DNA from: Prevotella fusca JCM 17724
GTDB taxonomy: Bacteria; Bacteroidota; Bacteroidia; Bacteroidales; Bacteroidaceae
Direction: 5' to 3'
Length of the DNA stretch: 64,000 nt
Assembly (NCBI RefSeq): GCF_001262015.1
Contig: NZ_CP012074.1
Coordinates: forward strand, 144,501-208,500
Shown here: positions 1 through 64,000 of the stretch, one piece after another
Layout of the letters: the number at the start of each line of letters is the position of its first letter
Numbering within the stretch: the stretch's first letter is position 1
Notes under the pieces: generated by a model
What the model was told of the DNA's origin: nothing
The model's database searches: none
What the model saw: only the letters and a program-made list of their open reading frames with translations
Translations under genes and position numbers: made by a program

Positions 1-2
1 AT

Positions 3-1466
3 GGTCTGGCAGCTGTTTATGACTACGGTCAGAACGGTGTTGAGCTGAAAAACAACATCAAACAGTACTGGTGGCAGTCAATGGTATTGCTGCATAACAA
101 TATTGTCGGTATCGACGCATCTATCTTTATGCACCCGACGGTATGGAAAGCCAGCGGCCACGTTGATGCTTTCAATGACCCATTGATTGACAACCGTGAC
201 TCAAAGAAGCGTTATCGTGCAGACAATCTCATAGAGGACCAGATTGGCAAATACGAGGAGAAGATTGAGAAGGAAGTAGCCAAGGCTGCCAAGAAGTTCG
301 GTGACGCCTTCGATGAGACTAAGTTCCGTGAAACCAACCCACGTGTTCTTGAGAATCAGAAGAAGCGTGACGACCTCCATGCACGCTATACAGAGGCTAT
401 GCAGGGACCTGACTTGGAGGCTTTGAAACAGATTATCCTTGACGAGGGAATCGTTGACCCAATCAGCGGTACAACCAACTGGACTGACGTTCGTCAGTTC
501 AATCTTATGTTCTCTACCGAGATGGGTGCTTCAGCTGAGGCTGCAAGCAAGATTTATCTCCGCCCGGAGACAGCGCAGGGTATCTTCGTAAACTTCCTCA
601 ATGTTCAGAAGACTGGTCGTATGAAGTTGCCATTTGGTATCTGTCAGATTGGTAAGGCTTTCCGCAATGAGATAGTAGCTCGCCAGTTCGTCTTCCGTAT
701 GCGTGAGTTTGAACAGATGGAGATGCAGTTCTTCTGTCAGCCCGGAACCGAGATGAAGTGGTTTGAATACTGGAAGAAGCATCGTCTGGCTTGGCACGAG
801 GGGCTTGGAATGGGCGACGAGAACTATCGTTACCACGACCACGAGAAGCTGGCTCACTATGCCAATGCAGCAACCGACATCGAGTTCCACATGCCGTTCG
901 GTTTCAAGGAGGTAGAGGGCATTCACTCTCGTACCGACTTCGACCTCTCTCAGCATGAGAAGTTCTCTGGCCGTCAGGTGAAGTACTTTGATCCTGAGCG
1001 CAACGAGAACTATACTCCATACGTTGTGGAGACATCTATCGGTGTTGACCGTATGTTCCTCTCTGTTATGTGCCACAGCTATACGGAGGAGGCATTGGAG
1101 AATGGTTCAAGCCGTGTCGTTCTGAAGTTGCCGGAGCCGTTGGCACCAGTCAAGTGTGCGGTTCTTCCTTTGGTTAACAAGGATGGTCTGCCAGAGAAGG
1201 CACAGGAGATTGTGAACAATCTGAAGTTCCATTTCAACACACACATGGAGGCTAAGGACTCTATCGGTAAGCGTTACCGTCGTCAGGATGCCATCGGCAC
1301 TCCTTTCTGTGTGACCGTTGATGGCGATACGTTGAAGGACAACACCGTTACTCTGCGTTATCGTGACTCAATGAAGCAGGAGCGTGTGCCGGTAGAAAAG
1401 CTGCGCGAGATTATTGAGGACCGTGTGTCTATCACCGCCCTGTTGAAGAAGATTGACATTGACTAA
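3..1466 (+). CDS. glyS: Glycine--tRNA ligase, 5' end outside window
   Basis: Homodimeric class II glycyl-tRNA synthetase that charges tRNA-Gly in the cytoplasm. The reading frame is open from base 3, before the first ATG at 81, and the upstream codons read as conserved GlyRS sequence (AVYDYGQNGVELKNNIK), so the true start lies left of the window. About 487 codons are present, so probably only a few tens of residues are missing. Class II motif 2 is visible as AFRNEIVARQFVFR (about nt 655-695) and motif 3 as GVDRMFL (about nt 1040-1062). The C-terminal anticodon-binding domain follows, from about nt 1130. The FKBP lipoprotein gene starts 112 nt downstream on the same strand. A weak inverted repeat (AGCCCT/AGGGCT, 1508-1540) lies between them, with no T-run. 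Confidence 0.97.
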   Translation, partial: GLAAVYDYGQNGVELKNNIKQYWWQSMVLLHNNIVGIDASIFMHPTVWKASGHVDAFNDPLIDNRDSKKRYRADNLIEDQIGKYEEKIEKEVAKAAKKFGDAFDETKFRETNPRVLENQKKRDDLHARYTEAMQGPDLEALKQIILDEGIVDPISGTTNWTDVRQFNLMFSTEMGASAEAASKIYLRPETAQGIFVNFLNVQKTGRMKLPFGICQIGKAFRNEIVARQFVFRMREFEQMEMQFFCQPGTEMKWFEYWKKHRLAWHEGLGMGDENYRYHDHEKLAHYANAATDIEFHMPFGFKEVEGIHSRTDFDLSQHEKFSGRQVKYFDPERNENYTPYVVETSIGVDRMFLSVMCHSYTEEALENGSSRVVLKLPEPLAPVKCAVLPLVNKDGLPEKAQEIVNNLKFHFNTHMEAKDSIGKRYRRQDAIGTPFCVTVDGDTLKDNTVTLRYRDSMKQERVPVEKLREIIEDRVSITALLKKIDID

Positions 1467-1578
1467 TTAAAGGAAGGGTAGCAGAACTGGTGTTTATGGT
1501 TACCTATAGCCCTCTTTCTTAGCATAGGAAGTGTAGGGCTCCTGGTGCTGCAATCCCCTCCAACCAATTAAAAAGACT

Positions 1579-2244
1579 ATGACAAAGAAAATAAAAACCC
1601 TCATCCGCCGTGCGGCAGGTATCTTCTGTCTGGGCGGAATCATGCTCTCTGCGGGTCTCTTCACCTCGTGTTCTGAGAGTGACAGTACTGTAGAAGAATA
1701 TTCTGATTGGCAGTCAAAGAATGAAAGCTATTGGAATAAGCTCTATACCACTACGCAGCAGAAGATCAAGAGTGGTGATAAATCCTGGAAGATAATCCTT
1801 AACTATACTTTCCAAAATCAGAAGCCAGCCTCTGGAACATCACTGACATATAGTCCTGAGAATTATATCATCGCACATGTCGAGCAGAGCGGAACAGGTA
1901 CGACGAACCCATTGTATTCCGACTCGGTATCCGTTCATTATATGGGCCGCATGATTCCATCTGCGACTTACACGTCGGGGCTTATCTTTGATAAGTCATG
2001 GTCAAGCGAGACTTTCAATGCTTCAACGTCACGCCCTTCGCATCTTGCCTTACAAGGTGTGGTTGATGGTTTTTCTACAGCTATGCAGCAGATGCACAGG
2101 GGCGACCATTGGGTAGTCTATATTCCTTATCAGTTGGGTTATGGTAAGGCTGGTAAAGGATTGATACCAGCATACTCAACACTTATCTTTGACTTACGCT
2201 TGGTTGACTTCGCTCGCCCGGGCAAGAAGTTGAAGGATGCGTAG
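1579..2244 (+). CDS. FKBP-type peptidyl-prolyl isomerase lipoprotein
   Basis: Predicted periplasm-facing lipoprotein that catalyses proline cis/trans isomerisation during folding of exported proteins. The N-terminus has a positively charged stretch, a hydrophobic segment and a lipobox ending in Cys31 (LFTSC). An FKBP domain fills roughly residues 95-215: VSVHYMGRM, an FDKSW-type strand, a VVDGFSTAMQQM segment, GDHWVVYIPYQLGYG, and the closing strand STLIFDLRLVDF. These are the usual FKBP landmarks. Length (221 aa) suits a single-domain lipoprotein FKBP of Bacteroidota. The domain assignment is firm; enzymatic activity is inferred from the family. A long hairpin followed by a T-rich run lies downstream (2302-2376). 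Confidence 0.9.
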   Translation: MTKKIKTLIRRAAGIFCLGGIMLSAGLFTSCSESDSTVEEYSDWQSKNESYWNKLYTTTQQKIKSGDKSWKIILNYTFQNQKPASGTSLTYSPENYIIAHVEQSGTGTTNPLYSDSVSVHYMGRMIPSATYTSGLIFDKSWSSETFNASTSRPSHLALQGVVDGFSTAMQQMHRGDHWVVYIPYQLGYGKAGKGLIPAYSTLIFDLRLVDFARPGKKLKDA

Positions 2245-2301
2245 TTGAAGTATACGTCGTAGCTTTTCCGGAAAGGTCTGAATGACCTTTAGTCTTATAT
2301 G

Positions 2302-2376
2302 TAGGGACACAAGTTCCCGTGTGTTCGTCTCAATAGCTGCAGCGGACAAACGGGAATGTCGTCCCTATTTTGTTTT
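2302..2376 (+). terminator. Long imperfect hairpin with T-rich tail
   Basis: TAGGGAC (2302-2308) pairs with GTCCCTA (2361-2367), and an inner pair TTCCCGT/ACGGGAA (2314-2320 / 2350-2356) extends the stem. TTTTGTTTT follows at once. It lies 58 nt after the FKBP stop codon, so it is a plausible terminator. The unusually long stem also resembles a dispersed palindrome. Confidence 0.55.
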
Positions 2377-2421
2377 CAATAATCCAGTCTTTCATTTTCT
2401 TCAAATCATTTAATAGTCTTC

Positions 2422-3843
2422 GTGCGTATATCCTTCAGTAAATCCGTTACAGAAAGTCTTCTTGCCAAGATTCGCAGTGGTGAGATGATGAGCAGGAATG
2501 AGAAGTTCAACCTCATAATCCAGCTCAGCATCCCGTCTATATTGGCACAGGTGACAACGGTTCTGATGTTTTATATTGATGCGGGAATGGTGGGTTCTCT
2601 CGGTGCTGCACCGTCGGCTGCCATCGGACTTGTCGAGCCGGCCACATGGCTCTTCTTCTCTTTAGTGAGTGCTGTAACGATGGGCTTCTCCGTCCAGGTA
2701 GCCCACTTCATTGGTGCCAACGACTTCCAGAAGGCACGTGCGGTTATGCGGCATGGTTATGCCTTCGGACTTTGCTTCTCGTTGTTCCTGCTGCTTATCA
2801 CCTTTCTAATTGCTCCTCATCTTCCTTCATGGCTGGGTGGAGGGACTGACATACAGCATGATGCTACGGTTTATTTCCTAATTTTCTCCCTTATCATCCC
2901 GTTCCATCTCGTTGAGTATATGTCGGCTGCCATGCTGAAGGTGTCAGGCGATATGCGCCGTCCCAGTTTCATGGCAATATTGATGTGCGTACTGGATGTT
3001 ATCTTCAACTACTTCTTTATCTTCCCTACACGCACCATATCCCTCTTGGGAATGGAGATGGCGATGCCGGGATTAGGTGCCGGGGTAGCCGGTGCAGCCC
3101 TCGGAAGTCTTCTTGCTTTCATCTGTGTGGCGGTTCCTTTGGCATATTATGCCATCTTCCGCAGTCCTATCCTGTCTTGGAAGCAGGATGTGGAACGCTT
3201 CGTCTGGCGTTGGCAGTATATCTGGAATGCAATGAAGATTGGTGCACCGATGGCACTGCAATATCTTCTGATGAATGGTGCACAGCTGGTTTCTACTATG
3301 ATTGTAGCCCCTTTGGGCAATATTGCAATCGCTGCCCATTCGTTTGCTATTACGGCAGAGAGCCTTTGTTATATGCCGGGCTACGGTATCAGCGAGGCAG
3401 CCACAACGCTGGTAGGGCAGAGCGTCGGTGCTGACAGGCGTGACCTTCATCGCAGTTTTGCCTGGATGACCGTCTCTCTCGGTATGGTTGTCATGGCATT
3501 CATGGGTGTTGTCATGTATATCTTTGCCCCCGAGATGATTGGTCTGCTGTCGCCTGTTGCTGAGATCCAGCATCTTGGTACATCAGTTCTTCGCATCGAA
3601 GCCTTTGCCGAGCCGTTCTTCGCAGCAGCCATCGTTGCCTACAGTGTCTGCATCGGAGCTGGTGACACGTTGAAGCCTTCGATGATTAACTTGGGTAGCA
3701 TGTGGCTCATCCGTCTCACATTGGCTTACGCCCTTGCATCCCAGTATGGTCTTTGTGGCGTGTGGTTTGCCATGGCGGTTGAGCTTTCTCTTCGTGGATT
3801 GATGTTCATTTTCTATCTTTTCAGGCGTCTTCGGAAAGGGTAG
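2422..3843 (+). CDS. MATE family multidrug/Na+ exporter
   Basis: Inner-membrane MATE transporter expected to export drugs or metabolites in exchange for Na+ or H+. It has about 12 hydrophobic segments, with the MATE repeats beginning at LIIQLSIPSILAQV and, after the central loop, at APMALQYLLMNGAQLV. Length is 473 aa, normal for the family. The start is a GTG at 2422. I keep it because residues 1-21 (ISFSKSVTESLLAKIRSGE) look like the conserved amphipathic N-terminus of Bacteroidota MATE proteins. The ATGs at 2485 and 2488 are the alternatives. Substrate cannot be deduced. A terminator-like hairpin follows the stop. Confidence 0.93.
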   Translation: MRISFSKSVTESLLAKIRSGEMMSRNEKFNLIIQLSIPSILAQVTTVLMFYIDAGMVGSLGAAPSAAIGLVEPATWLFFSLVSAVTMGFSVQVAHFIGANDFQKARAVMRHGYAFGLCFSLFLLLITFLIAPHLPSWLGGGTDIQHDATVYFLIFSLIIPFHLVEYMSAAMLKVSGDMRRPSFMAILMCVLDVIFNYFFIFPTRTISLLGMEMAMPGLGAGVAGAALGSLLAFICVAVPLAYYAIFRSPILSWKQDVERFVWRWQYIWNAMKIGAPMALQYLLMNGAQLVSTMIVAPLGNIAIAAHSFAITAESLCYMPGYGISEAATTLVGQSVGADRRDLHRSFAWMTVSLGMVVMAFMGVVMYIFAPEMIGLLSPVAEIQHLGTSVLRIEAFAEPFFAAAIVAYSVCIGAGDTLKPSMINLGSMWLIRLTLAYALASQYGLCGVWFAMAVELSLRGLMFIFYLFRRLRKG

Positions 3844-3862
3844 CTACTGCTGAAACATGTGT

Positions 3863-3899
3863 CCGAAGGGTTATGGAGAGCCCTTTGGCGAAGTTTTTT
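3863..3899 (+). terminator. Rho-independent-type terminator after MATE gene
   Basis: CCGAAGGG pairs imperfectly with CCCTTTGG, followed within a few bases by TTTTTT. It lies 20 nt downstream of the MATE stop codon. Confidence 0.55.
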
Positions 3900-3924
3900 C
3901 TCCATATAGAAATCGTTTGCAGCG

Positions 3925-4012
3925 AATTCTTTTCATGAAAATAATTATTTCTTTTCGCGAAGAAAAATATTTCTTTTCATGAAAATAAATAATTATCCTC
4001 ATGATGATAATT
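3925..4012. repeat. Tandem array of four 22-nt palindromic units (TCATGA family)
   Basis: Four consecutive units of exactly 22 nt (3925-3946, 3947-3968, 3969-3990, 3991-4012). Each is centred on TCATGA or TCGCGA with flanking T-rich/A-rich arms, for example TTCTTTTCATGAAAATAA. The same family recurs at 10744-10831 (four units) and 57607-57650 (two units). Function unknown. Confidence 0.85.
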
Positions 4013-4315
4013 CAAAGCTGATACACAGCTCGTTCTGGACATGGCAATGATGCGTTCTTGGTTTCTTATATATATAATAAGGTGAAAGCCAAAGTTCAAT
4101 TACAACGGTAAAACAGTTGTGGGGCGCAGGGATGTAAAAATCATGTCTTTTTATGCTCTGAAAGCTGTTTTTTGTGAATCACTTTTTAGGTGCTTATTTA
4201 TCTTTTTCGGGTCATTTTATTGTATATAAAGGTAATAAAAGTGTAGAAATTGCTGTATTTTACTAAAAAAACAGATTTTTTCTATGAAATAATGTAGTCT
4301 ATTCAAAAAAAATAC

Positions 4316-4323
4316 TATCTTTG
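4316..4323 (+). promoter_or_regulatory. Putative -7 box (TATCTTTG) for ompA
   Basis: TATCTTTG matches the Bacteroidota -7 consensus TAnnTTTG and lies 53 nt before the ATG. No clear -33 TTG stands at the expected spacing. Confidence 0.5.
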
Positions 4324-4376
4324 CATATCGAATTTAATTAAGTCGCTAAAATTAACAGAATTAATATTAAGTTTTT

Positions 4377-5459
4377 ATGAAAAAAATTTTGATTGCACTT
4401 TCGATGCTCTCTATGGGTATCACAAGTACGCAGGCTCAGGTAGCTTATGAGAAGGCTAAACCATTTGACAATGTTTACCTCGGCGTTGAGGCTGGTGCTA
4501 TGGGTCCTCTTAACCTTAGTCACTTCGCACCGCTTAACGCAACTGCTGGTGTGAAGGTTGGCAAGCAGTTCAGCCCTGTTTACGGCGCAAACCTCGAAGG
4601 TATCGCATTCTTTGGTGACAACCGTTGGCAGACTGGTTCTTTAGGTTTCTCTAACAGCCATACTGTTGTTCGTGGTCTTAACCTCGGTTTGAACGGTACA
4701 GTTAACTTCACAAACCTCTTCTGCGAGTACAACCCTGATCGTCGTTTTGAGGTAGGTGCTGAGGCTGGTATCGGTTACTGGATTACTTACGGTGACAAGA
4801 ATCTTATCCGCACTGACAATGGTGGTGATGACACTGAGTTGACAGCTAAGACTGGTCTTACTTTCGCTTACAACCTCGGTGAGAAGAGAGCTTGGCAGAT
4901 TTACGCTGAGCCAGCAGTTCTCTGGAACCTTACACATGGTCCTGGCGATGCTGTTCAGTTCGGTAAGCAGGCAGCTCAGCTCGGTCTTTTCGTAGGTGTT
5001 AACTACAAGTTCAAGACTTCTAACGGTACTCACAACTTCAAGGTTTGGAATGTTGGTGAGCTGAACGATGAGATTAACTCTCTCCGTGATCAGCTTAACG
5101 CTAAGCCAAAGGAGGTTGTTAAGGAGGTTATCAAGGAAGTTATCAAGGAAGTTCCTACAACTACAACTCAGACTGTTCGTATTGAGAACATGGTATTCGT
5201 AACCTTCCAGCAGGGTAAGTACATCCTCACAAAGGAGGCTAAGAAGGCTCTTGACGTTGTTAAGTCTGGTTGCCATGTACAGATTATCGGTACAGCTTCT
5301 CCAGAAGGACCGAAGGATCTCAACGATCGTCTCTCTCAGAACCGTGCAAACATTGTTGCTAAGTACCTTGAGGGTCGTGGCGTTATCGTTGACGAGGCTT
5401 TAGGTAAGGGTGTACAGGGTGTTACATCTAACCGTCTTGCAATTGTTTACGTAAAGTAA
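4377..5459 (+). CDS. OmpA-family outer membrane porin
   Basis: Major outer-membrane protein that links the outer membrane to peptidoglycan. A signal peptide (MKKILIALSMLSMGITSTQA) precedes a beta-barrel domain of about residues 22-215, rich in alternating aromatic and glycine strands. A linker follows with a coiled-coil-like stretch and repeated VIKEV units (about 233-262). The C-terminal OmpA-like peptidoglycan-binding domain (about 270-360) has SQNRANIVAKYL, the usual SxxRAxxVxxYL helix. The gene uses a narrow set of codons, as highly expressed genes do. It is monocistronic: its own -7 box upstream and a strong terminator downstream. Family assignment is firm; any porin selectivity is unknown. 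Confidence 0.95.
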   Translation: MKKILIALSMLSMGITSTQAQVAYEKAKPFDNVYLGVEAGAMGPLNLSHFAPLNATAGVKVGKQFSPVYGANLEGIAFFGDNRWQTGSLGFSNSHTVVRGLNLGLNGTVNFTNLFCEYNPDRRFEVGAEAGIGYWITYGDKNLIRTDNGGDDTELTAKTGLTFAYNLGEKRAWQIYAEPAVLWNLTHGPGDAVQFGKQAAQLGLFVGVNYKFKTSNGTHNFKVWNVGELNDEINSLRDQLNAKPKEVVKEVIKEVIKEVPTTTTQTVRIENMVFVTFQQGKYILTKEAKKALDVVKSGCHVQIIGTASPEGPKDLNDRLSQNRANIVAKYLEGRGVIVDEALGKGVQGVTSNRLAIVYVK

Positions 5460-5513
5460 ATTAAAGACAGAACTTGACCGGTCTTCTCTTGGCTGGTTAA
5501 AATGAAAAAGAAT

Positions 5514-5556
5514 AAGCGGGGATGAATCTTCAAAGGTTCATCCCTGCTTCATTTTT
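5514..5556 (+). terminator. Rho-independent terminator of ompA
   Basis: GCGGGGATGAA (5516-5526) pairs with TTCATCCCTGC (5537-5547) with one G-T wobble, followed by TTCATTTTT. Confidence 0.85.
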
Positions 5557-5791
5557 ATACATAGAATTGTGATAAGAACACATGGTAAATGTTTAAGGCA
5601 TAGCAACATCGCTCTGAGAGTGACATGTTTTAGATGATTTCAGGGCGATATCCTTAGGTAATTGAGACTGAAAACAACACTGTTACTTCTTTGGTTTGGT
5701 GTATTGGCTTGATAATTCGTTGCTTTGTCTCTGGATTAAGAATCACAATTGCGAATTCGGTATTAAATAATTGAATCCCTCTCTGTTTTAT

Positions 5792-5822
5792 TTTGCCCTT
5801 TAAGCTATTTAGCGTATCTTTG
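5792..5822 (+). promoter_or_regulatory. Promoter of dxs
   Basis: TTTG (5792-5795), 19-nt spacer, TATCTTTG (5815-5822): an exact match to the Bacteroidota sigma-ABfr pattern. It places transcription start near 5829 and so fixes the dxs start at 5847 rather than the in-frame TTG at 5793. Confidence 0.85.
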
Positions 5823-5846
5823 CATTGTTTTTCATGTTATCAGATA

Positions 5847-7766
5847 ATGTCAAACGAGAAAAGATACGACCTTTTAAATAAGATACAGTCGCCTGCCGAC
5901 TTGCGGAAGCTGAATTTGGACGAGTTGCCCAAACTCTGCCAGCAATTGCGGGAGGACATCATTGAGGAAGTTGCTGTTAATCCGGGACATCTTGCGTCCA
6001 GCTTAGGAGCGACCGAGATAACGGTGGCATGTCACTATGTTTTTAATACGCCGGAAGACCGTATTGTGTGGGATGTTGGTCATCAGGCTTATGGGCATAA
6101 GATTTTGACGGGTCGGCGTGAAAACTTCTGTAATAACCGCAAGCTGAACGGTCTTATGCCATTCCCTTCTCCTTTCGAGAGCGAGTATGATACGTTTACT
6201 TGTGGGCATGCCTCTAATTCTATCTCTGCTGCCTTGGGTATGGCTGTTGCTGCCAAACTGACCAAGCAGCAACGTCATGTCGTTGCCATCATTGGTGATG
6301 GTGCTATGAGTGGAGGTCTGGCTTTTGAAGGTCTTAACAATGTTTCAAGTCAGCCTAATGACCTGTTGATTATTCTGAACGACAATGATATGTCGATTGA
6401 CAGGGCTGTGGGAGGTATGGAGCAGTACTTGTTGAACCTTGATACGAATGAGACTTACAACCGTTTGCGCTTCAAGGCGTCACAGTGGTTGCGTGAAAAG
6501 GGATTGCTGAATGAAGAACGTCGTAAGGGATTGCTGCGTTTTAATAATGCTTTGAAGTCGGCGTTGTCCCATCAGCAGAATATGTTTGAGGGTATGAATA
6601 TCCGTTACTTCGGACCATTCGACGGTAATAATGTAGGCGAGTTGGTTCGCATACTTCGTCAGTTGAAGAATATGACGGGACCGAAACTCCTCCATCTCCA
6701 CACAAAGAAAGGTAAGGGATATGAGCCTGCAGAGAAGAGTGCAACGGTCTGGCATGCACCGGGTAAGTTTGATCCGGATACTGGTGAGCGTATTGTGCAG
6801 GACTGCAGCAATGAGCCACCGAAGTTCCAGGATGTGTTTGGGAAGACATTGTTGGAACTTGCCAAGAAGAATCCTCGCATTGTTGGTGTGACACCTGCTA
6901 TGCCGACAGGCTGTTCAATGAATATAATGATGGCGGATATGCCTGACCGTACCTTTGATGTTGGTATTGCGGAGGCGCATGCTGTGACCTTCTCTGCTGG
7001 TATGGCAAAGGACGGTCTGCAGCCTTTCTGCAACATTTATAGTGCTTTCTCGCAGCGTGCATACGACAGTATCATCCACGATACGGCAATACTCAATCTC
7101 CCAGTTGTCCTCTGTCTGGATCGTGCTGGGCTGGTTGGCGAAGATGGTGCGACGCATCATGGAGCTTTTGATATGGCTTTCCTGCGTCCGATTCCTAATC
7201 TTACGATAGCCTCTCCGATGGATGAGAGTGAGCTCCGACGGCTGATGTACACGGCGCAGTTACCTGATAAGGGAACTTTTGTTATCCGTTATCCGCGTGG
7301 GCGTGGTGTGTTGACCGACTGGAAATGTCCGCTAACGGAGATAGAAGTCGGTACAGGACGTCGTCTTCATGATGGATGGGATGTTGCAGTATTGAGCATC
7401 GGACCTATTGGTAATGATGTTGAAAAGGCTATCAAACTGATTGAGAGTGCAGAGTCGCCAGATATAAAAGACCATTGTCCCTCAGTTGCTCACTATGACA
7501 TGCGCTTCCTGAAACCATTGGATGAGAAGATATTGGAGGAAGTTGCCAGCCGCTTCTCACGCATTATTACTATTGAGGATGGCGTGCGCAATGGTGGATT
7601 GGGTTCTGCTGTCACAGAGTGGATGAACGATCATGGATATAAACCACACATTACCCGAATGGGTATGCCTGATTACTTTGTGGAGCAAGGAACGGTACAA
7701 CAGTTGCGTGAAATCTGTGGAATAGATATAGAAAGTATCAAACGACAGTTGACGGCTGCTAACTGA
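5847..7766 (+). CDS. dxs: 1-Deoxy-D-xylulose-5-phosphate synthase
   Basis: Thiamine-diphosphate enzyme that condenses pyruvate and glyceraldehyde 3-phosphate, the first step of the MEP isoprenoid pathway; it also feeds thiamine and pyridoxal synthesis. The 639-aa length is typical. The ThDP-binding motif is [16 protein letters not shown] ending in LNDND. The central transketolase pyrimidine domain has [15 protein letters not shown], and the C-terminal transketolase domain has [14 protein letters not shown] and [15 protein letters not shown] chose ATG 5847 because a longer TTG-started frame (5793) would overlap the promoter. trkA follows after 57 nt with no terminator, so dxs-trkA-trkH is probably one transcript. 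Confidence 0.97.
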
Positions 7767-7823
7767 TAGCTGATATTTTATCATCTGTCATTTACCACCC
7801 ATCATCTCTCAAAAGAAAAAAGA

Positions 7824-9164
7824 ATGAAAATCATAATATCAGGAGCATACGCTATAGGAACTTATCTGGCGAAACTCCTTTCGCGTAACAGGCAGGACAT
7901 TGTACTGATGGACGAGAATCCGGAAAACCTGGAGAAGCTCAGCAGCGAATATGACTTGCTGACCATGGAATGCTCTGCAACAAACATCAAGGGACTGAAG
8001 GATGCCGGCGTAGAGCACGCTGACCTCTTCATTGCTGTTACGCCAAGCGAATCGGGAAATATCGCTGCCTGTGTCATGGCTCACCAGTTGGGTGCAAAGA
8101 AGACGGTGGCACGCGTGGATAATCCGGAGTATGTCGAGGAACATAATAAGGAACTGTTCCGCAAGATGGGTGTCAATGATATTATCTATCCCGAGATACT
8201 GGCTGCAAAGGACATCATCAACGGACTGAAGATGTCATGGGTGCGCCAGCGTTGGGATGTGCATGATGGTGCCTTGGTGATGCTGGGTATCAAGTTGCGT
8301 GAGACCTGCGAGATTCTCGACCGTCCGTTGAAGGATATCAGTGGTCCTGATGACCCTTACCACGTTGTTGCCATAAAGCATAATGACGAGACAATCATCC
8401 CTGGCGGTAATGATACCTTGCAGCTGTATGACCTCGTCTACTTCATGACTACGAAACAGTATATCCCTTATATCCGCAAGATTGTCGGCAAGGAGCATTA
8501 TGTTGATGTACAGAATGTCATCTTTATGGGTGGCGGAAAGACTGCTGCCCGTGCAGTGAAGATGTTGCCGGAATACATGAATGCAAAGATTATCGAGCAG
8601 AATCCTGTCCGTTGTGAGGAACTGAACGACATCTTCAATGAAGACAGGCTGGTCATCAATGGTGACGGACGTGATATAGGTCTGTTGCAGGAGGAAGGCA
8701 TCCGCCATACACAGGCCTTTGTTGCGCTGACTTCAAATGCTGAAACCAATATCCTTGCTTGCCTCACTGCCAAACGTCTGGGCGTCCGTAAGACAGTAGC
8801 CTCTGTCGAGAACTTTGACTATGTCGGTACGGCAGACGGTCTTGACATCGGTACGATTATCAATAAGAAGGCACTTGCAGCCAGTCATATCTATCAGATG
8901 ATGCTTGATGCCAATGTTGAAAACGTGAAGTTCCTCATGTCGGTCAATGCTGATGTGGCAGAGTTTGTGCCAAGTCCTGATTCAAAGGTGACCCGAAAAC
9001 TTGTCAAGGACCTCAACTTGCCGAAGGGAGTTACCATCGGTGGACTCGTAAGAAACGGTGAAGGTATGCTTGTTTCGGGTAATACGCAGATTGAAGCAGG
9101 CGATTCCGTGGTAATCTTCTGTTATAACGTTGATATGAAAAAGGTGGAGAAATTATTTATCTGA
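7824..9164 (+). CDS. trkA: Trk system K+ uptake regulatory subunit TrkA
   Basis: Cytoplasmic NAD-binding gating subunit of the Trk potassium transporter. It has two tandem RCK units, each an N-domain Rossmann fold followed by a C-domain. The first begins at IISGAYAIGTYLAKLL and the second at VIFMGGGKTAARAVKML. The first nucleotide-binding loop reads GAYAIG instead of the common GxGxxG, a variation at a key position that may affect nucleotide affinity. The C-terminal RCK_C ends ...IEAGDSVVIFCYNVDMKKVEKLFI. Length is 446 aa, standard. trkH starts 2 nt after the stop, so the two are translated from the same message. Confidence 0.96.
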   Translation: MKIIISGAYAIGTYLAKLLSRNRQDIVLMDENPENLEKLSSEYDLLTMECSATNIKGLKDAGVEHADLFIAVTPSESGNIAACVMAHQLGAKKTVARVDNPEYVEEHNKELFRKMGVNDIIYPEILAAKDIINGLKMSWVRQRWDVHDGALVMLGIKLRETCEILDRPLKDISGPDDPYHVVAIKHNDETIIPGGNDTLQLYDLVYFMTTKQYIPYIRKIVGKEHYVDVQNVIFMGGGKTAARAVKMLPEYMNAKIIEQNPVRCEELNDIFNEDRLVINGDGRDIGLLQEEGIRHTQAFVALTSNAETNILACLTAKRLGVRKTVASVENFDYVGTADGLDIGTIINKKALAASHIYQMMLDANVENVKFLMSVNADVAEFVPSPDSKVTRKLVKDLNLPKGVTIGGLVRNGEGMLVSGNTQIEAGDSVVIFCYNVDMKKVEKLFI

Positions 9165-9166
9165 CC

Positions 9167-10624
9167 ATGCTGAATCTGAAACTTATCTCCAAGATTCTTG
9201 GCTCCCTGTTATGGATAGAGGGCGTGTTGATGCTCTGTTGTCTGTTTGTGTCATTGTTATATCATAGCGTTGACATCATGGCTTTTGCATGGAGCATCCT
9301 TATTACGGTGGGTGCAGGCATCGTGTTCCGTTTGCTGGGACGCAATGCCGATAACCTCTTGGGGCGTCGTGATGCTTATTTTGTGGTAACCGTTTCTTGG
9401 GTGTTTTTTACGCTGTTCGGTACGTTGCCGTTTATGCTCAGCGGCTGTATCGGCAACTTCACGGATGCGTTCTTTGAATCGATGTCGGGTTTTACTACGA
9501 CGGGTGCAACGATTATCGACTATCCCGAATGGCTGCCAAAGGGACTCCTCTTCTGGCGTTCACTCACACAGTGGATTGGCGGATTGGGTATTGTATTCTT
9601 CACTATTGCCATCCTTCCTTCCATGGTGGGTGGTTCGGTAAAGGTGTTTGCAGCTGAAGCAACCGGACCTATCAAGAGTAAGCTGCATCCTCGTTTGAGT
9701 ATGAGTGCCAAGTGGATATGGATAGTCTACGTGGTTCTGACCATTGCCTGTATCTTCAGTTATAAGCTCTGTGGTATGGGGTGGTTTGATGCTTTCAATT
9801 ATTCCATGACGAGCACGGCGACAGGTGGTTTTGCTACCGAGAGTGGTTCTATCATGACATTCCATTCTCCTGCCGAGGAGTATGTCTGTGCACTGTTCTG
9901 TTTCCTCTCGGGTGTCAATTTCACCTTGTTATATGCGTCAGTCATAGGTATGGATATCAAGAAGCTGCTGAAGAACAGTGAGTTCCGTTTCTATGTGATA
10001 ATGGTACTTTCGTTTGCCCTCTTCATAGCCTTTCAGCTTGTTTACCGCAATCATTATGATATAGAGCATGCTTTCCGAAGTGCCATCTTCCAGGTTGTTT
10101 CCTTCATTACAACGACAGGACTTTTCAGCGATGATGCTGCCAAGTGGCCTCATGTGACGTGGGTTGTCCTGGCTGCCTGTATGTTCTTTGGCGGCTGTTC
10201 AGGCTCCACAAGTGGTGGTATCAAGAGTATTCGTGGTGTGATGTTGTTGAAGGTGGTACGCAATGAGTTCCGTCAGATTCTGCATCCTAATGCAGTCTTG
10301 CCAATGAAGGTTGACGGTGTGAATATCCCACAGTCGAAGCGTGTGACCCTCTTGGGATTCATCGGGCTCTACCTTATCTTGACGCTCTTCTGTGCCTTTA
10401 CGATGATAGCTTTCGGCATTGACAACACAAATGCCATTACCATTACGCTGAGTTGTCTTGGTAATGTCGGTCCTACTTTGGGTATGGAGATTGGTCCTAC
10501 GATGTCATGGGTGCAGCTGCCCGGTTTTGCCAAGTGGATTTGTTCTTTCCTTATGCTTGTAGGTCGTCTGGAACTCTTCACGGTTCTGGTGCTGTTCACG
10601 CCTGCTTTCTGGAAAGAGAATTAA
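9167..10624 (+). CDS. trkH: Trk system K+ transporter, channel subunit TrkH
   Basis: Inner-membrane potassium uptake subunit that forms the pore and partners with TrkA just upstream. Its 485 aa have about ten hydrophobic segments. The four pore-loop repeats of the SKT superfamily are visible through their filter-like segments: SGFTTTGATII, STATGGFATESGS, FITTTGLFSDD and LGNVGPTLGMEIGPT. Length and order match the family. Gene order trkA-trkH with a 2-nt gap supports a two-subunit complex. Confidence 0.96.
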   Translation: MLNLKLISKILGSLLWIEGVLMLCCLFVSLLYHSVDIMAFAWSILITVGAGIVFRLLGRNADNLLGRRDAYFVVTVSWVFFTLFGTLPFMLSGCIGNFTDAFFESMSGFTTTGATIIDYPEWLPKGLLFWRSLTQWIGGLGIVFFTIAILPSMVGGSVKVFAAEATGPIKSKLHPRLSMSAKWIWIVYVVLTIACIFSYKLCGMGWFDAFNYSMTSTATGGFATESGSIMTFHSPAEEYVCALFCFLSGVNFTLLYASVIGMDIKKLLKNSEFRFYVIMVLSFALFIAFQLVYRNHYDIEHAFRSAIFQVVSFITTTGLFSDDAAKWPHVTWVVLAACMFFGGCSGSTSGGIKSIRGVMLLKVVRNEFRQILHPNAVLPMKVDGVNIPQSKRVTLLGFIGLYLILTLFCAFTMIAFGIDNTNAITITLSCLGNVGPTLGMEIGPTMSWVQLPGFAKWICSFLMLVGRLELFTVLVLFTPAFWKEN

Positions 10625-10743
10625 AGAACTTTCAAGTTCACAACTTAAAATCCCTGATTATAATCCCCCTGTTTACGGTTGTTTCAGCAGCAGGAGACTT
10701 GTCGGCTTATCCACTTTTTATTCGTCAGTTCCCATCAGCTGCG

Positions 10744-10831
10744 AATTATTTACATGAAAAGAAATATTTTTTATCATGAAGAAAAATATTTCTTTTCATG
10801 AAGAAAAATGTTTTTTATCGTGATGATAAAT
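10744..10831. repeat. Second tandem array of four 22-nt palindromic units (TCATGA family)
   Basis: Four units of exactly 22 nt (10744-10765, 10766-10787, 10788-10809, 10810-10831) centred on ACATGA, TCATGA, TCATGA and TCGTGA. It is the same family and the same unit number as 3925-4012, and both arrays begin straight after GCG. Confidence 0.85.
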
Positions 10832-11002
10832 CGGGGTAGTTGCAGTTTAGTATCTTTTTGATTGTCTCCTTCGGTCGAATAGCGTGTCATGTTCTTTCGA
10901 TAATAAAGCTAAAACAGCCCGCTTGAAAGGCAAAAAACTTTTAAAGGTAATCCTCTGTGCCAGCCGTGAAACTTTCTTATCAGTCTTTTAACAGTTATTG
11001 TG

Positions 11003-11032
11003 TTGGAAATAAACAGGGAATGTGTAATTTTG
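11003..11032 (+). promoter_or_regulatory. Promoter of the DUF4840-like lipoprotein gene
   Basis: TTG (11003-11005), 19-nt spacer, TAATTTTG (11025-11032). Transcription would start near 11039, which excludes the longer GTG frame from 10957. Confidence 0.8.
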
Positions 11033-11073
11033 TGCCCGATAAACTTAGATATAATAAACCAAAACTTTCTACA

Positions 11074-11700
11074 ATGAAAAAGAATCATTTATTACTTTTA
11101 GTCGTTGCGCTTATGATGACTTTCTCATTTACTTCTTGTCTGAATGATGATTTTGACGGGAAGGCAAAGCAAAACCGACCCACACAGGCAGAGTTGAAGG
11201 CTGCCAGCAAAACCATTCAAGGAACTTATCAAGGAAAGCTGTTTACCTACACTTTTAATTCAACGAACAATACTATTCAGAAGAAAGATTCAGTAATCAC
11301 CAGCTGGGAAATCACGGATGACACTACGCTTGTGGTGAAGAGGTTTCCAAGTAAACTGTTGGCAAACAACGTTACAAATGCTGACTTGAAGCAGGCTATA
11401 GAGGCTTTGCCTGACCAGGAAGTTAAGTGTGCGGTAAGCATCTTTAATGTGAACCCGATTCTTTTCTATATTGCACCCTATCGGCTGGATTTGGGTAAGC
11501 TGACTTATGGCGGGAAGACGCACGATGTCTCTGTCGGCTTCATCTTCAATCCGAACAATACGTATGGTGGATATGACAACGCCAAGAAAATTACAGGTTT
11601 CCGCCTTATTGAGTCAGTTGTGCTGATTGACGGAACTACAGACAAGTCATTATATAGAGGTTTTGAAATCTTCGACTTTAGGTCAGAGCCTAAGAAATAA
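11074..11700 (+). CDS. DUF4840-like secreted lipoprotein
   Basis: 208-aa predicted lipoprotein: MKKNHLLLLVVALMMTFSFTSC gives a signal sequence with lipobox Cys22. The mature part is a compact, mostly beta domain beginning SKTIQGTYQGKLFTYTF with a C-terminal strand SLYRGFEIFDFRS. This resembles the DUF4840 family of Bacteroides and Prevotella, to which I assign it from memory of the pattern. No enzymatic motif is visible and the role is unknown. ATG 11074 is preferred over GTG 10957 because the promoter lies between them and the signal peptide starts here. It is monocistronic, with a strong terminator downstream. Confidence 0.85.
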   Translation: MKKNHLLLLVVALMMTFSFTSCLNDDFDGKAKQNRPTQAELKAASKTIQGTYQGKLFTYTFNSTNNTIQKKDSVITSWEITDDTTLVVKRFPSKLLANNVTNADLKQAIEALPDQEVKCAVSIFNVNPILFYIAPYRLDLGKLTYGGKTHDVSVGFIFNPNNTYGGYDNAKKITGFRLIESVVLIDGTTDKSLYRGFEIFDFRSEPKK

Positions 11701-11726
11701 GTCTTTCAGGGATAAGCTGATGCTTG

Positions 11727-11762
11727 AAGTCTGGGAATATCTGTTCTGATGTTCCCAGACTT
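11727..11762 (+). terminator. Terminator after the DUF4840-like gene
   Basis: AAGTCTGGGAA (11727-11737) pairs perfectly with TTCCCAGACTT (11752-11762); a T/A-rich tail follows. Confidence 0.7.
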
Positions 11763-11934
11763 TATGATTATTTGTTTGAGAACCTGAGTGTCTCATAATG
11801 ATAAAATAATGGAGTCTGCTTGACTTCAATGTCCAACTAACTCAAATCCGACATGTTTTCTGTTGAGGCTTGATGATTATAGTCTGTAGCTTTTCGGAAT
11901 GTGTCTGATGTTTTCCACACCCCTTGTGTTCTAT

Positions 11935-13626
11935 ATGAAAGTGATAACTTGTCTTGCAATGGCACTGATGGTGTCAGAAGCCTGCCATGCAACAGTAAAT
12001 GATGAAGAAATACTGTCGGATTCTGTCTTATACACTGTAGAAAGCAACAATGTTGTTGCAGGGAAAACAGACAGCATACAGACGGATGTTTCCACCTTAT
12101 CTATAATAAAGAGGGACGAAAACAGCATAAATGAAGTAAACGATGCGGAAAGAAGACTGCCTGCACATAACCTGAAGACCGATATGAGTTGGGCAAGTCT
12201 TTCTTGGTTTGCTGCAGGACTGGCTTTGAGAAGCGAGCGGAAACAGATAAAGAATATACGACAGAAATTCCAGTATAACTTTCATAATACAGTGGACGAC
12301 TACCTGCAATATTCTCCCCTTCTGCTGACAACGGGACTGAAGATGGCAGGCATTGAGGGACGCAGCAAATGGGGACGATACGCCGTCAGCGCAACTGCAT
12401 CTTATGCGGTTATGGCACTGTTAGTGAACAGCATAAAGTATTCTGCGCGTGAGCAGCGTCCCGACGGCTCAACATGTAATTCCTTTCCTTCCGGACATAC
12501 AGCAACGGCGTTTGCAGCTGCGACGATATTGCACAAGGAATATGGGCTGACACGCAGTCCGTGGTACAGCATCGGTGGATACCTCCTTGCAACAGCTACG
12601 GGCTGTATGCGTGTCCTGAACAACAGACATTGGGTTAGTGACACCTTTGCCGGTGCAGGAGTCGGTATCTTGTCCACGGAACTGGGCTACACGCTTGCCG
12701 ACCTTCTTTTCAGGCAGAAGGGTCTGCTCCGCCCTGACCGCATCGATGCTCCGCTCTTCAGTGATCAGCCGTCTTTCTTCAGTGTGCAGATGGGCTTGGG
12801 ACTTGGGGAACAGAAGCTCGACCTGATGAAAGGAAATGATATACTGCAGGATGACTATGAAGAGTACAGGGTCAGGACTTTGAAATTGTCCCGTGCCATA
12901 TCCATCGGAAGCGAGGGTGCCTATTTCTTCAATCGCAATATTGGTGTTGGTGGACGGCTGCGGGTCGTGTCGCGTAATGTCAAGAACTGGTCTGATTTTA
13001 CACAATGTTCTATATGTAACTTGGCAAAAATATTGCCGGACCTTGAGGGTTTCATTGATGACTATTCGCTTACCGTAGAATCCAATCACATGGCGGAGTT
13101 CTCCGTCAGTGGCGGACTTTATTTTAACTTCCCGCTCTCTCGCCGCTTGTCGATTGGTTCAAAACTTCTTGTTGGCAGAAGCTATCTGCAAGGGATAAAG
13201 ATTACTGCCAATGTCAGCGGACACCAGCGCGACTTGGATTTCTCTGTCGAACAGAATAACGGAGGGCAGGAGTATGTATGTGAGGTGTTGGGAAATAAGC
13301 AGGATAATGGCAAGCCATACTCTACATCGTGGGACTTTTTGAATGTCTCGGGTAATCGTGCCATAACTGTCGGCACGGGACTTTCACTCAACTTCGCCTA
13401 TAAGTCGCTTATGGCGTGGCGTTTCTTCCTGGATTACGACTTCTGTCACCGAACCTACTCCACGCATTATTACCCTTCTGCCTTCCTGAAGGCAGCAGCA
13501 CGCAATGTCAGTTTTGGGGGTTCTCCTGTTTCACGTCCTGATGAGTACGTGTCACCTTACGTTACTTCCCGGAAGCGTAATATATCACAGTTTGTCTTGG
13601 GGGCTGCCTTCTCAATCACATTCTGA
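11935..13626 (+). CDS. PAP2-family phosphatase with C-terminal beta-barrel-like region
   Basis: Secreted or membrane-associated phosphatidic acid phosphatase type 2 protein. The three catalytic motifs are all present: KYSAREQRP (K168...R175 P176), PSGH (about 185-188) and RVLNNRHWVSD. It should therefore dephosphorylate a lipid phosphate or pyrophosphate in the periplasm. After about residue 275 comes nearly 290 residues rich in alternating amphipathic strands and aromatics (GLYFNFPLSRR, VGTGLSLNFAYK) ending ...GAAFSITF. The terminal aromatic residue is typical of outer-membrane barrels. ATG 11935 gives a clean signal peptide; ATG 11899 is an alternative. A weak promoter-like TTG-N21-TAGCTTTT (11863-11894) favours 11935. 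Confidence 0.85.
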   Translation: MKVITCLAMALMVSEACHATVNDEEILSDSVLYTVESNNVVAGKTDSIQTDVSTLSIIKRDENSINEVNDAERRLPAHNLKTDMSWASLSWFAAGLALRSERKQIKNIRQKFQYNFHNTVDDYLQYSPLLLTTGLKMAGIEGRSKWGRYAVSATASYAVMALLVNSIKYSAREQRPDGSTCNSFPSGHTATAFAAATILHKEYGLTRSPWYSIGGYLLATATGCMRVLNNRHWVSDTFAGAGVGILSTELGYTLADLLFRQKGLLRPDRIDAPLFSDQPSFFSVQMGLGLGEQKLDLMKGNDILQDDYEEYRVRTLKLSRAISIGSEGAYFFNRNIGVGGRLRVVSRNVKNWSDFTQCSICNLAKILPDLEGFIDDYSLTVESNHMAEFSVSGGLYFNFPLSRRLSIGSKLLVGRSYLQGIKITANVSGHQRDLDFSVEQNNGGQEYVCEVLGNKQDNGKPYSTSWDFLNVSGNRAITVGTGLSLNFAYKSLMAWRFFLDYDFCHRTYSTHYYPSAFLKAAARNVSFGGSPVSRPDEYVSPYVTSRKRNISQFVLGAAFSITF

Positions 13627-13815
13627 CTCTTGAAGCCCGTTTAGAAAGAACTTATTTCCCTGTTCTGCCATTCTGTCAGTCTGTTTCTGTTGGCACATCA
13701 TTTGTCTAATAATTGGCGAACAACGCTGTCAGCAGCAGACGATATGGTCTGATGAACCTGCGATAGACTGCGTTAATAATAGAACAAGAAATAATAATAA
13801 AAAAGACATACAATT

Positions 13816-15720
13816 ATGGGAAAGATTATTGGAATTGACTTAGGAACAACAAACTCTTGTGTTTCTGTATTTGAAGGCAATGAGCCAGTGGTAATCGCTA
13901 ACAGCGAGGGTAAGCGCACTACACCTTCTATCGTGGGCTTCGTTGAGGGCGGCGAGCGTAAGGTGGGTGATCCTGCTAAACGTCAGGCTATCACAAACCC
14001 AGAGAAGACCGTTTACTCTATTAAGCGTTTCATGGGTGAAACTTACGCACAGTGTCAGAAAGAGGCTGAGCGTGTTCCATTTAAGGTTGTTAACGAGGGT
14101 GGTTATCCACGTGTACAGATTGACGACCGTAAATATACTCCACAGGAGATTTCTGCAATGGTATTGCAGAAGATGAAGAAGACCGCTGAGGACTATCTTG
14201 GTCAGGAGGTGACAGATGCAGTTATCACCGTACCAGCATACTTCTCTGACTCACAGCGTCAGGCAACTAAGGAGGCTGGTCAGATTGCTGGTCTTAACGT
14301 ACAGCGTATCGTGAATGAGCCTACTGCCGCAGCGCTTGCTTATGGTGTTGACAAGGCTAATAAGGATATGAAGATTGCCGTATTCGACCTTGGTGGTGGT
14401 ACATTCGATATCTCTATCCTTGAGTTCGGTGGTGGTGTGTTCGAGGTTCTTTCTACGAATGGTGATACTCACCTTGGTGGTGACGACTTCGATCAGGTAA
14501 TTATCGATTGGCTCGCTGACGGCTTTAAGTCTGAGGAGGGTATCGACTTGAGAAAGGATCCAATGGCAATGCAGCGTTTGAAGGAAGCTGCTGAGAAGGC
14601 TAAGATTGAGTTGTCAAGCTCTTCTTCTACAGAGATTAACTTGCCATATATCACTGCTGAGGGTGGTGTACCAAAGCACTTGGTAAAGACCTTGACCCGT
14701 TCACAGTTTGAGCAGTTGGCACACAACCTCATCCAGGCTTGTCTCGTTCCTTGTCAGAATGCTATCCGTGATGCTAAGTTGCAGACATCAGATATTGATG
14801 AGGTTATCCTCGTAGGTGGTTCAAGCCGTATCCCTGCTGTGCAGACATTGGTAAAGAACTACTTTGGTAAGGAGCCTTCAAAGGGTGTTAATCCTGATGA
14901 GGTGGTTGCTGTCGGTGCAGCTATTCAGGGTGCTATCCTCAACAAGGAAAGTGGTGTGGGTGACATCGTATTGCTCGACGTAACTCCATTGACCCTCGGT
15001 ATTGAGACAATGGGTGGCGTGATGACTAAGCTCATCGATGCTAACTCTACTATCCCTTGCAAGAAGAGTGAGGTGTTCTCTACCGCAGCTGATAACCAGA
15101 CAGAGGTTACTATCCACGTTCTGCAGGGTGAGCGTCCAATGGCAGCACAGAACAAGTCAATCGGTCAGTTCAACCTGACAGGTATTGCTCCAGCTCGTCG
15201 TGGTGTGCCACAGATTGAGGTAACATTCGACATCGATGCTAACGGTATCCTCAACGTATCAGCTAAGGACAAGGCAACAGGTAAGGAGCAGAGCATCCGC
15301 ATCGAGGCTTCAAGCGGTTTGAGCGAGGAGGAAATCAATCGTATGAAGGCTGAAGCTGAGCAGAACGCCGAGAACGACAAGAAGGAGCGTGAGAAGATTG
15401 ACAAGCTGAATCAGGCTGACTCAATGATCTTCACCACCGAAAACTTCTTGAAGGACAATGGTGACAAGGTTCCAGCCGACCAGAAGTCAGGTATCGAGTC
15501 AGCTCTCCAGCAGCTCCGTGATGTTCATAAGTCAGCTGACGTTGCAGCAATCGACACAGCTATCAACAACCTCAACACTGTTATGCAGGCAGCATCACAG
15601 CAGATGTATAGCCAAGCAGGTGCACAGGCAGGTCCTCAGCCAGGCGCAGATGCTGGTCAGCAGGAGCAGCCAAAGCAGGATGACACCATCCAGGATGCAG
15701 ACTTTGAGGAAGTGAAGTAA
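13816..15720 (+). CDS. dnaK: Molecular chaperone DnaK (Hsp70)
   Basis: ATP-dependent cytoplasmic chaperone working with DnaJ and GrpE. At 634 aa it is full length. The N-terminal actin-like ATPase has the signatures [28 protein letters not shown] and [14 protein letters not shown]. The substrate-binding domain follows from about residue 385 ([17 protein letters not shown]). The lid ends in a Q/A/G-rich linker (about 595-620) and the conserved acidic tail DADFEEVK. dnaJ and grpE are not adjacent. I see no clear CIRCE-type inverted repeat upstream. The AbiH gene follows after a terminator, so dnaK marks the left edge of the accessory island. Confidence 0.99.
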
Positions 15721-15737
15721 ATAATAATAACTAATAT

Positions 15738-15775
15738 AATCGCAGTAATCCAGCAATGGGTTGCTGCGATTTTCT
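15738..15775 (+). terminator. Terminator of dnaK
   Basis: AATCGCAG (15738-15745) pairs with CTGCGATT (15764-15771), and an alternative inner stem CAGCAA/TTGCTG exists; TTTC follows. Confidence 0.7.
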
Positions 15776-15792
15776 AATCTAAATATATTACT

Positions 15793-16815
15793 ATGACGAA
15801 TTGTGTCTACATATTTGGAAATGGTCTCGACTTGCGAATGGGTATGCCTACAAGTTATCCCGATTTTCTTAAATACTATGAAGGTATAAAAACATCTGAT
15901 TACACTGTTGCTTCTATCAAACAAAGTTTTTTGTCAAAAGTAAAAATAGAGAAAGGTCAAGAATGGAAAGACTTAGAAATAGCCTTGGGATTATTTACAA
16001 AAGATGTTTTTGATGTGGAATCATTTAAGGATTTCTACAGAGATATTAGTTCTGCCTTAAAAGAATATCTAACATTGGCTGAAGAAAATTTACCAAATTT
16101 ATCGCCCGATGATGAGATTAAATTTTGGGAAGATTTGATGTTCCCAGAAGATTATCTTCATGTTAAATCTAGAAAGAAAGTGTTTGATATTTACTCTAAT
16201 AAGGATAAAGTAACGGCTAATATAATTAATTTTAACTATACAAATACATTGGAACACCTTTTGAGTAGTAAGAAAGATGCTTTTAATGGCTATGGCGACT
16301 CTTCCAGATCTAGTCATTTTTGGGTCAGAGATATAAAGCATGTACATGGGAAATTGAATGAGTCGGATTTACTATTTGGGGTAAATGACTTAAGCCAGAT
16401 AGAAAACGAGGATTTTTGCATGGATGAGAATTTTCAGGATTTAATAATCAAGCCTAAAGGCAATGAGGAGTTAGGTACAGGAGTAGATACAGAGTGTGCT
16501 TCCTTAATTAGTGAGGCAGATATTTTTTATATTTATGGCACATCCTTAGGTCCTACTGATAAATTATGGTGGGATTGTATTTTACGCAGATTTATGAATT
16601 CCAATGCAATCCTCTTATATTTTCATTATACTTCTCAAAAAGTAAAAACAGATTTACTTGAAAGAGACTATATAGGTATAGAGCGAGATTTACGTAAACT
16701 TGTAATGGAACGAATTGGCATTGAAGGAGACATAAAATCTTTCCGTAATCGTATATTCGTTGCACGTAATGCAGATATCTTTCCTATTTATCCAAAGAGA
16801 GTGATAATAGTTTAA
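15793..16815 (+). CDS. AbiH-like abortive-infection protein
   Basis: 340-aa protein of the AbiH type, a family first described as a lactococcal plasmid-borne phage abortive-infection gene; mechanism not established. The recognisable pattern is the start CVYIFGNGLDLRMGMPTSYPDF, the middle segment NFNYTNTLE, the HVHGKL histidine motif, and the later IYGTSLGPTDKLWW. All are characteristic of the family. The gene is visibly more AT-rich than dnaK, as expected for a transferred defence gene. No promoter of the usual type was found, so expression may depend on readthrough past the dnaK terminator. It is the first gene of the accessory island. Confidence 0.88.
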   Translation: MTNCVYIFGNGLDLRMGMPTSYPDFLKYYEGIKTSDYTVASIKQSFLSKVKIEKGQEWKDLEIALGLFTKDVFDVESFKDFYRDISSALKEYLTLAEENLPNLSPDDEIKFWEDLMFPEDYLHVKSRKKVFDIYSNKDKVTANIINFNYTNTLEHLLSSKKDAFNGYGDSSRSSHFWVRDIKHVHGKLNESDLLFGVNDLSQIENEDFCMDENFQDLIIKPKGNEELGTGVDTECASLISEADIFYIYGTSLGPTDKLWWDCILRRFMNSNAILLYFHYTSQKVKTDLLERDYIGIERDLRKLVMERIGIEGDIKSFRNRIFVARNADIFPIYPKRVIIV

Positions 16816-16846
16816 ATGTTTATTAGCTGAATCTAATCCTTTTCTT

Positions 16847-17188
16847 ATGACTCTTGAAGAATACAACCAATTAGAAATTGATTACGAACACTGTGCTGGC
16901 ACTCACTGCGAGAAAGCCAGCCAGTGTTTGCGCCATACAGCCTACACGATGTTTGAGTCGGGTGGGCGGGAACGGTATATGATGTTGAACCCGAAAGTGA
17001 TAACGGGTGCACAGCCATGTCCGTACTATGAGCAGAAGCGCAAGAAACGTTTTGCGTGGGGCATCTCTCGCATTTACGATAATGTGCGGATGGCAGACTT
17101 GAAGCGTGTCCGTCACGAAGTAATGATGTGCTTTGGCTCTGAAGTTTACTACAAGGTCAAACAGCAACGCCGTGCCATAACTGAATAA
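16847..17188 (+). pseudogene. DUF6078-like gene truncated by an in-frame stop
   Basis: Codes for 113 aa resembling the intact paralogue at 18545. Shared pattern: an N-terminal Cys-rich part (HCAGTHCEKASQCLRH), a CPYYE/CKEF-type Cys, KKRFAWGISRIYDNV against KERLAWGFSHLFDDV, and CFGSEVYYK against HFGSRFVYYR. The TAA at 17186-17188 falls where the paralogue has Glu (TE-stop-EQKMV against SEEEQQWV). The frame stays open for 38 more codons (17189-17302) that still match the paralogue's tail, up to TAG at 17303. A single G-to-T change in a GAA codon would explain this. Function of the family is unknown. Confidence 0.75.
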
Positions 17189-17382
17189 GAGCAGAAGATG
17201 GTTCGTCTTTCCTTTACTGAAATGGCTTATGACGGTAGTGCCATCGAGTTCGATCGCTATGAAGAACAATACGCTGCTGTGATGCGGCTGGCAAGATACA
17301 GTTAGATATCTGCACACATTTGCTTGACATTCTCTGATAGTTCTTTGGTAGGTTCTTATAGAAAGGTATATAACTTATGATA

Positions 17383-17470
17383 TTGGACACGTTAGTCCAG
17401 TGAGTTGGATAGGCGTGTCCAATAAGTTGGATTAGTCAGTCCAATTGATTGGATTAGCTTGTCCAATTCT
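17383..17470. repeat. Tandem array of four 22-nt units (TTGGA...TCCAA family)
   Basis: Four units of exactly 22 nt (17383-17404, 17405-17426, 17427-17448, 17449-17470). Each starts TTGGA and carries TCCA about 7 nt later, so each is a small inverted repeat, for example TTGGATTAGTCAGTCCAATT. The array sits immediately upstream of the ion-channel gene and ends 17 nt before its ATG. Confidence 0.85.
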
Positions 17471-17487
17471 TTAAATAAACTTATTTA

Positions 17488-18252
17488 ATGTCGTTGGTTC
17501 ACAAGAAATCATTTAGTGATATGAATAGACAGAAGATTGCAAACATAATAGACAGGAAGTCACGTTCTGACTGGATGTGTACGGCTTATGACTGGTTCAT
17601 GGTTCTGACCATTCTCGTAAGCCTTCTTCCGCTGATGTTTATGGGTACGTACAAAGTGTTTTGGTTTACGGAAATGGCTTCAACGCTCGTGTTCATCATT
17701 GATTACCTGCTTCGCTGGGGTACGGCTGATTTGAGAAGCAACAATCGTAAGATAGCGTTTCTTTTCTATCCGTTTTCTTTTATGGCAATCATTGACCTGC
17801 TGTCCATACTGCCTGCCGTAACGCTGCTTAATCCTGCATTCAAGCTCTTCCGTTTCACACGCCTGTTGAGGCTGACAAGAGTCTTGAAGATGTTTGGAAT
17901 ATCAAGCAAGGTGCGTTTGTTTATGTCCATACTCTACAAGGAGCGTCAGGTCTTGTCTTCTGTCTTGGTCTTGGCTTTGCTCTATATCTTTGTGACGGCA
18001 CTCATACTGTTCAATGTCGAACCCCACATAAACCCATATACAGGTCAGCCTACCTTCCGTTCTTTCTTTGATGCCTTGTATTGGGCAACCGTGACACTTA
18101 CCACGGTAGGTTATGGGGATATGTGCCCTGTCACCGATGTCGGTCGTTTCGTTAGTATGCTTTCGTCTCTGTTCGGTATAGCCGTTATCGCTTTGCCCTC
18201 TGGTGTCATTACCGCCCGATATCTTGATGAACTGCGTAAGGAGAAGGACTGA
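17488..18252 (+). CDS. Voltage-gated-type potassium channel
   Basis: 254-aa inner-membrane protein with six predicted transmembrane segments and a pore loop. The S4-like helix has basic residues at every third position (KLFRFTRLLRLTRVLKMF), and the selectivity filter is TVGYGD (206-211). This is the Kv/Kch architecture: a voltage-sensor domain followed by a pore. No C-terminal RCK domain is present; the protein ends soon after S6. The first ATG at 17488 is used; a second in-frame ATG lies 11 codons in. The 22-nt repeat array directly upstream may affect its expression (inference). It sits inside a defence-rich island, but I see no direct defence feature in it. Confidence 0.93.
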   Translation: MSLVHKKSFSDMNRQKIANIIDRKSRSDWMCTAYDWFMVLTILVSLLPLMFMGTYKVFWFTEMASTLVFIIDYLLRWGTADLRSNNRKIAFLFYPFSFMAIIDLLSILPAVTLLNPAFKLFRFTRLLRLTRVLKMFGISSKVRLFMSILYKERQVLSSVLVLALLYIFVTALILFNVEPHINPYTGQPTFRSFFDALYWATVTLTTVGYGDMCPVTDVGRFVSMLSSLFGIAVIALPSGVITARYLDELRKEKD

Positions 18253-18310
18253 CACGTTTTCTGCTGGGTACAGCTTACGTTTTATATATTACAACGAGTT
18301 TGAAAACTGT

Positions 18311-18393
18311 TTGCTGTCATTTTTAACATTTGCGGTATTTCGTTGATTTATAAAGTGTTATAAGTCGTAAGTGGGTGATAGGAGTGACAGCAA
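18311..18393. repeat. 83-nt element, left copy (inverted relative to 20591-20673)
   Basis: Begins TTGCTGTCA and ends GTGACAGCAA, with TTATAA near the centre. Its reverse complement matches 20591-20673 best at both ends and at the centre, with identical length (83 nt). The pair encloses the DUF6078 and VirE-like genes. Confidence 0.65.
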
Positions 18394-18416
18394 AATAAAA
18401 ATAATTCGTGAAAAAC

Positions 18417-18448
18417 TTGACAAGGGGTACCTCTGTGTTGTATCTTTG
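18417..18448 (+). promoter_or_regulatory. Promoter upstream of intact DUF6078 gene
   Basis: TTG (18417-18419), 21-nt spacer, TATCTTTG (18441-18448). The leader before the ATG at 18545 would be about 90 nt long. Confidence 0.7.
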
Positions 18449-18544
18449 CAGGCAGATATTAGGAAGAGCAACGGCACGCAAGGCGTGAATTTCTACAAAC
18501 TGACGGCATCTTCCTTTTTGTTTTATTCTTAAATCATTCTATTT

Positions 18545-18970
18545 ATGTTTACAGATTTTTCTAACATGCCCAATGACTGGGCAGTGTGCTTTATGCACGA
18601 TTGTATTCTCAAAGAGCAGTGCCTACGCTATTATGTGGGTAAGACACTCTCTGTTAGCCGACATTCGGCATTGACTGTTCTTCCCTCTGCTCGTTCTGGC
18701 AATAGCTGTAAGGAGTTTCACGCTATGAAGAAAGAACGACTGGCGTGGGGATTCTCGCATCTTTTTGATGATGTGAAGCATAGTGACTACCGCTCTTTGC
18801 GCCGTGCTATGGAGGACCATTTCGGAAGTCGTTTTGTCTACTATCGTTACCATCGGGGGATTAACAAGCTGAGCGAGGAAGAGCAGCAATGGGTTAACGA
18901 CTTTTTCCAGCGTTATGGTTATGCTACTCCACGTGTTTATGATAATTACCAAACGGGCTGGGAGTATTAG
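18545..18970 (+). CDS. DUF6078-like protein (intact copy)
   Basis: 141-aa protein of a Bacteroidota family I know as DUF6078. No signal peptide or membrane segment is visible. The N-terminal part holds spaced cysteines (CFMHDCILKEQCLRYYVG and a later CKEFH) that could bind a metal. This is followed by a basic-aromatic segment, KKERLAWGFSHLFDDV, and a C-terminal helix-rich region KLSEEEQQWVNDFFQRYGY. The C-terminal half resembles a short DNA-binding or protein-binding helical domain, but that is only an impression. It lies upstream of the VirE-like gene and both are enclosed by 83-nt inverted repeats. The broken paralogue lies at 16847. Confidence 0.75.
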   Translation: MFTDFSNMPNDWAVCFMHDCILKEQCLRYYVGKTLSVSRHSALTVLPSARSGNSCKEFHAMKKERLAWGFSHLFDDVKHSDYRSLRRAMEDHFGSRFVYYRYHRGINKLSEEEQQWVNDFFQRYGYATPRVYDNYQTGWEY

Positions 18971-19320
18971 GGACTAAGGAGTCAAGGAGTGAAAGGGAGT
19001 GATAGGAGTTAAGACATTAGCTTGTTTTGGTAGAGACAGAGAAGGTAACTTTAGCGTCACGAAGTTGAATTAGTAAGCTGTTATAGAGGTCTTATTTCTT
19101 TGGTGTTAACGCTCCGCACGAATGGTGCTTGCTACTAACACACTTGGTGTTGGTAGACAGGATCATAAAAGACATAGTAACAGTTTAACTCTTCTTTGGC
19201 TCATCAGACAGAATGACAAAAGGTCAGATATTAGAAAGACATAATAACAGTTTAACCTTTTTACTCTTTATCCTTTCTCACAAACAACTTGTCAACTTGT
19301 AAATTTTAAAACCATCATCT
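18971..19320. other. Intergenic region with a direct repeat
   Basis: No gene seen. A near-identical 23-nt direct repeat (AAAGACATARTAACAGTTTA and flanks) stands at 19168-19190 and 19235-19257, 67 nt apart. No clear promoter precedes the VirE-like gene. Confidence 0.6.
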
Positions 19321-20565
19321 ATGAAATATAAGAATCTTAAAAATATCAAAGTAGAAAATCAACGTAACCGTCAAACGGACAAACTTAAACATGATATTAC
19401 CCGTCGTCTGCTCGACTATCTTGAGCGGAAGTATGAAATGCGGTATAACACCGCCTTGGGCTGTACGGAAATCCGTAAGACAGGAAGTAACGAACCTTTT
19501 GTACCAGCGGATGAACGTATGCGCAATACTATCGCCATCAAGGCACGACTCGATGGTATTGATGTGTGGGACAAGGACATCCGACGATACACAGAGTCGG
19601 ACTTTGTCAAGATTTTTAATCCTGTGGACGACTTCCTCAATAGTCTGCGAGGGAGATGGGACGGAAAGGACCATATCAATGCTTTGGCAGACTGTGTACC
19701 CAATGACAATGCACGGTGGGCAGACTGGTTTCACACGTGGTTTCTTGCGATGGTGGCGCAATGGATGGGCTTGGATAATGCACATGGCAACAGTGTTGCA
19801 CCGCTACTCATCTCACGACAGGGCTATCGGAAGTCTACCTTCTGTAAACGCTTGCTGCCCGAAGCGTTACAGTGGGGCTATAATGATAATCTTGTCATCA
19901 GTGAGAAACAGAATACGCTGCGGGCAATGACACAGTCGTTACTGATTAATATTGATGAGTTTAATACGCTGTCTGCCAAGACGCAGGACGGTTTTTTGAA
20001 GAATGTCATGCAGCTTGCAAGTGTGAAACTCCGTCAGCCTTACCGCCAACAGCAAGTCATGTTGCCACGTGTAGCCTCTTTCATCGCCACAGCAAATGTC
20101 TCGGATGTCTTTAGCGATCCCAGTGGCTGTCGCCGTTTTATTGCAGTTACGCTGACTGGTCCAATCCGTCTGCCTGACCGCATAGACTATGAGCAGCTTT
20201 ATGCACAGGCAGTTGCCGAACTTGAGGCTGGTAGGCGATACTGGTTTGATGAGGCTGACACCCAAGAGATTATGGCAAACAACGTGCAATATCAGCAGCG
20301 CACCCCTGCTGAGGCTCTCTTCTTCGAGTGCTTTTCTATCCCTAAGGACCTGACCAAGGGTGCCTATATGACAGCCGCCTCCATCTTCAGTCTTCTCCGC
20401 CAGCGATACGGCAGTCAGCTACACCTGACGAGCCTCTCCCATTTCGGCCGTGTCCTTGCCAACATCCCGAATCTCCACAGCAAGCATTCTTCGCACGGCA
20501 CAGAGTATTTGGTAGCGATACGTAGCAGTATAGATCAGTCCGTCAATCCTAAATTAAAACGTTAG
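19321..20565 (+). CDS. VirE/VapE-like P-loop ATPase (DUF3874-type C-terminus)
   Basis: 414-aa protein of the virulence-associated E group found in phages, phage satellites and integrated elements of Bacteroidota. These are replication-helicase-like ATPases. A modified Walker A is seen in SRQGYRKSTFCKRLLP and Walker B as LLINIDEFN. A helicase-like sensor segment follows (RVASFIATANVSDVFSDPSGCRRF). The C-terminal part (about 315-405) resembles the DUF3874 domain. No primase domain is fused at the N-terminus, unlike many longer homologues. The gene and the upstream DUF6078 gene lie between 83-nt inverted repeats containing tandem TGCTGTCAC, which could be a replication-origin-like site. Family assignment is good; a replication role is inference. 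Confidence 0.85.
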   Translation: MKYKNLKNIKVENQRNRQTDKLKHDITRRLLDYLERKYEMRYNTALGCTEIRKTGSNEPFVPADERMRNTIAIKARLDGIDVWDKDIRRYTESDFVKIFNPVDDFLNSLRGRWDGKDHINALADCVPNDNARWADWFHTWFLAMVAQWMGLDNAHGNSVAPLLISRQGYRKSTFCKRLLPEALQWGYNDNLVISEKQNTLRAMTQSLLINIDEFNTLSAKTQDGFLKNVMQLASVKLRQPYRQQQVMLPRVASFIATANVSDVFSDPSGCRRFIAVTLTGPIRLPDRIDYEQLYAQAVAELEAGRRYWFDEADTQEIMANNVQYQQRTPAEALFFECFSIPKDLTKGAYMTAASIFSLLRQRYGSQLHLTSLSHFGRVLANIPNLHSKHSSHGTEYLVAIRSSIDQSVNPKLKR

Positions 20566-20590
20566 TCGCTCTCTGAATAAACTTTCAAAG

Positions 20591-20673
20591 TTGCTGTCAC
20601 TGCTGTCACATTGCGATACGTTATAAGTCGTTTATAATCTGCTGGTTGCGTGAAGTGTTAAAAGTGACAGCAA
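20591..20673. repeat. 83-nt element, right copy, with tandem TGCTGTCAC
   Basis: Begins TTGCTGTCACTGCTGTCAC (two tandem TGCTGTCAC) and ends GTGACAGCAA, so it is itself an interrupted inverted repeat. It is homologous to the reverse complement of 18311-18393. Confidence 0.65.
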
Positions 20674-20770
20674 CTAAAAACAAAACTATGTTTGCTTTAT
20701 TGATGTTCAAGAATGAAGTGTATTCTTAATAAAAATGACCTTGTCTTTTTCTTTATATAGATTTTTTTGC

Positions 20771-20778
20771 TACCTTTG
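20771..20778 (+). promoter_or_regulatory. -7 box (TACCTTTG) upstream of first Fic gene
   Basis: Matches TAnnTTTG; the -33 element is not clear. It would drive the remnant at 20820 and then the Fic gene at 20877. Confidence 0.55.
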
Positions 20779-20819
20779 TAAGATACTATCTAATAGGCGT
20801 AGTGACTAAGAACCTGTTT

Positions 20820-20864
20820 ATGGAAGAACATAAAGAGCACAGTAAGAAATCGATTCGATTTTAA
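20820..20864 (+). pseudogene. Remnant of the first 14 codons of a Bro-N/Fic-type gene
   Basis: ATG at 20820 encodes MEEHKEHSKKSIRF followed by TAA. This matches the N-terminus of the Bro-N-Fic protein at 22268 (MAEDKEQYKKSIRF) at 10 of 14 residues, and the DNA run AAGAAATCGATTCG is identical. It sits straight after a promoter, so it looks like the stub of a displaced gene copy. A functional leader peptide is the alternative. Confidence 0.6.
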
Positions 20865-20876
20865 TTCATAAATAGT

Positions 20877-21956
20877 ATGATAACCGACTTTGAAGAATAT
20901 ATCCGACAGAGCGAGCCGCATAAACGAGAGAAAGGTTATGCGTGGCAGACGGCTATTGGTTTGCAGGCTGTTGATGGCTTGAAGACTTCTGATTATTTGC
21001 GTGAAACTGCTCGCCAGCATATTGAGGGTGACATCACGATTGAGGAGGTGAAGCTGCTCGTCAATAGCTATTATGAGTCAAAGACTGCTCGTAAGGGGGT
21101 CGGGAATAGGACGGAAGAGGCTGATAAAGTTTCGGCTCGTATTACCGAATTGCTATCTGAACAGAGCTTTACGTTCTCGCCATTGGAATATATTTCAATT
21201 CATCGTCGTTTGTTTGAAGGCATCTATGAGCATGCAGGAAAGATAAGAGATTATAACATTACGAAAAAGGAATGGGTGTTGAATGGAGAAACGGTACTAT
21301 ATGCTGGTGCTGATAGTTTCCGTGAAACGCTGGATTACGACTTTGCCCGTGAAAAAGAATACGATTATAAGCATCATGATATAGCAGAAGCTGTGAGCCA
21401 TATCTCAAAATTTGTTTCTGACCTTTGGCAAATTCATCCGTTCGGGGAGGGCAATACCCGTACAACGGCAGTTTTTATCATTAAGTATCTGCGTACATTT
21501 GGTTTCGACATCAGCAACGAAACCTTTGCTAACTATTCGTGGTATTTTCGTAACGCACTGGTTCGAGCCAACTATAACAATATGCCTAAAGGCATCTTTG
21601 CTACGATGCAATACCTTGAAGCATTCTTTCGCAATTTGATATTAGGTGAGCAGAATGAACTAAAGAACAGACTTCTACATATAGAAGCACCAAAGCATTT
21701 GGTTCAAAGTGCCAGTCTGGAAGTTCCAAAGAGCCATAATGACACTTTGGATTGCACTTTGGAAGAAGTAGCACTTATAAAGTTTGTCAAGGAGAAACCA
21801 CAAGCAACGCAAAAGGAAATTGCTGTGCATATAGGTAAGTCTGAGCGAACCGTAAAACGTATGACAACGCGTTTGTCAGAACGTGGCATTATTGAACGCA
21901 AAAATGGTAAGCGCAATGGCTATTGGGAGATTAAAAACAAAGAACTAAACAACTAA
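20877..21956 (+). CDS. Fic-family protein with N-terminal VbhA-like segment and C-terminal winged helix
   Basis: Fic enzymes transfer AMP or similar groups to target proteins. The active-site loop is HPFGEGNTR (187-195), a full match to HPFxxGNxR, so catalysis is likely. Residues about 23-65 resemble the VbhA-type antitoxin helix that inhibits class I Fic toxins in cis. The inhibitory motif (S/T)xxxE(G/N) is degenerate here, reading LQAVDG with Asp for Glu. Residues about 295-355 form a winged-helix-like domain (TQKEIAVHIGKSERTVKRMTTRLSERGII) that may bind DNA. Length is 359 aa. The gene begins 12 nt after a Bro-N gene remnant and may use its promoter. Domain calls are firm; the antitoxin reading is tentative. 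Confidence 0.9.
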   Translation: MITDFEEYIRQSEPHKREKGYAWQTAIGLQAVDGLKTSDYLRETARQHIEGDITIEEVKLLVNSYYESKTARKGVGNRTEEADKVSARITELLSEQSFTFSPLEYISIHRRLFEGIYEHAGKIRDYNITKKEWVLNGETVLYAGADSFRETLDYDFAREKEYDYKHHDIAEAVSHISKFVSDLWQIHPFGEGNTRTTAVFIIKYLRTFGFDISNETFANYSWYFRNALVRANYNNMPKGIFATMQYLEAFFRNLILGEQNELKNRLLHIEAPKHLVQSASLEVPKSHNDTLDCTLEEVALIKFVKEKPQATQKEIAVHIGKSERTVKRMTTRLSERGIIERKNGKRNGYWEIKNKELNN

Positions 21957-21970
21957 AATCCAATTTATTT

Positions 21971-22261
21971 ATGAAACGCTATTCACTTAAAATAAAAGAA
22001 ATAGAATTACAGCTACATGATGGTAATTATAATCGTCGTGTACAGTATAACGAAAAAGATTTTGATATTCTTGTTATCAGCTTTAAGGAAAAAGCTGACC
22101 TTATAAGAAAATTTGCAATCTCTGCAAATTGTTTACCAAATAGTGATTCCATTCATTTGATATTTGATCCCAATACTCACAAGGTAAGTTTCTCACCACA
22201 AGAAATAAATACTAGCATTATTAATGATGTTGAAAAATTGCTTTGTCCTGATAAAACATGA
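21971..22261 (+). CDS. Small protein of unknown function between two Fic genes
   Basis: 96-aa soluble protein with no signal peptide or membrane segment. The visible pattern is mixed alpha/beta: RYSLKIKEIELQLHDG, then FDILVISFKEKADLIRKF, an acidic C-terminal helix IINDVEKLL, and two Cys. I do not recognise the family. It starts 14 nt after the first Fic gene and ends 6 nt before the second, so all three are probably co-transcribed. Its size and position would fit an antitoxin or partner for one of the Fic proteins, but no antitoxin motif is seen. Confidence 0.65.
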   Translation: MKRYSLKIKEIELQLHDGNYNRRVQYNEKDFDILVISFKEKADLIRKFAISANCLPNSDSIHLIFDPNTHKVSFSPQEINTSIINDVEKLLCPDKT

Positions 22262-22267
22262 GCATTT

Positions 22268-23227
22268 ATGGCAGAAGATAAAGAACAATATAAGAAATCG
22301 ATTCGCTTCTTCAACGACCGTGAAGTGAGGGCGGTATGGGACGAGGAACACAGTAAGTGGTGGTTCTCTGTGCTGGACATCATTGCTGCGATTAACGAGC
22401 AAGATGATTACCAAAAGACGAGAAACTATTGGAAGTATCTCAAAACCAAACTAAGAAAAGAAAATAGTCAGTTGGTTAGTACTACTAACCAACTGAAGCT
22501 AAAAGCCTCTGACGGGAAGTCTTATAAGACAGATACGTTTGATGCAGAGGGTGTAACCCTTTTGGCAAAGCATATCAACAATACCAAGGCTACGAACTTT
22601 CTTGACTGGTTCCTCTATAGTGATAACACTATTGACGGACAGAGCAAGAAAAAGGCTTATCAGCTTTTTGAAAGTGGTATCTTAAAGACTGTAGATCCTG
22701 GTACAATCAAATGTTTACAACAAATACACGCTTATCTCTTTGGAGGATTGTACGACTTTGCAGGACAAATCCGTACCAAGAATATTTCAAAAGGTGGTTT
22801 TACCTTTGCTAATTGTATGCACTTTCCTGCAACGTTGCAAACAATAGAACGAATGTCAGAAACTACCTTTGATGAGATTATGGGCAAGTACGTGGAAATG
22901 AAAATTCGTGCCAATGAGCACCATGTGAACTCGTTTACAAATAGGCGAGTGCAGCCGAATTTATGCAACGTTGCCCATCCTTTTATGGAGGGTAATGGTC
23001 GCAGCACTCGTATTTGGCTCGACCTTATGCTAAAACGTTCTCTCAAACGATGTGTAGATTGGAGCCAAATAAACAAAAACGACTATTTGGCAGCTATGCG
23101 TGAGAGCGTGTCAGACAATACACACATCAAGGCATTAGTAAAGCCCGCATTAACCGCTAAGATTGATGACCGAGAAATGTTTATGAAATGTATAGATTAT
23201 TCATATTGTTACGAACAAAATGATTAA
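22268..23227 (+). CDS. Bro-N domain fused to a Fic domain
   Basis: 319-aa fusion. Residues about 8-115 look like a Bro-N domain as in phage antirepressors and DinD-like proteins (SIRFFNDREVRAVWDEE...WWFSVLDIIAAI). Residues about 125-312 form a Fic domain (IHAYLFGGLYDFAGQIR, then HPFMEGNGR with His237). The catalytic loop is complete. The segment before it is odd: 24 residues (212-235) stand between YVEM and AHPF, where relatives as I remember them have about two (YVEMNIAHPF). That segment is encoded by 22901-22972. Probable role is modification of a protein target in phage defence or toxin activity (inference from family). Confidence 0.88.
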   Translation: MAEDKEQYKKSIRFFNDREVRAVWDEEHSKWWFSVLDIIAAINEQDDYQKTRNYWKYLKTKLRKENSQLVSTTNQLKLKASDGKSYKTDTFDAEGVTLLAKHINNTKATNFLDWFLYSDNTIDGQSKKKAYQLFESGILKTVDPGTIKCLQQIHAYLFGGLYDFAGQIRTKNISKGGFTFANCMHFPATLQTIERMSETTFDEIMGKYVEMKIRANEHHVNSFTNRRVQPNLCNVAHPFMEGNGRSTRIWLDLMLKRSLKRCVDWSQINKNDYLAAMRESVSDNTHIKALVKPALTAKIDDREMFMKCIDYSYCYEQND

Positions 23228-23343
23228 ATTCTATATCAATGATTATCCTTTCATATTACTAGAAACATACAAACTTTTTGGAGTAAAAATTCTTTATCAA
23301 GTATGTAAAACTATTTTAGATTATAAATATTGATATTCCCATT

Positions 23344-25554
23344 ATGATAAAAAGTATAAAATTAAAGAAAGAAAAATCATGCTATAAAGGCGAAACTATA
23401 TTGGACACAAACAATAAGAATGTAGTTCTTATATACGGTCTAAATGGAACTGGTAAAAGTACTATTGCTTCCTATTTACATTCGTTTCCAGAATGTTCTA
23501 ATTTTAGTGATTGCTCTATAAATCCTAATTTAGATATGCAGATAGAGGAAATTCTTGTATACAATAAGCAATTTATTGAAGAAACTTTTTACACTGAGAA
23601 CAATATTAAAGGTATCTTTACCTTATCCAAAGAAAATAAAGAGGCTAAAACTAAGATTGATTCTGCAAATAAATTTTTAGAACAACTATATAAACAGCAA
23701 AAGGAAGCTGAAGAGAAAAGAAAAAAAGAAGACGAACAATGGAACAAAAAAGTAGAAGGGTTTCAAAATAAAATCTGGGAAATCAAAAGACAATATTCTG
23801 GAGGAGATAGAGTTCTACAATATTGTCTTCAAGGGGTCCAAAGTAGCAAAGAGAATCTATTTAATCATCTATTGAATATGAAAAAGCCTACGATAGAACC
23901 GACAAAGACCATTGAAGAACTAAAGAATGAAGTAAACAATTTAAATAAACAAGATGCTGTAGAAATTCCAAGAATTCCTTTAATGGTTTTCAATGGTGAA
24001 CCAATAGAGAAATATACAATATTTGGAGAAGTTATTACAGGAAATAAGGGAAGCAAAGTATCTGAGTTAATTGATAACTTAGCTAATGCAGATTGGGTGA
24101 AAGATGGATTATCATATTTAAATTTAAATACAAATCAATGCCCCTTTTGCCAACAAGGAATAACAAGTAAGATTATAGAAGACCTAAAGGGTTACTTTGA
24201 TAAAACATACAATGACATATTACAAAATCTAACAAATTTAAAAGATAAGTATAAGGAAGAGGTTGAAAACACTCAGAAGATTGATACTTTTGATAACATT
24301 TCTATCCTCAATCGTTTTAAGAAAGACTATGAAATTACATTTAATAAATTTATGAATGTGATTAGAAATAACCTTTTGAGGATGGAAGAAAAATGTAAAT
24401 CTCCTGGAACAAAAGTTGTAATTGAATCTCATCAAGAACTATTAGACAGGCTAAATGAGATCATATCTAATGCAAATAAGATTATAGAAGAATATAATAC
24501 AAAATTACAGAATAAGCAACAAGAGATAGACCATATCAAGGATACTTTCTGGGAGATACAAAGATTCAAATATGACCAGACTGTTTCTTTGTACACCACC
24601 ACTTTGAATTCTCATAAACAAGCGATTAATGAAATCGAACATGAGTATAAAGAATATACTACTCAAATACAGGAGCAAAAGGGAATAATTACTTCTGAGC
24701 AGAAAAATGTAATCAATATTGATGAAGCAATAGAGAATATAAATGCTCTTTTGCTAGACTTAGGAATTACCGATTTTAAGATTATCAAACACGAAGAAGA
24801 AGGATTATATCGCATAACGAGAGGAGATCAAACAGAAGAGGAGATTTTTAAATCCCTAAGTGAAGGAGAAAAAATGATAATAAGCTTTCTTTATTTTACC
24901 GAACAATGTAAAGGTCGTAAATTAGCTAATGACGCTATAAAAAAACGGATTATTGTAATAGATGATCCTGTTTCTAGTCTTTCTCATATCCATGTCTTTA
25001 ATGTAGGAAGACTTATTAAAGAAAGATTTTATCCAACTTTTCAAAGGAACAATGATGGGGGATTAGATATTAAAAACCGTTGCGAACAGGTGTTTATATT
25101 AACACATAGCCTTTACTTCTTCTATGAAATGACGGAAATGAATAGAGAGAAGAGACATGCTTCCCAAACTTTAATAAGGTTATATAAAGATCGTCAAGGA
25201 AGCCATATAAAATCGATGAGCTACGAAGAAATTCAAAGTGACTATCAGGCATATTGGTCTATCATCAAGAATAGAGATTCTGCACCTGCTCTTATTGCAA
25301 ATTGCATGAGAAATATTATTGAGTATTTTTTTAATTTCGTTGAGAAGAGAGATCTAAATAATACATTCAATTCAGAAAAATTAAAAGATATTAGATTTCA
25401 AGCTTTTAATCGATATATAAATAGAGAATCTCATTCTCTTGGACAGAATATATATGACTTTAAAGAATTTAATTATGATAATTTTCTAGAAGCATTTAGG
25501 CTATTATTTGAAATAGAAGGATATGAAACGCATTATAAGAAAATGATGAAATAA
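23344..25554 (+). CDS. RloC/PrrC-like ATPase with zinc hook, candidate anticodon nuclease
   Basis: 736-aa AAA_13-type protein, very AT-rich. ABC-type ATPase motifs: Walker A GLNGTGKST (about 33-41), signature LSEGEK (505-510), Walker B IIVIDDP (Asp540-Asp541) and a later LTHS switch histidine. Between the ATPase halves lies a long charged coiled coil carrying CPFC (Cys266, Cys269), a Rad50-style zinc hook as known in RloC. In the C-terminal region Arg656-x3-Glu660 is followed by His697 (RNIIE...SHS), resembling the Arg-Glu-His triad of the PrrC/RloC tRNA anticodon nucleases. ATPase and hook are plainly visible. The nuclease call is inference; a SMC-like ATPase without nuclease is the alternative. 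Confidence 0.82.
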   Translation: MIKSIKLKKEKSCYKGETILDTNNKNVVLIYGLNGTGKSTIASYLHSFPECSNFSDCSINPNLDMQIEEILVYNKQFIEETFYTENNIKGIFTLSKENKEAKTKIDSANKFLEQLYKQQKEAEEKRKKEDEQWNKKVEGFQNKIWEIKRQYSGGDRVLQYCLQGVQSSKENLFNHLLNMKKPTIEPTKTIEELKNEVNNLNKQDAVEIPRIPLMVFNGEPIEKYTIFGEVITGNKGSKVSELIDNLANADWVKDGLSYLNLNTNQCPFCQQGITSKIIEDLKGYFDKTYNDILQNLTNLKDKYKEEVENTQKIDTFDNISILNRFKKDYEITFNKFMNVIRNNLLRMEEKCKSPGTKVVIESHQELLDRLNEIISNANKIIEEYNTKLQNKQQEIDHIKDTFWEIQRFKYDQTVSLYTTTLNSHKQAINEIEHEYKEYTTQIQEQKGIITSEQKNVINIDEAIENINALLLDLGITDFKIIKHEEEGLYRITRGDQTEEEIFKSLSEGEKMIISFLYFTEQCKGRKLANDAIKKRIIVIDDPVSSLSHIHVFNVGRLIKERFYPTFQRNNDGGLDIKNRCEQVFILTHSLYFFYEMTEMNREKRHASQTLIRLYKDRQGSHIKSMSYEEIQSDYQAYWSIIKNRDSAPALIANCMRNIIEYFFNFVEKRDLNNTFNSEKLKDIRFQAFNRYINRESHSLGQNIYDFKEFNYDNFLEAFRLLFEIEGYETHYKKMMK

Positions 25555-25695
25555 AAAGTTAAGAAGTAACATTTAAGATGGTTTCTAATCGATATTACTT
25601 AAATTGAGGAATCTTATTTGTATCGTGTAAATATAAGTTATTGATAATCAATAGCAAATACTTTTGAGGAAGAAAACGATACTTACATATAACCA

Positions 25696-25734
25696 AACCC
25701 GCAGCAACTGGATGGTTGCTGCGGGTTGTTTTTG
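25696..25734. terminator. Bidirectional terminator between RloC-like gene and fucosidase
   Basis: AACCCGCAGCAAC (25696-25708) pairs perfectly with GTTGCTGCGGGTT (25715-25727), loop TGGATG, followed by GTTTTT on the plus strand. It serves the two convergent genes. Confidence 0.85.
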
Positions 25735-25760
25735 GAAGATGATAAGCTTAAAACCTTACA

Positions 25761-27062
25761 TCACAACGTCAACTCAACGATATAATCAATATCGGTGGGG
25801 ACGGTGTCGAGGTTGAGGGTGATGCCGTTGCCAGTCTTTGTGAAGTTGACACGCTTGTTGGTGCCAAAGACAGTGGCAGACTTGATTTTGTGGTTGCCAG
25901 TAGGGATGAAGAGGCTGGAGTCCATACAGTTTAGGATGTGGATGTAGAGTTTGTCACCTTGCTGTGTACTCACTCCCCATTCGTGTGGAGCAACGATGCC
26001 ACCACGAGTGCCGTAGATGGTTTCACCATATTTGTTCAGCCATTCACCGATAGCCTGAAGACGGTTGAGGGCAAGTTCGGGAAGAGCTCCACCTGGCTCT
26101 GGACCGATGTTGAGGAGGAGGTTGGCATTCTTACCGGCAGCACGAACAAGCATTTGGATCAGTTCCTTTGGTGACTTGTAGAGGGTATCGGTGATGTTGT
26201 AACCCCAATGCTCGTTGATAGTCTGGCATGACTCCAATGGCAGACGGCTGATGCTCTGACCAGACAGACCAGCCTTGTTCTCACCCGGCAGGTCACGTTC
26301 AAAGATTTGAATATCCTCACCAGCGAAAGGAGTCTGGTGATGGTTGTTACCGATGAGACACTGTGGCTGCAGTTTGTGAATCAATGCATACTGCTCCTCT
26401 AACTGCCAGTCGAAAGGCTTGGCGTCACTGTCATGATCCCACCAGCCATCAAACCAGATTGCACCCACCTTTCCATAGTTTGTGAGGAGTTCTGTCAACT
26501 GTGTGTTCATGAACTTGTAATAGCTTGGCCAGTCTGCCTTTTCTTTTGGACGACCCGTTCCTGTTCCCGTTCTACCCACAGGATAGTCCTCCCGTCCCCA
26601 GTCGAGGTGTGAATAATAAAGATGCAGCTTTATGTCGTGTCGCTTGCAGGCATCTGCTAATTCTTTGATAATATCACGTTTGAAAGGTGAACCATCAACA
26701 GAGTTATAAGTACTGGTAGCAGTCTTGTAAAGCGAGAAACCGTCGTGGTGACGTGTGGTAATGGTGATATACTTTGCACCAGCAGCTTTGATAGCTTTCA
26801 CCCAAGCATTCGCATCAAACTCTGAAGGATAGAAGGTCTTAGCCAACTTAGGATATTCCTTGTAGTTTATATCCCTGTTGGTCATAATCCATTCGGTTGT
26901 ACCCATCATCGAGTAGAGTCCCCAATGCAGGAAGATACCGAACTTTTCGTCTTGGAACTGTTTGCGCGCCTTGAGATTCTCTGCCGTTGGCTGGTAAGTC
27001 TCTTGTGCCATGCCGACGTAACTCGCCAGTAGTGTTGCGATAAAAAGTAGAGTCTTCTTCAT
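25761..27062 (-). CDS. Alpha-L-fucosidase (GH29)
   Basis: Secreted glycoside hydrolase that removes terminal alpha-L-fucose from glycans such as mucin or plant polysaccharides. A signal peptide (MKKTLLFIATLLASYVGMAQ) is followed by the GH29 catalytic barrel. This begins with WFQ-type residues replaced here by FGIFLHWGLYSMMG, then TITTRHHDGFSLY, and GAIWFDGWWDHD, whose Asp after Phe is the expected catalytic nucleophile. NANLLLNIGPEPGG is also typical. A short C-terminal beta domain ends the 433-aa protein. A putative -7 box (27089-27096) precedes it. It lies between defence genes on the minus strand and has no visible partner genes for glycan uptake. Confidence 0.95.
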   Translation of the reverse strand: MKKTLLFIATLLASYVGMAQETYQPTAENLKARKQFQDEKFGIFLHWGLYSMMGTTEWIMTNRDINYKEYPKLAKTFYPSEFDANAWVKAIKAAGAKYITITTRHHDGFSLYKTATSTYNSVDGSPFKRDIIKELADACKRHDIKLHLYYSHLDWGREDYPVGRTGTGTGRPKEKADWPSYYKFMNTQLTELLTNYGKVGAIWFDGWWDHDSDAKPFDWQLEEQYALIHKLQPQCLIGNNHHQTPFAGEDIQIFERDLPGENKAGLSGQSISRLPLESCQTINEHWGYNITDTLYKSPKELIQMLVRAAGKNANLLLNIGPEPGGALPELALNRLQAIGEWLNKYGETIYGTRGGIVAPHEWGVSTQQGDKLYIHILNCMDSSLFIPTGNHKIKSATVFGTNKRVNFTKTGNGITLNLDTVPTDIDYIVELTL

Positions 27063-27088
27063 GTATGAATTTTGTTTAGATTTCTGTG

Positions 27089-27096
27089 CAAAGATA
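27089..27096 (-). promoter_or_regulatory. -7 box (TATCTTTG) of the fucosidase gene
   Basis: Reads TATCTTTG on the minus strand, 27 nt upstream of the start codon; no good -33 box seen. Confidence 0.5.
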
Positions 27097-27188
27097 ATGA
27101 AAGTTCAGCAGATTACGTCCTCTTTTCTTTAATATTCATGCAGCGTGGTGGCTACGTGTGTTCCTATATCCTGAAGATATAAGAAAGG

Positions 27189-28202
27189 TTAGTCAATCGG
27201 CTGTTGTAGCTTCGGTTTCAGGAACTCACCTACGTCCTCTTTCAGTCTTTTGAAAGGTTCAGAGTTGACGTAGCCCACATTACGGCGGAGCATGGGGACA
27301 ATCGCCTCCGTACTATGGCTATAGCTTGACAGTTCGTTCCGGCGTTGTGTGTCGTGCACAGCATTGCGGTTAATCTCGTCTTCCCGTTCACGAACCAGTC
27401 GGTCGCAGACCCGCTTCATGACAGGTACGATGATGTTGTCAAAGAGATGATGACCTTGAATATACAGATAGGTGGTTGAAGGCGTAACGCCCAATGCACG
27501 CAGGTCATCCTTCAGTTTCAGATAACTTTCCTTTGCATTCGGGTTCTCCCGTTGCAGCTGTCGCACACGCATCTGCACCTTATGGCGCAATCGGTAAAGA
27601 CTTTCCACCGCCCCCCGTAAGGAAAAATTGCCAATTTCAACGACCCGATTGAAGTCGGAGATGGTAAACTTGCGATGGATTCTATGCCGATAATGCCAGA
27701 TACTCCAGATGAAGAGCGGATATATGCTTTCGCTGTATTGTTTGAGGAATTCCTCGAAGTTGAAGATGGAATGGTCGTTGAGCGTCACAGCCACTGTCAC
27801 GTCGTGCAGACTTGGTGCATAACACTGGAGGTTCTCAATGGCATAAGCGTATGTGTGGAAGACGTATGGATTTTCGTTTACTTCAGCCGACAGTGGGGTT
27901 GTGTTCCGGAGAAGATAGTCATAGTCAGCATCCACACAGGCAATCATATTCTCACCCATGTTCTGCGAAACGAGGTTCATCAAGACCGACCTTTTCCCTT
28001 TTGTGAGGTTCAGTCTCGACGGCAGCATCACTTCAAAATAATGTTCTTCATTCTCAAATCCGCTCAGAACGGTACGCCAGAAGAAGATGTCATCATACGC
28101 CTCCACGTATGCGATAATCTTTCTCCGTGCACCTTTACCATTCAGTCGGTTTGCAGCATCAATATATGCTGATGACAGATTGTCCCTCAGTCTTCTTCCC
28201 AT
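27189..28202 (-). CDS. DUF4435 (TOPRIM-like) protein, AriB-like
   Basis: 337-aa protein with a DUF4435 N-terminal domain. Acidic residues sit in TOPRIM-like positions: Glu34 in AYVEAYDDIFFW, and Asp91/Asp93 in ACVDADYDYLL. Such domains are predicted nucleases. The gene starts 19 nt after the stop of the ATPase gene, forming an operon with it. ATPase plus DUF4435 is the gene pair of the PARIS anti-phage system (AriA/AriB), in which the ATPase holds the TOPRIM protein inactive until it senses a phage anti-restriction protein. Assignment as a PARIS relative is inference from order and domains. The C-terminal half (helical, many Arg) has no family I recognise. Confidence 0.85.
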   Translation of the reverse strand: MGRRLRDNLSSAYIDAANRLNGKGARRKIIAYVEAYDDIFFWRTVLSGFENEEHYFEVMLPSRLNLTKGKRSVLMNLVSQNMGENMIACVDADYDYLLRNTTPLSAEVNENPYVFHTYAYAIENLQCYAPSLHDVTVAVTLNDHSIFNFEEFLKQYSESIYPLFIWSIWHYRHRIHRKFTISDFNRVVEIGNFSLRGAVESLYRLRHKVQMRVRQLQRENPNAKESYLKLKDDLRALGVTPSTTYLYIQGHHLFDNIIVPVMKRVCDRLVREREDEINRNAVHDTQRRNELSSYSHSTEAIVPMLRRNVGYVNSEPFKRLKEDVGEFLKPKLQQPID

Positions 28203-28221
28203 CGTTCCCTCCTTTTGGCTG

Positions 28222-29040
28222 TCAGTTGTCGGTTATGTCCGTTACTTCTGTCACACGGTCAATCCATCCGTTCATAATGACCGCCGGACTGTGTGTGGTG
28301 AGGATAATCTGAATATTTGGGTTCAGATCCAGGATGAGGTCGATGAGCCGTTTCTGCCATTCTACGTGCAGGCTTACTTCCGGCTCGTCCATGAATAGGA
28401 CATAATTCTCATTGTCCTCCACGAGTACGGTCAGCAGGATGACCAGAATCTGTTTTTCTCCGCTTGACAGCTGATAAGGAGCGAGGACTTCACCTAATGA
28501 AGAGAATTTTATCTCGTTCTCAGAGCGGATAATCTTCTTACCAGTTTCGGTAAAGAGGTCATCCAGTATGTCTTGAAAACGTTTCTTGGGTTGTGATATC
28601 TGCTGTGCTTTCTCGGCAGCATCTGCTTCACCACTTTGTAAGGTCTCGATAATGCGGTTGCCGATGTTCACCTGATAGTCAAGATATTTACGCTGAAGCT
28701 GAAAGAGCTGCCAGTCAAGTTCCGTAACAAGGTTGATGTTAATCTTGCTGATACTGTCTGAGTTCATCAGTGGTCGGTCGAACGACCGGATGATGTCATA
28801 GCGTATCCAGCGTGCATCTTCAGGACTTACCTTCAATCGGACACCCTTCAGTGAATGGCTGGGGAACTCACCTCCTTGCGACAGACTACGCACCACCTTA
28901 TTAAGAATAGTACTCTTGCCGACACCATTAATGCCACTCAGGATATTCACCTGACGGTCTAATGTCCATCGGATATGTTTCTTTCCGCTCCAAAGCGAGT
29001 CAATCTCAATCTCTTCTATGTAATCTGCGTATTTCTGCAT
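28222..29040 (-). CDS. AAA/ABC-type ATPase, AriA-like
   Basis: 272-aa ATPase with Walker A GINGVGKST (36-44), ABC signature LSSGEKQI, Walker B VLFMDEPEVSLH and switch histidine in LTTHSPAVIM. This is the compact OLD/AAA_15-AAA_21 type, with only a short helical insertion and shorter than typical AriA. I place the start at ATG 29040 (MQKYADYIEEIEIDSLW). The longer frame from 29244 would run through the promoter at 29069-29098 and encodes unlikely sequence. It is the first gene of a two-gene operon with the DUF4435 gene. Confidence 0.88.
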   Translation of the reverse strand: MQKYADYIEEIEIDSLWSGKKHIRWTLDRQVNILSGINGVGKSTILNKVVRSLSQGGEFPSHSLKGVRLKVSPEDARWIRYDIIRSFDRPLMNSDSISKININLVTELDWQLFQLQRKYLDYQVNIGNRIIETLQSGEADAAEKAQQISQPKKRFQDILDDLFTETGKKIIRSENEIKFSSLGEVLAPYQLSSGEKQILVILLTVLVEDNENYVLFMDEPEVSLHVEWQKRLIDLILDLNPNIQIILTTHSPAVIMNGWIDRVTEVTDITDN

Positions 29041-29068
29041 AATCGTAGATTTTATGACAATAGTAATG

Positions 29069-29098
29069 CAAATATAATGTTTTTTGTGTGAATGGCAA
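29069..29098 (-). promoter_or_regulatory. Promoter of the ATPase-DUF4435 operon
   Basis: On the minus strand TTG (29098-29096), 19-nt spacer, TATATTTG (29076-29069). The leader is about 22 nt. It fixes the ATPase start at 29040. Confidence 0.8.
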
Positions 29099-29185
29099 TA
29101 GGAAAGCCTTATTTTAATATAAATACCATGTTTGTGGTATGCTAAATAACATAAAGAGTGTATTTCACATGTCGGTAAATGTCCG

Positions 29186-29193
29186 TATCTTTG
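29186..29193 (+). promoter_or_regulatory. -7 box (TATCTTTG) of cysK
   Basis: Matches TAnnTTTG, 44 nt before the cysK ATG; the -33 box is weak. Confidence 0.6.
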
Positions 29194-29237
29194 CATCTGT
29201 AAACAAAGAATTCTCAAGAAACAAAACTCCAAAGAAT

Positions 29238-30185
29238 ATGGCAAAGATAGTAAACAAACTCACAGAACTTATAGGCAATACGCCACTGTTAGCACTTAAT
29301 AAATTCTCTGCAGAGAATGGAGTTGATACACCTGTTCTCGCAAAGATAGAATATTTCAACCCCGGTGGCAGTGTGAAGGATCGTATAGCATTGGCTATGA
29401 TAGAGGATGCAGAGGCTAAGGGACTCTTAAAGCCCGGAGCTACTATTATTGAGCCAACCAGCGGAAATACAGGCGTTGGCTTGGCATTGGTATCAGCAGT
29501 AAAGGGGTATAAGCTCATTCTCACTATGCCCGAGACAATGAGCGTGGAGCGTCGCAACCTTGTGAAAGCATACGGTGCTACGGTGAAGCTGACCGGTGGC
29601 AAGGACGGTATGCAGGGTGCAATCAAGGCCGCGGAGGAACTGCGTGATACCATTCCGGGCAGTGTCATCCTTCAGCAGTTCGAGAACCAGGCTAATCCTG
29701 AACGCCATTATCTCACAACAGGGCAGGAAATATGGCGTGATACTGACGGCAAGGTGGATGTGTTTGTTGCAGGAGTGGGTACTGGTGGGACGGTGAGTGG
29801 TATTGGTCGCTATCTGAAGGAACAGAATCCCGACATAAGAATCATTGCTGTTGAGCCAAGTTCTTCACCTGTCTTGAGTGGCGGGCAGAGCGGTGCGCAT
29901 AAGATACAGGGGATTGGAGCAGGTTTTGTACCAACTACTTATAATAGAGCGTATGTTGACGAAGTGTTCCTGGTTGATGATGATGAGGCTATCCTTGCAA
30001 GTCGCCAACTAGCACAACAGGAAGGTTTGCTTGTCGGCATCTCTTCGGGTGCTGCTGCCTTTGCCGCTGCCGAGATTGCCAAACGTCCGGAGAATAAAGG
30101 CAAGACAGTTGTAACGCTTCTGCCTGATACGGGTGAACGTTATCTTTCAACAGTGCTCTATGCCTTTGACGAGTATCCTCTTTAG
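29238..30185 (+). CDS. cysK: Cysteine synthase A (O-acetylserine sulfhydrylase)
   Basis: PLP enzyme that makes cysteine from O-acetylserine and sulfide. At 315 aa it is the usual length. The PLP lysine is in NPGGSVKDRIA, the substrate loop is EPTSGNTGVGLA, and the phosphate-binding loop is GVGTGGTVSGIGRYL. The start is ATG 29238 (MAKIVNKLTELIGNTPLL). The longer frame from 29139 is rejected because the promoter lies within it. It is divergent from the AriA-like ATPase gene and followed by a strong terminator. Confidence 0.97.
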   Translation: MAKIVNKLTELIGNTPLLALNKFSAENGVDTPVLAKIEYFNPGGSVKDRIALAMIEDAEAKGLLKPGATIIEPTSGNTGVGLALVSAVKGYKLILTMPETMSVERRNLVKAYGATVKLTGGKDGMQGAIKAAEELRDTIPGSVILQQFENQANPERHYLTTGQEIWRDTDGKVDVFVAGVGTGGTVSGIGRYLKEQNPDIRIIAVEPSSSPVLSGGQSGAHKIQGIGAGFVPTTYNRAYVDEVFLVDDDEAILASRQLAQQEGLLVGISSGAAAFAAAEIAKRPENKGKTVVTLLPDTGERYLSTVLYAFDEYPL

Positions 30186-30213
30186 TATTTTCCAAATTCT
30201 AAAATACTTTCCC

Positions 30214-30255
30214 AACAGACTGCTTTTGTCTTTAAGACAAGGCAGTCTGTTTTTG
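30214..30255 (+). terminator. Terminator of cysK
   Basis: AACAGACTGC pairs with GGCAGTCTGTT across an inner stem TTGTCTT/AAGACAA, followed by TTTTG. Confidence 0.85.
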
Positions 30256-30415
30256 TTTGTAGGAAGAAAGACAGCTTTTATATACATCAATAAATGTTGT
30301 TCGTTGTTGTGAAAAATGTTTACATAAATTAGAATAGTTTTCCTATAGAAATAGGAAAATAACACTTCCTTTTTGACTTTGTAACTATCAGTTTATCAGT
30401 TGGTTGTAGAACTTT

Positions 30416-30525
30416 GCAAGAAAAGGTGCTTAATTGGACTTCAAAAGGGCGTTAGTTAGACCTCAAAAGGGTGTCTTTTGCAAGTCAAAAGGGCGTTAAT
30501 TCAAGCGCAAAAGAGTTTTTATTAA
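30416..30525. repeat. Array of five 22-nt units (CAAAAGGG family), copy 1
   Basis: Five consecutive 22-nt units (30416, 30438, 30460, 30482, 30504). The shared core is TCAAAAGGGCGTT with more variable flanks. The first two and a half units are nearly identical to the array at 57209-57318. Confidence 0.85.
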
Positions 30526-30737
30526 AAACGGGTTAAGGAAAAATTATTACATTTATGGCTAAATTCGTTCCCAACTTCTTTCCTTTTGGAGAGGCTGGGG
30601 ACGAGGTGTCTTTCTATTTTTGTAGTAGGAATGTTTGCTTCTTTGATGGGTTGTTTTTCTTCGTTCTGCAGTCTCGGTTGTACACCGTGTTGCTCATAGT
30701 ACTATGTCAAAATGTTTCTATCCGATGTATAAGCAAT

Positions 30738-30779
30738 CCACGTAAGATTTTGAAATGATGATTTCCAAATCTTACGTGG
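30738..30779. repeat. 42-nt near-perfect hairpin
   Basis: CCACGTAAGATTT (30738-30750) is exactly complementary to AAATCTTACGTGG (30767-30779). Inside, GAAAT-GATG-ATTTC continues the stem after one T/C mismatch, giving 18 pairs and a 4-nt loop. No T-run follows on either strand. It lies 98 nt beyond the sprA stop. Confidence 0.8.
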
Positions 30780-30877
30780 TCATTAATCAGGAGAGGATAA
30801 AACCTTTGGAAAGAAGGGAGGTGTCTTGCACAGAATCCTTTTCCTTATGTAGTATTTTCTTTATTTCAAAGTCATGC

Positions 30878-33800
30878 TTATCTTGTCAGACTAAGTCTAA
30901 GACTCACACCGAAGTCATGCGTGGTTGTTGGGTAGCTGCCTGACGAGAGGAGCGGTGTGTTAATCTGCAAGTCGTAATACAGGCTTGCTGTAACCAAACG
31001 GCTCAAGGTGTAGTCGCTCATGAAAGAGAACTTGAAGGCGGTGTTGCCACTTGAAGCTGCAGAAGTGAGCGAAGCAATGTCACGTGTGAGCGATGCCTGC
31101 TGACGATAGCTCATGTCAAGGCGTAGGTTGAGGTCACGGTTCAGTCCGTTGCTCTGTCGGGATGAATTGCTGTCCTGCTGTGAGCTATCTGTTGTCTTTT
31201 TCTTTTTGTTCTTGACAGTACGGCGTGTACCGCTGTTGAAGAGGTTGAAGTCGTTGATTCTGTAACCGATGCCCACAACCCAGTCTTTTGATGAAGCCTC
31301 ATTCAGCTGTACACTCGTCATGGAGAGTGAGAGAACACGTGTCTGACGATACTCCAGTCGTGCAGTGAGGTTGTTCTGCAGCGTGAGGTCGATACCAAGA
31401 AGCGGCGAGAATGCCTCGTTGATGCTCACCTGCGAGATGTTATACATCGAACTTGGGATTGGGTTGCCCGTTGTTGCATCAGCAATGAAGCCGAGTCCGT
31501 TCATGTATTCCTGCCATGTGCTGTAACTCTGATAAGCACCGATGGCAAAGATGCTGCGATAAGCATGATTGATATTGACGCTCTTGAAGAACTGTTCGAA
31601 GAACGGCAGACGAGAGAGACCACTGTAACGGATAGACCAGTTGGGCAGCAGACTGCGCAGCGCAGGGAAGATGTTGAGCCCGTTGCCACTCATGCTGGTG
31701 TAGGCATTGAGGAAAGCCGGCACCATTACGTCAGCACTGTATTTGTTGACAGCACCCACTGTAGGACTGAAATGTCCTCCGCCGAAGGATGCTGGATAGG
31801 TAGCATTGCTGTATTGAGCCTCCACACGGTTGCGATAGCCGTCGAGTGACTGTACGAAACGGTTGAATGTAGCACTGTGATAGCCGTTGTTTGCATTGCC
31901 CTGACTCTCGAAGGCTGTGCCCAGTGAAAGGGTTGTAATGGTGAAGGAACCGCTCTGTGTCGTCGGGTTGCCAGCATACATATACTGGATGCTTCGTGAG
32001 GTTGTCTGCATACGACTGGCAGTAAGGTCAATCTTGAAGTCCTTGAAAGGCTCCAGTGTCATGCGGATTTGCAAATCCTCTGTCTGGTTTGTCGTTGCTG
32101 GTGTAGCCACGCTGTCGTTCATAAGCAGCCAGTTGTTCTCACGTGCCTTGCTGATGTAATCGTCATCAATGAAACCGAAGGCGAAGTCGAGTCCCGGCGA
32201 CAGTGCCCCCATGCCACGTGTCTGTCCGAAGGCATCGCCCACGGTCGGCATGAATCCCGGCAGTGACATGGCGTGTTGGTTGCGGTAGGATACGCTTGCC
32301 GAGCGCACCATCATCAGTGCACGTGCCACACATTGTGCCGTCTTGTACCATCCCTTGTTGTCGAGTGGTTCCTTAGGTGTAACGGTCAGTTTCATGCGGA
32401 TGGCAGAGTCGGTTCGGTTAAAGATTTTCAGCTGTGTGTCTCCCACCTTACGCCATTTTATCTTCATTACCTTTCCTCTTTCATCCTTGGCAGAGATGAT
32501 GAGTCGCCTTGTCTTCTTACCATGTGATACGAGGACGGCTGAATCGGCATTGATGACGATTTCCTTTTCAAAGCTCTTCTGGTTCTTTGGAAGTGCCTTT
32601 TTCTTTTCTTCGTCCTTGTCTTTTTCCTTCTTCTCCTTTTCTTTCTTTTCCCTCTCAGCCTTCTTCTGTTCGGCAGTCAGTGTAGGGCGGGTAGGACGTG
32701 TGCGGTTGAAACGCTCATTGGTCTTCTTGAGGAAAGGAATATGATTGTAGAGTCGCTCAAGGTTGAAGGTGCTGTTGATGTTCAGCGAACGGTTGCTTGT
32801 AATGGTATTGCCAAGTGAAGTTCCGTCATCAAGGCTTGTTCCACGTACCCAAGTGTAGGATGCGGTATAATTTGCATCAGCATTCACCCAATTAAATACA
32901 GGCAGCAGATTGAGCGGCAATTGATAGGAGAGCGTGAAGTTCTGCTGGTAGTCGAGTGGAGTACCGAAGTGCTTGATGCTTGTCCACACCGAGTCCTTCC
33001 ATGCCTGATAACGGTCGGCATAGAGGTCTTTATTGATAGGTGTGTAAGGCTCTTCAATCTCAGCGTGTGTCGCACTTTGGAAGTTCATGTGAAGATTGCG
33101 TGTCAAGTCCCAACGTAGAGCGAAGTCACGATTCCAAAGGAACTGCTCGCTGAAGGTAAGAGGCAACAGACTGTTCTCTGTTGATTCCATATCACGTTCC
33201 TGCAACTCGTGGTAGTTGCGCACCATTTCAGTGTTGAAGGTTACGTTCTGTGGTAGCCAGTTCAGTCCGAAGCGTTTGAGGATTTCAAACCATTTCGACC
33301 TACTCTTGATAAGACGCTTGAAAGGTTCCCAAGACTTATATACTGGTGTCCAGTTATAGTTCAATGCTCCACGCCAGTTGTCTTCATTCTCATAAACCGT
33401 TGTCTCACCCGATGTGTGAGAGTGGGAATGGCTATAAGAGAATGAGAAGTTGGCAGGGTCGTATGGCATAGGGTGATTCTTGGTCTGAATACCGACACGT
33501 ACGTTAGACAATGAGAAATTTGTTGTCAGACGTTTCGTTATAGCAATCGACTCAATAGAATCACGCTCACGGCGGTTGGCTGTACCTTCAAGGGCATCTT
33601 TCAGTTCCATATCCGTGTCAAGTGGATTGTACTTAGGACGGTTCTCGCTCTTTGTGACACTGTAATATAAAGGTGCAGATACCTTCGCCTTGTCGGGGAA
33701 GAACTTTCCTAACTCAAGGCTTGTTGTGACGGATACATCTGTCTTTGTCTCCTGTTGTCGCTCGTTGACACCCTGTTCCAAGCCACCGAAGCCATCGGTG

Positions 33801-36800
33801 CTGTGGCTGGCATTGATATCCACTGTACCAAAGTCGGACAGTTGAAGATTGAGCTGGCCTCTTGCAGCCCATCCACCTTCGTTATTGAATTCCAGTAAAC
33901 GTAGTTCATTCACCCAGACCTCGCCACTCTTCTGACTGCTGGAAAGGTTGCGAACACCGATGATCATCGTCTTCACTTCACCAAGTGTCGGGTTACCCAT
34001 CACGGTAACCTTGTTGGCAGGACGGTCAGTGTCGTAGACAGAGAAAGCACGGTTATAGCTTGCAGTTCCTGCACCACGTGCCTGGTTGCGCTGCTTCTTC
34101 ACAGAGGTGAGCAGCTTCAATGGTATGTCGAGCATGTTTTCCTCAGGCCATACGATGCGGCGGTCCTGACCCGTGTACATGTCGTAGTGCCCTGGAGCTG
34201 ACAACTTCAAAGGAATTTCATACTCGTAGTAGTTGTTCTTGTAATCAGACCCCAGACGGATGAACACTGCCAACTGGTTATCCGTAAGATTGGTGGTGTT
34301 CTGTTCAAAGGCATTGGCGTGTATGAACATCTGCAGACGTTTGTACTGACGTAAGTCGAGGGTTGTGTTCTTATAGACAGCCTTTGATTCGCCTGTTCCA
34401 AGGTTATTGACAACCATTGAGAGTGCCTGCTCATTCTCCTCAACCAACTGTGGCTGGTTAGGGTCTTGTCCACGGCGAATGCCAGGAGGTAATACATAGT
34501 TGACAGGAACCTTATCATTGTTCTCTTCAAGGCTCACAGCACTTACCGACATTGTACCCGTATTGCTGGCAGAGTTGGTGAGGTTCTGCTGATACTGACG
34601 CCACTTGCCACTTACAAGGTCGAAAGTTCCGAAGCGAAGAACGATAGGCTTTTCGAAGCCAGTGAGGAACATACGCATGAAGCGGATGCTGGTAAAGTCG
34701 CTGATGTTACCCACGCGCTTCTGGAACTCCTCTAAAGGAATGCGGAACTGATACCAAGTGACAGGTTCAGAGCCACCCTTACGCAGTGAAGCTGAGGCTA
34801 CACGCTTGTCAACAATGAAGTTCTGTCCCACGACAAGGTCTTGTGGACGAATACTGATATGATACTGATAGTACTTTTCGTATTCGTTCAGCGTGTAGTC
34901 CTGATTGATGTCCTCAACGTCAGGGGTTGTCTTGTACGAGGTGTCGTAACGTTCATTATTGTTGTCATTGTCTGGTGAGTTGCCCTGTGGGTTGTTGATA
35001 CGTTTATATCTTTCGAGGATAGAAGCCTGCTTTGCATCCCAGTCAGAACCACGGAAGTAGTGGTAGTCATCGTTGGCAGGGTCAGCCCATATCGAGTCAA
35101 AGACAGCCTGATTGGTGTTGGCACGGGCTGCCGTAAGGAAGTTCTGATAAGAAGCAAACTGCTGTTCTTCTTCATCTGTCAGACCGTTAAAGCCGACATC
35201 CTGCTTCGCACGACTACCCTTTGAAGTTGCAAAGGCATAAGTAATCGTACTTTGTGTTGGGATTTTACCCCATTGTGTGGTCGTCCATGACTGGCTGCCG
35301 TCTACTGGCATACCACTCTCGTAGAACTTCTTACCATCTTTCAGTACATCTTCAGACACCTCACCGAGGTTGATATAGAAATCACCACCATACTGATTGG
35401 CATTCGGCATTCGGTTGGAATAGATGAATGGGTCGAGCATCCAGAACTCTATGTATTCGATATTGGCAGTCTGGAAGTCGTTGGTATCGAGCTTGCGCAT
35501 CATACCTCCCCATGTGCCAGTAGGATTCGTGAGGTGTCCGTTGATGTCAAGATTCGGATTGAAGTTGTACGGTCCACGCTCAGAAGGATAGTAGGCGAGG
35601 TTCAGAATGTTCAATGTTGAGATGGAACCGCTGTAGTTTCGGTCACGGTTTGGGAACAGCTCGCTTACTGGAATCTCGCGGACATAGTGGTTAGAAAGCT
35701 GTTCGAGGTCACTCTTGATGTGTCCCGGTGTCAGCGAACTACTGCGACGAGTGAAGAGCGGGTCAATATAATACCATGCCAACAGACTTCGGTTGAAGCC
35801 GCTGCGGAGGGTTGTTTTGTCTGAATATTCAGGGAAGTCAGATGGTACACTTGAGATAATCCAAGAGGTTGGCTGACTTACGTCGATAGTTGTCTTTGCT
35901 CCTTCAAAGTCATCGAGATAGGAAGCATTGTCCTGTGTTCCCTTGCTTTGACCAGCCAACAACTGTGCAAACTCAGCAGAGAAAGTAATATAAGAAGGCT
36001 GTGTTACGTGCAGGAAAGGAATCTTATTGAGCATATTCGTAAGCCACTGACTCTCTTTCTTCCAATTGATGTTCAGTCCCCAAATGGTGTTGTTGAGCGG
36101 TTCAGAACCCATATTCACCTTTGTTGTCAATGGCTGTTCAGACAGGTGCATGAATGTACCACCAATCTGAAAATCCTTCGAGAAGTCGTACTCCCAGTTT
36201 ACACCTATCATCGTCTTGCGTTCCTGTTGGTAAGCACTCTGGCTTTCCAACGATACGTTGATAGCCGTACCTGCATCAATGATGCTCTGGTTAAGGATAG
36301 TCACCTCGCCGGCACTGTAATCAACGCTATAGTCAGAACCCTCATTCAAGGTTACACCTCCCGCTGTTACTACCACCGATCCTTGTGGAACATTGTAGGC
36401 ACCAAGGGAAATTACATTCGCTGCCGATCCACGATACTGACCAACAAGGACGAACTTATCCTTTTCGGCAATCTGCTTTGCGATAGTCTTTGTCGAGTCG
36501 TAGAGTTGTTCGAAGACATACTTGTCTGCAATGGCAGCCGTAACTCTTTTATCCATCAAGGCTTTGCGAAGTCCGTTACCGAAAGGCTCGGCCATCGGGA
36601 AGAATACACGTCCGTTGCTGATGGTATAGCCCTCCACGTAGTCAAAATAGCCATTGGAGTGTGGATTGTTATTGTTGTCCAATCGGTCAGCATTCAGAAG
36701 TTTGATGAGCGTCTGACTCTTTACTTGTGGCTCGGGGATATATGAAATGTATACACCTGTCGTATCACTCTGATACTTCACGTCAAGGCGGAACTTGTCA

Positions 36801-38440
36801 CGCTCAATGTTGGAAGCAAGATAATAGACGTTCTTCATCATCAAGTCCCAGTTTCCCTGCTTAGGGTTGTTGCTGGTGTTCTTCAATGACTTGACAAAGA
36901 GAGCCTCGTTGATATTGGTACGATCACTGGCAAACTCACCCACCTGATAGGTTACGCCACCGTAGGTATATTCGTAAGCAATTGCCAATACCTGATCGGT
37001 CTGCAGTCCACTCTTCAGTGAAATATAACCCAGAGCGTTGTTGACGGTATATTCAGAACTGTTGAGCAGTCGGGCATTTGCCAACTTCTCATAGTCATTA
37101 CCACCCACAAGTCCTGCACCGTCAAGGATACCTGTCACCTGGTCGATGTCACGGGCAGCAGGATAGGTCTGTGTGATGGTACTGTATTCTGTATTGGCAT
37201 TGTTTGTTGGCACTGGTCCATTACCCGTTCCCCACAGGTCGGTACGGCTTATCTTCTTGTTCTCACCGAGGTCGGTCAGTGCTACGATGTTACGTGTGTT
37301 GCTGGTCGTTCCGGTCTTGTTGGTCACCCATACCTCCACACGATTGATGGTCACGCCCGTCTTGAGGTTAGGCAATGATTTCATCGCCACGTCATAGTTG
37401 TCACGGAAGTACTGTGAGAGAAAGAAGTGGTGGTTTTCTTCATAGTCAGCCGCATCAATCTCAAAGGGTGTCAGCTGTTTTCCACCACGTGAGCTTACAC
37501 TCTTGTTAGAGCTCTTTTTCTGCGATAATACCGTCTGCAGCTTCAGTTTTCCGAATTGCATATCCGTACGTATACCGAAGAGAGCTGATGCTCCCTGCAC
37601 GAGAGAGTTATTGGAAGGGAAGGTTACATTACCGCCTTCAACGAGCTTGATAATCTCATCCTCCTTGCCTTCATATCTCAGTTTGAAGTTCTGTGTATCG
37701 AAGTCGAAGGTGGCATCGGTGTTGTAGTTAAGGTTCATATTCACCTTGTCGCCCACTTTGCCATTCACGTTGACATTGATTTTCTCATCAAAGTCCATTG
37801 CAGTCGTCTTACGGTTGCGGATAGGCAGTGACGGGTTGTCAATGTTCTTGAGGTTTGCACCGAACTTCAGTTCTGCCGAACCCTGCGTCTTGATACGCAC
37901 ACCACCCGGTCCGAATATCTTTTCTGCCGGTCCCAGTGAGAAGTGCATATCCGTGAAGTCGAACTTATCCTTGCCTTTCTCCTTCAGTATCTCCTGATTC
38001 TTTGAACGGTAGTAATCGGCAAAGCTACGCTTCTCAGTCCACTTCCGATATTCCTCCGGCGTCATCATGATTGGTGCCATCACGTAGGTCTTACCAATCT
38101 TGTAGCCGATGATATAGCGGTCGAGCGAGTCGTTATACTCCACAGTCTGTCGCATATTCTCTGGGCGGATAAGGTCGGTAGAGTTCTCTCTGAGGTCGTC
38201 GTAGGTGACAGGCGTTGTGCGCTGTACTTTCCAACGAGGGTGTAGCAGTGAATCGGGGATGGTTTCCTCGTCAATCTCCACTTCGATGGGCTTCGCTTTC
38301 TTTATGGTATCTGGCGGAGCGATAGGTCTGACCAGTTTTGCAATCGGTGCAAAACCAAGTGCCGATCGTCCCCAGCTCAACAGTCCGATACTGCCGAGAA
38401 GTGTGATGATAAGGATGGATATGTAATGCTTTCTTTTCAA
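30878..38440 (-). CDS. sprA: SprA, outer-membrane translocon of the type IX secretion system
   Basis: 2520-aa protein, the size of known SprA/Sov proteins, which form the very large outer-membrane beta barrel through which type IX secretion substrates leave the cell. The N-terminus has a signal or anchor segment (about 6-28) and then the SprA N-terminal region (HFSLGPAEKIFGPGGVRIKTQGSAELKFG). Long beta-rich stretches follow to the C-terminus (VSLRLSLTR). About residues 1885-1930 form a highly charged Lys/Glu stretch (EREKKEKEKKEKDKDEEKKK), which is low-complexity and probably periplasmic. ruvA lies upstream on the same strand across a palindrome pair. The presence of sprA implies a type IX system elsewhere in the genome. 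Confidence 0.96.
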   Translation of the reverse strand: MKRKHYISILIITLLGSIGLLSWGRSALGFAPIAKLVRPIAPPDTIKKAKPIEVEIDEETIPDSLLHPRWKVQRTTPVTYDDLRENSTDLIRPENMRQTVEYNDSLDRYIIGYKIGKTYVMAPIMMTPEEYRKWTEKRSFADYYRSKNQEILKEKGKDKFDFTDMHFSLGPAEKIFGPGGVRIKTQGSAELKFGANLKNIDNPSLPIRNRKTTAMDFDEKINVNVNGKVGDKVNMNLNYNTDATFDFDTQNFKLRYEGKEDEIIKLVEGGNVTFPSNNSLVQGASALFGIRTDMQFGKLKLQTVLSQKKSSNKSVSSRGGKQLTPFEIDAADYEENHHFFLSQYFRDNYDVAMKSLPNLKTGVTINRVEVWVTNKTGTTSNTRNIVALTDLGENKKISRTDLWGTGNGPVPTNNANTEYSTITQTYPAARDIDQVTGILDGAGLVGGNDYEKLANARLLNSSEYTVNNALGYISLKSGLQTDQVLAIAYEYTYGGVTYQVGEFASDRTNINEALFVKSLKNTSNNPKQGNWDLMMKNVYYLASNIERDKFRLDVKYQSDTTGVYISYIPEPQVKSQTLIKLLNADRLDNNNNPHSNGYFDYVEGYTISNGRVFFPMAEPFGNGLRKALMDKRVTAAIADKYVFEQLYDSTKTIAKQIAEKDKFVLVGQYRGSAANVISLGAYNVPQGSVVVTAGGVTLNEGSDYSVDYSAGEVTILNQSIIDAGTAINVSLESQSAYQQERKTMIGVNWEYDFSKDFQIGGTFMHLSEQPLTTKVNMGSEPLNNTIWGLNINWKKESQWLTNMLNKIPFLHVTQPSYITFSAEFAQLLAGQSKGTQDNASYLDDFEGAKTTIDVSQPTSWIISSVPSDFPEYSDKTTLRSGFNRSLLAWYYIDPLFTRRSSSLTPGHIKSDLEQLSNHYVREIPVSELFPNRDRNYSGSISTLNILNLAYYPSERGPYNFNPNLDINGHLTNPTGTWGGMMRKLDTNDFQTANIEYIEFWMLDPFIYSNRMPNANQYGGDFYINLGEVSEDVLKDGKKFYESGMPVDGSQSWTTTQWGKIPTQSTITYAFATSKGSRAKQDVGFNGLTDEEEQQFASYQNFLTAARANTNQAVFDSIWADPANDDYHYFRGSDWDAKQASILERYKRINNPQGNSPDNDNNNERYDTSYKTTPDVEDINQDYTLNEYEKYYQYHISIRPQDLVVGQNFIVDKRVASASLRKGGSEPVTWYQFRIPLEEFQKRVGNISDFTSIRFMRMFLTGFEKPIVLRFGTFDLVSGKWRQYQQNLTNSASNTGTMSVSAVSLEENNDKVPVNYVLPPGIRRGQDPNQPQLVEENEQALSMVVNNLGTGESKAVYKNTTLDLRQYKRLQMFIHANAFEQNTTNLTDNQLAVFIRLGSDYKNNYYEYEIPLKLSAPGHYDMYTGQDRRIVWPEENMLDIPLKLLTSVKKQRNQARGAGTASYNRAFSVYDTDRPANKVTVMGNPTLGEVKTMIIGVRNLSSSQKSGEVWVNELRLLEFNNEGGWAARGQLNLQLSDFGTVDINASHSTDGFGGLEQGVNERQQETKTDVSVTTSLELGKFFPDKAKVSAPLYYSVTKSENRPKYNPLDTDMELKDALEGTANRRERDSIESIAITKRLTTNFSLSNVRVGIQTKNHPMPYDPANFSFSYSHSHSHTSGETTVYENEDNWRGALNYNWTPVYKSWEPFKRLIKSRSKWFEILKRFGLNWLPQNVTFNTEMVRNYHELQERDMESTENSLLPLTFSEQFLWNRDFALRWDLTRNLHMNFQSATHAEIEEPYTPINKDLYADRYQAWKDSVWTSIKHFGTPLDYQQNFTLSYQLPLNLLPVFNWVNADANYTASYTWVRGTSLDDGTSLGNTITSNRSLNINSTFNLERLYNHIPFLKKTNERFNRTRPTRPTLTAEQKKAEREKKEKEKKEKDKDEEKKKALPKNQKSFEKEIVINADSAVLVSHGKKTRRLIISAKDERGKVMKIKWRKVGDTQLKIFNRTDSAIRMKLTVTPKEPLDNKGWYKTAQCVARALMMVRSASVSYRNQHAMSLPGFMPTVGDAFGQTRGMGALSPGLDFAFGFIDDDYISKARENNWLLMNDSVATPATTNQTEDLQIRMTLEPFKDFKIDLTASRMQTTSRSIQYMYAGNPTTQSGSFTITTLSLGTAFESQGNANNGYHSATFNRFVQSLDGYRNRVEAQYSNATYPASFGGGHFSPTVGAVNKYSADVMVPAFLNAYTSMSGNGLNIFPALRSLLPNWSIRYSGLSRLPFFEQFFKSVNINHAYRSIFAIGAYQSYSTWQEYMNGLGFIADATTGNPIPSSMYNISQVSINEAFSPLLGIDLTLQNNLTARLEYRQTRVLSLSMTSVQLNEASSKDWVVGIGYRINDFNLFNSGTRRTVKNKKKKTTDSSQQDSNSSRQSNGLNRDLNLRLDMSYRQQASLTRDIASLTSAASSGNTAFKFSFMSDYTLSRLVTASLYYDLQINTPLLSSGSYPTTTHDFGVSLRLSLTR

Positions 38441-38457
38441 GAAGAAGGTTGATTAGA

Positions 38458-38596
38458 TACCTCCCCAAGCTCCTCCGAGGGAGGGGATGTGCTGGAGTCG
38501 GTGGATAGTTATAACCGATGATAAGCCTTAACAGACAGCAAAGTGTAGTTATAGGCGGTAATCACGCCCCTCCCTTCGGGGGAAGGGAAGGAGCCG
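38458..38596. repeat. Diverged inverted pair of C-rich palindromes between sprA and ruvA
   Basis: CCTCCCCAAGCTCCTCCGAG with GGAGGGG at 38460-38486 is matched in inverted orientation by GCCCCTCCCTTCGGGGGAAG with GGAAGGAGCC at 38566-38595. This is a looser version of the pairs at 39323, 54067 and 55638. Nothing else is visible between them. Confidence 0.55.
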
Positions 38597-38602
38597 GTTG
38601 TT

Positions 38603-39220
38603 TTACTTAATCATCTTCAATGCCAACTTCACAACCTGCTCCACAGGAAGGTCTGGCTGTTCCGTGAGAATACTCACGACAACCTTAGCAGATGGTGCAG
38701 GAGAGAAGCCAAGCATCGTCAGTGCGCTGACTGCTTCATCCTTAATAGCAGTGTTGACAGCCGGCGTGTTAGGCTGACTGCTGACGTGCAGTTCATCTGC
38801 AATACTACTCTGCATAATCTTGTCCTTGAGGTCTACGATGATGCGCTGTGCCGTACGGAGTCCGATACCCTTCACCGTCTTCAGCATTTTCTCGTCACCG
38901 TTGGCAATGACATTGCAGAGTTCTGCTGGTGTCAGCGATGAGAGAATCATACGTGCAGTGTTCGCACCTACCCCCGAAACGGTAATCAACAGCCGATAGA
39001 GCGAGCGTTCCTGCTTGTTGGCAAAGCCATAGAGCGTATAGTTATCGTCACGTCCACCCGTCATAATCGCCTCGTGCACATAGAGTTTCACTTGTGTCTT
39101 ACCCTGTATGGCACTATAAGTGTTGAGCGAAATGTTCAGCGCATACCCCACACCGTGTGCTTCGACAACAGCCAATGCAGGTGTCAGGTCAGCCAGTTCG
39201 CCCCTGATGTATTCTATCAT
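38603..39220 (-). CDS. ruvA: Holliday junction helicase subunit RuvA
   Basis: Tetrameric protein that binds Holliday junctions and positions the RuvB motor. At 205 aa it is normal. The N-terminal OB fold ([31 protein letters not shown]), tandem helix-hairpin-helix motifs ([35 protein letters not shown]) and the small C-terminal RuvB-binding domain ([13 protein letters not shown]) are all present. ruvB and ruvC are not adjacent. sprA follows on the same strand after 162 nt. Confidence 0.97.
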
Positions 39221-39322
39221 AATCTAATAAAAATAATCCTTGCCGTGGCAAGGCGTTTTGTATATACAAGATTAATAACGTAACAGAATCCGAGATTATT
39301 GTATTATAAGGTATAAAAAACA

Positions 39323-39360
39323 GCCTCACCCCCAACCCCTCTCCAAAAGGAGAGGGGAGT
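39323..39360. repeat. 38-nt C-rich palindrome, left copy (ruvA-ddh)
   Basis: Starts GCCTCACCCCCAACCCC; a stem CCCCTCTCC-AAAA-GGAGAGGGG and AGT follow. The inverted partner at 39564-39601 differs at one of 38 positions. Confidence 0.9.
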
Positions 39361-39563
39361 AAAATGTACTATATGTTTGTTGATTGCTTGCGAGGGAGGT
39401 GTTTGCCAAGGTGCTTAATATATTTGTAATAAACTAAGAATAAAGTGAATTGTACGAATGTAAAAGACAAGAAGGTGTTAAATACGTAAATAGCAGGGAA
39501 CAAACCTGTTAACTCGTAAATTTGCCCATTTGTAAGCTGATTACAAGGGGTATCTTAGTGTTT

Positions 39564-39601
39564 ACTCCCCTCTCCTTTCGGAGAGGGGTTGGGGGTGAGG
39601 C
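39564..39601. repeat. 38-nt C-rich palindrome, right copy (ruvA-ddh)
   Basis: Inverted partner of 39323-39360, ending GGTTGGGGGTGAGGC. It lies about 60 nt before the ddh -7 box. Confidence 0.9.
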
Positions 39602-39658
39602 TGCTACATAATTATGTTAAAATACTCCCCCAATCGATACTTTCTTTAAAGAAAACGT

Positions 39659-39666
39659 TACTTTTG
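39659..39666 (+). promoter_or_regulatory. -7 box (TACTTTTG) of ddh
   Basis: Matches TAnnTTTG, 41 nt before the ATG; -33 box weak. Confidence 0.55.
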
Positions 39667-39707
39667 CAGCAGATAACGAGTACTAAACGATATAAAGTTA
39701 AAGTTAT

Positions 39708-40607
39708 ATGAAGAAGATTAGAGCAGCTGTTGTGGGCTATGGTAACATTGGTGTTTACAGTGTTCATGCACTTGAAGCAGCAAAGGATTTTGAGATTGCA
39801 GGTATCGTTCGCCGTCAGGGTGACAAGGATAAACCATTGGAACTGACCCCATACGAGGTTGTTGATGATATAACAAAGCTGAAGGATGTTGATGTGGCTA
39901 TCCTCTCTGCACCTACTCGCAGCTGCCCAGAGTATGCTGAGAAGATTACAGCCTTGGGTATCAATACCGTAGACTCTTTCGATATTCACGGTTCAATTCT
40001 TGACTATCGCACCAAGCAGATGGAGAACAACAAGCGCACAAACACCGTCAGTGTCATTGCTGCCGGTTGGGACCCGGGTTCAGACTCTGTGGTACGTATC
40101 CTGTTGGAGAGCCTTGCACCAGAGGGACTTTCTTATACCAACTTCGGTCCGGGTCGCTCCATGGGTCACTCTGTTGTGGCACGCAGCAAGAAAGGCGTTA
40201 AGGAAGCATTGTCAATGACGATTCCTCTCGGTGAGGGAATCCACCGCCGTATGGTTTATGTTGAACTGGAAGAGGGTGCAAACCTTGAGGAAGTAACCAA
40301 GGAGCTCAAGGCTGACGATTACTTTGCACATGACGAGCTTCACGTGTTTGCCGTACCAAGCGTAGCTGCCTTGAATGATGTCGGTCATGGTGTCCACATG
40401 ACGCGTAAGGGTGTGAGCGGTAAGACGCATAACCAGCGTTTCTCTTTCGACATGAGTATCAATAACCCTGCCCTCACCGCACAGGTACTTGTCAACGTGG
40501 CACGTGCCAGCATGCGCCTTGCTCCGGGCTGCTACACAATGCCTGAGATTCCAGTCATTGATATGCTGCCGGGTAGTCGCGAGGATATTATTGCGACTTT
40601 GGTTTAA
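39708..40607 (+). CDS. ddh: meso-Diaminopimelate D-dehydrogenase
   Basis: NADPH enzyme that makes meso-diaminopimelate in one step from tetrahydrodipicolinate, for lysine and peptidoglycan. It is common in Prevotella and relatives. 299 aa. N-terminal Rossmann fold with VVGYGNIGVYSVHALE, then SAPTRSCPEYAEK, and the substrate-domain segments AAGWDPGSDSVVR and GPGRSMGHSV. Monocistronic: its own -7 box upstream and a strong terminator downstream. Confidence 0.96.
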   Translation: MKKIRAAVVGYGNIGVYSVHALEAAKDFEIAGIVRRQGDKDKPLELTPYEVVDDITKLKDVDVAILSAPTRSCPEYAEKITALGINTVDSFDIHGSILDYRTKQMENNKRTNTVSVIAAGWDPGSDSVVRILLESLAPEGLSYTNFGPGRSMGHSVVARSKKGVKEALSMTIPLGEGIHRRMVYVELEEGANLEEVTKELKADDYFAHDELHVFAVPSVAALNDVGHGVHMTRKGVSGKTHNQRFSFDMSINNPALTAQVLVNVARASMRLAPGCYTMPEIPVIDMLPGSREDIIATLV

Positions 40608-40620
40608 GGCTATTTGGCTT

Positions 40621-40647
40621 ATTAGCCTTATTAGCCCAATTAGGCTA
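40621..40647. repeat. Three 9-nt units (ATTAGCCNA family)
   Basis: ATTAGCCTT, ATTAGCCCA, ATTAGGCTA in tandem just after the ddh stop. The same nonamer forms a longer run at 42496-42549. Confidence 0.75.
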
Positions 40648-40662
40648 ATAACCTTCCCCTTA

Positions 40663-40700
40663 ATAATGGCAACCACCCGCTGGTTGCCATTATCTTTTTG
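40663..40700 (+). terminator. Terminator of ddh
   Basis: ATAATGGCAACCA (40663-40675) pairs perfectly with TGGTTGCCATTAT (40681-40693), loop CCCGC, then CTTTTTG. Confidence 0.9.
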
Positions 40701-40709
40701 TGTAATATA

Positions 40710-40741
40710 TTGATGTGCAAAGGCTTTTTTTTGTACTTTTG
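40710..40741 (+). promoter_or_regulatory. Promoter of the PH-like gene and dacB
   Basis: TTG (40710-40712), 21-nt spacer, TACTTTTG (40734-40741). The ATG is at 40750, only 8 nt beyond the -7 box, so the message would be almost leaderless. Confidence 0.65.
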
Positions 40742-40749
40742 CAGTTAAT

Positions 40750-41157
40750 ATGAGAACTTTCCAGCATAAAGTAACGATAAACGACATGGGTGCCATTACG
40801 ATTTTCGGTCTTGGTGCCTTCTTCTGTCTGTGGAATCGTACCAACAGTCTGATGGTGATTCTCGGCTGTCTGCTTATCATTGTGACTATCAGAGCCGTAG
40901 ACCGTGCCATCCATACAAGCTATGTGTTGACTGATGACAGTGCTCTGCAGATAAAGACAGGACGGATAGGACTGACGAAACACATCCTTCTCAGTGAGGT
41001 GAAATCGGTTGAGAAGCGTCCGTTTGCTTTTCATCTGGGACACTATGCACTGATAGAGATGATGAACGGCAGCGTTGTCAGCGTACAACCCGATAATGTA
41101 GACAGTTTCCTGTCAGCACTGAAGAAACGAATAGAAAAGAAAGATAACGAGGTATGA
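40750..41157 (+). CDS. Small membrane protein with PH-like domain
   Basis: 135-aa protein. Two hydrophobic segments close together (MGAITIFGLGAFFCLW and SLMVILGCLLIIVTI, about 13-48) form a hairpin in the inner membrane. The cytoplasmic C-terminal part (about 58-130) reads SYVLTDDSALQIKTGRIGLTKHILLSEVKSVEKRP, like bacterial PH domains (bPH_2, YdbT-type). Its last codons overlap the dacB start by 4 nt (ATGA at 41154), so the two are translationally coupled. The biological role is unknown; linkage to a peptidoglycan enzyme suggests an envelope function. Confidence 0.8.
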   Translation: MRTFQHKVTINDMGAITIFGLGAFFCLWNRTNSLMVILGCLLIIVTIRAVDRAIHTSYVLTDDSALQIKTGRIGLTKHILLSEVKSVEKRPFAFHLGHYALIEMMNGSVVSVQPDNVDSFLSALKKRIEKKDNEV

Positions 41158-42482
41158 GATTAAAATACTTATCGGCACTGGTCTTAGGTGTCGTATTGAG
41201 TCTGCCTGTACAGGCACAGGTTTATTTAGACAGTACGGAAGTTGCGGACGTTCTGAACCCGAAAGGCATTACTGTTGTTCGGCAAAGGGTAGCCAATGTG
41301 CCCAATGTGGTCAGCGAGGAAGAGGAAGACACAGATAGTATTATTCCTGCTTTCACCACTGACAGCCGTCTTAGCTGGAAGGAGAATGTCACTGCCCGAC
41401 TGGATGGAATCCTTCGGAGCTCACTTCTGGAGACGGTGCAGACAAGTGTAATGGTGTGGGACTTGACGGATGACGTGCCGGTTTATCAGTTCCGTGAGCG
41501 TCTTCACCTGCGTCCTGCGTCTACGATGAAGTGCCTCACTGCCATCGCTGCCTTGGATAAACTCGGTGCTGACTATGACTTCAAGACACGCATCTACTAT
41601 ACGGGTGAGATAGATGATTCCACACAGGTGCTGCGTGGCGACCTCTATTGCGTGGGCGGTATGGACCCGATGTTCTCCTCTTCGGATATGACTGAGATTG
41701 CCCGTGCTGTCCGTGACCAGGGTATCAAGACGATAGAAGGGAATATCTATGCCGACCTCTCCTTCAAGGATCGTGACCGACTGGGCGAGGGCTGGTGCTG
41801 GGATGACAAGAATCCTACGCTCTCCCCCTTGCTTGTTGATGGCAAGGACGATTTCACCTATCGTTTCTCTCGTAGGTTAGAGGAAATGGGTGTGTTGGTC
41901 AATGGCTTTACTGACGAACGTCAGATGCCAGCTGATGCACGCTTGCTTACAACGCGGACACATTCTATCCGACAGGTGCTCCACCGTATGATGAAAGTGA
42001 GCGACAATCTTTATGCCGAGTCTATGTTCTATCAGTTGGCTGCCAGTGGTGGCATACGGTGGGCAGGTGCAAAGGCTGGACGCCAGTATGAGAATGCGCT
42101 CTTCAACCGTATCGGACTGGATTCCCGCAACTATTATGTTGCTGACGGTTCTGGTTTGTCCTTATACAACTATGTGAGTGCCGAGCTTGAAGCCAAGCTG
42201 TTGCGTTATGCCTATCAGCATTCAGACATCTATGATGCCTACCTTGAGGCGCAGCCGATAGCCGGGGTGGATGGAACTCTGAAGAGCAGGATGCGTGGAA
42301 CGGCTGCAGTCGGCAATGTCCGGGCGAAGACGGGTACGGTGAAGGGTGTCAGTTCGCTGGCTGGTTACCTCACTGCTTCCAACGGACATCGTCTCTGTTT
42401 CGCTATTATTAACAATGGAGGACTCACCAACGGACCGATGCGCAATCTGCAGAACAAGATCTGCGTGGCGTTGTGCCAGTAG
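41154..42482 (+). CDS. dacB: D-alanyl-D-alanine carboxypeptidase/endopeptidase (PBP4 type)
   Basis: Periplasmic penicillin-binding protein of peptidase family S13 that trims or cleaves peptidoglycan crosslinks. 442 aa with an N-terminal signal peptide (LSALVLGVVLSLPVQAQ). All three catalytic motifs are present: S123-TM-K126 (RPASTMKCLTAI), S283-D-N285 (VSDNLYAES) and K392-T-G (KTGTVKG). The large inserted domain between the first two motifs, typical of S13, is present but on the short side. It is coupled to the upstream PH-like gene. Confidence 0.95.
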   Translation: MRLKYLSALVLGVVLSLPVQAQVYLDSTEVADVLNPKGITVVRQRVANVPNVVSEEEEDTDSIIPAFTTDSRLSWKENVTARLDGILRSSLLETVQTSVMVWDLTDDVPVYQFRERLHLRPASTMKCLTAIAALDKLGADYDFKTRIYYTGEIDDSTQVLRGDLYCVGGMDPMFSSSDMTEIARAVRDQGIKTIEGNIYADLSFKDRDRLGEGWCWDDKNPTLSPLLVDGKDDFTYRFSRRLEEMGVLVNGFTDERQMPADARLLTTRTHSIRQVLHRMMKVSDNLYAESMFYQLAASGGIRWAGAKAGRQYENALFNRIGLDSRNYYVADGSGLSLYNYVSAELEAKLLRYAYQHSDIYDAYLEAQPIAGVDGTLKSRMRGTAAVGNVRAKTGTVKGVSSLAGYLTASNGHRLCFAIINNGGLTNGPMRNLQNKICVALCQ

Positions 42483-42495
42483 TTAATGGGGGCTT

Positions 42496-42549
42496 ATTAG
42501 CCCAATTAGCCCAATTAGCCTAATTAGCCCAATAAGCCTGATAGCCCTA
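42496..42549. repeat. Six tandem 9-nt units (ATTAGCCCA family)
   Basis: ATTAGCCCA twice, ATTAGCCTA, ATTAGCCCA, then the diverged ATAAGCCTG and ATAGCCCTA. It fills the gap between dacB and mscS and ends 14 nt before the mscS ATG. The same nonamer occurs after ddh (40621-40647). Confidence 0.85.
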
Positions 42550-42563
42550 ACAAAACAAAACTT

Positions 42564-43769
42564 ATGTTACCAAAGATAACCAATAACCTTCTCAATGATG
42601 TCCTCGAAGAGATAAGAATATTTGTTGAGGACATCATCGAATCGATAGGTGTACACGGCAGTGCCGTGCCCCTGCTGCGCCATGTCCTGTTGGCTGTAGT
42701 GGCAGTCCTGCTGGCTTTCATCGCCGAACGCATCTGCAAGTATGTGTTTGTACCTCTCATACTGCGTCTGGTGAAGCGTACGCAGGCGAAGTGGGATGAG
42801 ATAATCTTTGACCAGCGGGTGCTGCGCACAGCCTGCCACATCGTCCCCGCCTTGGTAATATGGCTGCTGATGCCCCTTGTCTTCTATCAGTTTCCGATTG
42901 TGCAGGAGGTGTTGACACGGCTGACTGCCGTCTATCTCACTGTGGTAACGACACGTCTGGTAGTCGGCATCATTGACCGTCTGCGTTATCTCAACACAAA
43001 ACCCGGCAACTCAATGAGCCTTTATCTCAAGTCATTCTGTGGTGTTCTGAAAATTCTTGCCATCTTCATTGCCGTGATAGTAGTGGTCGGAATCCTCATC
43101 AATCGCAGTCCGGTGACACTGCTGGCAGGGCTCGGAGCCACGTCGGCTATCCTTATGCTGGTGTTCAAGGACACCATTGACGGCCTTGTTGCAGGTGTCC
43201 GACTGACCAGTAACGAGATGATACATATCGGCGACCGTATCACAATGCCGGGTGGTTTCGTGGATGGTACGGTCATTGACATCACCCTGACGACCGTAAA
43301 GGTGCGCCAGTCCGACAATACCATCACCACCGTACCGCCCCTGACGCTGGTCAGCGGAATGTTCCAGAACTGGAAGGGAGTGCAGGATGTAGAGGGGCAG
43401 AGGGTCAAGAAGATGATTTACTTTGATGTGCGCAGCATCCGTGTGGCGGACGATGAACTCAAACAACGGCTTGTTGAAAAGGGACTTGCAAAGACTGAAG
43501 ACCTGCAAGGGGAGGTTGTCACCACAGCACTGTTCCGTCATTACATGGAGCATTACCTTGCCAAGCGTGAGGATGTCAACGAGAAGATGCCGCTTCTTGT
43601 CCGCCAGCTTGAGGCAACACAGGCAGGTGTACCTATAGAGCTTTATTTCTTCCTGCGTGAGAAAGACTGGATTCCTTATGAGCACGCAATGGCTGACATC
43701 CTTGAACACGTCTATGCCTATGCCAATGAGTTCGGACTGAAAGTCTATGCGCAGAATCCTACGCAATAA
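42564..43769 (+). CDS. MscS-family mechanosensitive ion channel
   Basis: Inner-membrane channel that opens under membrane tension to release solutes on osmotic downshock. 401 aa with about five hydrophobic segments. The last is the glycine/alanine-rich pore helix (LLAGLGATSAILMLVFKDTIDGLVAG, about 184-209), followed by the MscS beta domain (DGTVIDITLTTVKVRQSDNTITTVPP) and a mixed cytoplasmic domain. The additional N-terminal helices and size suggest the YbdG/MscM-like branch rather than minimal MscS. The 9-nt repeat run stands directly upstream. Confidence 0.93.
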   Translation: MLPKITNNLLNDVLEEIRIFVEDIIESIGVHGSAVPLLRHVLLAVVAVLLAFIAERICKYVFVPLILRLVKRTQAKWDEIIFDQRVLRTACHIVPALVIWLLMPLVFYQFPIVQEVLTRLTAVYLTVVTTRLVVGIIDRLRYLNTKPGNSMSLYLKSFCGVLKILAIFIAVIVVVGILINRSPVTLLAGLGATSAILMLVFKDTIDGLVAGVRLTSNEMIHIGDRITMPGGFVDGTVIDITLTTVKVRQSDNTITTVPPLTLVSGMFQNWKGVQDVEGQRVKKMIYFDVRSIRVADDELKQRLVEKGLAKTEDLQGEVVTTALFRHYMEHYLAKREDVNEKMPLLVRQLEATQAGVPIELYFFLREKDWIPYEHAMADILEHVYAYANEFGLKVYAQNPTQ

Positions 43770-44083
43770 AAGGCATGGTGTTGTTGCCCAGCACACGTGG
43801 TGTGGAGGGCAAGCACGCATGGTGCGCATGCTTAGCACCACGTAAAAAGTAGCTGTAACCGACCCAGCCTGGTGTTGGAGAGAGTGGTATCGGACTGCAA
43901 TGTCTGTCTTTACAGCTTGATGCAGCTCGCCATGCCTTCGTTACAAAGACTAACAGCCGCCCTGATGTTCAAACGAAATCTGTTAAAAGGTTCTGATGAA
44001 CCGTTTGGAAAATAATTCGTACTTTTGTAGTCGCCTTGTTCCGATGAGGACGGGCAATACCTATAATCCGTAAACTGATAACG
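43770..44083. other. Intergenic region between mscS and the hsdM fragment
   Basis: Holds an inverted repeat (43796-43844) and a lone -7-like TACTTTTG (44020-44027) without a proper -33 box. Nothing else recognised. Confidence 0.55.
43796..43844. terminator. Inverted repeat, possible mscS terminator
   Basis: ACGTGGTG (43796-43803) pairs with CACCACGT (43837-43844) around an inner GCATG/CATGC stem; AAAAAG follows, so the T-run is on the minus strand only. Confidence 0.4.
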
Positions 44084-44881
44084 ATGATAACCGGTGAAAT
44101 AAAAAACAAGATAGACCAGATATGGGACACTTTCCACGTCTCTGGTATCACCAATCCTATTACTGTTTTAGAGCAGATGACTTATATCTTCTTTATGAAG
44201 ATGCTTGACGACAAGCAGCTACAGGAGGAAGATACGGCACGTGACTTCGAAACTTCGATAAAGAACCCTACCTTCCTTGTAGGGCAGAACTGGTTTAATC
44301 CTGTCACCAAACAGAACGTGCCCTACGACAGTATGCGCTGGTCAGTGTTCCGCCATACTGGTCCTGAAAACATGCTCCAGATGGTGCGTCAGAACGTCTT
44401 TGAGTTCATCAAGACCATCGGAACAGGCGAGGAGAGTGCCTACAGCAGGTATATGCAGTCGGCTACCTTCCTCATCTCGGATGCACGCACACTGACGAAG
44501 GTGGTCGACGGGGTCGATGCCCTCGACATGAACAACCGTGATGCGATGGGCGATGTCTATGAGTATATCCTTGGTAAGATGGCTGCATCGGGCACTAACG
44601 GACAGTTCCGCACGCCCCGCCACATCATCCGTATGATTGTCGATATGATGCAGCCGACACCTGCCGACTACATCTGCGACCCTGCGATGGGTAGTGCTGG
44701 CTTCCTGGTGGAGGCGGTGAAGTATATCAAGGAGCACCACGAAAGGGCGTTCTATACGGCGGAATCAGTGAAGCATATCAAGAGCTCGCTCATCAATGGC
44801 AACGATACCGACCCTACGATGCTGCGTATCGGTGCAATGAACATCTTTTATAAGGACTTTCTTAACCCGAATCGCGTATAA
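44084..44881 (+). pseudogene. hsdM: hsdM, 5' fragment of a type I restriction methyltransferase
   Basis: 265 aa matching the N-terminal helical domain (IDQIWDTFHVSGITNPITVLEQMTYIFFMKML) and the start of the SAM-binding domain (TNGQFRTPRHIIRMIVDMM, DPAMGSAGFLVEA) of HsdM. Full HsdM is about 480-520 aa. This copy stops just before the catalytic NPPF motif, so it cannot methylate. The break is followed at once by an unrelated secreted-protein gene. The 3' remains of hsdR lie at 47116. No hsdS is present. Confidence 0.88.
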
Positions 44882-44916
44882 AGAGAGCTTTTAAGGGACA
44901 AATATATAAATGAATA

Positions 44917-46551
44917 ATGAAACAGACAATTTATTTTTTACTTGTAACTTTTCTTATCCTTTATGGTGGAAAAGCAACGGCACAAACTGAAGTCTTTGAA
45001 TATGACGAGAAGTGGGTTGACGAACTTCTATCTGGCGGAAGCTTGCGCCCATTTGAGCACGTGCGTAGAGTGGACAAACAGAATGGTGCTCTGGTATGTC
45101 TGGAATATGCCGATCCAGGACTCACCCGTTTCACGGGAAGAGGACTATATGTGTGGCCTTCCGGAGAAATGTTTATGGGAACTTTCAAGACTGATAAATT
45201 CAGCAACTTGATAATACGTGTGGATGACAAATATGTGGGTATAGATGAAGACGACCGTGAATGTGTTTTTGCCTATCAAAAGGGAATCCTTGTTACACCT
45301 TCAGGAAAACATCTTATGCAGATAGGACAATACCATAATACCATTCCTGAAGGAGATTTTGTCGTTATCGACAATGATGGTAAGAGCTATTCCTACAAAT
45401 ATAAGTGGAAATGGCCCAAAGGTATTCTTGGCTATCTTCATGTACAACCGCGAAGTTCATCTGCTAAGCCCATTAAATTCTCTGGTGAACGTGTGAAGCA
45501 AACTCTTGATATATTCTACAAGACTGCAGGCTATGCAAAAAATCTACCATCAAACACACAGATATTATACAGCACAAAAAGATTTGAAAATGGACACCCA
45601 TACTTCACACCACAAACCATAGACAGCCTTTTCTGCGAAAAAGCCAACCGACTGATTTTTTACGGAAGTCTTTATAAGATCAATCAAGATGGAAGCATTC
45701 AAAGCCAAGGAGATAGGTATCTGAAAGGGAAAGACATTCTCAAAAGTTATTTCTTTAACAATATGAAAAAGAACAGTATGGAATATCACCTCATATCAAG
45801 TATTGAAAAAACTGACAGAGAAAAGGCCTTGACGGGAACAGCAGAAGACCTGATAGACTATTATGCGGCTTATGGCGGATATACTGTCACCTATGGAAAA
45901 AGTTCTTTTTTCTATGGGCAGGAATTCAAAGACCAAGAAATTCTTCCTAAAGAAGTAAAACGGAGACTATATGATGTGCTTACTCTTTCCTCAGATTCTC
46001 TACCACCATTGCATTGGGGGAAATGGGGAGATGATTTCAAGAGTCAGATCTATTCGGCAGCAGCCAAGAACTTTACAAACTTGATGGAGAAAAACTCTGA
46101 AGCTACTGAAGACATAGTTTGGAGCATAGAAGATGAAAGAGCTTTTGAAGAAAAGAATTATTCCGATTTTTTCTGTATGCTTTCAACTGGAGGAGATTTT
46201 CTCAGAGCCTATTCCAGAGGTGCTGTCCCACAAGATAAGATAGATTATAAAGCAAAATATTTCATAGAAAAGTTAGGTGGGAATCCCTTGATATCCTCCA
46301 AATACTTAAATTATGATCCAGACCGAGGACATCAAGCAAAATATACACTGATAGGCTCACGTATTAAAGACGTTGTAGAATTTAAAAATACAGTGAATGC
46401 TTTGTCACTATACGTGAAGGCAATAGATTTAGCTTACAGCCTTTTCAAAAAAGATTTCCATGTACGGATAGACGGAGGATGGAGTCGGCAGGGGTTGAAA
46501 AGATTGCTCGAAAATGAAAAGCAAGCATTAAAAGTTGCCACCCAATGGTAA
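44917..46551 (+). CDS. Secreted protein with MORN-like repeat, function unknown
   Basis: 544-aa protein with a clear signal peptide (MKQTIYFLLVTFLILYGGKATAQ). A MORN-like unit (GRGLYVWPSGEMFMGTFKTDKFSN, split about residues 74-97) is visible near the N-terminus. The rest is mixed, with many Tyr, Lys and Phe, and no catalytic motif I recognise. The gene is more AT-rich than its flanks and sits exactly where the type I restriction locus is broken, 35 nt after the hsdM stump. It seems to have come in as part of an inserted segment together with the uridine kinase remnant. It looks intact and may be expressed. Confidence 0.8.
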   Translation: MKQTIYFLLVTFLILYGGKATAQTEVFEYDEKWVDELLSGGSLRPFEHVRRVDKQNGALVCLEYADPGLTRFTGRGLYVWPSGEMFMGTFKTDKFSNLIIRVDDKYVGIDEDDRECVFAYQKGILVTPSGKHLMQIGQYHNTIPEGDFVVIDNDGKSYSYKYKWKWPKGILGYLHVQPRSSSAKPIKFSGERVKQTLDIFYKTAGYAKNLPSNTQILYSTKRFENGHPYFTPQTIDSLFCEKANRLIFYGSLYKINQDGSIQSQGDRYLKGKDILKSYFFNNMKKNSMEYHLISSIEKTDREKALTGTAEDLIDYYAAYGGYTVTYGKSSFFYGQEFKDQEILPKEVKRRLYDVLTLSSDSLPPLHWGKWGDDFKSQIYSAAAKNFTNLMEKNSEATEDIVWSIEDERAFEEKNYSDFFCMLSTGGDFLRAYSRGAVPQDKIDYKAKYFIEKLGGNPLISSKYLNYDPDRGHQAKYTLIGSRIKDVVEFKNTVNALSLYVKAIDLAYSLFKKDFHVRIDGGWSRQGLKRLLENEKQALKVATQW

Positions 46552-46633
46552 ATCTGATGTAATTTCAAAGTAAAGGATAAGCCATTGCAAAAAAGGTGAG
46601 AAAACTGATGTGCTGTTTGGGCTTACTGTCTGC

Positions 46634-47113
46634 TTACTCCATAGGAACGAGGTCCTTGATATACTTGCAGAGAATGCCGATAACCTTGATATTCTCGCCG
46701 CCTTGTGGAATAATGAGGTCGACATAACGCTTCGTCGGCTCGATAAATTGCTCGTGCATGGGGTTCAATACTTCCAAATAACGGTCTACAACCATGGAAA
46801 CCTTTCGTCCACGGCCTATCGTGTCGCGTTGAATGTTGCGTATCAATCGCTCATCAGGGTCGCAGTCGACGAGTATTTTCAAGTCCATCAGGTCGCGCAG
46901 CTTCTTGTTGAGCAGCGTCATAATACCCTCGATGATGATGACGGGCTTCGGTTCCACTCGGATGATTTCGGGCAACCGGTTGCACTTGAGATAGCTGTAG
47001 GTGGGTTGTTCGATAGCATGCCCCTCGCGTAGTTCGTGAACTTGCTTATGCAACAGCTTCCAGTCGAAAGCGTCGGGATGGTCGAAATTAATCTGATGTC
47101 GTTCTTCGTCGGT
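46634..47113 (-). pseudogene. udk: udk, N-terminally truncated uridine kinase remnant
   Basis: Reads in frame on the minus strand as TDEERHQINFDHPDAFDWKL, then VHELREGHAIEQPTYSY...VIIIEGIMTLL...RNIQRDTIGRGRK, all characteristic of uridine kinase. The N-terminal part with the P-loop (roughly the first 60-75 residues) is absent. The homology ends at about 47113, where hsdR sequence on the other strand begins. The only start in the remaining frame is a TTG at 47053. It cannot bind ATP and must be a remnant; an intact copy is expected elsewhere. Confidence 0.85.
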
Positions 47114-47115
47114 CG

Positions 47116-49065
47116 TACATCATCGACGAAGCCCATCGGAGTGTCTTCGGCAGATATGGCGCAATCTTCAGTTATTTCGACTCACTGCTCATCGGACTGA
47201 CAGCTACACCGCGCGACGAGATAGACCGTAACACTTACGACCTCCTGCAGTTGGACAACGGTGTGCCGAACTACAGTTATGACCTTGATGAGGCTGTCAG
47301 GGATGGCTATCTCTGTCCCTATAAAACACTGCAGTATCACTCCAAGATTATGGAACGTGGTGCCAAATGGGACGACCTGTCGGAAAAGGAGCGTGAGGAA
47401 CTTGAAAGACCGTGGAGCTATGAGAAGGGATTGGCAGGCATAGACCCGGACGAAGACTATCACCGTGACATCATTCCACAGGAAATCTTCAAGTATCTGT
47501 TCAATACCGATACCATCGACAAGGTGCTGATGGAGCTGATGGAAAAGGGACTGAAGGTGAAGAGTGGGGAGGAAATAGGCAAGACCATCATCTTTGCCAT
47601 GAACCACCATCATGCTGAACTGATAGTGGAACGCTTCCGCATACTCTATCCTGAGAAGGGTGACGGCTATTGCCAGCTGATTGACAACTACGTTAGCTAT
47701 GCCAAGTCGCTGATACTCGAATTTGAAGACCCTGCAAAAAATCCGCAGGTAGCTGTCAGTGTCGATATGCTCGATACGGGTATTGACGTGCCGTCGGTGC
47801 TGAACCTCGTCTTCTTCAAGTGTGTGAAGTCGAAGATCAAGTTCATGCAGATGATAGGACGTGGCACACGTCTCTGCCCCAAGATCTTCGGTACTGAAGA
47901 CAAGAAGGAGTTTTATATCTTCGACTGGTGCGGTAACTTTGAGTATTTCTCGGTAAACAGTGACGGTGCAACACCTGTCAATGTGAAGTCGCTGACCGAA
48001 CGGCTCTTTGCACTGCGGCTCGACATAGCCTTTGCACTGCAGTCGGCAGAACACCAGGAACAGGAAGAAAACCGCCGCCTGCACGACGGCCTGAAGAACA
48101 TCCTGCATGGACAGGTGGACAGTCTGAGCATGGCACGCATTGATGTCAGGGCACATCTGAAGACCATCGAACCCTATCGTGACCGTGAGGCATGGGTTTG
48201 TCTGAGTGAGCTGGACGTTGCCGAACTGAAGGGTATAGCCCATCTGCTGCCCCGACCGAAGGAGAACGAGGCTGCAAAGAAGTTTGATGTATTGATGCTT
48301 TATCTGCAGTTGGAGATGGTGGACAGTACGGTGAAGGCTGACAACAGCCGTGCGAGTGTGATTAAAATAGCCAATCTGTTAGAGAAGAAAGCCACCATCC
48401 CTGCCGTAAGGGAGCGGATGGAGACCATCAGGGAGGTGCAGACGGCAGACTTCTGGGAGCACTGCACGCTGGATAGTCTTGAGCGGGTGCGACTGGAACT
48501 GCGTGAGTTGGTACACGTGTTGGCAGAGAGTAGGGACGAACGAAAGTTTGTCATCAATATCGAAGATGCAATAAGTTTGGATGCGGTTGCTGCACCTGTT
48601 ACGCTGCAAGCCACCTATGAGGAGCGTGTGATAGACTATCTGGCAAAGCATACGGACAGTGAAGTGCTGCGGAAGATACAGAACTTTGAACAGCTGACAG
48701 CTGATGATGTCAACGAGCTGCAACGCATCTTCTGGGAGGAACTGGGCACACGTTCGGAGTATGACAAGGCTACGAGCGGCAGGCGATATAACAATAACGT
48801 GGCTGCGTTTATCCGTGTCATTCAGGGTGTTGACCGTAAGAAAGCACTGGCAATGTATGCCCGTTTCATCAAGGACAGCGACCTGACAGGTGAGCAGGAA
48901 CAGTATCTGAAGGAAATACTGAACTATCTCAGTGAGAATGGTGACCTGCTGATGAGCGACTTCATGGAGTTTCCGCTGAACCGTAACAAATGGCGTGATG
49001 TGTTCGGCGAGCACTTTGTGGGGCTGAAGAACTTTGTGAATGAATTGCACAACGTCATCAGTTAG
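47116..49065 (+). pseudogene. hsdR: hsdR, 3' fragment of a type I restriction enzyme
   Basis: Frame open from 47092; recognisable HsdR sequence starts at 47116 with the helicase motif YIIDEAHRSVFGRYG. It continues through GLTATPRDEIDRNTY, the second RecA-like domain (SVDMLDTGIDVPSVLNL, QMIGRGTRLCP) and the EcoEI-type C-terminal domain (ERVIDYLAKHTDSEVLRKI), ending at 49065. About 650 residues remain. The N-terminal nuclease domain and Walker A are missing, so it cannot translocate or cut DNA. The first ATG is at 47251. The left break joins directly to the udk remnant. Confidence 0.88.
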
Positions 49066-49096
49066 CAGTCTTCTTGAGATTTAATCCGCTGGGATT

Positions 49097-49128
49097 TTTG
49101 TGTTTTACAAAATAAAATATTATATTTG
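49097..49128 (+). promoter_or_regulatory. Promoter of the small lipoprotein gene
   Basis: TTTG (49097-49100), 20-nt spacer, TATATTTG (49121-49128); about 38 nt of leader before ATG 49173. Confidence 0.85.
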
Positions 49129-49172
49129 CAATATAATTCTTCTGGATTGACTAACTTTTAAATAGAAGCAGT

Positions 49173-49694
49173 ATGAAACATTGGAAAGTAATCGGTCGCC
49201 TGGCAGCTTTCTGCCTGTTCGTGTCAGTGACAGCCTGCTCAACGGAGAACGCTGTTGTAGGGAGTATAGGAGTAAGTGATGTGAAATCGTCAGGATGCAA
49301 GGCTTCTGCCTCCATGCTGGACTCTCGTCCTGAGTATTACAACAGTTTTGCAGGAATGCAGTCTGTGCTACGTCTTTCCCTCGGTGCGGATAATATCGTC
49401 AATGCACGCTTTGCAGACTTTAAGGACAACTGTGCTATAGACCTGTTCCATGTTGATGTAAGCAGCAGTGACGGGAAGATAGTCCTCGTTCTTTATCCCG
49501 ATAAGGATATGCTGACGGACTGTATCTGTCAGTATGACGTCGACTTCAAGATGCAGAATATCGTTCCCGGAAGCTATCAGTTGGAAGTATATCATACTAC
49601 TGCCGACAAGCAGGTCAGCAAGGGCAATTTGGTTTATAGCGGCACCGTAAGTCTGGAGAAAGGGAAAGAGGTCGTGCTGACAATGAGTCGGTAG
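49173..49694 (+). CDS. Small lipoprotein of unknown function
   Basis: 173-aa predicted lipoprotein: a hydrophobic N-terminal segment followed by lipobox SVTAC (Cys22). The mature part is probably a beta-sandwich (KIVLVLYPDKDML, then QNIVPGSYQLEVYHTT, then YSGTVSLEKGKEVVLTMSR), like a carbohydrate- or peptide-binding accessory domain, with several cysteines (positions about 42, 86 and 117-119). I do not recognise a family. It has its own promoter and is convergent with the DUF4276 gene. Confidence 0.75.
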   Translation: MKHWKVIGRLAAFCLFVSVTACSTENAVVGSIGVSDVKSSGCKASASMLDSRPEYYNSFAGMQSVLRLSLGADNIVNARFADFKDNCAIDLFHVDVSSSDGKIVLVLYPDKDMLTDCICQYDVDFKMQNIVPGSYQLEVYHTTADKQVSKGNLVYSGTVSLEKGKEVVLTMSR

Positions 49695-49729
49695 GAGTGA
49701 GGTGTGGAAAGTATGGTAGTGTTATCCTT

Positions 49730-50395
49730 TTATTTAAGGGCTTCTTCCATACTTTCTATCCATGCTTTGAATCTGGGACATTTCTCCAGCAGTTCAGCCA
49801 TCCCCACAGTATTAATGATATCTATCCCATGTAACACTTTATTATAACCGGGGATAAGTTTTTTCAATCGCACAGAAGGGGCAGTGTCTGGGTGGTTGTT
49901 AATGTCTTCGGGATTAGGATGTTGTTGGATGACATTCATTAATCCGTTATAATCCATTTCGCTTCTTTCAAACAGGGAATCTATCCCACTGATGGAAGCA
50001 AACACCAAAGCCTCAAATTCATGAAGCTGGATATAGGGAATGAAGTTATCGAACAGCTGTTTTTGAGAGTCTTCTAAGTCTTTCTTTATTCTTGTTTCAA
50101 GTAGATTTGCTTGTTCCTGATGTGTTTGCGTAGCTTTCAAGTCATTGAAGCCGGGAAAGTCTGAAGGCAGGCGATAGAAATCTATCATCATTGATACTAC
50201 TACATCCTTTTCGTATATTGTATTGAGAATGTCCTTTTTGATGTAAGAGTATTTGGAAACTCCTCCATTAGAGTGTTTTGTCTTGAAGCATTGTATGGTA
50301 TTGTATAGTCCTTTGGAACAGAAAAAAGGACAAAGTATATTATTAACAAAACTTTCTTCAGTTTCGCCTTCTACTATTATTACCAGTCTTTTCAT
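49730..50395 (-). CDS. DUF4276 TOPRIM-like protein
   Basis: 221-aa protein of the DUF4276 family, predicted to have a TOPRIM fold. The N-terminal strand and acidic motif are LVIIVEGETEESF (Glu9, Glu11, Glu13/14), then MMIDFYRLPSDFPG with the conserved Asp. A later helix carries IQLHEFEALVF. These are the signature segments of the family. The start overlaps the upstream ATPase stop by 4 nt, so the two are coupled. ATPase-DUF4276 pairs recur in bacterial genomes and are thought to act in defence; the target is unknown. Confidence 0.9.
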   Translation of the reverse strand: MKRLVIIVEGETEESFVNNILCPFFCSKGLYNTIQCFKTKHSNGGVSKYSYIKKDILNTIYEKDVVVSMMIDFYRLPSDFPGFNDLKATQTHQEQANLLETRIKKDLEDSQKQLFDNFIPYIQLHEFEALVFASISGIDSLFERSEMDYNGLMNVIQQHPNPEDINNHPDTAPSVRLKKLIPGYNKVLHGIDIINTVGMAELLEKCPRFKAWIESMEEALK

Positions 50396-51453
50396 AGTAA
50401 TGTTGGTTGTCCGTTAATTACACTTTTTGTCCATAATTCTCCTAAAGAATAATCGTCTAACCAGCTTTGCAATGTGTCGCTGTTCAGTCTTTTGAAAGTA
50501 GATTGTTTGTCCTTGCGGTCTACAGTGATAATATCGTCAGCATCAAAGTTGTTGATAAGGTTTACTGACTGTGTGGATATTATAACCTGACAGTCTCTGG
50601 AGGCAACAGATTTTATCATGCCAGCCAGCTTGACGATAGCTGTTGGGTGTAGACCCAGTTCTGGTTCGTCAATGATAATAACCTTGGGCAAGACAGGTTG
50701 TTGCAGGAGTGTAGCAAGAGCGATGAATCGAATGCTGCCATCAGATAAATCATTGGCATCGAAATACTTCTCGTTATTCTCCATATCATTCCACTGTAAG
50801 TTGATTTGGCTTTCATCAAGTAGAGATGCTGCCAAAGCAAAATTGCCAAAGTAAGGCATGACAGAGCGGATAGTCAGTTCTATTCGTTTCAGAGTCTTGG
50901 GATATTTCTCTTGCAGCATATAGAGAAAGGCGGGAAGATTACTTCCGTCTGTCTTGAGAAAGCGGTTGTCGTTGATATTTGCATTGCTTCTCAACGGTGC
51001 ACCTTTACTTGTGTCATGGAAGTGAAAAATCTTGTAACTTTGAAGGTATTCTCTCAGCCACTTGTCTCTATAGGTAGTTGAGTCTTTAATATAGCTTTCA
51101 TCTATATTAGACATACTGTAACGGCTTGATTGGTAGTAGCTGCTTTCTTTGCCAATGAACAGACTTCCGTTGTCCCGTGCCTGAAGAGTTACTCCATAAG
51201 CATTGTCGCCAAATTTCAAATAGCCTTTCAGTTCTTTGGTTTGCTTTCGGCCATAATGGAATAGTCTTTCTGCACTGTTCTGCATCGTATAGTTGTGCAA
51301 TCGTTGCTCATAGATGATGTTTATCAGTCTGAAGAAAGAAATGAAGTTAGTTTTGCCAACACCATTTGAACCAATCAATATATTGATCGGTCTTAACTCC
51401 AAATCAGCGTGATGGATAGACTTGTATCCATCTATGATAACTTTGTTTAACAT
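50392..51453 (-). CDS. AAA_21-type ATPase paired with DUF4276
   Basis: 353-aa ABC-like ATPase: Walker A GSNGVGKT (28-35), a variant signature in DANDLSDGSIRF, Walker B VIIIDEPELGLH and switch region ISTQSVNLI. This is the RecF/OLD-like type. The start is ATG 51453 (MLNKVIIDGYKSI). The longer frame to 51522 runs into the promoter and is rejected. The DUF4276 gene follows with a 4-nt overlap, so the pair acts together. Confidence 0.9.
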   Translation of the reverse strand: MLNKVIIDGYKSIHHADLELRPINILIGSNGVGKTNFISFFRLINIIYEQRLHNYTMQNSAERLFHYGRKQTKELKGYLKFGDNAYGVTLQARDNGSLFIGKESSYYQSSRYSMSNIDESYIKDSTTYRDKWLREYLQSYKIFHFHDTSKGAPLRSNANINDNRFLKTDGSNLPAFLYMLQEKYPKTLKRIELTIRSVMPYFGNFALAASLLDESQINLQWNDMENNEKYFDANDLSDGSIRFIALATLLQQPVLPKVIIIDEPELGLHPTAIVKLAGMIKSVASRDCQVIISTQSVNLINNFDADDIITVDRKDKQSTFKRLNSDTLQSWLDDYSLGELWTKSVINGQPTLL

Positions 51454-51493
51454 TATAAAAATCTCATTATAGAAGTATTGGACAATCCCGCTG

Positions 51494-51524
51494 CAAATAT
51501 ACGATAAATTTATTATCTTCACAA
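51494..51524 (-). promoter_or_regulatory. Promoter of the ATPase-DUF4276 operon
   Basis: Minus strand: TTG (51524-51522), 20-nt spacer, TATATTTG (51501-51494), about 35 nt before the start codon. Confidence 0.8.
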
Positions 51525-51618
51525 CTATTTCTTTCTGATAGAGTGCTAAATGCTATTTCATAGTGATTGATTAAATATATTGGTAGGTTAACTCTGCTCT
51601 TGAGGTAACTTAATGAAT

Positions 51619-51657
51619 AAAGTCAAGCAACAGTGTTTTGCACTGTAGCTTGACTTT
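51619..51657 (-). terminator. Terminator of the I9-like gene
   Basis: AAAGTCAAGCAACAGTG (51619-51635) pairs with CACTGTAGCTTGACTTT (51641-51657) with one mismatch; the minus strand continues T-rich. Confidence 0.75.
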
Positions 51658-51686
51658 AGTTTGTCAGGAAATGGCAGTAAATCTTG

Positions 51687-52070
51687 TTACTGTGTCTGCA
51701 TAATCCCGTCTTTGTTCACGCTTGTTACGCCTTTTACCTTCTTGAAGTCGGCAATGGCTTTGTCAACATCGTGCTTCTCATCAACCTTGACAGCTACTCC
51801 GCTGAACTCCTTGTATTTGTAGAGAAGGGTACAGCCCTGCTTCTTGATGGCTTTTATCAGGGGCTTGTTGCCCGTCTTCTTGTCGTAGAAGATAATCAAT
51901 GTGTGGGTGGTCGGGCTGTTTTGTTCTGTTCGGTTTGTGCTTGAACCACTGTCGCCTTCACTGTCACTGTTCATAATCTGCTCCTTTATCGGGCATTGTG
52001 CGGATGCTGTTGTTGACTGGACGAACAATAAGCCCATCAGCAACATACTTGCTCTAAAATATTTCTTCAT
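51687..52070 (-). CDS. Secreted protein with inhibitor-I9/propeptide-like domain
   Basis: 127-aa protein with a signal peptide (MKKYFRASMLLMGLLFVQSTTASAQ). A short Ser/Asn-rich linker leads to about 70 residues resembling the subtilisin propeptide/inhibitor I9 fold: THTLIIFYDKKTGNKPLIKAI, then YKEFSGVAVKVDE, and FKKVKGVTSVNKDGI. The F-SG-A and V-x-x-V-x-x-D features are typical. No protease domain is attached or adjacent, so it may be a stand-alone inhibitor or chaperone of a secreted protease. The start at 52070 is preferred: it follows an AAAGGAG-type ribosome site, and the alternative at 52100 lies in the -7 box. Confidence 0.75.
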   Translation of the reverse strand: MKKYFRASMLLMGLLFVQSTTASAQCPIKEQIMNSDSEGDSGSSTNRTEQNSPTTHTLIIFYDKKTGNKPLIKAIKKQGCTLLYKYKEFSGVAVKVDEKHDVDKAIADFKKVKGVTSVNKDGIMQTQ

Positions 52071-52097
52071 CTTGTTTTCTCCTTTTAATAACAGTGA

Positions 52098-52105
52098 CAA
52101 AGATA
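52098..52105 (-). promoter_or_regulatory. -7 box (TATCTTTG) of the I9-like gene
   Basis: Minus-strand TATCTTTG, 27 nt upstream of the chosen ATG; -33 box not obvious. Confidence 0.55.
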
Positions 52106-52150
52106 GTTATAAATAGGCAGATAACTACTAATATTTATAATTATTTCAGT

Positions 52151-52183
52151 TTTGCTTCTCCTTATTTATTGTGCTACCTTTGC
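52151..52183 (+). promoter_or_regulatory. Orphan plus-strand promoter
   Basis: TTTTG (52151-52155), 20-nt spacer, TACCTTTG (52176-52183): a full consensus match, yet no plus-strand gene follows before the terminator at 52266. Confidence 0.65.
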
Positions 52184-52189
52184 GGTGTT

Positions 52190-52296
52190 TTAAGGCTATT
52201 AGCTTCAAGATAGGTCGATAATTGCTATTAATCCGTTTTATTCAAGGCTATTCTGCAATGAAAAAAGCAACCAAGCGTTATGCTCGGTTGCTTTTG
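52190..52296 (+). ncRNA. Candidate small RNA of about 105 nt
   Basis: The predicted transcript runs from the orphan promoter (52151-52183) to the hairpin at 52266-52296. No open frame of useful length lies in it. Based only on promoter and terminator signals. Confidence 0.35.
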
Positions 52297-52300
52297 TATG
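52266..52300. terminator. Bidirectional terminator downstream of acyl-CoA dehydrogenase
   Basis: AAGCAACC pairs with GGTTGCTT around an inner AGC/GCT stem. Six T residues follow on the minus strand and TTTTG on the plus strand. Confidence 0.8.
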
Positions 52301-52322
52301 GTGTTAACCTTAATAAAAAAGA

Positions 52323-54056
52323 TTATGCTTCTGCGACCTTTTCTTCCACAGCCTTGAATTGCTCAAGGTCTTCAGCGTTGAAGGCTTTGATGTAAGCAGT
52401 GTGACCGATAACTTCTTCCTCAGCCATACGAACGAAGACGTGGGCAGATTTCTTGAAGAGGTCTGGTGCCTTAGCAGCATCTTCGATGAGGAGGAGAGAA
52501 CCGATGATGTCGGCAGTCATATTGTAAAGACGACGTGCGAGGAAGTCGTGAACATCCTGATTGTCGCTTGCGTTCACCTTCTCAACAGCCTCTTCATAGA
52601 GCTGGACGAGTTTAGTAACACGCTCACGCAGACCCTTCATGCAGTCGCAAGCAAGTTCAGCTTCGAGCATTTCCTTCATGATAGAAAGGTAAGTGCCGTT
52701 AGTGATGTAGCGCACGGCAGCAACAACCTGCAGCTGAGTTGTACCCTCGTAGATAGAGAAGATACGTGCATCACGATACAGACGCTGACACTTGTACTCC
52801 ATGATGAAGCCAGAACCACCGTGGATAGAGATAGAATCGTAGGCTGTCTGGTTAGCATACTCAGAGTTGATACCCTTTGCCAATGGTGTGAAGGCATCAG
52901 CAAGGCGAGTGTACTTCTTCATCTCCTGACGCTCTTCAGCGGTGAGTTTCTGGTCACGTGCAATATCTTCCAGAGCCTTGTAGATGTCAACATAGCGAGC
53001 AGTCTGATACAAGAGAGAACGACCAGCATCGAGTTTTGCTTTCATACGAGAGAGCATATCGTAGACAGCTGAGAAGTTGACAATCTTCTTTCCGAACTGT
53101 GCACGATCCTTAGCGTAAGCCAATCCCTCGTTGTAAGCCTCCTGCTCAAGACCGACAGACTGTGCTGCGATGCCGAGGCGAGCACCGTTCATTAATGCCA
53201 TTACGTACTTGATAAGACCCATGCGAACGTTACCACAGAGTTCTGCCTTCGCATTCTTGTAAACAAGCTCGCAGGTAGGAGAGCCATGGATACCAAGTTT
53301 ATGCTCAATATGACGTACGTCAACACCGCCGTTACGCTTGTCATAGATGAACATTGAGAGTCCACGACCATCACGTGTGCCCTCTTCTGAACGTGCAAGG
53401 ACGAGGTGGATGTCAGAGTCACCATTGGTGATGAAGCGCTTCACACCATTCAGTCGCCAGCAGTTCTCCTTCTCGTCGAAGGTTGCCTTGAGCATCACGC
53501 GCTGGAGGTCGGAGCCAGCATCAGGCTCGGTGAGGTCCATTGACATTGTCTCACCGGCACAGATACGTGGGATATACTTCTGACGCTGCTCCTCGTTGCC
53601 GAACTCGTAGAGTGTGTCGATACAAGACTGCAGTGACCAGATGTTCTGGAAACCAGCATCGGCAGCAGCGATAAGCTCAGACATCATAGAGAAGACAACG
53701 TTTGGCAGGTTCAGTCCACCATAGCGGCGAGGCATAGAAACGCCCCACAAGCCAGCCTGACGAGTAGCTTGGATATTCTCTAAGGTCTTGCTGGCATAGT
53801 GCATACGTTTGTCGATGAGGTGTGGACCTTCGAGGTCAACAGACTCCGAGTTAGGTGCAATGATGTTTGCTGTTATGTCACCAGTGATATCCAAGATGCG
53901 CTTGTAGTTCTCGATAGCATCCTCATAGTTTACCGGTGCATCAGCGTGTGTCGTAGCATCAGCGTAGTTACGCTCTTTCAGCTCTACGATGCGTTTCATC
54001 AATGGATGCTCCAAGTGAAACGCTATTTCTGGGTGGTCAGTATAATAATTTGCCAT
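52323..54056 (-). CDS. Acyl-CoA dehydrogenase
   Basis: FAD-dependent acyl-CoA dehydrogenase, 577 aa, about 190 longer than the classic 380-aa enzymes because of extra N- and C-terminal regions. Core motifs are visible: SMDLTEPDAGSDL, NGVKRFITNGDSD, DRAQFGKKI, and the C-terminal YRDARIFSIYEGTTQLQ segment, whose Glu is the usual catalytic base position in many family members. Electrons would pass to the electron transfer flavoprotein encoded just upstream (etfB, etfA on the same strand). The start (54056) lies 11 nt from a C-rich palindrome that separates it from the DUF559 gene. Substrate chain type cannot be told. Confidence 0.92.
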   Translation of the reverse strand: MANYYTDHPEIAFHLEHPLMKRIVELKERNYADATTHADAPVNYEDAIENYKRILDITGDITANIIAPNSESVDLEGPHLIDKRMHYASKTLENIQATRQAGLWGVSMPRRYGGLNLPNVVFSMMSELIAAADAGFQNIWSLQSCIDTLYEFGNEEQRQKYIPRICAGETMSMDLTEPDAGSDLQRVMLKATFDEKENCWRLNGVKRFITNGDSDIHLVLARSEEGTRDGRGLSMFIYDKRNGGVDVRHIEHKLGIHGSPTCELVYKNAKAELCGNVRMGLIKYVMALMNGARLGIAAQSVGLEQEAYNEGLAYAKDRAQFGKKIVNFSAVYDMLSRMKAKLDAGRSLLYQTARYVDIYKALEDIARDQKLTAEERQEMKKYTRLADAFTPLAKGINSEYANQTAYDSISIHGGSGFIMEYKCQRLYRDARIFSIYEGTTQLQVVAAVRYITNGTYLSIMKEMLEAELACDCMKGLRERVTKLVQLYEEAVEKVNASDNQDVHDFLARRLYNMTADIIGSLLLIEDAAKAPDLFKKSAHVFVRMAEEEVIGHTAYIKAFNAEDLEQFKAVEEKVAEA

Positions 54057-54066
54057 GATAAAAAGA

Positions 54067-54104
54067 GCCTCACCCCCAACCCCTCTCCGAGTGGAGAGGG
54101 GAGT
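54067..54104. repeat. 38-nt C-rich palindrome, left of DUF559 gene
   Basis: GCCTCACCCCCAACCCC followed by the stem CCCCTCTCC-GAGT-GGAGAGGGG and AGT; inverted partner at 54574-54611. Confidence 0.9.
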
Positions 54105-54136
54105 GAAATGTTCTATTGGAGGTTGTTAGGACTTTA

Positions 54137-54565
54137 TTATTTATAATATAATTCTTCTTTGATAGTTCTTAAAACAGCTTTTGGGTTTGATAGTGCTTCT
54201 TCGTTAGTGAAGCGTATTACCTTATATCCCATATCAGAGAGTATGTCCGTGCGGACTTGGTCATTCTTTTGTTGTTGAGGTTCACTGTGATATGCTCCAT
54301 CAACTTCTATTATCAGTTTTGCCTCTAAGCAGATAAAGTCAGCAATGAAATCGTTGATAGGATGTTGACGTCTAAATTTAAAACCATAGACAGTTTGACG
54401 TAAGAGAGTCCAAAGTGTTTTTTCGGCAGCGGTCATGTGCTGTCTGTTTTCTTTGGCATATTCTTTTAAGAGGTCGTATCTGTCAATAGATGCAGTTTCA
54501 AACCATTCTGTTACATCCTTCTCCATGTGCTTTAGCAACTCTTTCTTTTTAGTCTCACCAAACAT
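54137..54565 (-). CDS. DUF559 endonuclease-like protein
   Basis: 142-aa protein of the DUF559 family, related to very-short-patch repair and PD-(D/E)XK-type nucleases. Visible pattern: ARENRQHMTAAEKTLWTLL, then GFKFRRQHPINDFIADFICLEAKLIIEVDGAYH with the conserved acidic residues and Lys, and GYKVIRFTNEEAL at the end. It sits between acyl-CoA dehydrogenase and etfA, genes that otherwise form one operon, and is enclosed by inverted 38-nt palindromes 32 and 8 nt from its ends. It therefore looks like a late insertion in a conserved operon. Nuclease activity is inferred. Confidence 0.88.
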   Translation of the reverse strand: MFGETKKKELLKHMEKDVTEWFETASIDRYDLLKEYAKENRQHMTAAEKTLWTLLRQTVYGFKFRRQHPINDFIADFICLEAKLIIEVDGAYHSEPQQQKNDQVRTDILSDMGYKVIRFTNEEALSNPKAVLRTIKEELYYK

Positions 54566-54573
54566 TGGTGATT

Positions 54574-54611
54574 ACTCCCCTCTCCACTCGGAGAGGGGGT
54601 CGGGGTGAGGC
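54574..54611. repeat. 38-nt C-rich palindrome, right of DUF559 gene
   Basis: Inverted partner of 54067-54104 with two mismatches. It ends 1 nt before the etfA stop and begins 8 nt before the DUF559 start, where its GGGGAGT may act as ribosome-binding sequence on the minus strand. Confidence 0.9.
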
Positions 54612-54612
54612 T

Positions 54613-55635
54613 TTACTTACTATTCTGCTTATAGTACTTTATCAACTTCGGAACAACCTCTTCAACAGAGCCATTGATGACATAGTCGGCAATGGTATTG
54701 ATAGGAGCGTCTGGATCGTTGTTGATAGAGATGATGATGCCACTGTCCTGCATACCAGCGATGTGCTGAATCTGTCCAGAGATACCACAAGCAATGTAAA
54801 CCTTTGGATGGACGGTGACACCGGTCTGACCAATCTGACGATCGTGGTCTACCCAACCTGCATCAACGGCGGCACGGCTGGCACCAACCTCTCCATGAAG
54901 TTCCTTTGCCAACTTAAAGAGTAGGTCGAAACCCTCTTTAGAACCGACACCATAGCCACCAGCAATAACAATTGAAGCTCCCTTCAGGTTGTTCTGTGCT
55001 GGCTCAACATGACGGTCGATGACCTTTACCACATAGTCAAGCTCTGGTACATACCTCGCTACGTCTGGATAGACAACCTCACCCTTTGCCTTACCCTCAT
55101 AGATAGCCTTCTGCATAACGCCAGAGCGTACGGTAGCCATCTGTGGGCGGTGGTCAGGGTTGACGATGGTTGCTACGATGTTACCGCCGAATGCAGGACG
55201 AATCTGATAGAGCAGGTTCTCATAGTGCTTACCAGCTTTCTTATCTTCGTAGTCACCAATCTCAAGTTGAGTACAATCGGCTGTAAGGCCACTGGTCAAT
55301 GAAGATGACACACGTGGACCAAGGTCACGACCGATAACAGTAGCACCCATCAAACAGATCTGTGGTTTCTCCTCAGTGAAGAGGTTAACGAGAATGTCTG
55401 TGTGTGGTGCTGATGTGTAAGGGAAGAGTCCCTCACCGTCAAAGACAAAGAGTTTGTCTACACCGTATGGCAGGATCTGGTCTTCTACCTTTCCCTTGAT
55501 ACCACTACCGGCAGCGATGGCATGGAGTTCCACACCTAACTCATTTGCGAGCTTGCGACCCTTGGTCAGCAGCTCCTGTGAAACCTCCTGTACGGTGGTT
55601 TCCTCTATTTCGCAATATACAAATACGTTGTTCAT
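54613..55635 (-). CDS. etfA: Electron transfer flavoprotein alpha subunit
   Basis: Forms a heterodimer with EtfB and passes electrons from the acyl-CoA dehydrogenase to downstream acceptors. 340 aa. The N-terminal domain (NNVFVYCEIEETTVQEVSQEL) and the C-terminal FAD-binding domain (GGYGVGSKEGFDLL, GASRAAVDAGWVDHDRQIGQTG, KVYIACGISGQIQHIAGM) are intact. The start is ATG 55635. A GTG three codons earlier lies within the palindromic repeat that begins 2 nt upstream; the repeat's GGGGGTGAGG may serve as ribosome-binding site. etfB is upstream on the same strand. Confidence 0.95.
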   Translation of the reverse strand: MNNVFVYCEIEETTVQEVSQELLTKGRKLANELGVELHAIAAGSGIKGKVEDQILPYGVDKLFVFDGEGLFPYTSAPHTDILVNLFTEEKPQICLMGATVIGRDLGPRVSSSLTSGLTADCTQLEIGDYEDKKAGKHYENLLYQIRPAFGGNIVATIVNPDHRPQMATVRSGVMQKAIYEGKAKGEVVYPDVARYVPELDYVVKVIDRHVEPAQNNLKGASIVIAGGYGVGSKEGFDLLFKLAKELHGEVGASRAAVDAGWVDHDRQIGQTGVTVHPKVYIACGISGQIQHIAGMQDSGIIISINNDPDAPINTIADYVINGSVEEVVPKLIKYYKQNSK

Positions 55636-55637
55636 AC

Positions 55638-55709
55638 GCCTCACCCCCGCCCCCTCTCCGAACCAACGGTCACTGACCGAAGGGAAGTAATGGAGAGGGG
55701 AGTGAAATG
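55638..55709. repeat. C-rich palindrome with enlarged loop, between etfA and etfB
   Basis: GCCTCACCCCCGCCCCCTCT starts the arm, and GGAGAGGGGAGTGAAATG closes it. The usual 4-nt loop is replaced by about 32 nt (including CGGTCACTGACCG, itself a palindrome). Inverted partner at 55791-55827. Confidence 0.8.
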
Positions 55710-55790
55710 CTTCACTTGCTGGGGGATTTTCTTATGTTTATATGATACCTCCCCATAATGTTCAATCTTATGTTTAACAGAACATTCTAT

Positions 55791-55827
55791 GCCCCTCTCC
55801 ACTCGGGGAGGGGTTGGGGGAGAGGCT
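55791..55827. repeat. C-rich palindrome, etfB side
   Basis: GCCCCTCTCC-ACTC-GGGGAGGGG with GTTGGGGGAGAGGC, inverted relative to 55638-55709. It ends 1 nt from the etfB stop codon. Confidence 0.85.
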
Positions 55828-55828
55828 T

Positions 55829-56698
55829 TTAACCAATAATCTTCTCTCCTAACAGTTCCTTGATGAGTCCTTCCACATCCTCGTCTGAGCCGGTGAGGGT
55901 CTTGCTCTCCTTAGCTTGGAAGACGATGTTCTGAACAGACTTCACCTTTGTTGGCGAACCACTCAAACCGCACTGCTCCTCGTCACCGTCAACATCGGCA
56001 ACTGACCACTGGTTCAGTGTGAGGTAAGGACGCTCCTCATAGAGCTGTGTCCAAGGTTCATCGCCCTTGCGCTCCATAGGACAAGTAGCATACTTGTACT
56101 TCATTACGAGCTTGGCATTGCAAGGACGTGCAGGAGCAGCCGTACCATTCACTGTGACGAGTATTGGCAATGGAGCAACAACGGTCTCTACACCACCGTC
56201 AATATAACGGCGGATAGTAGCCTTGCCATCCTCAATCTTCAGGATTTCCTCTGCATAAGTAACTTGATTGAGTCCTAACTTCTGTGCAACCTGTGGTCCT
56301 ACCTGTGCGGTATCACCATCGATAGCCTGACGTCCGCCGATGACGATGTCTACATCACCGATTTTCTGTACAGCCATCGCCAAAGCATAAGAAGTAGCGA
56401 GTGTGTCAGCACCAGCAAACTTGCGGTCAGTAAGCAGCCAGCCGGTATCAGCACCACGATAGAGTCCCTGTCGGATAATCTCTCCAGCACGTGGAGGACC
56501 CATGGTTAAAATTCCTACAGTAGAGCCTGGGTTCTGTTCCTTTAGTCTCAGAGCCTGCTCCAGAGCGTTTAGGTCTTCAGGGTTGAAGATGGCAGGCAGC
56601 GCAGCACGGTTCACCGTTCCTTCGGCTGTCATAGCATCTTTTCCCACATTTCTTGTGTCAGGTACCTGCTTGGCAAGTACTACAATTTTCAAACTCAT
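55829..56698 (-). CDS. etfB: Electron transfer flavoprotein beta subunit
   Basis: Partner of EtfA. 289 aa. Opens KIVVLAKQVPDTRNVG, followed by NPEDLNALEQALRLKEQ, the ETF beta nucleotide-binding signature VIGGRQAIDGDTAQVGPQVA, and the hinge PLPILVTVNG. First gene of the minus-strand operon etfB-etfA-(DUF559)-acyl-CoA dehydrogenase, with a good promoter at 56746-56776. Confidence 0.95.
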   Translation of the reverse strand: MSLKIVVLAKQVPDTRNVGKDAMTAEGTVNRAALPAIFNPEDLNALEQALRLKEQNPGSTVGILTMGPPRAGEIIRQGLYRGADTGWLLTDRKFAGADTLATSYALAMAVQKIGDVDIVIGGRQAIDGDTAQVGPQVAQKLGLNQVTYAEEILKIEDGKATIRRYIDGGVETVVAPLPILVTVNGTAAPARPCNAKLVMKYKYATCPMERKGDEPWTQLYEERPYLTLNQWSVADVDGDEEQCGLSGSPTKVKSVQNIVFQAKESKTLTGSDEDVEGLIKELLGEKIIG

Positions 56699-56745
56699 AA
56701 ATATAATAATGTGTTATTTAAATATTCAATTGTTTTGGTTGAGGG

Positions 56746-56776
56746 CAAAAGTACAGTTTTTTTGTAACATAAACAA
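56746..56776 (-). promoter_or_regulatory. Promoter of the etfBA-acyl-CoA dehydrogenase operon
   Basis: Minus strand: TTG (56776-56774), 20-nt spacer, TACTTTTG (56753-56746), about 40 nt of leader. Confidence 0.8.
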
Positions 56777-57208
56777 AAAAAGTTGCACAAAAACCGCTTG
56801 ACTGTGTTTATGTTTATTAGGAGTCAGGGGATTTTTCCATTGGGTGCTTTGTTGGAGTTAAACCTTTTCCTTTAATTGTATGGGCGTAGTAAAGATGGTG
56901 ATTGACGACTTTTGTTTAACCTCTATAAAGCGGTTCTTCCGTTAAATGTGTGGATGCTTTTCGTATAGCTTTAACGGAAGAACCAAAGTTATTCGTTAAA
57001 CAAAAACATAGCCAAGACCGTCTTGGCAGTCTGTTCTGTTATCATCCTCCGACACAGAAAACCTTTTCATGTTAATACTTTGAAATCCGCAGATAATGAA
57101 TTGAAAAAACATGACATAATTTCGGGTGAAGCACCTACAAATAAAGGCAAAAACACGTGTAAAAAGCAAGTTTACAACCAACAGTAAATCAGTCAGTTAT
57201 AAAGTCGT

Positions 57209-57318
57209 GCAAGAAAAGGTGCTTAATTGGACTTCAAAAGGGCGTTAGTTAGACCTCAAAAGGGCATCTATTGCAAGTCAATTGGGCGTCTTTTAGAAGC
57301 CAAGAGACCATGTATTGG
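57209..57318. repeat. Array of five 22-nt units (CAAAAGGG family), copy 2
   Basis: Units at 57209, 57231, 57253, 57275 and 57297. The first two are identical to those at 30416-30459 and the third nearly so; the last two diverge but keep the 22-nt spacing. Confidence 0.85.
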
Positions 57319-57606
57319 TTTTGGAATGCATGAAAATAGTTTACAAACATTAAGTGATATGGGACTAAGTTGTTTGTAGAAGACGGAAGGACATAGTATT
57401 TATTTACCTTTTCTACATTTTACCTTATCCCCCCTTGTAAGACCATCTGATTTTGGATAGTCATACCATGCAGGTGGATAAGCCTTTGTTCTATTTCCAA
57501 ACTACGCATTTATCGGATGAACCTATAAAGCCCTTGAAACTAATGGGGAACCCTGTCTGATGTCCAAATTGTAGCCTGTGCAATGAACAAAACCACATAA
57601 CTTGTA

Positions 57607-57650
57607 AGTTCTATTCACGATCATAAATATTTTTCTTCACGAAAATAATT
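57607..57650. repeat. Two 22-nt palindromic units (TCATGA family)
   Basis: 57607-57628 and 57629-57650, centred on TTCACGA; the short version of the arrays at 3925 and 10744. Confidence 0.7.
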
Positions 57651-57745
57651 CGGCAGTGAGTGTGTAGCATGACAAAGAAGTATGTATTTTGTTATGATAC
57701 AATATGTTTATGAGTGCATAAATTGTGTAATAAAAGTAGACGGTA

Positions 57746-57776
57746 TTGTGTGTGTTTTTCTTTTTTCATACCTTTG
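57746..57776 (+). promoter_or_regulatory. Promoter of the carboxypeptidase-regulatory-like gene
   Basis: TTG (57746-57748), 20-nt spacer, TACCTTTG (57769-57776). Confidence 0.8.
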
Positions 57777-57866
57777 TGCGATGTGTTGTCACCTTTTAAG
57801 AATCTTGATACTTGCAGAATCATGAAGACAATAGGAATTAGTTGATAAATAAAGCTGATGTGCCAA

Positions 57867-58997
57867 ATGAATAAACGGTCTGTAGTCGTTGTTGCTTTTT
57901 TATTTCTTTCTGTGACTCTGTTTGCGCAGAAAGGCTTTGTGATTTGGGATAGGGTAAATAATATTCCAGTGAATAGGGCAAGCGTATATACCACCTACAT
58001 GGGGAAGGTGAGAAGTACGTTCAGCGACCAGCAGGGTAGGGTAGTTGTGGATTTTGCCTTTGATAATCTGACAGTCTCGCATATAAACTACCAGAAAGAA
58101 AGTGTGAAAGTATTGCCTGATACACTGTTTATGGAGCAAAGCACACAGTTGCTTTCGGAAGTTGTCGTGAGTCCTGTTGGTGAGCCGGCATGGGTCAGAC
58201 CCATGTTGATGGGTTTTGTGAAGACGAAAGCACGGAAATATAGAAACGTTGGTGTGCAACGATATGCGTATCAGACGCAGAATGTGGGCGATACTGTGTT
58301 GTACCGCTTTGCGAGTAATGGACTGGTAAGAAAGAACGAATACTTTGAGATCTCTCCCTTGGAGAATGTTATCACCTTTAAGGATAAGTCGGCTGGCTGT
58401 GACTATGGTAACCTTAAAAACACGCTCTATCATGACTTTGTTTCTGATATGGACGAGAAGTTCGTGAAGGAACATAAGTTTTATGTGGATAACGAATCTG
58501 AAGATTTGGGAGCCAATGTGGTAAGGATTCTGTTCAAGTCGAAAAAGGATTGGAAAGATTCGGGCTATTTATGTATAGACACACTGCAGAATGCCATCCT
58601 CAGGGCAAAACGTTCTACGGGGTTGGCTTATAATGTACAGCACCGAACCAATGCCCTTGTGCGCTCAACAATCAATGCCATGTACGGGCATAAGTATAAG
58701 GACTGGCAGATTGACATTGAAGCAGTGTATCAGCAGGCAGACAATTACTTCTATCTAAGTAGCTGCCGTTATTCCAATTATATGCAGGAGGAGTTTGACG
58801 GAAAGAAGAAAAGGGTTGAGGTTTATAATGTCATATCTACCTATGAGGCACAACCTTGCCAGAAAGATATGGTAGGCGAGGATGCCGTCTTTCTCCTGTT
58901 GCCCCGCCCTTTTGCGATGAAGATTATCATGAGCAAGAAGGAAAGCAGACAAGAGGGGTTGCTGCAGAATGTGAAGAAAGCGTATCATATTTATTGA
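57867..58997 (+). CDS. Secreted protein with carboxypeptidase-regulatory-like domain
   Basis: 376-aa exported protein. A signal peptide (MNKRSVVVVAFLFLSVTLFAQ) is followed by a beta-sandwich of the carboxypeptidase-D regulatory type: GFVIWDRVNNIPVNRASVYTTYMGKVRSTFSDQQGRVVVDF, read in parts at about residues 22-65, then SEVVVSPVG. The remaining 280 residues (LMGFVKTKARKYRNVG to the end) resemble a short version of the Bacteroidota DUF5686-like outer-membrane proteins without the barrel. No catalytic motif seen. ATG 57867 is preferred over 57858, as the signal peptide is cleaner. Confidence 0.78.
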   Translation: MNKRSVVVVAFLFLSVTLFAQKGFVIWDRVNNIPVNRASVYTTYMGKVRSTFSDQQGRVVVDFAFDNLTVSHINYQKESVKVLPDTLFMEQSTQLLSEVVVSPVGEPAWVRPMLMGFVKTKARKYRNVGVQRYAYQTQNVGDTVLYRFASNGLVRKNEYFEISPLENVITFKDKSAGCDYGNLKNTLYHDFVSDMDEKFVKEHKFYVDNESEDLGANVVRILFKSKKDWKDSGYLCIDTLQNAILRAKRSTGLAYNVQHRTNALVRSTINAMYGHKYKDWQIDIEAVYQQADNYFYLSSCRYSNYMQEEFDGKKKRVEVYNVISTYEAQPCQKDMVGEDAVFLLLPRPFAMKIIMSKKESRQEGLLQNVKKAYHIY

Positions 58998-59093
58998 ATG
59001 CCGTGTGAGGATTCTATGAAGTCTTGGCATAGAGAGCAGTTGTCTATGGCAAGGTTTTCTTGCAGGATGTATCTATCTTTTTCCTGTTCTTGC

Positions 59094-59124
59094 TTTGTCA
59101 TATCATCGGTTTATGTTATCTTTG
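59094..59124 (+). promoter_or_regulatory. Promoter of dnaG, almost leaderless
   Basis: TTTG (59094-59097), 19-nt spacer, TATCTTTG (59117-59124). Transcription would begin near 59131; the ATG is at 59132. Confidence 0.85.
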
Positions 59125-59131
59125 TAGCATA

Positions 59132-61066
59132 ATGATTGACAGACCGACCGTAGACAGGATTATGAATGCGTCGAATATCGTTGAGGTAATCAGCGATTTC
59201 GTTTCTTTACGCAAGGCGGGAACAAGCTACAAAGGCTTGTGCCCTTTCCATGATGACCGTACCCCATCGTTCTCCGTCAGTCCGGTGAAAGGTGTTTACA
59301 AATGCTTTTCATGTGGCGCAGCGGGTAATGTGGTGAAGTTTGTCATGGAACATGAGCAGATGACTTATCCCGAAGCCTTGAAGTGGCTCGCGAATAAGTA
59401 TCACATCGAGGTGCATGAACGGGAACTTACGACTGAAGAGAAACAGCAGGAGAATGAACGGGAATCGATGTTCCTGGTCAATGAATGGGCTGCAAGGTAC
59501 TTTGACAACATCCTGCACAACGATGTTGACGGTATGGCTGTTGGTATGCAGTATTTTCGCAGCCGTGGTTTCAGAGATGATATTATCCGTAAGTTCCAGT
59601 TGGGTTTCTGTTTGTCGAACCGTCATGCCTTTGCTGATGCTGCCTTGAAGGCAGGTTTCCAGAGGGATTTTCTTATTAAGACAGGTCTTTGCTTCGAGCG
59701 TGAGAATGGAGAACTTATCGACCGTTTCAATGGGCGTGTAATGTTCCCGTGGGTGGGTGTTAGCGGTAAGGTTACAGCCTTCGGCGGTCGTCTGCTGGAT
59801 GCACGGACGAAAGGAGTGAGTCAGAAGTATGTCAACTCCCCTGATAGTGCCATATACCACAAAGAGCGTGAACTCTATGGCATTTTCCAAGCGAAGAAAG
59901 CCATTGCCAAGTATGACCTCGTCTATATGGTGGAAGGATATACGGATGTTGTTTCCATGCATCAATGCGGTATTGAGAATGTTGTTGCCAATAGTGGTAC
60001 GGCACTTTCGGTGCATCAGATTCGGCTCCTGCACCGTTTTACTTCCAATATCGTTCTGCTCTATGATGGCGATGAAGCCGGACAGCACGCAGCCCTTCGA
60101 GGTACTGACATGCTGCTGTCGGAGGGTATGAACGTGAAGGTGCTATTGCTTCCTGACGGCAAAGACCCTGATGAGTTCGCACGTAATCATAGTGCGGAGG
60201 ATTTCAGAAAGTATATAGAAGACAATCAGACTGACTTCATTGTCTTTAAAATTAATATTCTTCTCAATGGTGTTACCGACCCTGTCAAGCGTTCAGAAGC
60301 TGTCGGTTCGATAGTGCAGAGCATCTCTGTTATCAAAGACCCGATACTCCGTGATACCTATATCCGTGAGTGCGCTAACCGAACTGGTGTGTCAGAACGG
60401 ACGTTGATGGAGCAGATGAATCGCAATATCTATTCCAACCGGGAACAGCAGACACGTGAACAGCAACAGCAACGGGATGCGGTCATACGGCAACAGCAGG
60501 TGGAAGAACAGGCTACAGTACCTGTCCGGCAGGTGTCGAAGGTGGAACAGATGCTCGTTCAGGCTGTCGTCAAGGACGGTGAAAAGGTTATCTTCCGTGA
60601 CGTGAAAGACGAGGATAGCGGACAGGTCTACAGTCTGACCGTAGCGCAATACATAGCCTACGACCTTGGAAGTGACAACCTCGGCTTTTCGAACGAACTT
60701 TATACAAGGATATTGCAGGAAGCAGTAGACCATTGTGGCGAGGAGGGTTTCAAGGCAGAAGAATACTTCACGCAGCATGCAGATATTCATATCGCATCTG
60801 CAGCCGTGAAGCTGAGTGTTGACCGTTTCCAGCTTGCAGAGAGTCTGCAGGTGAAGGAAACAGAACAGACGTTGCGTGACCGTGTTTTACATCTTGTTGC
60901 CGACTTCCGTCTTGATTATGTTTCTTCCCATCTGAAAGAGCTCATGGAGAAGATGCGACAGACGCAGGATAGTGAGGAGATGATGAAGACAATGGCAGAA
61001 ATCAAGAAGTTGCAGCTTCTCCGCAATGAACTGGCAAAGAAATTAGGTAGTGAGATTCTGATATGA
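59132..61066 (+). CDS. dnaG: DNA primase
   Basis: Makes RNA primers at the replication fork. 644 aa. The CHC2 zinc ribbon is Cys37/His40/Cys58/Cys61 (GLCPFH...YKCFSCGAAGN). The TOPRIM catalytic core has MVEGYTDVVSMHQ and LYDGDEAGQHAAL. A Gln-rich linker (NREQQTREQQQQRDAVIRQQ, about 450-470) separates the C-terminal helicase-binding domain. The start is ATG 59132 (MIDRPTVDRIM). The longer frame from 59060 contains the promoter and is rejected. The next gene overlaps by 4 nt. Confidence 0.97.
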   Translation: MIDRPTVDRIMNASNIVEVISDFVSLRKAGTSYKGLCPFHDDRTPSFSVSPVKGVYKCFSCGAAGNVVKFVMEHEQMTYPEALKWLANKYHIEVHERELTTEEKQQENERESMFLVNEWAARYFDNILHNDVDGMAVGMQYFRSRGFRDDIIRKFQLGFCLSNRHAFADAALKAGFQRDFLIKTGLCFERENGELIDRFNGRVMFPWVGVSGKVTAFGGRLLDARTKGVSQKYVNSPDSAIYHKERELYGIFQAKKAIAKYDLVYMVEGYTDVVSMHQCGIENVVANSGTALSVHQIRLLHRFTSNIVLLYDGDEAGQHAALRGTDMLLSEGMNVKVLLLPDGKDPDEFARNHSAEDFRKYIEDNQTDFIVFKINILLNGVTDPVKRSEAVGSIVQSISVIKDPILRDTYIRECANRTGVSERTLMEQMNRNIYSNREQQTREQQQQRDAVIRQQQVEEQATVPVRQVSKVEQMLVQAVVKDGEKVIFRDVKDEDSGQVYSLTVAQYIAYDLGSDNLGFSNELYTRILQEAVDHCGEEGFKAEEYFTQHADIHIASAAVKLSVDRFQLAESLQVKETEQTLRDRVLHLVADFRLDYVSSHLKELMEKMRQTQDSEEMMKTMAEIKKLQLLRNELAKKLGSEILI

Positions 61067-62745
61067 TAAATAAGATAAGAAACATATTCAGACAGCCGCT
61101 TCAGCTCTCAAACCTCAATCAGAGTGAGAACAGAAGGATTGTGTCAAAGGCACTGAAGGCACTCAATTGTACTGGAGTGTGGCGGGAGGAGAAGGAAGCG
61201 GTCATTGTTCGTTTTGACTTCCAGAGCGGACATTTCGGTATTCATATCTCTAACCAGCATCCGCAGGTAGAGTTGTCTTTCCTCTTTTTTGCTGAAACAG
61301 AGGTGAATGACATCAATATAGTGCGCCATGTATGCAATCAGTTCAATCTTAATTCTGACGGTCCTCGGTTTAGTTATACTATCAATGAAGAGACGAATGT
61401 CATTGATTTGCATATTCTGAGGACGCTTCTGCTGGATGATGACCGTGCCAAAGAGATTCTTTCTTCGGCTATGGTTGATTCCTTTGCATGGCAGAGTGCA
61501 TTTGTAAGAAACCTGAATGAGGTGAAGAGGGATGCGAAGAATTCGGATACAAACGACATAGAACGTGCAGTGAAAGACCTGTCGCGTGACTTCTTTCTTC
61601 TGCGTGAACAGGAACTGAGACACCAGAAGACGGCACCTGGATGGCGGCAGAACGACAAGGATGTTGCCACCTTGAGCCAGTGGATGGATAAGGTGTTCGG
61701 TATGGTGGATGCGGTTTTCTCTGAGTTGACCGTTGTGACAGAGGGACTGACGGTCATCAACGACCGTGATGCCATTGCTTCCTATAACCTTTCTGAGGAG
61801 TTGATAGCTGACGGTTCGTTCGTCCGACAGAATGTAATGCTCGACCTCATCTTCTTTCTTCCGTCTCATCCCACGACACGGCGTCGCATGACTTTCAGTA
61901 TTCAGCAGGCAGATAGTTGTGATGATGTGCTCTATTACCAGGTAGTTGCCACGTTGTTACCGTTGCCGTCAGCGGCTGGCAGACCCCTTTATTCGAGGGA
62001 AATGCAGGTGGTGTCGCGTTCGGTTCTGTTGGCATACGACCTTCGCACAACGAAGCAGTTGCAGGATGAGTTTGTCTATATGTGGAAGGAAGCCAAGAGC
62101 AAGATCGCTAATGGTGAGGGCAATCAGCTTACCGAAGAACAGCAGGTGATAGCCAACGTGGTAAACATGGATGCCGGTCAGTTTGTCTATCGTGGCAGAG
62201 CTCTTTATCGGCAGAAACGTTATTATGAAGCAGTAGCCACTTTGGAGAATGCTTTCCGACTGTTGCATGCAGGTTTCCAGAAGTTGGGTAAAGGTGAGCG
62301 TGACATCTTCTTTGAGATATGCTATATGTTGGGTTTCTGTTATAATGAGCTGCGACAGTATGAACGGGCTTATTATTATCTTACGTTCACCATCGGACTT
62401 AACCGTGCTGTCTATGCCGAAGAGTATGTGAACTGTCTGGTCAATATGGGCGACTTCCGTTCTCTTATGAGCATAGATAATATCTTGGAGGAACTGAGAA
62501 ATTCTGTTCCAGATGATGATGAGGAAGAACTCGACCCGCTGTTGCGCCCTTTCCTGCAGTTCCTGTACAGGCGGAAGGCTTATGTGTTGATAGAGCTGCG
62601 TCGGCTTGATGAGGCTGAACAGCTGCTCCGTCAGATGGTTGATGACCCGGAAAACAGCGACTTTGCATTGGATGAATTGGCATATATCCAGCGTTTGCGG
62701 GAAAAGGAAGGAATAAGCGGAAAAGACAATTCTAAGGGAAAGTGA
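61063..62745 (+). CDS. Tetratricopeptide-repeat-like protein of unknown function
   Basis: 560-aa soluble protein, no signal peptide. The N-terminal 130 residues form an alpha/beta domain (EKEAVIVRFDFQSGHFGIHISNQHPQVELSFLFF). A middle domain follows, and from about residue 365 there are helix pairs of TPR type (YRGRALYRQKRYYEAVATLENAFRLL, split; YNELRQYERAYYYLTFTIGLNRAVY; LIELRRLDEAEQLLRQMV). Its ATG overlaps the dnaG stop by 4 nt (ATGATAA context at 61063), so it is coupled to dnaG. The function is not known; such conserved neighbours of dnaG are common in Prevotella-like genomes as far as I recall. Confidence 0.8.
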   Translation: MINKIRNIFRQPLQLSNLNQSENRRIVSKALKALNCTGVWREEKEAVIVRFDFQSGHFGIHISNQHPQVELSFLFFAETEVNDINIVRHVCNQFNLNSDGPRFSYTINEETNVIDLHILRTLLLDDDRAKEILSSAMVDSFAWQSAFVRNLNEVKRDAKNSDTNDIERAVKDLSRDFFLLREQELRHQKTAPGWRQNDKDVATLSQWMDKVFGMVDAVFSELTVVTEGLTVINDRDAIASYNLSEELIADGSFVRQNVMLDLIFFLPSHPTTRRRMTFSIQQADSCDDVLYYQVVATLLPLPSAAGRPLYSREMQVVSRSVLLAYDLRTTKQLQDEFVYMWKEAKSKIANGEGNQLTEEQQVIANVVNMDAGQFVYRGRALYRQKRYYEAVATLENAFRLLHAGFQKLGKGERDIFFEICYMLGFCYNELRQYERAYYYLTFTIGLNRAVYAEEYVNCLVNMGDFRSLMSIDNILEELRNSVPDDDEEELDPLLRPFLQFLYRRKAYVLIELRRLDEAEQLLRQMVDDPENSDFALDELAYIQRLREKEGISGKDNSKGK

Positions 62746-62764
62746 AAAGGAAAGGAGGATAAAG

Positions 62765-64000
62765 ATGGATTACGTTCATTGGATTTTCCTGGCTATCTAC
62801 ATCGTTGTCATCATCATAGTGATGGTGCGTGTGTTGATGGACAACCGGCAGCCTGCCAAGACAATGGCGTGGATGCTGGTACTGACGTTCATTCCCATGT
62901 TGGGTATTATCCTCTATTTCTTCTTCGGACAGACAACACGCAAGGAACGTAAGATATGGCAGTATAGCATTGACCAGCTTACCAAGCGTTCCATGTTGGA
63001 GTTTGTTGAGCAGAAAAGGCTCCATCTGCCTGATGAGTATCGCATGCTCATCAAACTTTTCATGAACCAGAACTGGGCTTTGCCTTTCAAGAATAACGAA
63101 ACGGAAATCTATACCTCTGGGTATGAGTTCTTTCCTTCGTTGCTGATGGAAATAGGTAAGGCGGAGCACCATATCCACCTTGACAGCTTTATCATATCCG
63201 ATGATCCTTTGGGACAGATAGTTGCCGATGCACTGATTGACAAGGCACGACAGGGTGTTGAGGTGCGTGTTATCTACGACGATGTGGGTTCATGGAAAAC
63301 CAAAAACCGTTTCTTCGACCGTATGCGTGCTGAAGGTGTTGAGGTACATGCCTTCATGCCTGTATGTTTCCCGGTCTTCACGAGTAAGGTGAATTACCGT
63401 AATCACCGCAAGATCTGTGTGATTGATGGCGAGGTGGGCTTTATCGGTGGTATGAATATAGCCATGCGCTATGTGAAGGGAATCGGGAAGTTGGCATGGC
63501 GTGACACACATGTAAAGATAACGGGTGCAGCTGTATATGGCTTGCAACGTGCTTTCCTGGTAGACTGGTTCTTCGTCAGCCGGGTGCTGATAACTGACCG
63601 AAGTTATTATCCGGCGAGTATCGTGGGTGAGAATGACTGTATTGTACAGATTGTTACGAGCAGTCCCACAAGTCTGTGGCCTGAGATTGAGCAGGGATAT
63701 GTAAGGATACTTGCCAGTGCCAGACATTATGTTTACATGGAAACACCTTATTTCCTGCCTACCGAGCCAATCCTCTTTGCCATGCGCACGGCGGCGTTGT
63801 CGGGTGTTGACATAAGACTGATGATACCTTACGAGACGGATACGAAGATTGTGGAATGGGCATCACGTTCGTATGTGATGGCAACGGTGAAGGCTGGTGT
63901 GAAGGTGTATCTGTATAAGGCGGGTTTCAATCACTCAAAACTCCTTGTAACTGATGATACAATGGCAACCATAGGATCTACGAATGTAGACTTCCGCAGC
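62765..64000 (+). CDS. cls: Cardiolipin synthase, 3' end outside window
   Basis: Phospholipase-D-superfamily membrane enzyme that joins two phosphatidylglycerols to cardiolipin. Starts 19 nt after the TPR gene and is open to the window edge (412 codons seen of about 480). Two N-terminal membrane helices (HWIFLAIYIVVIIIVMV; MAWMLVLTFIPMLGIILYFFFG), then HKD motif 1 with His214, Lys216 and Asp221 (NHRKICVIDG) and motif 2 with His390, Lys392 and Asp397 (NHSKLLVTDD). Both are complete, so it should be active. Confidence 0.96.
   Translation, partial: MDYVHWIFLAIYIVVIIIVMVRVLMDNRQPAKTMAWMLVLTFIPMLGIILYFFFGQTTRKERKIWQYSIDQLTKRSMLEFVEQKRLHLPDEYRMLIKLFMNQNWALPFKNNETEIYTSGYEFFPSLLMEIGKAEHHIHLDSFIISDDPLGQIVADALIDKARQGVEVRVIYDDVGSWKTKNRFFDRMRAEGVEVHAFMPVCFPVFTSKVNYRNHRKICVIDGEVGFIGGMNIAMRYVKGIGKLAWRDTHVKITGAAVYGLQRAFLVDWFFVSRVLITDRSYYPASIVGENDCIVQIVTSSPTSLWPEIEQGYVRILASARHYVYMETPYFLPTEPILFAMRTAALSGVDIRLMIPYETDTKIVEWASRSYVMATVKAGVKVYLYKAGFNHSKLLVTDDTMATIGSTNVDFRS

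Follow-up and report, generated by a model that had tools for sequence, protein, structure and literature searches.

Many sequence families, one 22-nt step: intergenic repeat arrays of sampled Prevotellaceae as possible rows of protein-binding sites

Short arrays of contiguous 22-nt units lie between the genes of Prevotella fusca JCM 17724 and recur over the sampled Prevotellaceae. Their step is strict, the number of units stays close to four and the units belong to many sequence families. Sites are common to several species, family A arrays exceed their flanks in conservation at four compared sites, and units are lost in steps of 22 nt. We tentatively interpret these arrays as old, inherited rows of binding sites for one or several putative dimeric DNA-binding proteins, an interpretation in which our confidence stops a little short of even. 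Prevotella and its relatives are common in the mouth, gut and rumen, and to our knowledge little is known about the organisation of their chromosomes. Hundreds of conserved intergenic sites per genome sharing one fixed spacing would amount to a large unread layer of the genome, and a 22-nt rule would give a context to PINSR, an orphan repeat discussed below.

The window, i.e. the whole 64,000-nt stretch analysed here, spans positions 144501-208500 of contig 1 in a genome of 3.26 Mb composed of two contigs of 1.83 and 1.43 Mb. The initial annotation had named six arrays in three families, all with 22-nt units. Re-examination of the sequence recovers the six, each with its 22-nt spacing, and the three families (A, C and D), to which a seventh, previously unlisted array adds a fourth family, E (Table 1). 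The array at 57607 keeps the spacing and holds only two units. Family A is AT-rich, the units of family D carry the motif GTCCAAT/ATTGGAC and those of family C the motif CAAAAGGG. The family D array belongs to a block at 16843-18247 comprising a DUF6078 gene and an ion-channel gene, which matches a Segatella baroniae record (L191) at 93% identity along 1405 nt, the adjoining dnaK-like region being only 81% identical; judging from these identities, horizontal transfer of the block, array included, is likely. Other features of the window are a 9/18-nt tandem repeat (ATTAGCCCA) in a short intergenic gap at 42496-42547, of a period other than 22, a 12-nt tandem repeat in frame within an OmpA-like protein gene at 5109-5153 and, at 30878-38440, a minus-strand open frame 2520 aa long. 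A phage collection searched with window positions 9167-11700 returned zero near matches.

Table 1. Period-22 arrays and associated elements in the window (window coordinates).
Feature	Position	Strand	Basis and remarks
Family A array, 4 x 22 nt, downstream of MATE gene	3925..4012		Lag and multi-unit scans
Family A array, 4 x 22 nt, downstream of TrkH gene	10744..10831		Lag and multi-unit scans; species comparison
Family D array, 4 x 22 nt	17382..17469		Inside the 1405-nt block 93% identical to the Segatella baroniae record
Solo family C array, five 22-nt units, element of ~190 nt, between convergent genes	30417..30526	+	Scans; same place in G144, G158 and G359
Family E array, 3 x 22 nt, beginning right after a stop codon	43773..43838		Multi-unit scan; similar arrays in the corresponding position, with other letters, in G359, G158 and G144
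Left target-site duplication TATAAAGC of the MITE	56924..56931		
592-nt MITE with terminal inverted repeats, containing the flagged array	56932..57523	+	At least 40 genome copies, 14 aligned; site without MITE in G359 and G158
Flagged family C array, 4 x 22 nt, within the MITE	57216..57303	+	
Right target-site duplication TATAAAGC of the MITE	57524..57531		
Family A array remnant, two units	57607..57650		G359 and G158 have four units here

That the common period exceeds chance, as had been proposed, is borne out by shuffled controls, by the other lags and by a pooled scan of periods. In the window, a scan of lags 5-59 gives four clusters at lag 22, three at its harmonic 44, one each at lags 9, 12 and 18 and none elsewhere. 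The autocorrelation called for in the initial annotation was run, with 44 nt as scanning width and a minimum of 32 matches, on a genome sample of 40 stretches of 20 kb placed 80 kb apart (800 kb, of which 10 kb masked): it yields 50 real clusters at lag 22, 28 at the harmonic 44 and 0-5 at each other lag from 4 to 69, against zero in dinucleotide shuffles after subtraction of three N-run artefacts from each count. A missing excess of lag 22 over lags 20-24 had been set beforehand as the refutation of the rule; hardly any clusters, if any, occur at lags 20, 21, 23 and 24 compared with 22. When 2-10 units are scored jointly in the window and in 39 of these stretches (L033, which overlaps it, was left out), 78 arrays are found at period 22 versus 0, 1, 8, 2, 5 and 1 at periods 19, 20, 21, 23, 24 and 25; four units give the best fit for 49 of the 78, three units for 15, five units for 11 and two units for 3. 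The pooled 3.24 Mb contain 212 arrays at period 22 versus 0-28 at each other period of 17-30, and only 3 at period 23. Chance repetition in AT-rich DNA, which the composition of family A might suggest, is thereby refuted, and the GC-richer G004 (52% GC in its sample) has the same period; we leave this explanation practically no probability. Coding repeats were rejected as well: the arrays are intergenic, and the next periods in the pooled data, 21, 24 and 18, are all divisible by three, as the periods of coding repeats are. So was a CRISPR array, the units being contiguous with no spacers between them.

The comparison of species within the family, also suggested initially, shows period 22 recurring in the sampled Prevotellaceae with differing sequences. 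It is present, in other letters, in same-genus samples G003, G004, G010, G016 and G017; G008 has one array in 100 kb and G009 zero in the 100 kb sampled. In the 400 kb of G096, 58 arrays have period 22 and 8 have period 44, every other period between 15 and 45 being represented by one array at most. Among 80 loci (1.24 Mb, most of them titled Prevotella or Prevotellaceae), 29 arrays have period 22 and 8 period 44, the competing periods 21, 14 and 24 having 19, 16 and 13; three of the 29 stand in two records titled uncultured Bacteroides. Small controls from other Bacteroidales families (229 kb) and Escherichia coli (50 kb) gave zero arrays at period 22. Taken together, about 3.2 Mb of P. fusca and related genomes provide 213 period-22 arrays, which sort into 66 sequence families at a 68% threshold. 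No common sequence was seen between these 66 families, distant relatedness being possible, and from their sequences some of them look related to each other. In G004, seven 22-nt arrays (z of at least 5.6) crowd one 20-kb stretch (L122), where some neighbouring units look reversed. Among the papers listed in searches of the open-access literature, none was found on a common 22-nt rule.

Family A gives the clearest view of an array. Phased on their core, 20 of the 24 sampled arrays hold exactly four units, two hold three and two hold two (strict core), and 65 of their 66 spacings equal 22 nt, the last one 21. Over the whole sample, A cores are paired at a distance of 22 in 40 cases and of 21 in one (within 18-26), then of 44 in 28 and of 66 in 14. 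The outer ends are alike, CG/AATTATTTTCATGA ... TCATGAAAATAATT/CG. No target-site duplication was found in the 24 arrays, a 2-3-nt match sitting inside the inverted ends themselves, and a classification of family A arrays as MITEs was rejected on this ground. Two-fold symmetry of the unit at p < 0.05 (column permutation) is found in 38 of the 66 families in a first run and 37 in a repeat, compared with 19 of 61 families of other periods (Fisher p = 0.007 versus 37/66); at the 0.01 level the counts are 22/66 and 11/61 (p = 0.07, not significant). The excess of symmetry at period 22 is modest. When the 66 families are taken together, extra power is found for A+T content at 11 nt (z 3.2) and also at 5.5 nt (z 3.3), and for purine content at the full 22 nt (z 5.0), as expected for a unit of two opposed halves, each one helical turn long. 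Direct 11-nt half repeats were rejected despite the 11-nt A+T harmonic, only 4 of the 66 families having them at p < 0.05 and none at 0.01. At site L031, the third A unit of P. fusca, near 4800, fits its relatives better when reversed (2 versus 7 mismatches, by eye), as if a palindromic unit had flipped.

Symmetric units might also act as RNA, in the form of rows of hairpins in the untranslated ends of messages, and in tandem gaps the A arrays do lie nearer the upstream stop in 12 cases out of 14. Mirror positions of 86 A units are nevertheless complementary in 0.752 of cases when 0.781 is predicted from column frequencies. This covariation test gives no sign of selection for a stem, and its outcome is what protein-read half-sites may produce, unlike a stem. 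Folding of six C elements, mostly weak, gives z values relative to simple shuffles that range from -0.3 to -3.0 for one strand and from 0.0 to -2.3 for the opposite one; an Rfam scan of the window returned zero matches, and hairpins have no need of a fixed 22. We regard an RNA role as very unlikely.

The arrays had been described as lying only between genes, and with a simple gene caller a single one of 102 (arrays of more than six units left out) falls inside a called gene, four others being at sequence edges. Arrays labelled solo C occupy convergent gaps in 14 of 32 cases, about twice the expectation, the labels being simple text patterns under which at least 2 of 33 'C' rows (L049 and L064) seem to belong to other families. 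No single role emerges from the gene context. On a larger scale, family A sits on contig 1 for 38 of 40 scored copies (p = 6e-8; 40 of 132 candidates scored) and 20 of 24 sampled arrays (p = 0.012), and solo C leans to contig 2 (23/33, p = 0.002). On contig 1, the half around the GC-skew origin near 1.66 Mb holds 28 of the 38 scored A sites (p = 0.005; same 40 of 132 candidates), an exact A site being found at 1293669, and none of the 38 falls in the stretch from 0.55 to 0.93 Mb that surrounds the skew terminus (near 0.78 Mb). A chromosome-wide spread with thinning towards the terminus would be expected of SlmA/Noc-like nucleoid sites. Other A copies do occur in the thin region, namely two arrays at 0.64-0.66 Mb (L039) and several more, weaker ones, and contig 2 does not follow the origin bias; in G158 the distribution looks alike among the matches listed. 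What is seen near the terminus is a thinning of A sites and not an absence. It is a lead only, and the vicinity of the origin may simply be where old core DNA is found.

Eight sites were compared between neighbouring species; a further site, L037, gave no usable pair. At 10744, four units are found in P. fusca, G359, G158 and G144, without indels in the relatives while the flanks hardly align. At 3925, where P. fusca has four units, G144 also has four but for a 1-nt deletion, G158 keeps a stump of one unit and in G359 no array can be recognised; 22-nt arrays of another family follow this gene in G003 and G038. At 57607, the two units of P. fusca face four in both G359 and G158. Arrays occupy the C site 30417 and the E site 43773 in all four species, the letters of E having changed in P. 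fusca. At the A sites L031, L047 and L051 the array is kept in G359 and G144; in G158 it is kept at L031, decayed at L047 and minus exactly one unit at L051. Over four family A sites (11 of 12 pairs), array DNA is 89.2% identical with 2 gaps in 945 nt, one of them a 22-nt loss, versus 64.3% and 37 gaps in 2356 nt for flanking intergenic DNA; these pooled figures leave out the decayed pair L047/G158, whose array (57%) is less conserved than its flanks (75%), and the pairs share history and are not independent, which makes p values too small. Orthologous arrays (0.89) are more alike than different A arrays of one genome (0.83), indicating that vertical descent outweighs copying.

These comparisons bear on the dedicated enzyme offered in the initial annotation as a possible generator of arrays. 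Such an enzyme would copy a 22-nt step, as a two-turn ruler, from any starting sequence, which would account for one length shared by many unrelated sequences and for longer rows such as that of G017 (L088 from 3027), where an unusually long series of twelve 22-nt units around TATGACGTCATA stands downstream of a TrkH gene. No freshly made array was seen at the eight compared sites, however, the arrays being shared, decayed or shortened, and the units of one A array are only 78% alike. We hold such an enzyme to be conceivable but improbable.

The flagged array, originally delimited as 57209-57318, has a history of its own. It lies inside a 592-nt element which is a MITE, with terminal inverted repeats, a target duplication, no transposase gene and many copies: at least 40 full copies in the genome (40 of 225 candidates scored), and 19 long ones, the window copy included, in the genome sample. 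The 20-nt ends are GGTTCTTCCGTTAAATGCGT and its inverse in most of 14 aligned copies; those of the window copy match each other in 17 of 20 positions and are flanked on both sides by the 8-bp duplication. In one of the 14, the array is short by exactly 22 nt. The neighbouring DNA is present without the element in G359 and G158, and comparison of these sites indicates that insertion most likely occurred in the P. fusca lineage. The flagged copy is a C array captured and spread by a MITE. Derivation of this MITE from the resident ISL3-type element was rejected because the ends differ, sharing only GGTTCT and the 8-bp duplication; seven of eight PF01610 loci have no MITE end within 5 mismatches, and the eighth has one beside it. 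Seven copies of the ISL3-type insertion sequence are found at L326-L332, six of which are 98.6-99.9% identical to the first along most of the aligned copy (L332: 99.0% over 1122 nt), and their near identity suggests that this insertion sequence was probably active recently.

Outside the MITE, the solo C element measures about 190 nt and consists of five 22-nt units between conserved ends, GTAAC..TAATCA..GTTA on the left and TTACA on the right (15 copies anchored). A dispersed element of G096, with about 190 conserved columns, follows the same plan of five 22-nt units in other letters, and its 44 aligned copies have no long inverted ends; one of these copies is located some 230 nt downstream of a tnaA-like frame. 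The centres of its units 3 and 4 (loci L271-L290) are of two kinds and always differ from each other in the 42 pattern hits, out of 53, that lent themselves to classification; the 42 comprise 27 distinct strings and are related copies, possibly on both strands, so not independent. The solo C and G096 elements appear, by eye, to be related through common end motifs; in a free alignment these motifs are not set against each other, and the letters differ strongly. The G096 element is dispersed, intergenic, close to 188 bp and without terminal inverted repeats, as PINSR is. The solo C elements of P. fusca agree with PINSR in length and plan only by eye, and on its published description these solo relatives of the flagged array resemble it.

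Such likenesses speak for descent with drift of the letters, the strongest rival explanation and one that is partly true. In its full form, the arrays would be old non-autonomous repeat families, PINSR- or BrickBuilt-like and devoid of a host role, stemming from a few ancestral 22-nt arrays whose period was kept by descent and unit exchange. C and PINSR-like elements have a common length, plan and end motifs (by eye), the A arrays of a P. intermedia-type genome have an identical four-unit frame around a different core, losses of exactly one unit and of two show that units do exchange, and one C array was captured by a MITE. PINSR itself is called old by its authors, and about three quarters of its reported sites are common to two strains, which fits old inherited elements (PMC4755523). 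Neutral arrays should nevertheless gather indels and change period, yet the arrays are better conserved and have fewer gaps than their flanks and 22 is the only period seen; the 66 families, moreover, display no common sequence, short of the distant relatedness already mentioned. Repeats devoid of any host role are a possible explanation, and in our judgement one somewhat less probable than binding sites.

We therefore return to rows of protein-binding sites. Sites of a putative dimer on one face of the helix fit the strictness of the step, the nearly constant number of units, their symmetry and the constraint on the arrays. Each array would usually offer three to five roughly two-fold-symmetric sites; with neighbours exactly 22 bp, or two helical turns, apart, the bound dimers would align on one helix face. 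Selection would hold spacing and number while the bases drift along with recognition, leaving each lineage its own letters in the same geometry. We infer recognition by the putative protein and side-by-side binding; a role in chromosome organisation rather than in local gene control is a guess. Since letters differ between families, there would be several related proteins, or one that reads geometry. Against protein sites, several unrelated families per genome demand several proteins or a very tolerant one, G009 and G008 of the same genus are nearly without arrays, and sister species lose arrays. The nucleoid protein with fixed spacing put forward initially would fit the symmetry, the conservation and the rarity of indels, the protein itself being putative. 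As for the shared mechanism that was to explain all arrays, the period-22 rule stands, and its cause is confounded by descent, some families looking related, and by the arrival of the flagged array with an ordinary mobile element. A broader proposal, that it is through the 22-bp step of two-fold-symmetric sites that architectural proteins of the Prevotellaceae recognise rows of them, number and spacing being fixed and letters free to vary per species or chromosome, is one that we consider unlikely but worth stating.

Several known systems invite comparison. REP/BIME palindromes and the sites of SlmA, Noc and MatP are dispersed palindromes, some of them unevenly placed on the chromosome. The arrays described here are likewise dispersed and have roughly symmetric units; no such protein is linked to them. 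The 22-bp iterons of plasmids, tandem protein sites two turns apart, are a geometric analogue only. We know of none among these systems in which one fixed spacing is common to many sequence families that are unrelated. In these bacteria, interspersed repeats had already been described, namely PINSR and, in Porphyromonas, BrickBuilt. PINSR is reported as a 188-bp repeat without terminal inverted repeats, present in high copy number and downstream of tnaA (PMC4755523). The section devoted to it, which concerns PCR results from the intermedia/nigrescens group only, makes no mention of a 22-nt unit (PMC4755523). Compared by description, the G096 element is similarly a dispersed, intergenic, non-coding sequence of about 190 nt with many copies, one near tnaA, whereas families A, D and E have other sequences (PMC4755523). 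BrickBuilt of Porphyromonas gingivalis is described as having 1 to 22.8 units of 23 nt, IS5-type ends and 19 copies (PMC4596501). The MITE at 56932-57523 has the same build, that of an intergenic MITE with an internal tandem array, but the unit here is of 22 nt, for which reason the arrays were not assigned to BrickBuilt, and the MITE differs further by about four units, other ends and at least 40 copies, most arrays standing outside MITEs altogether (PMC4596501).
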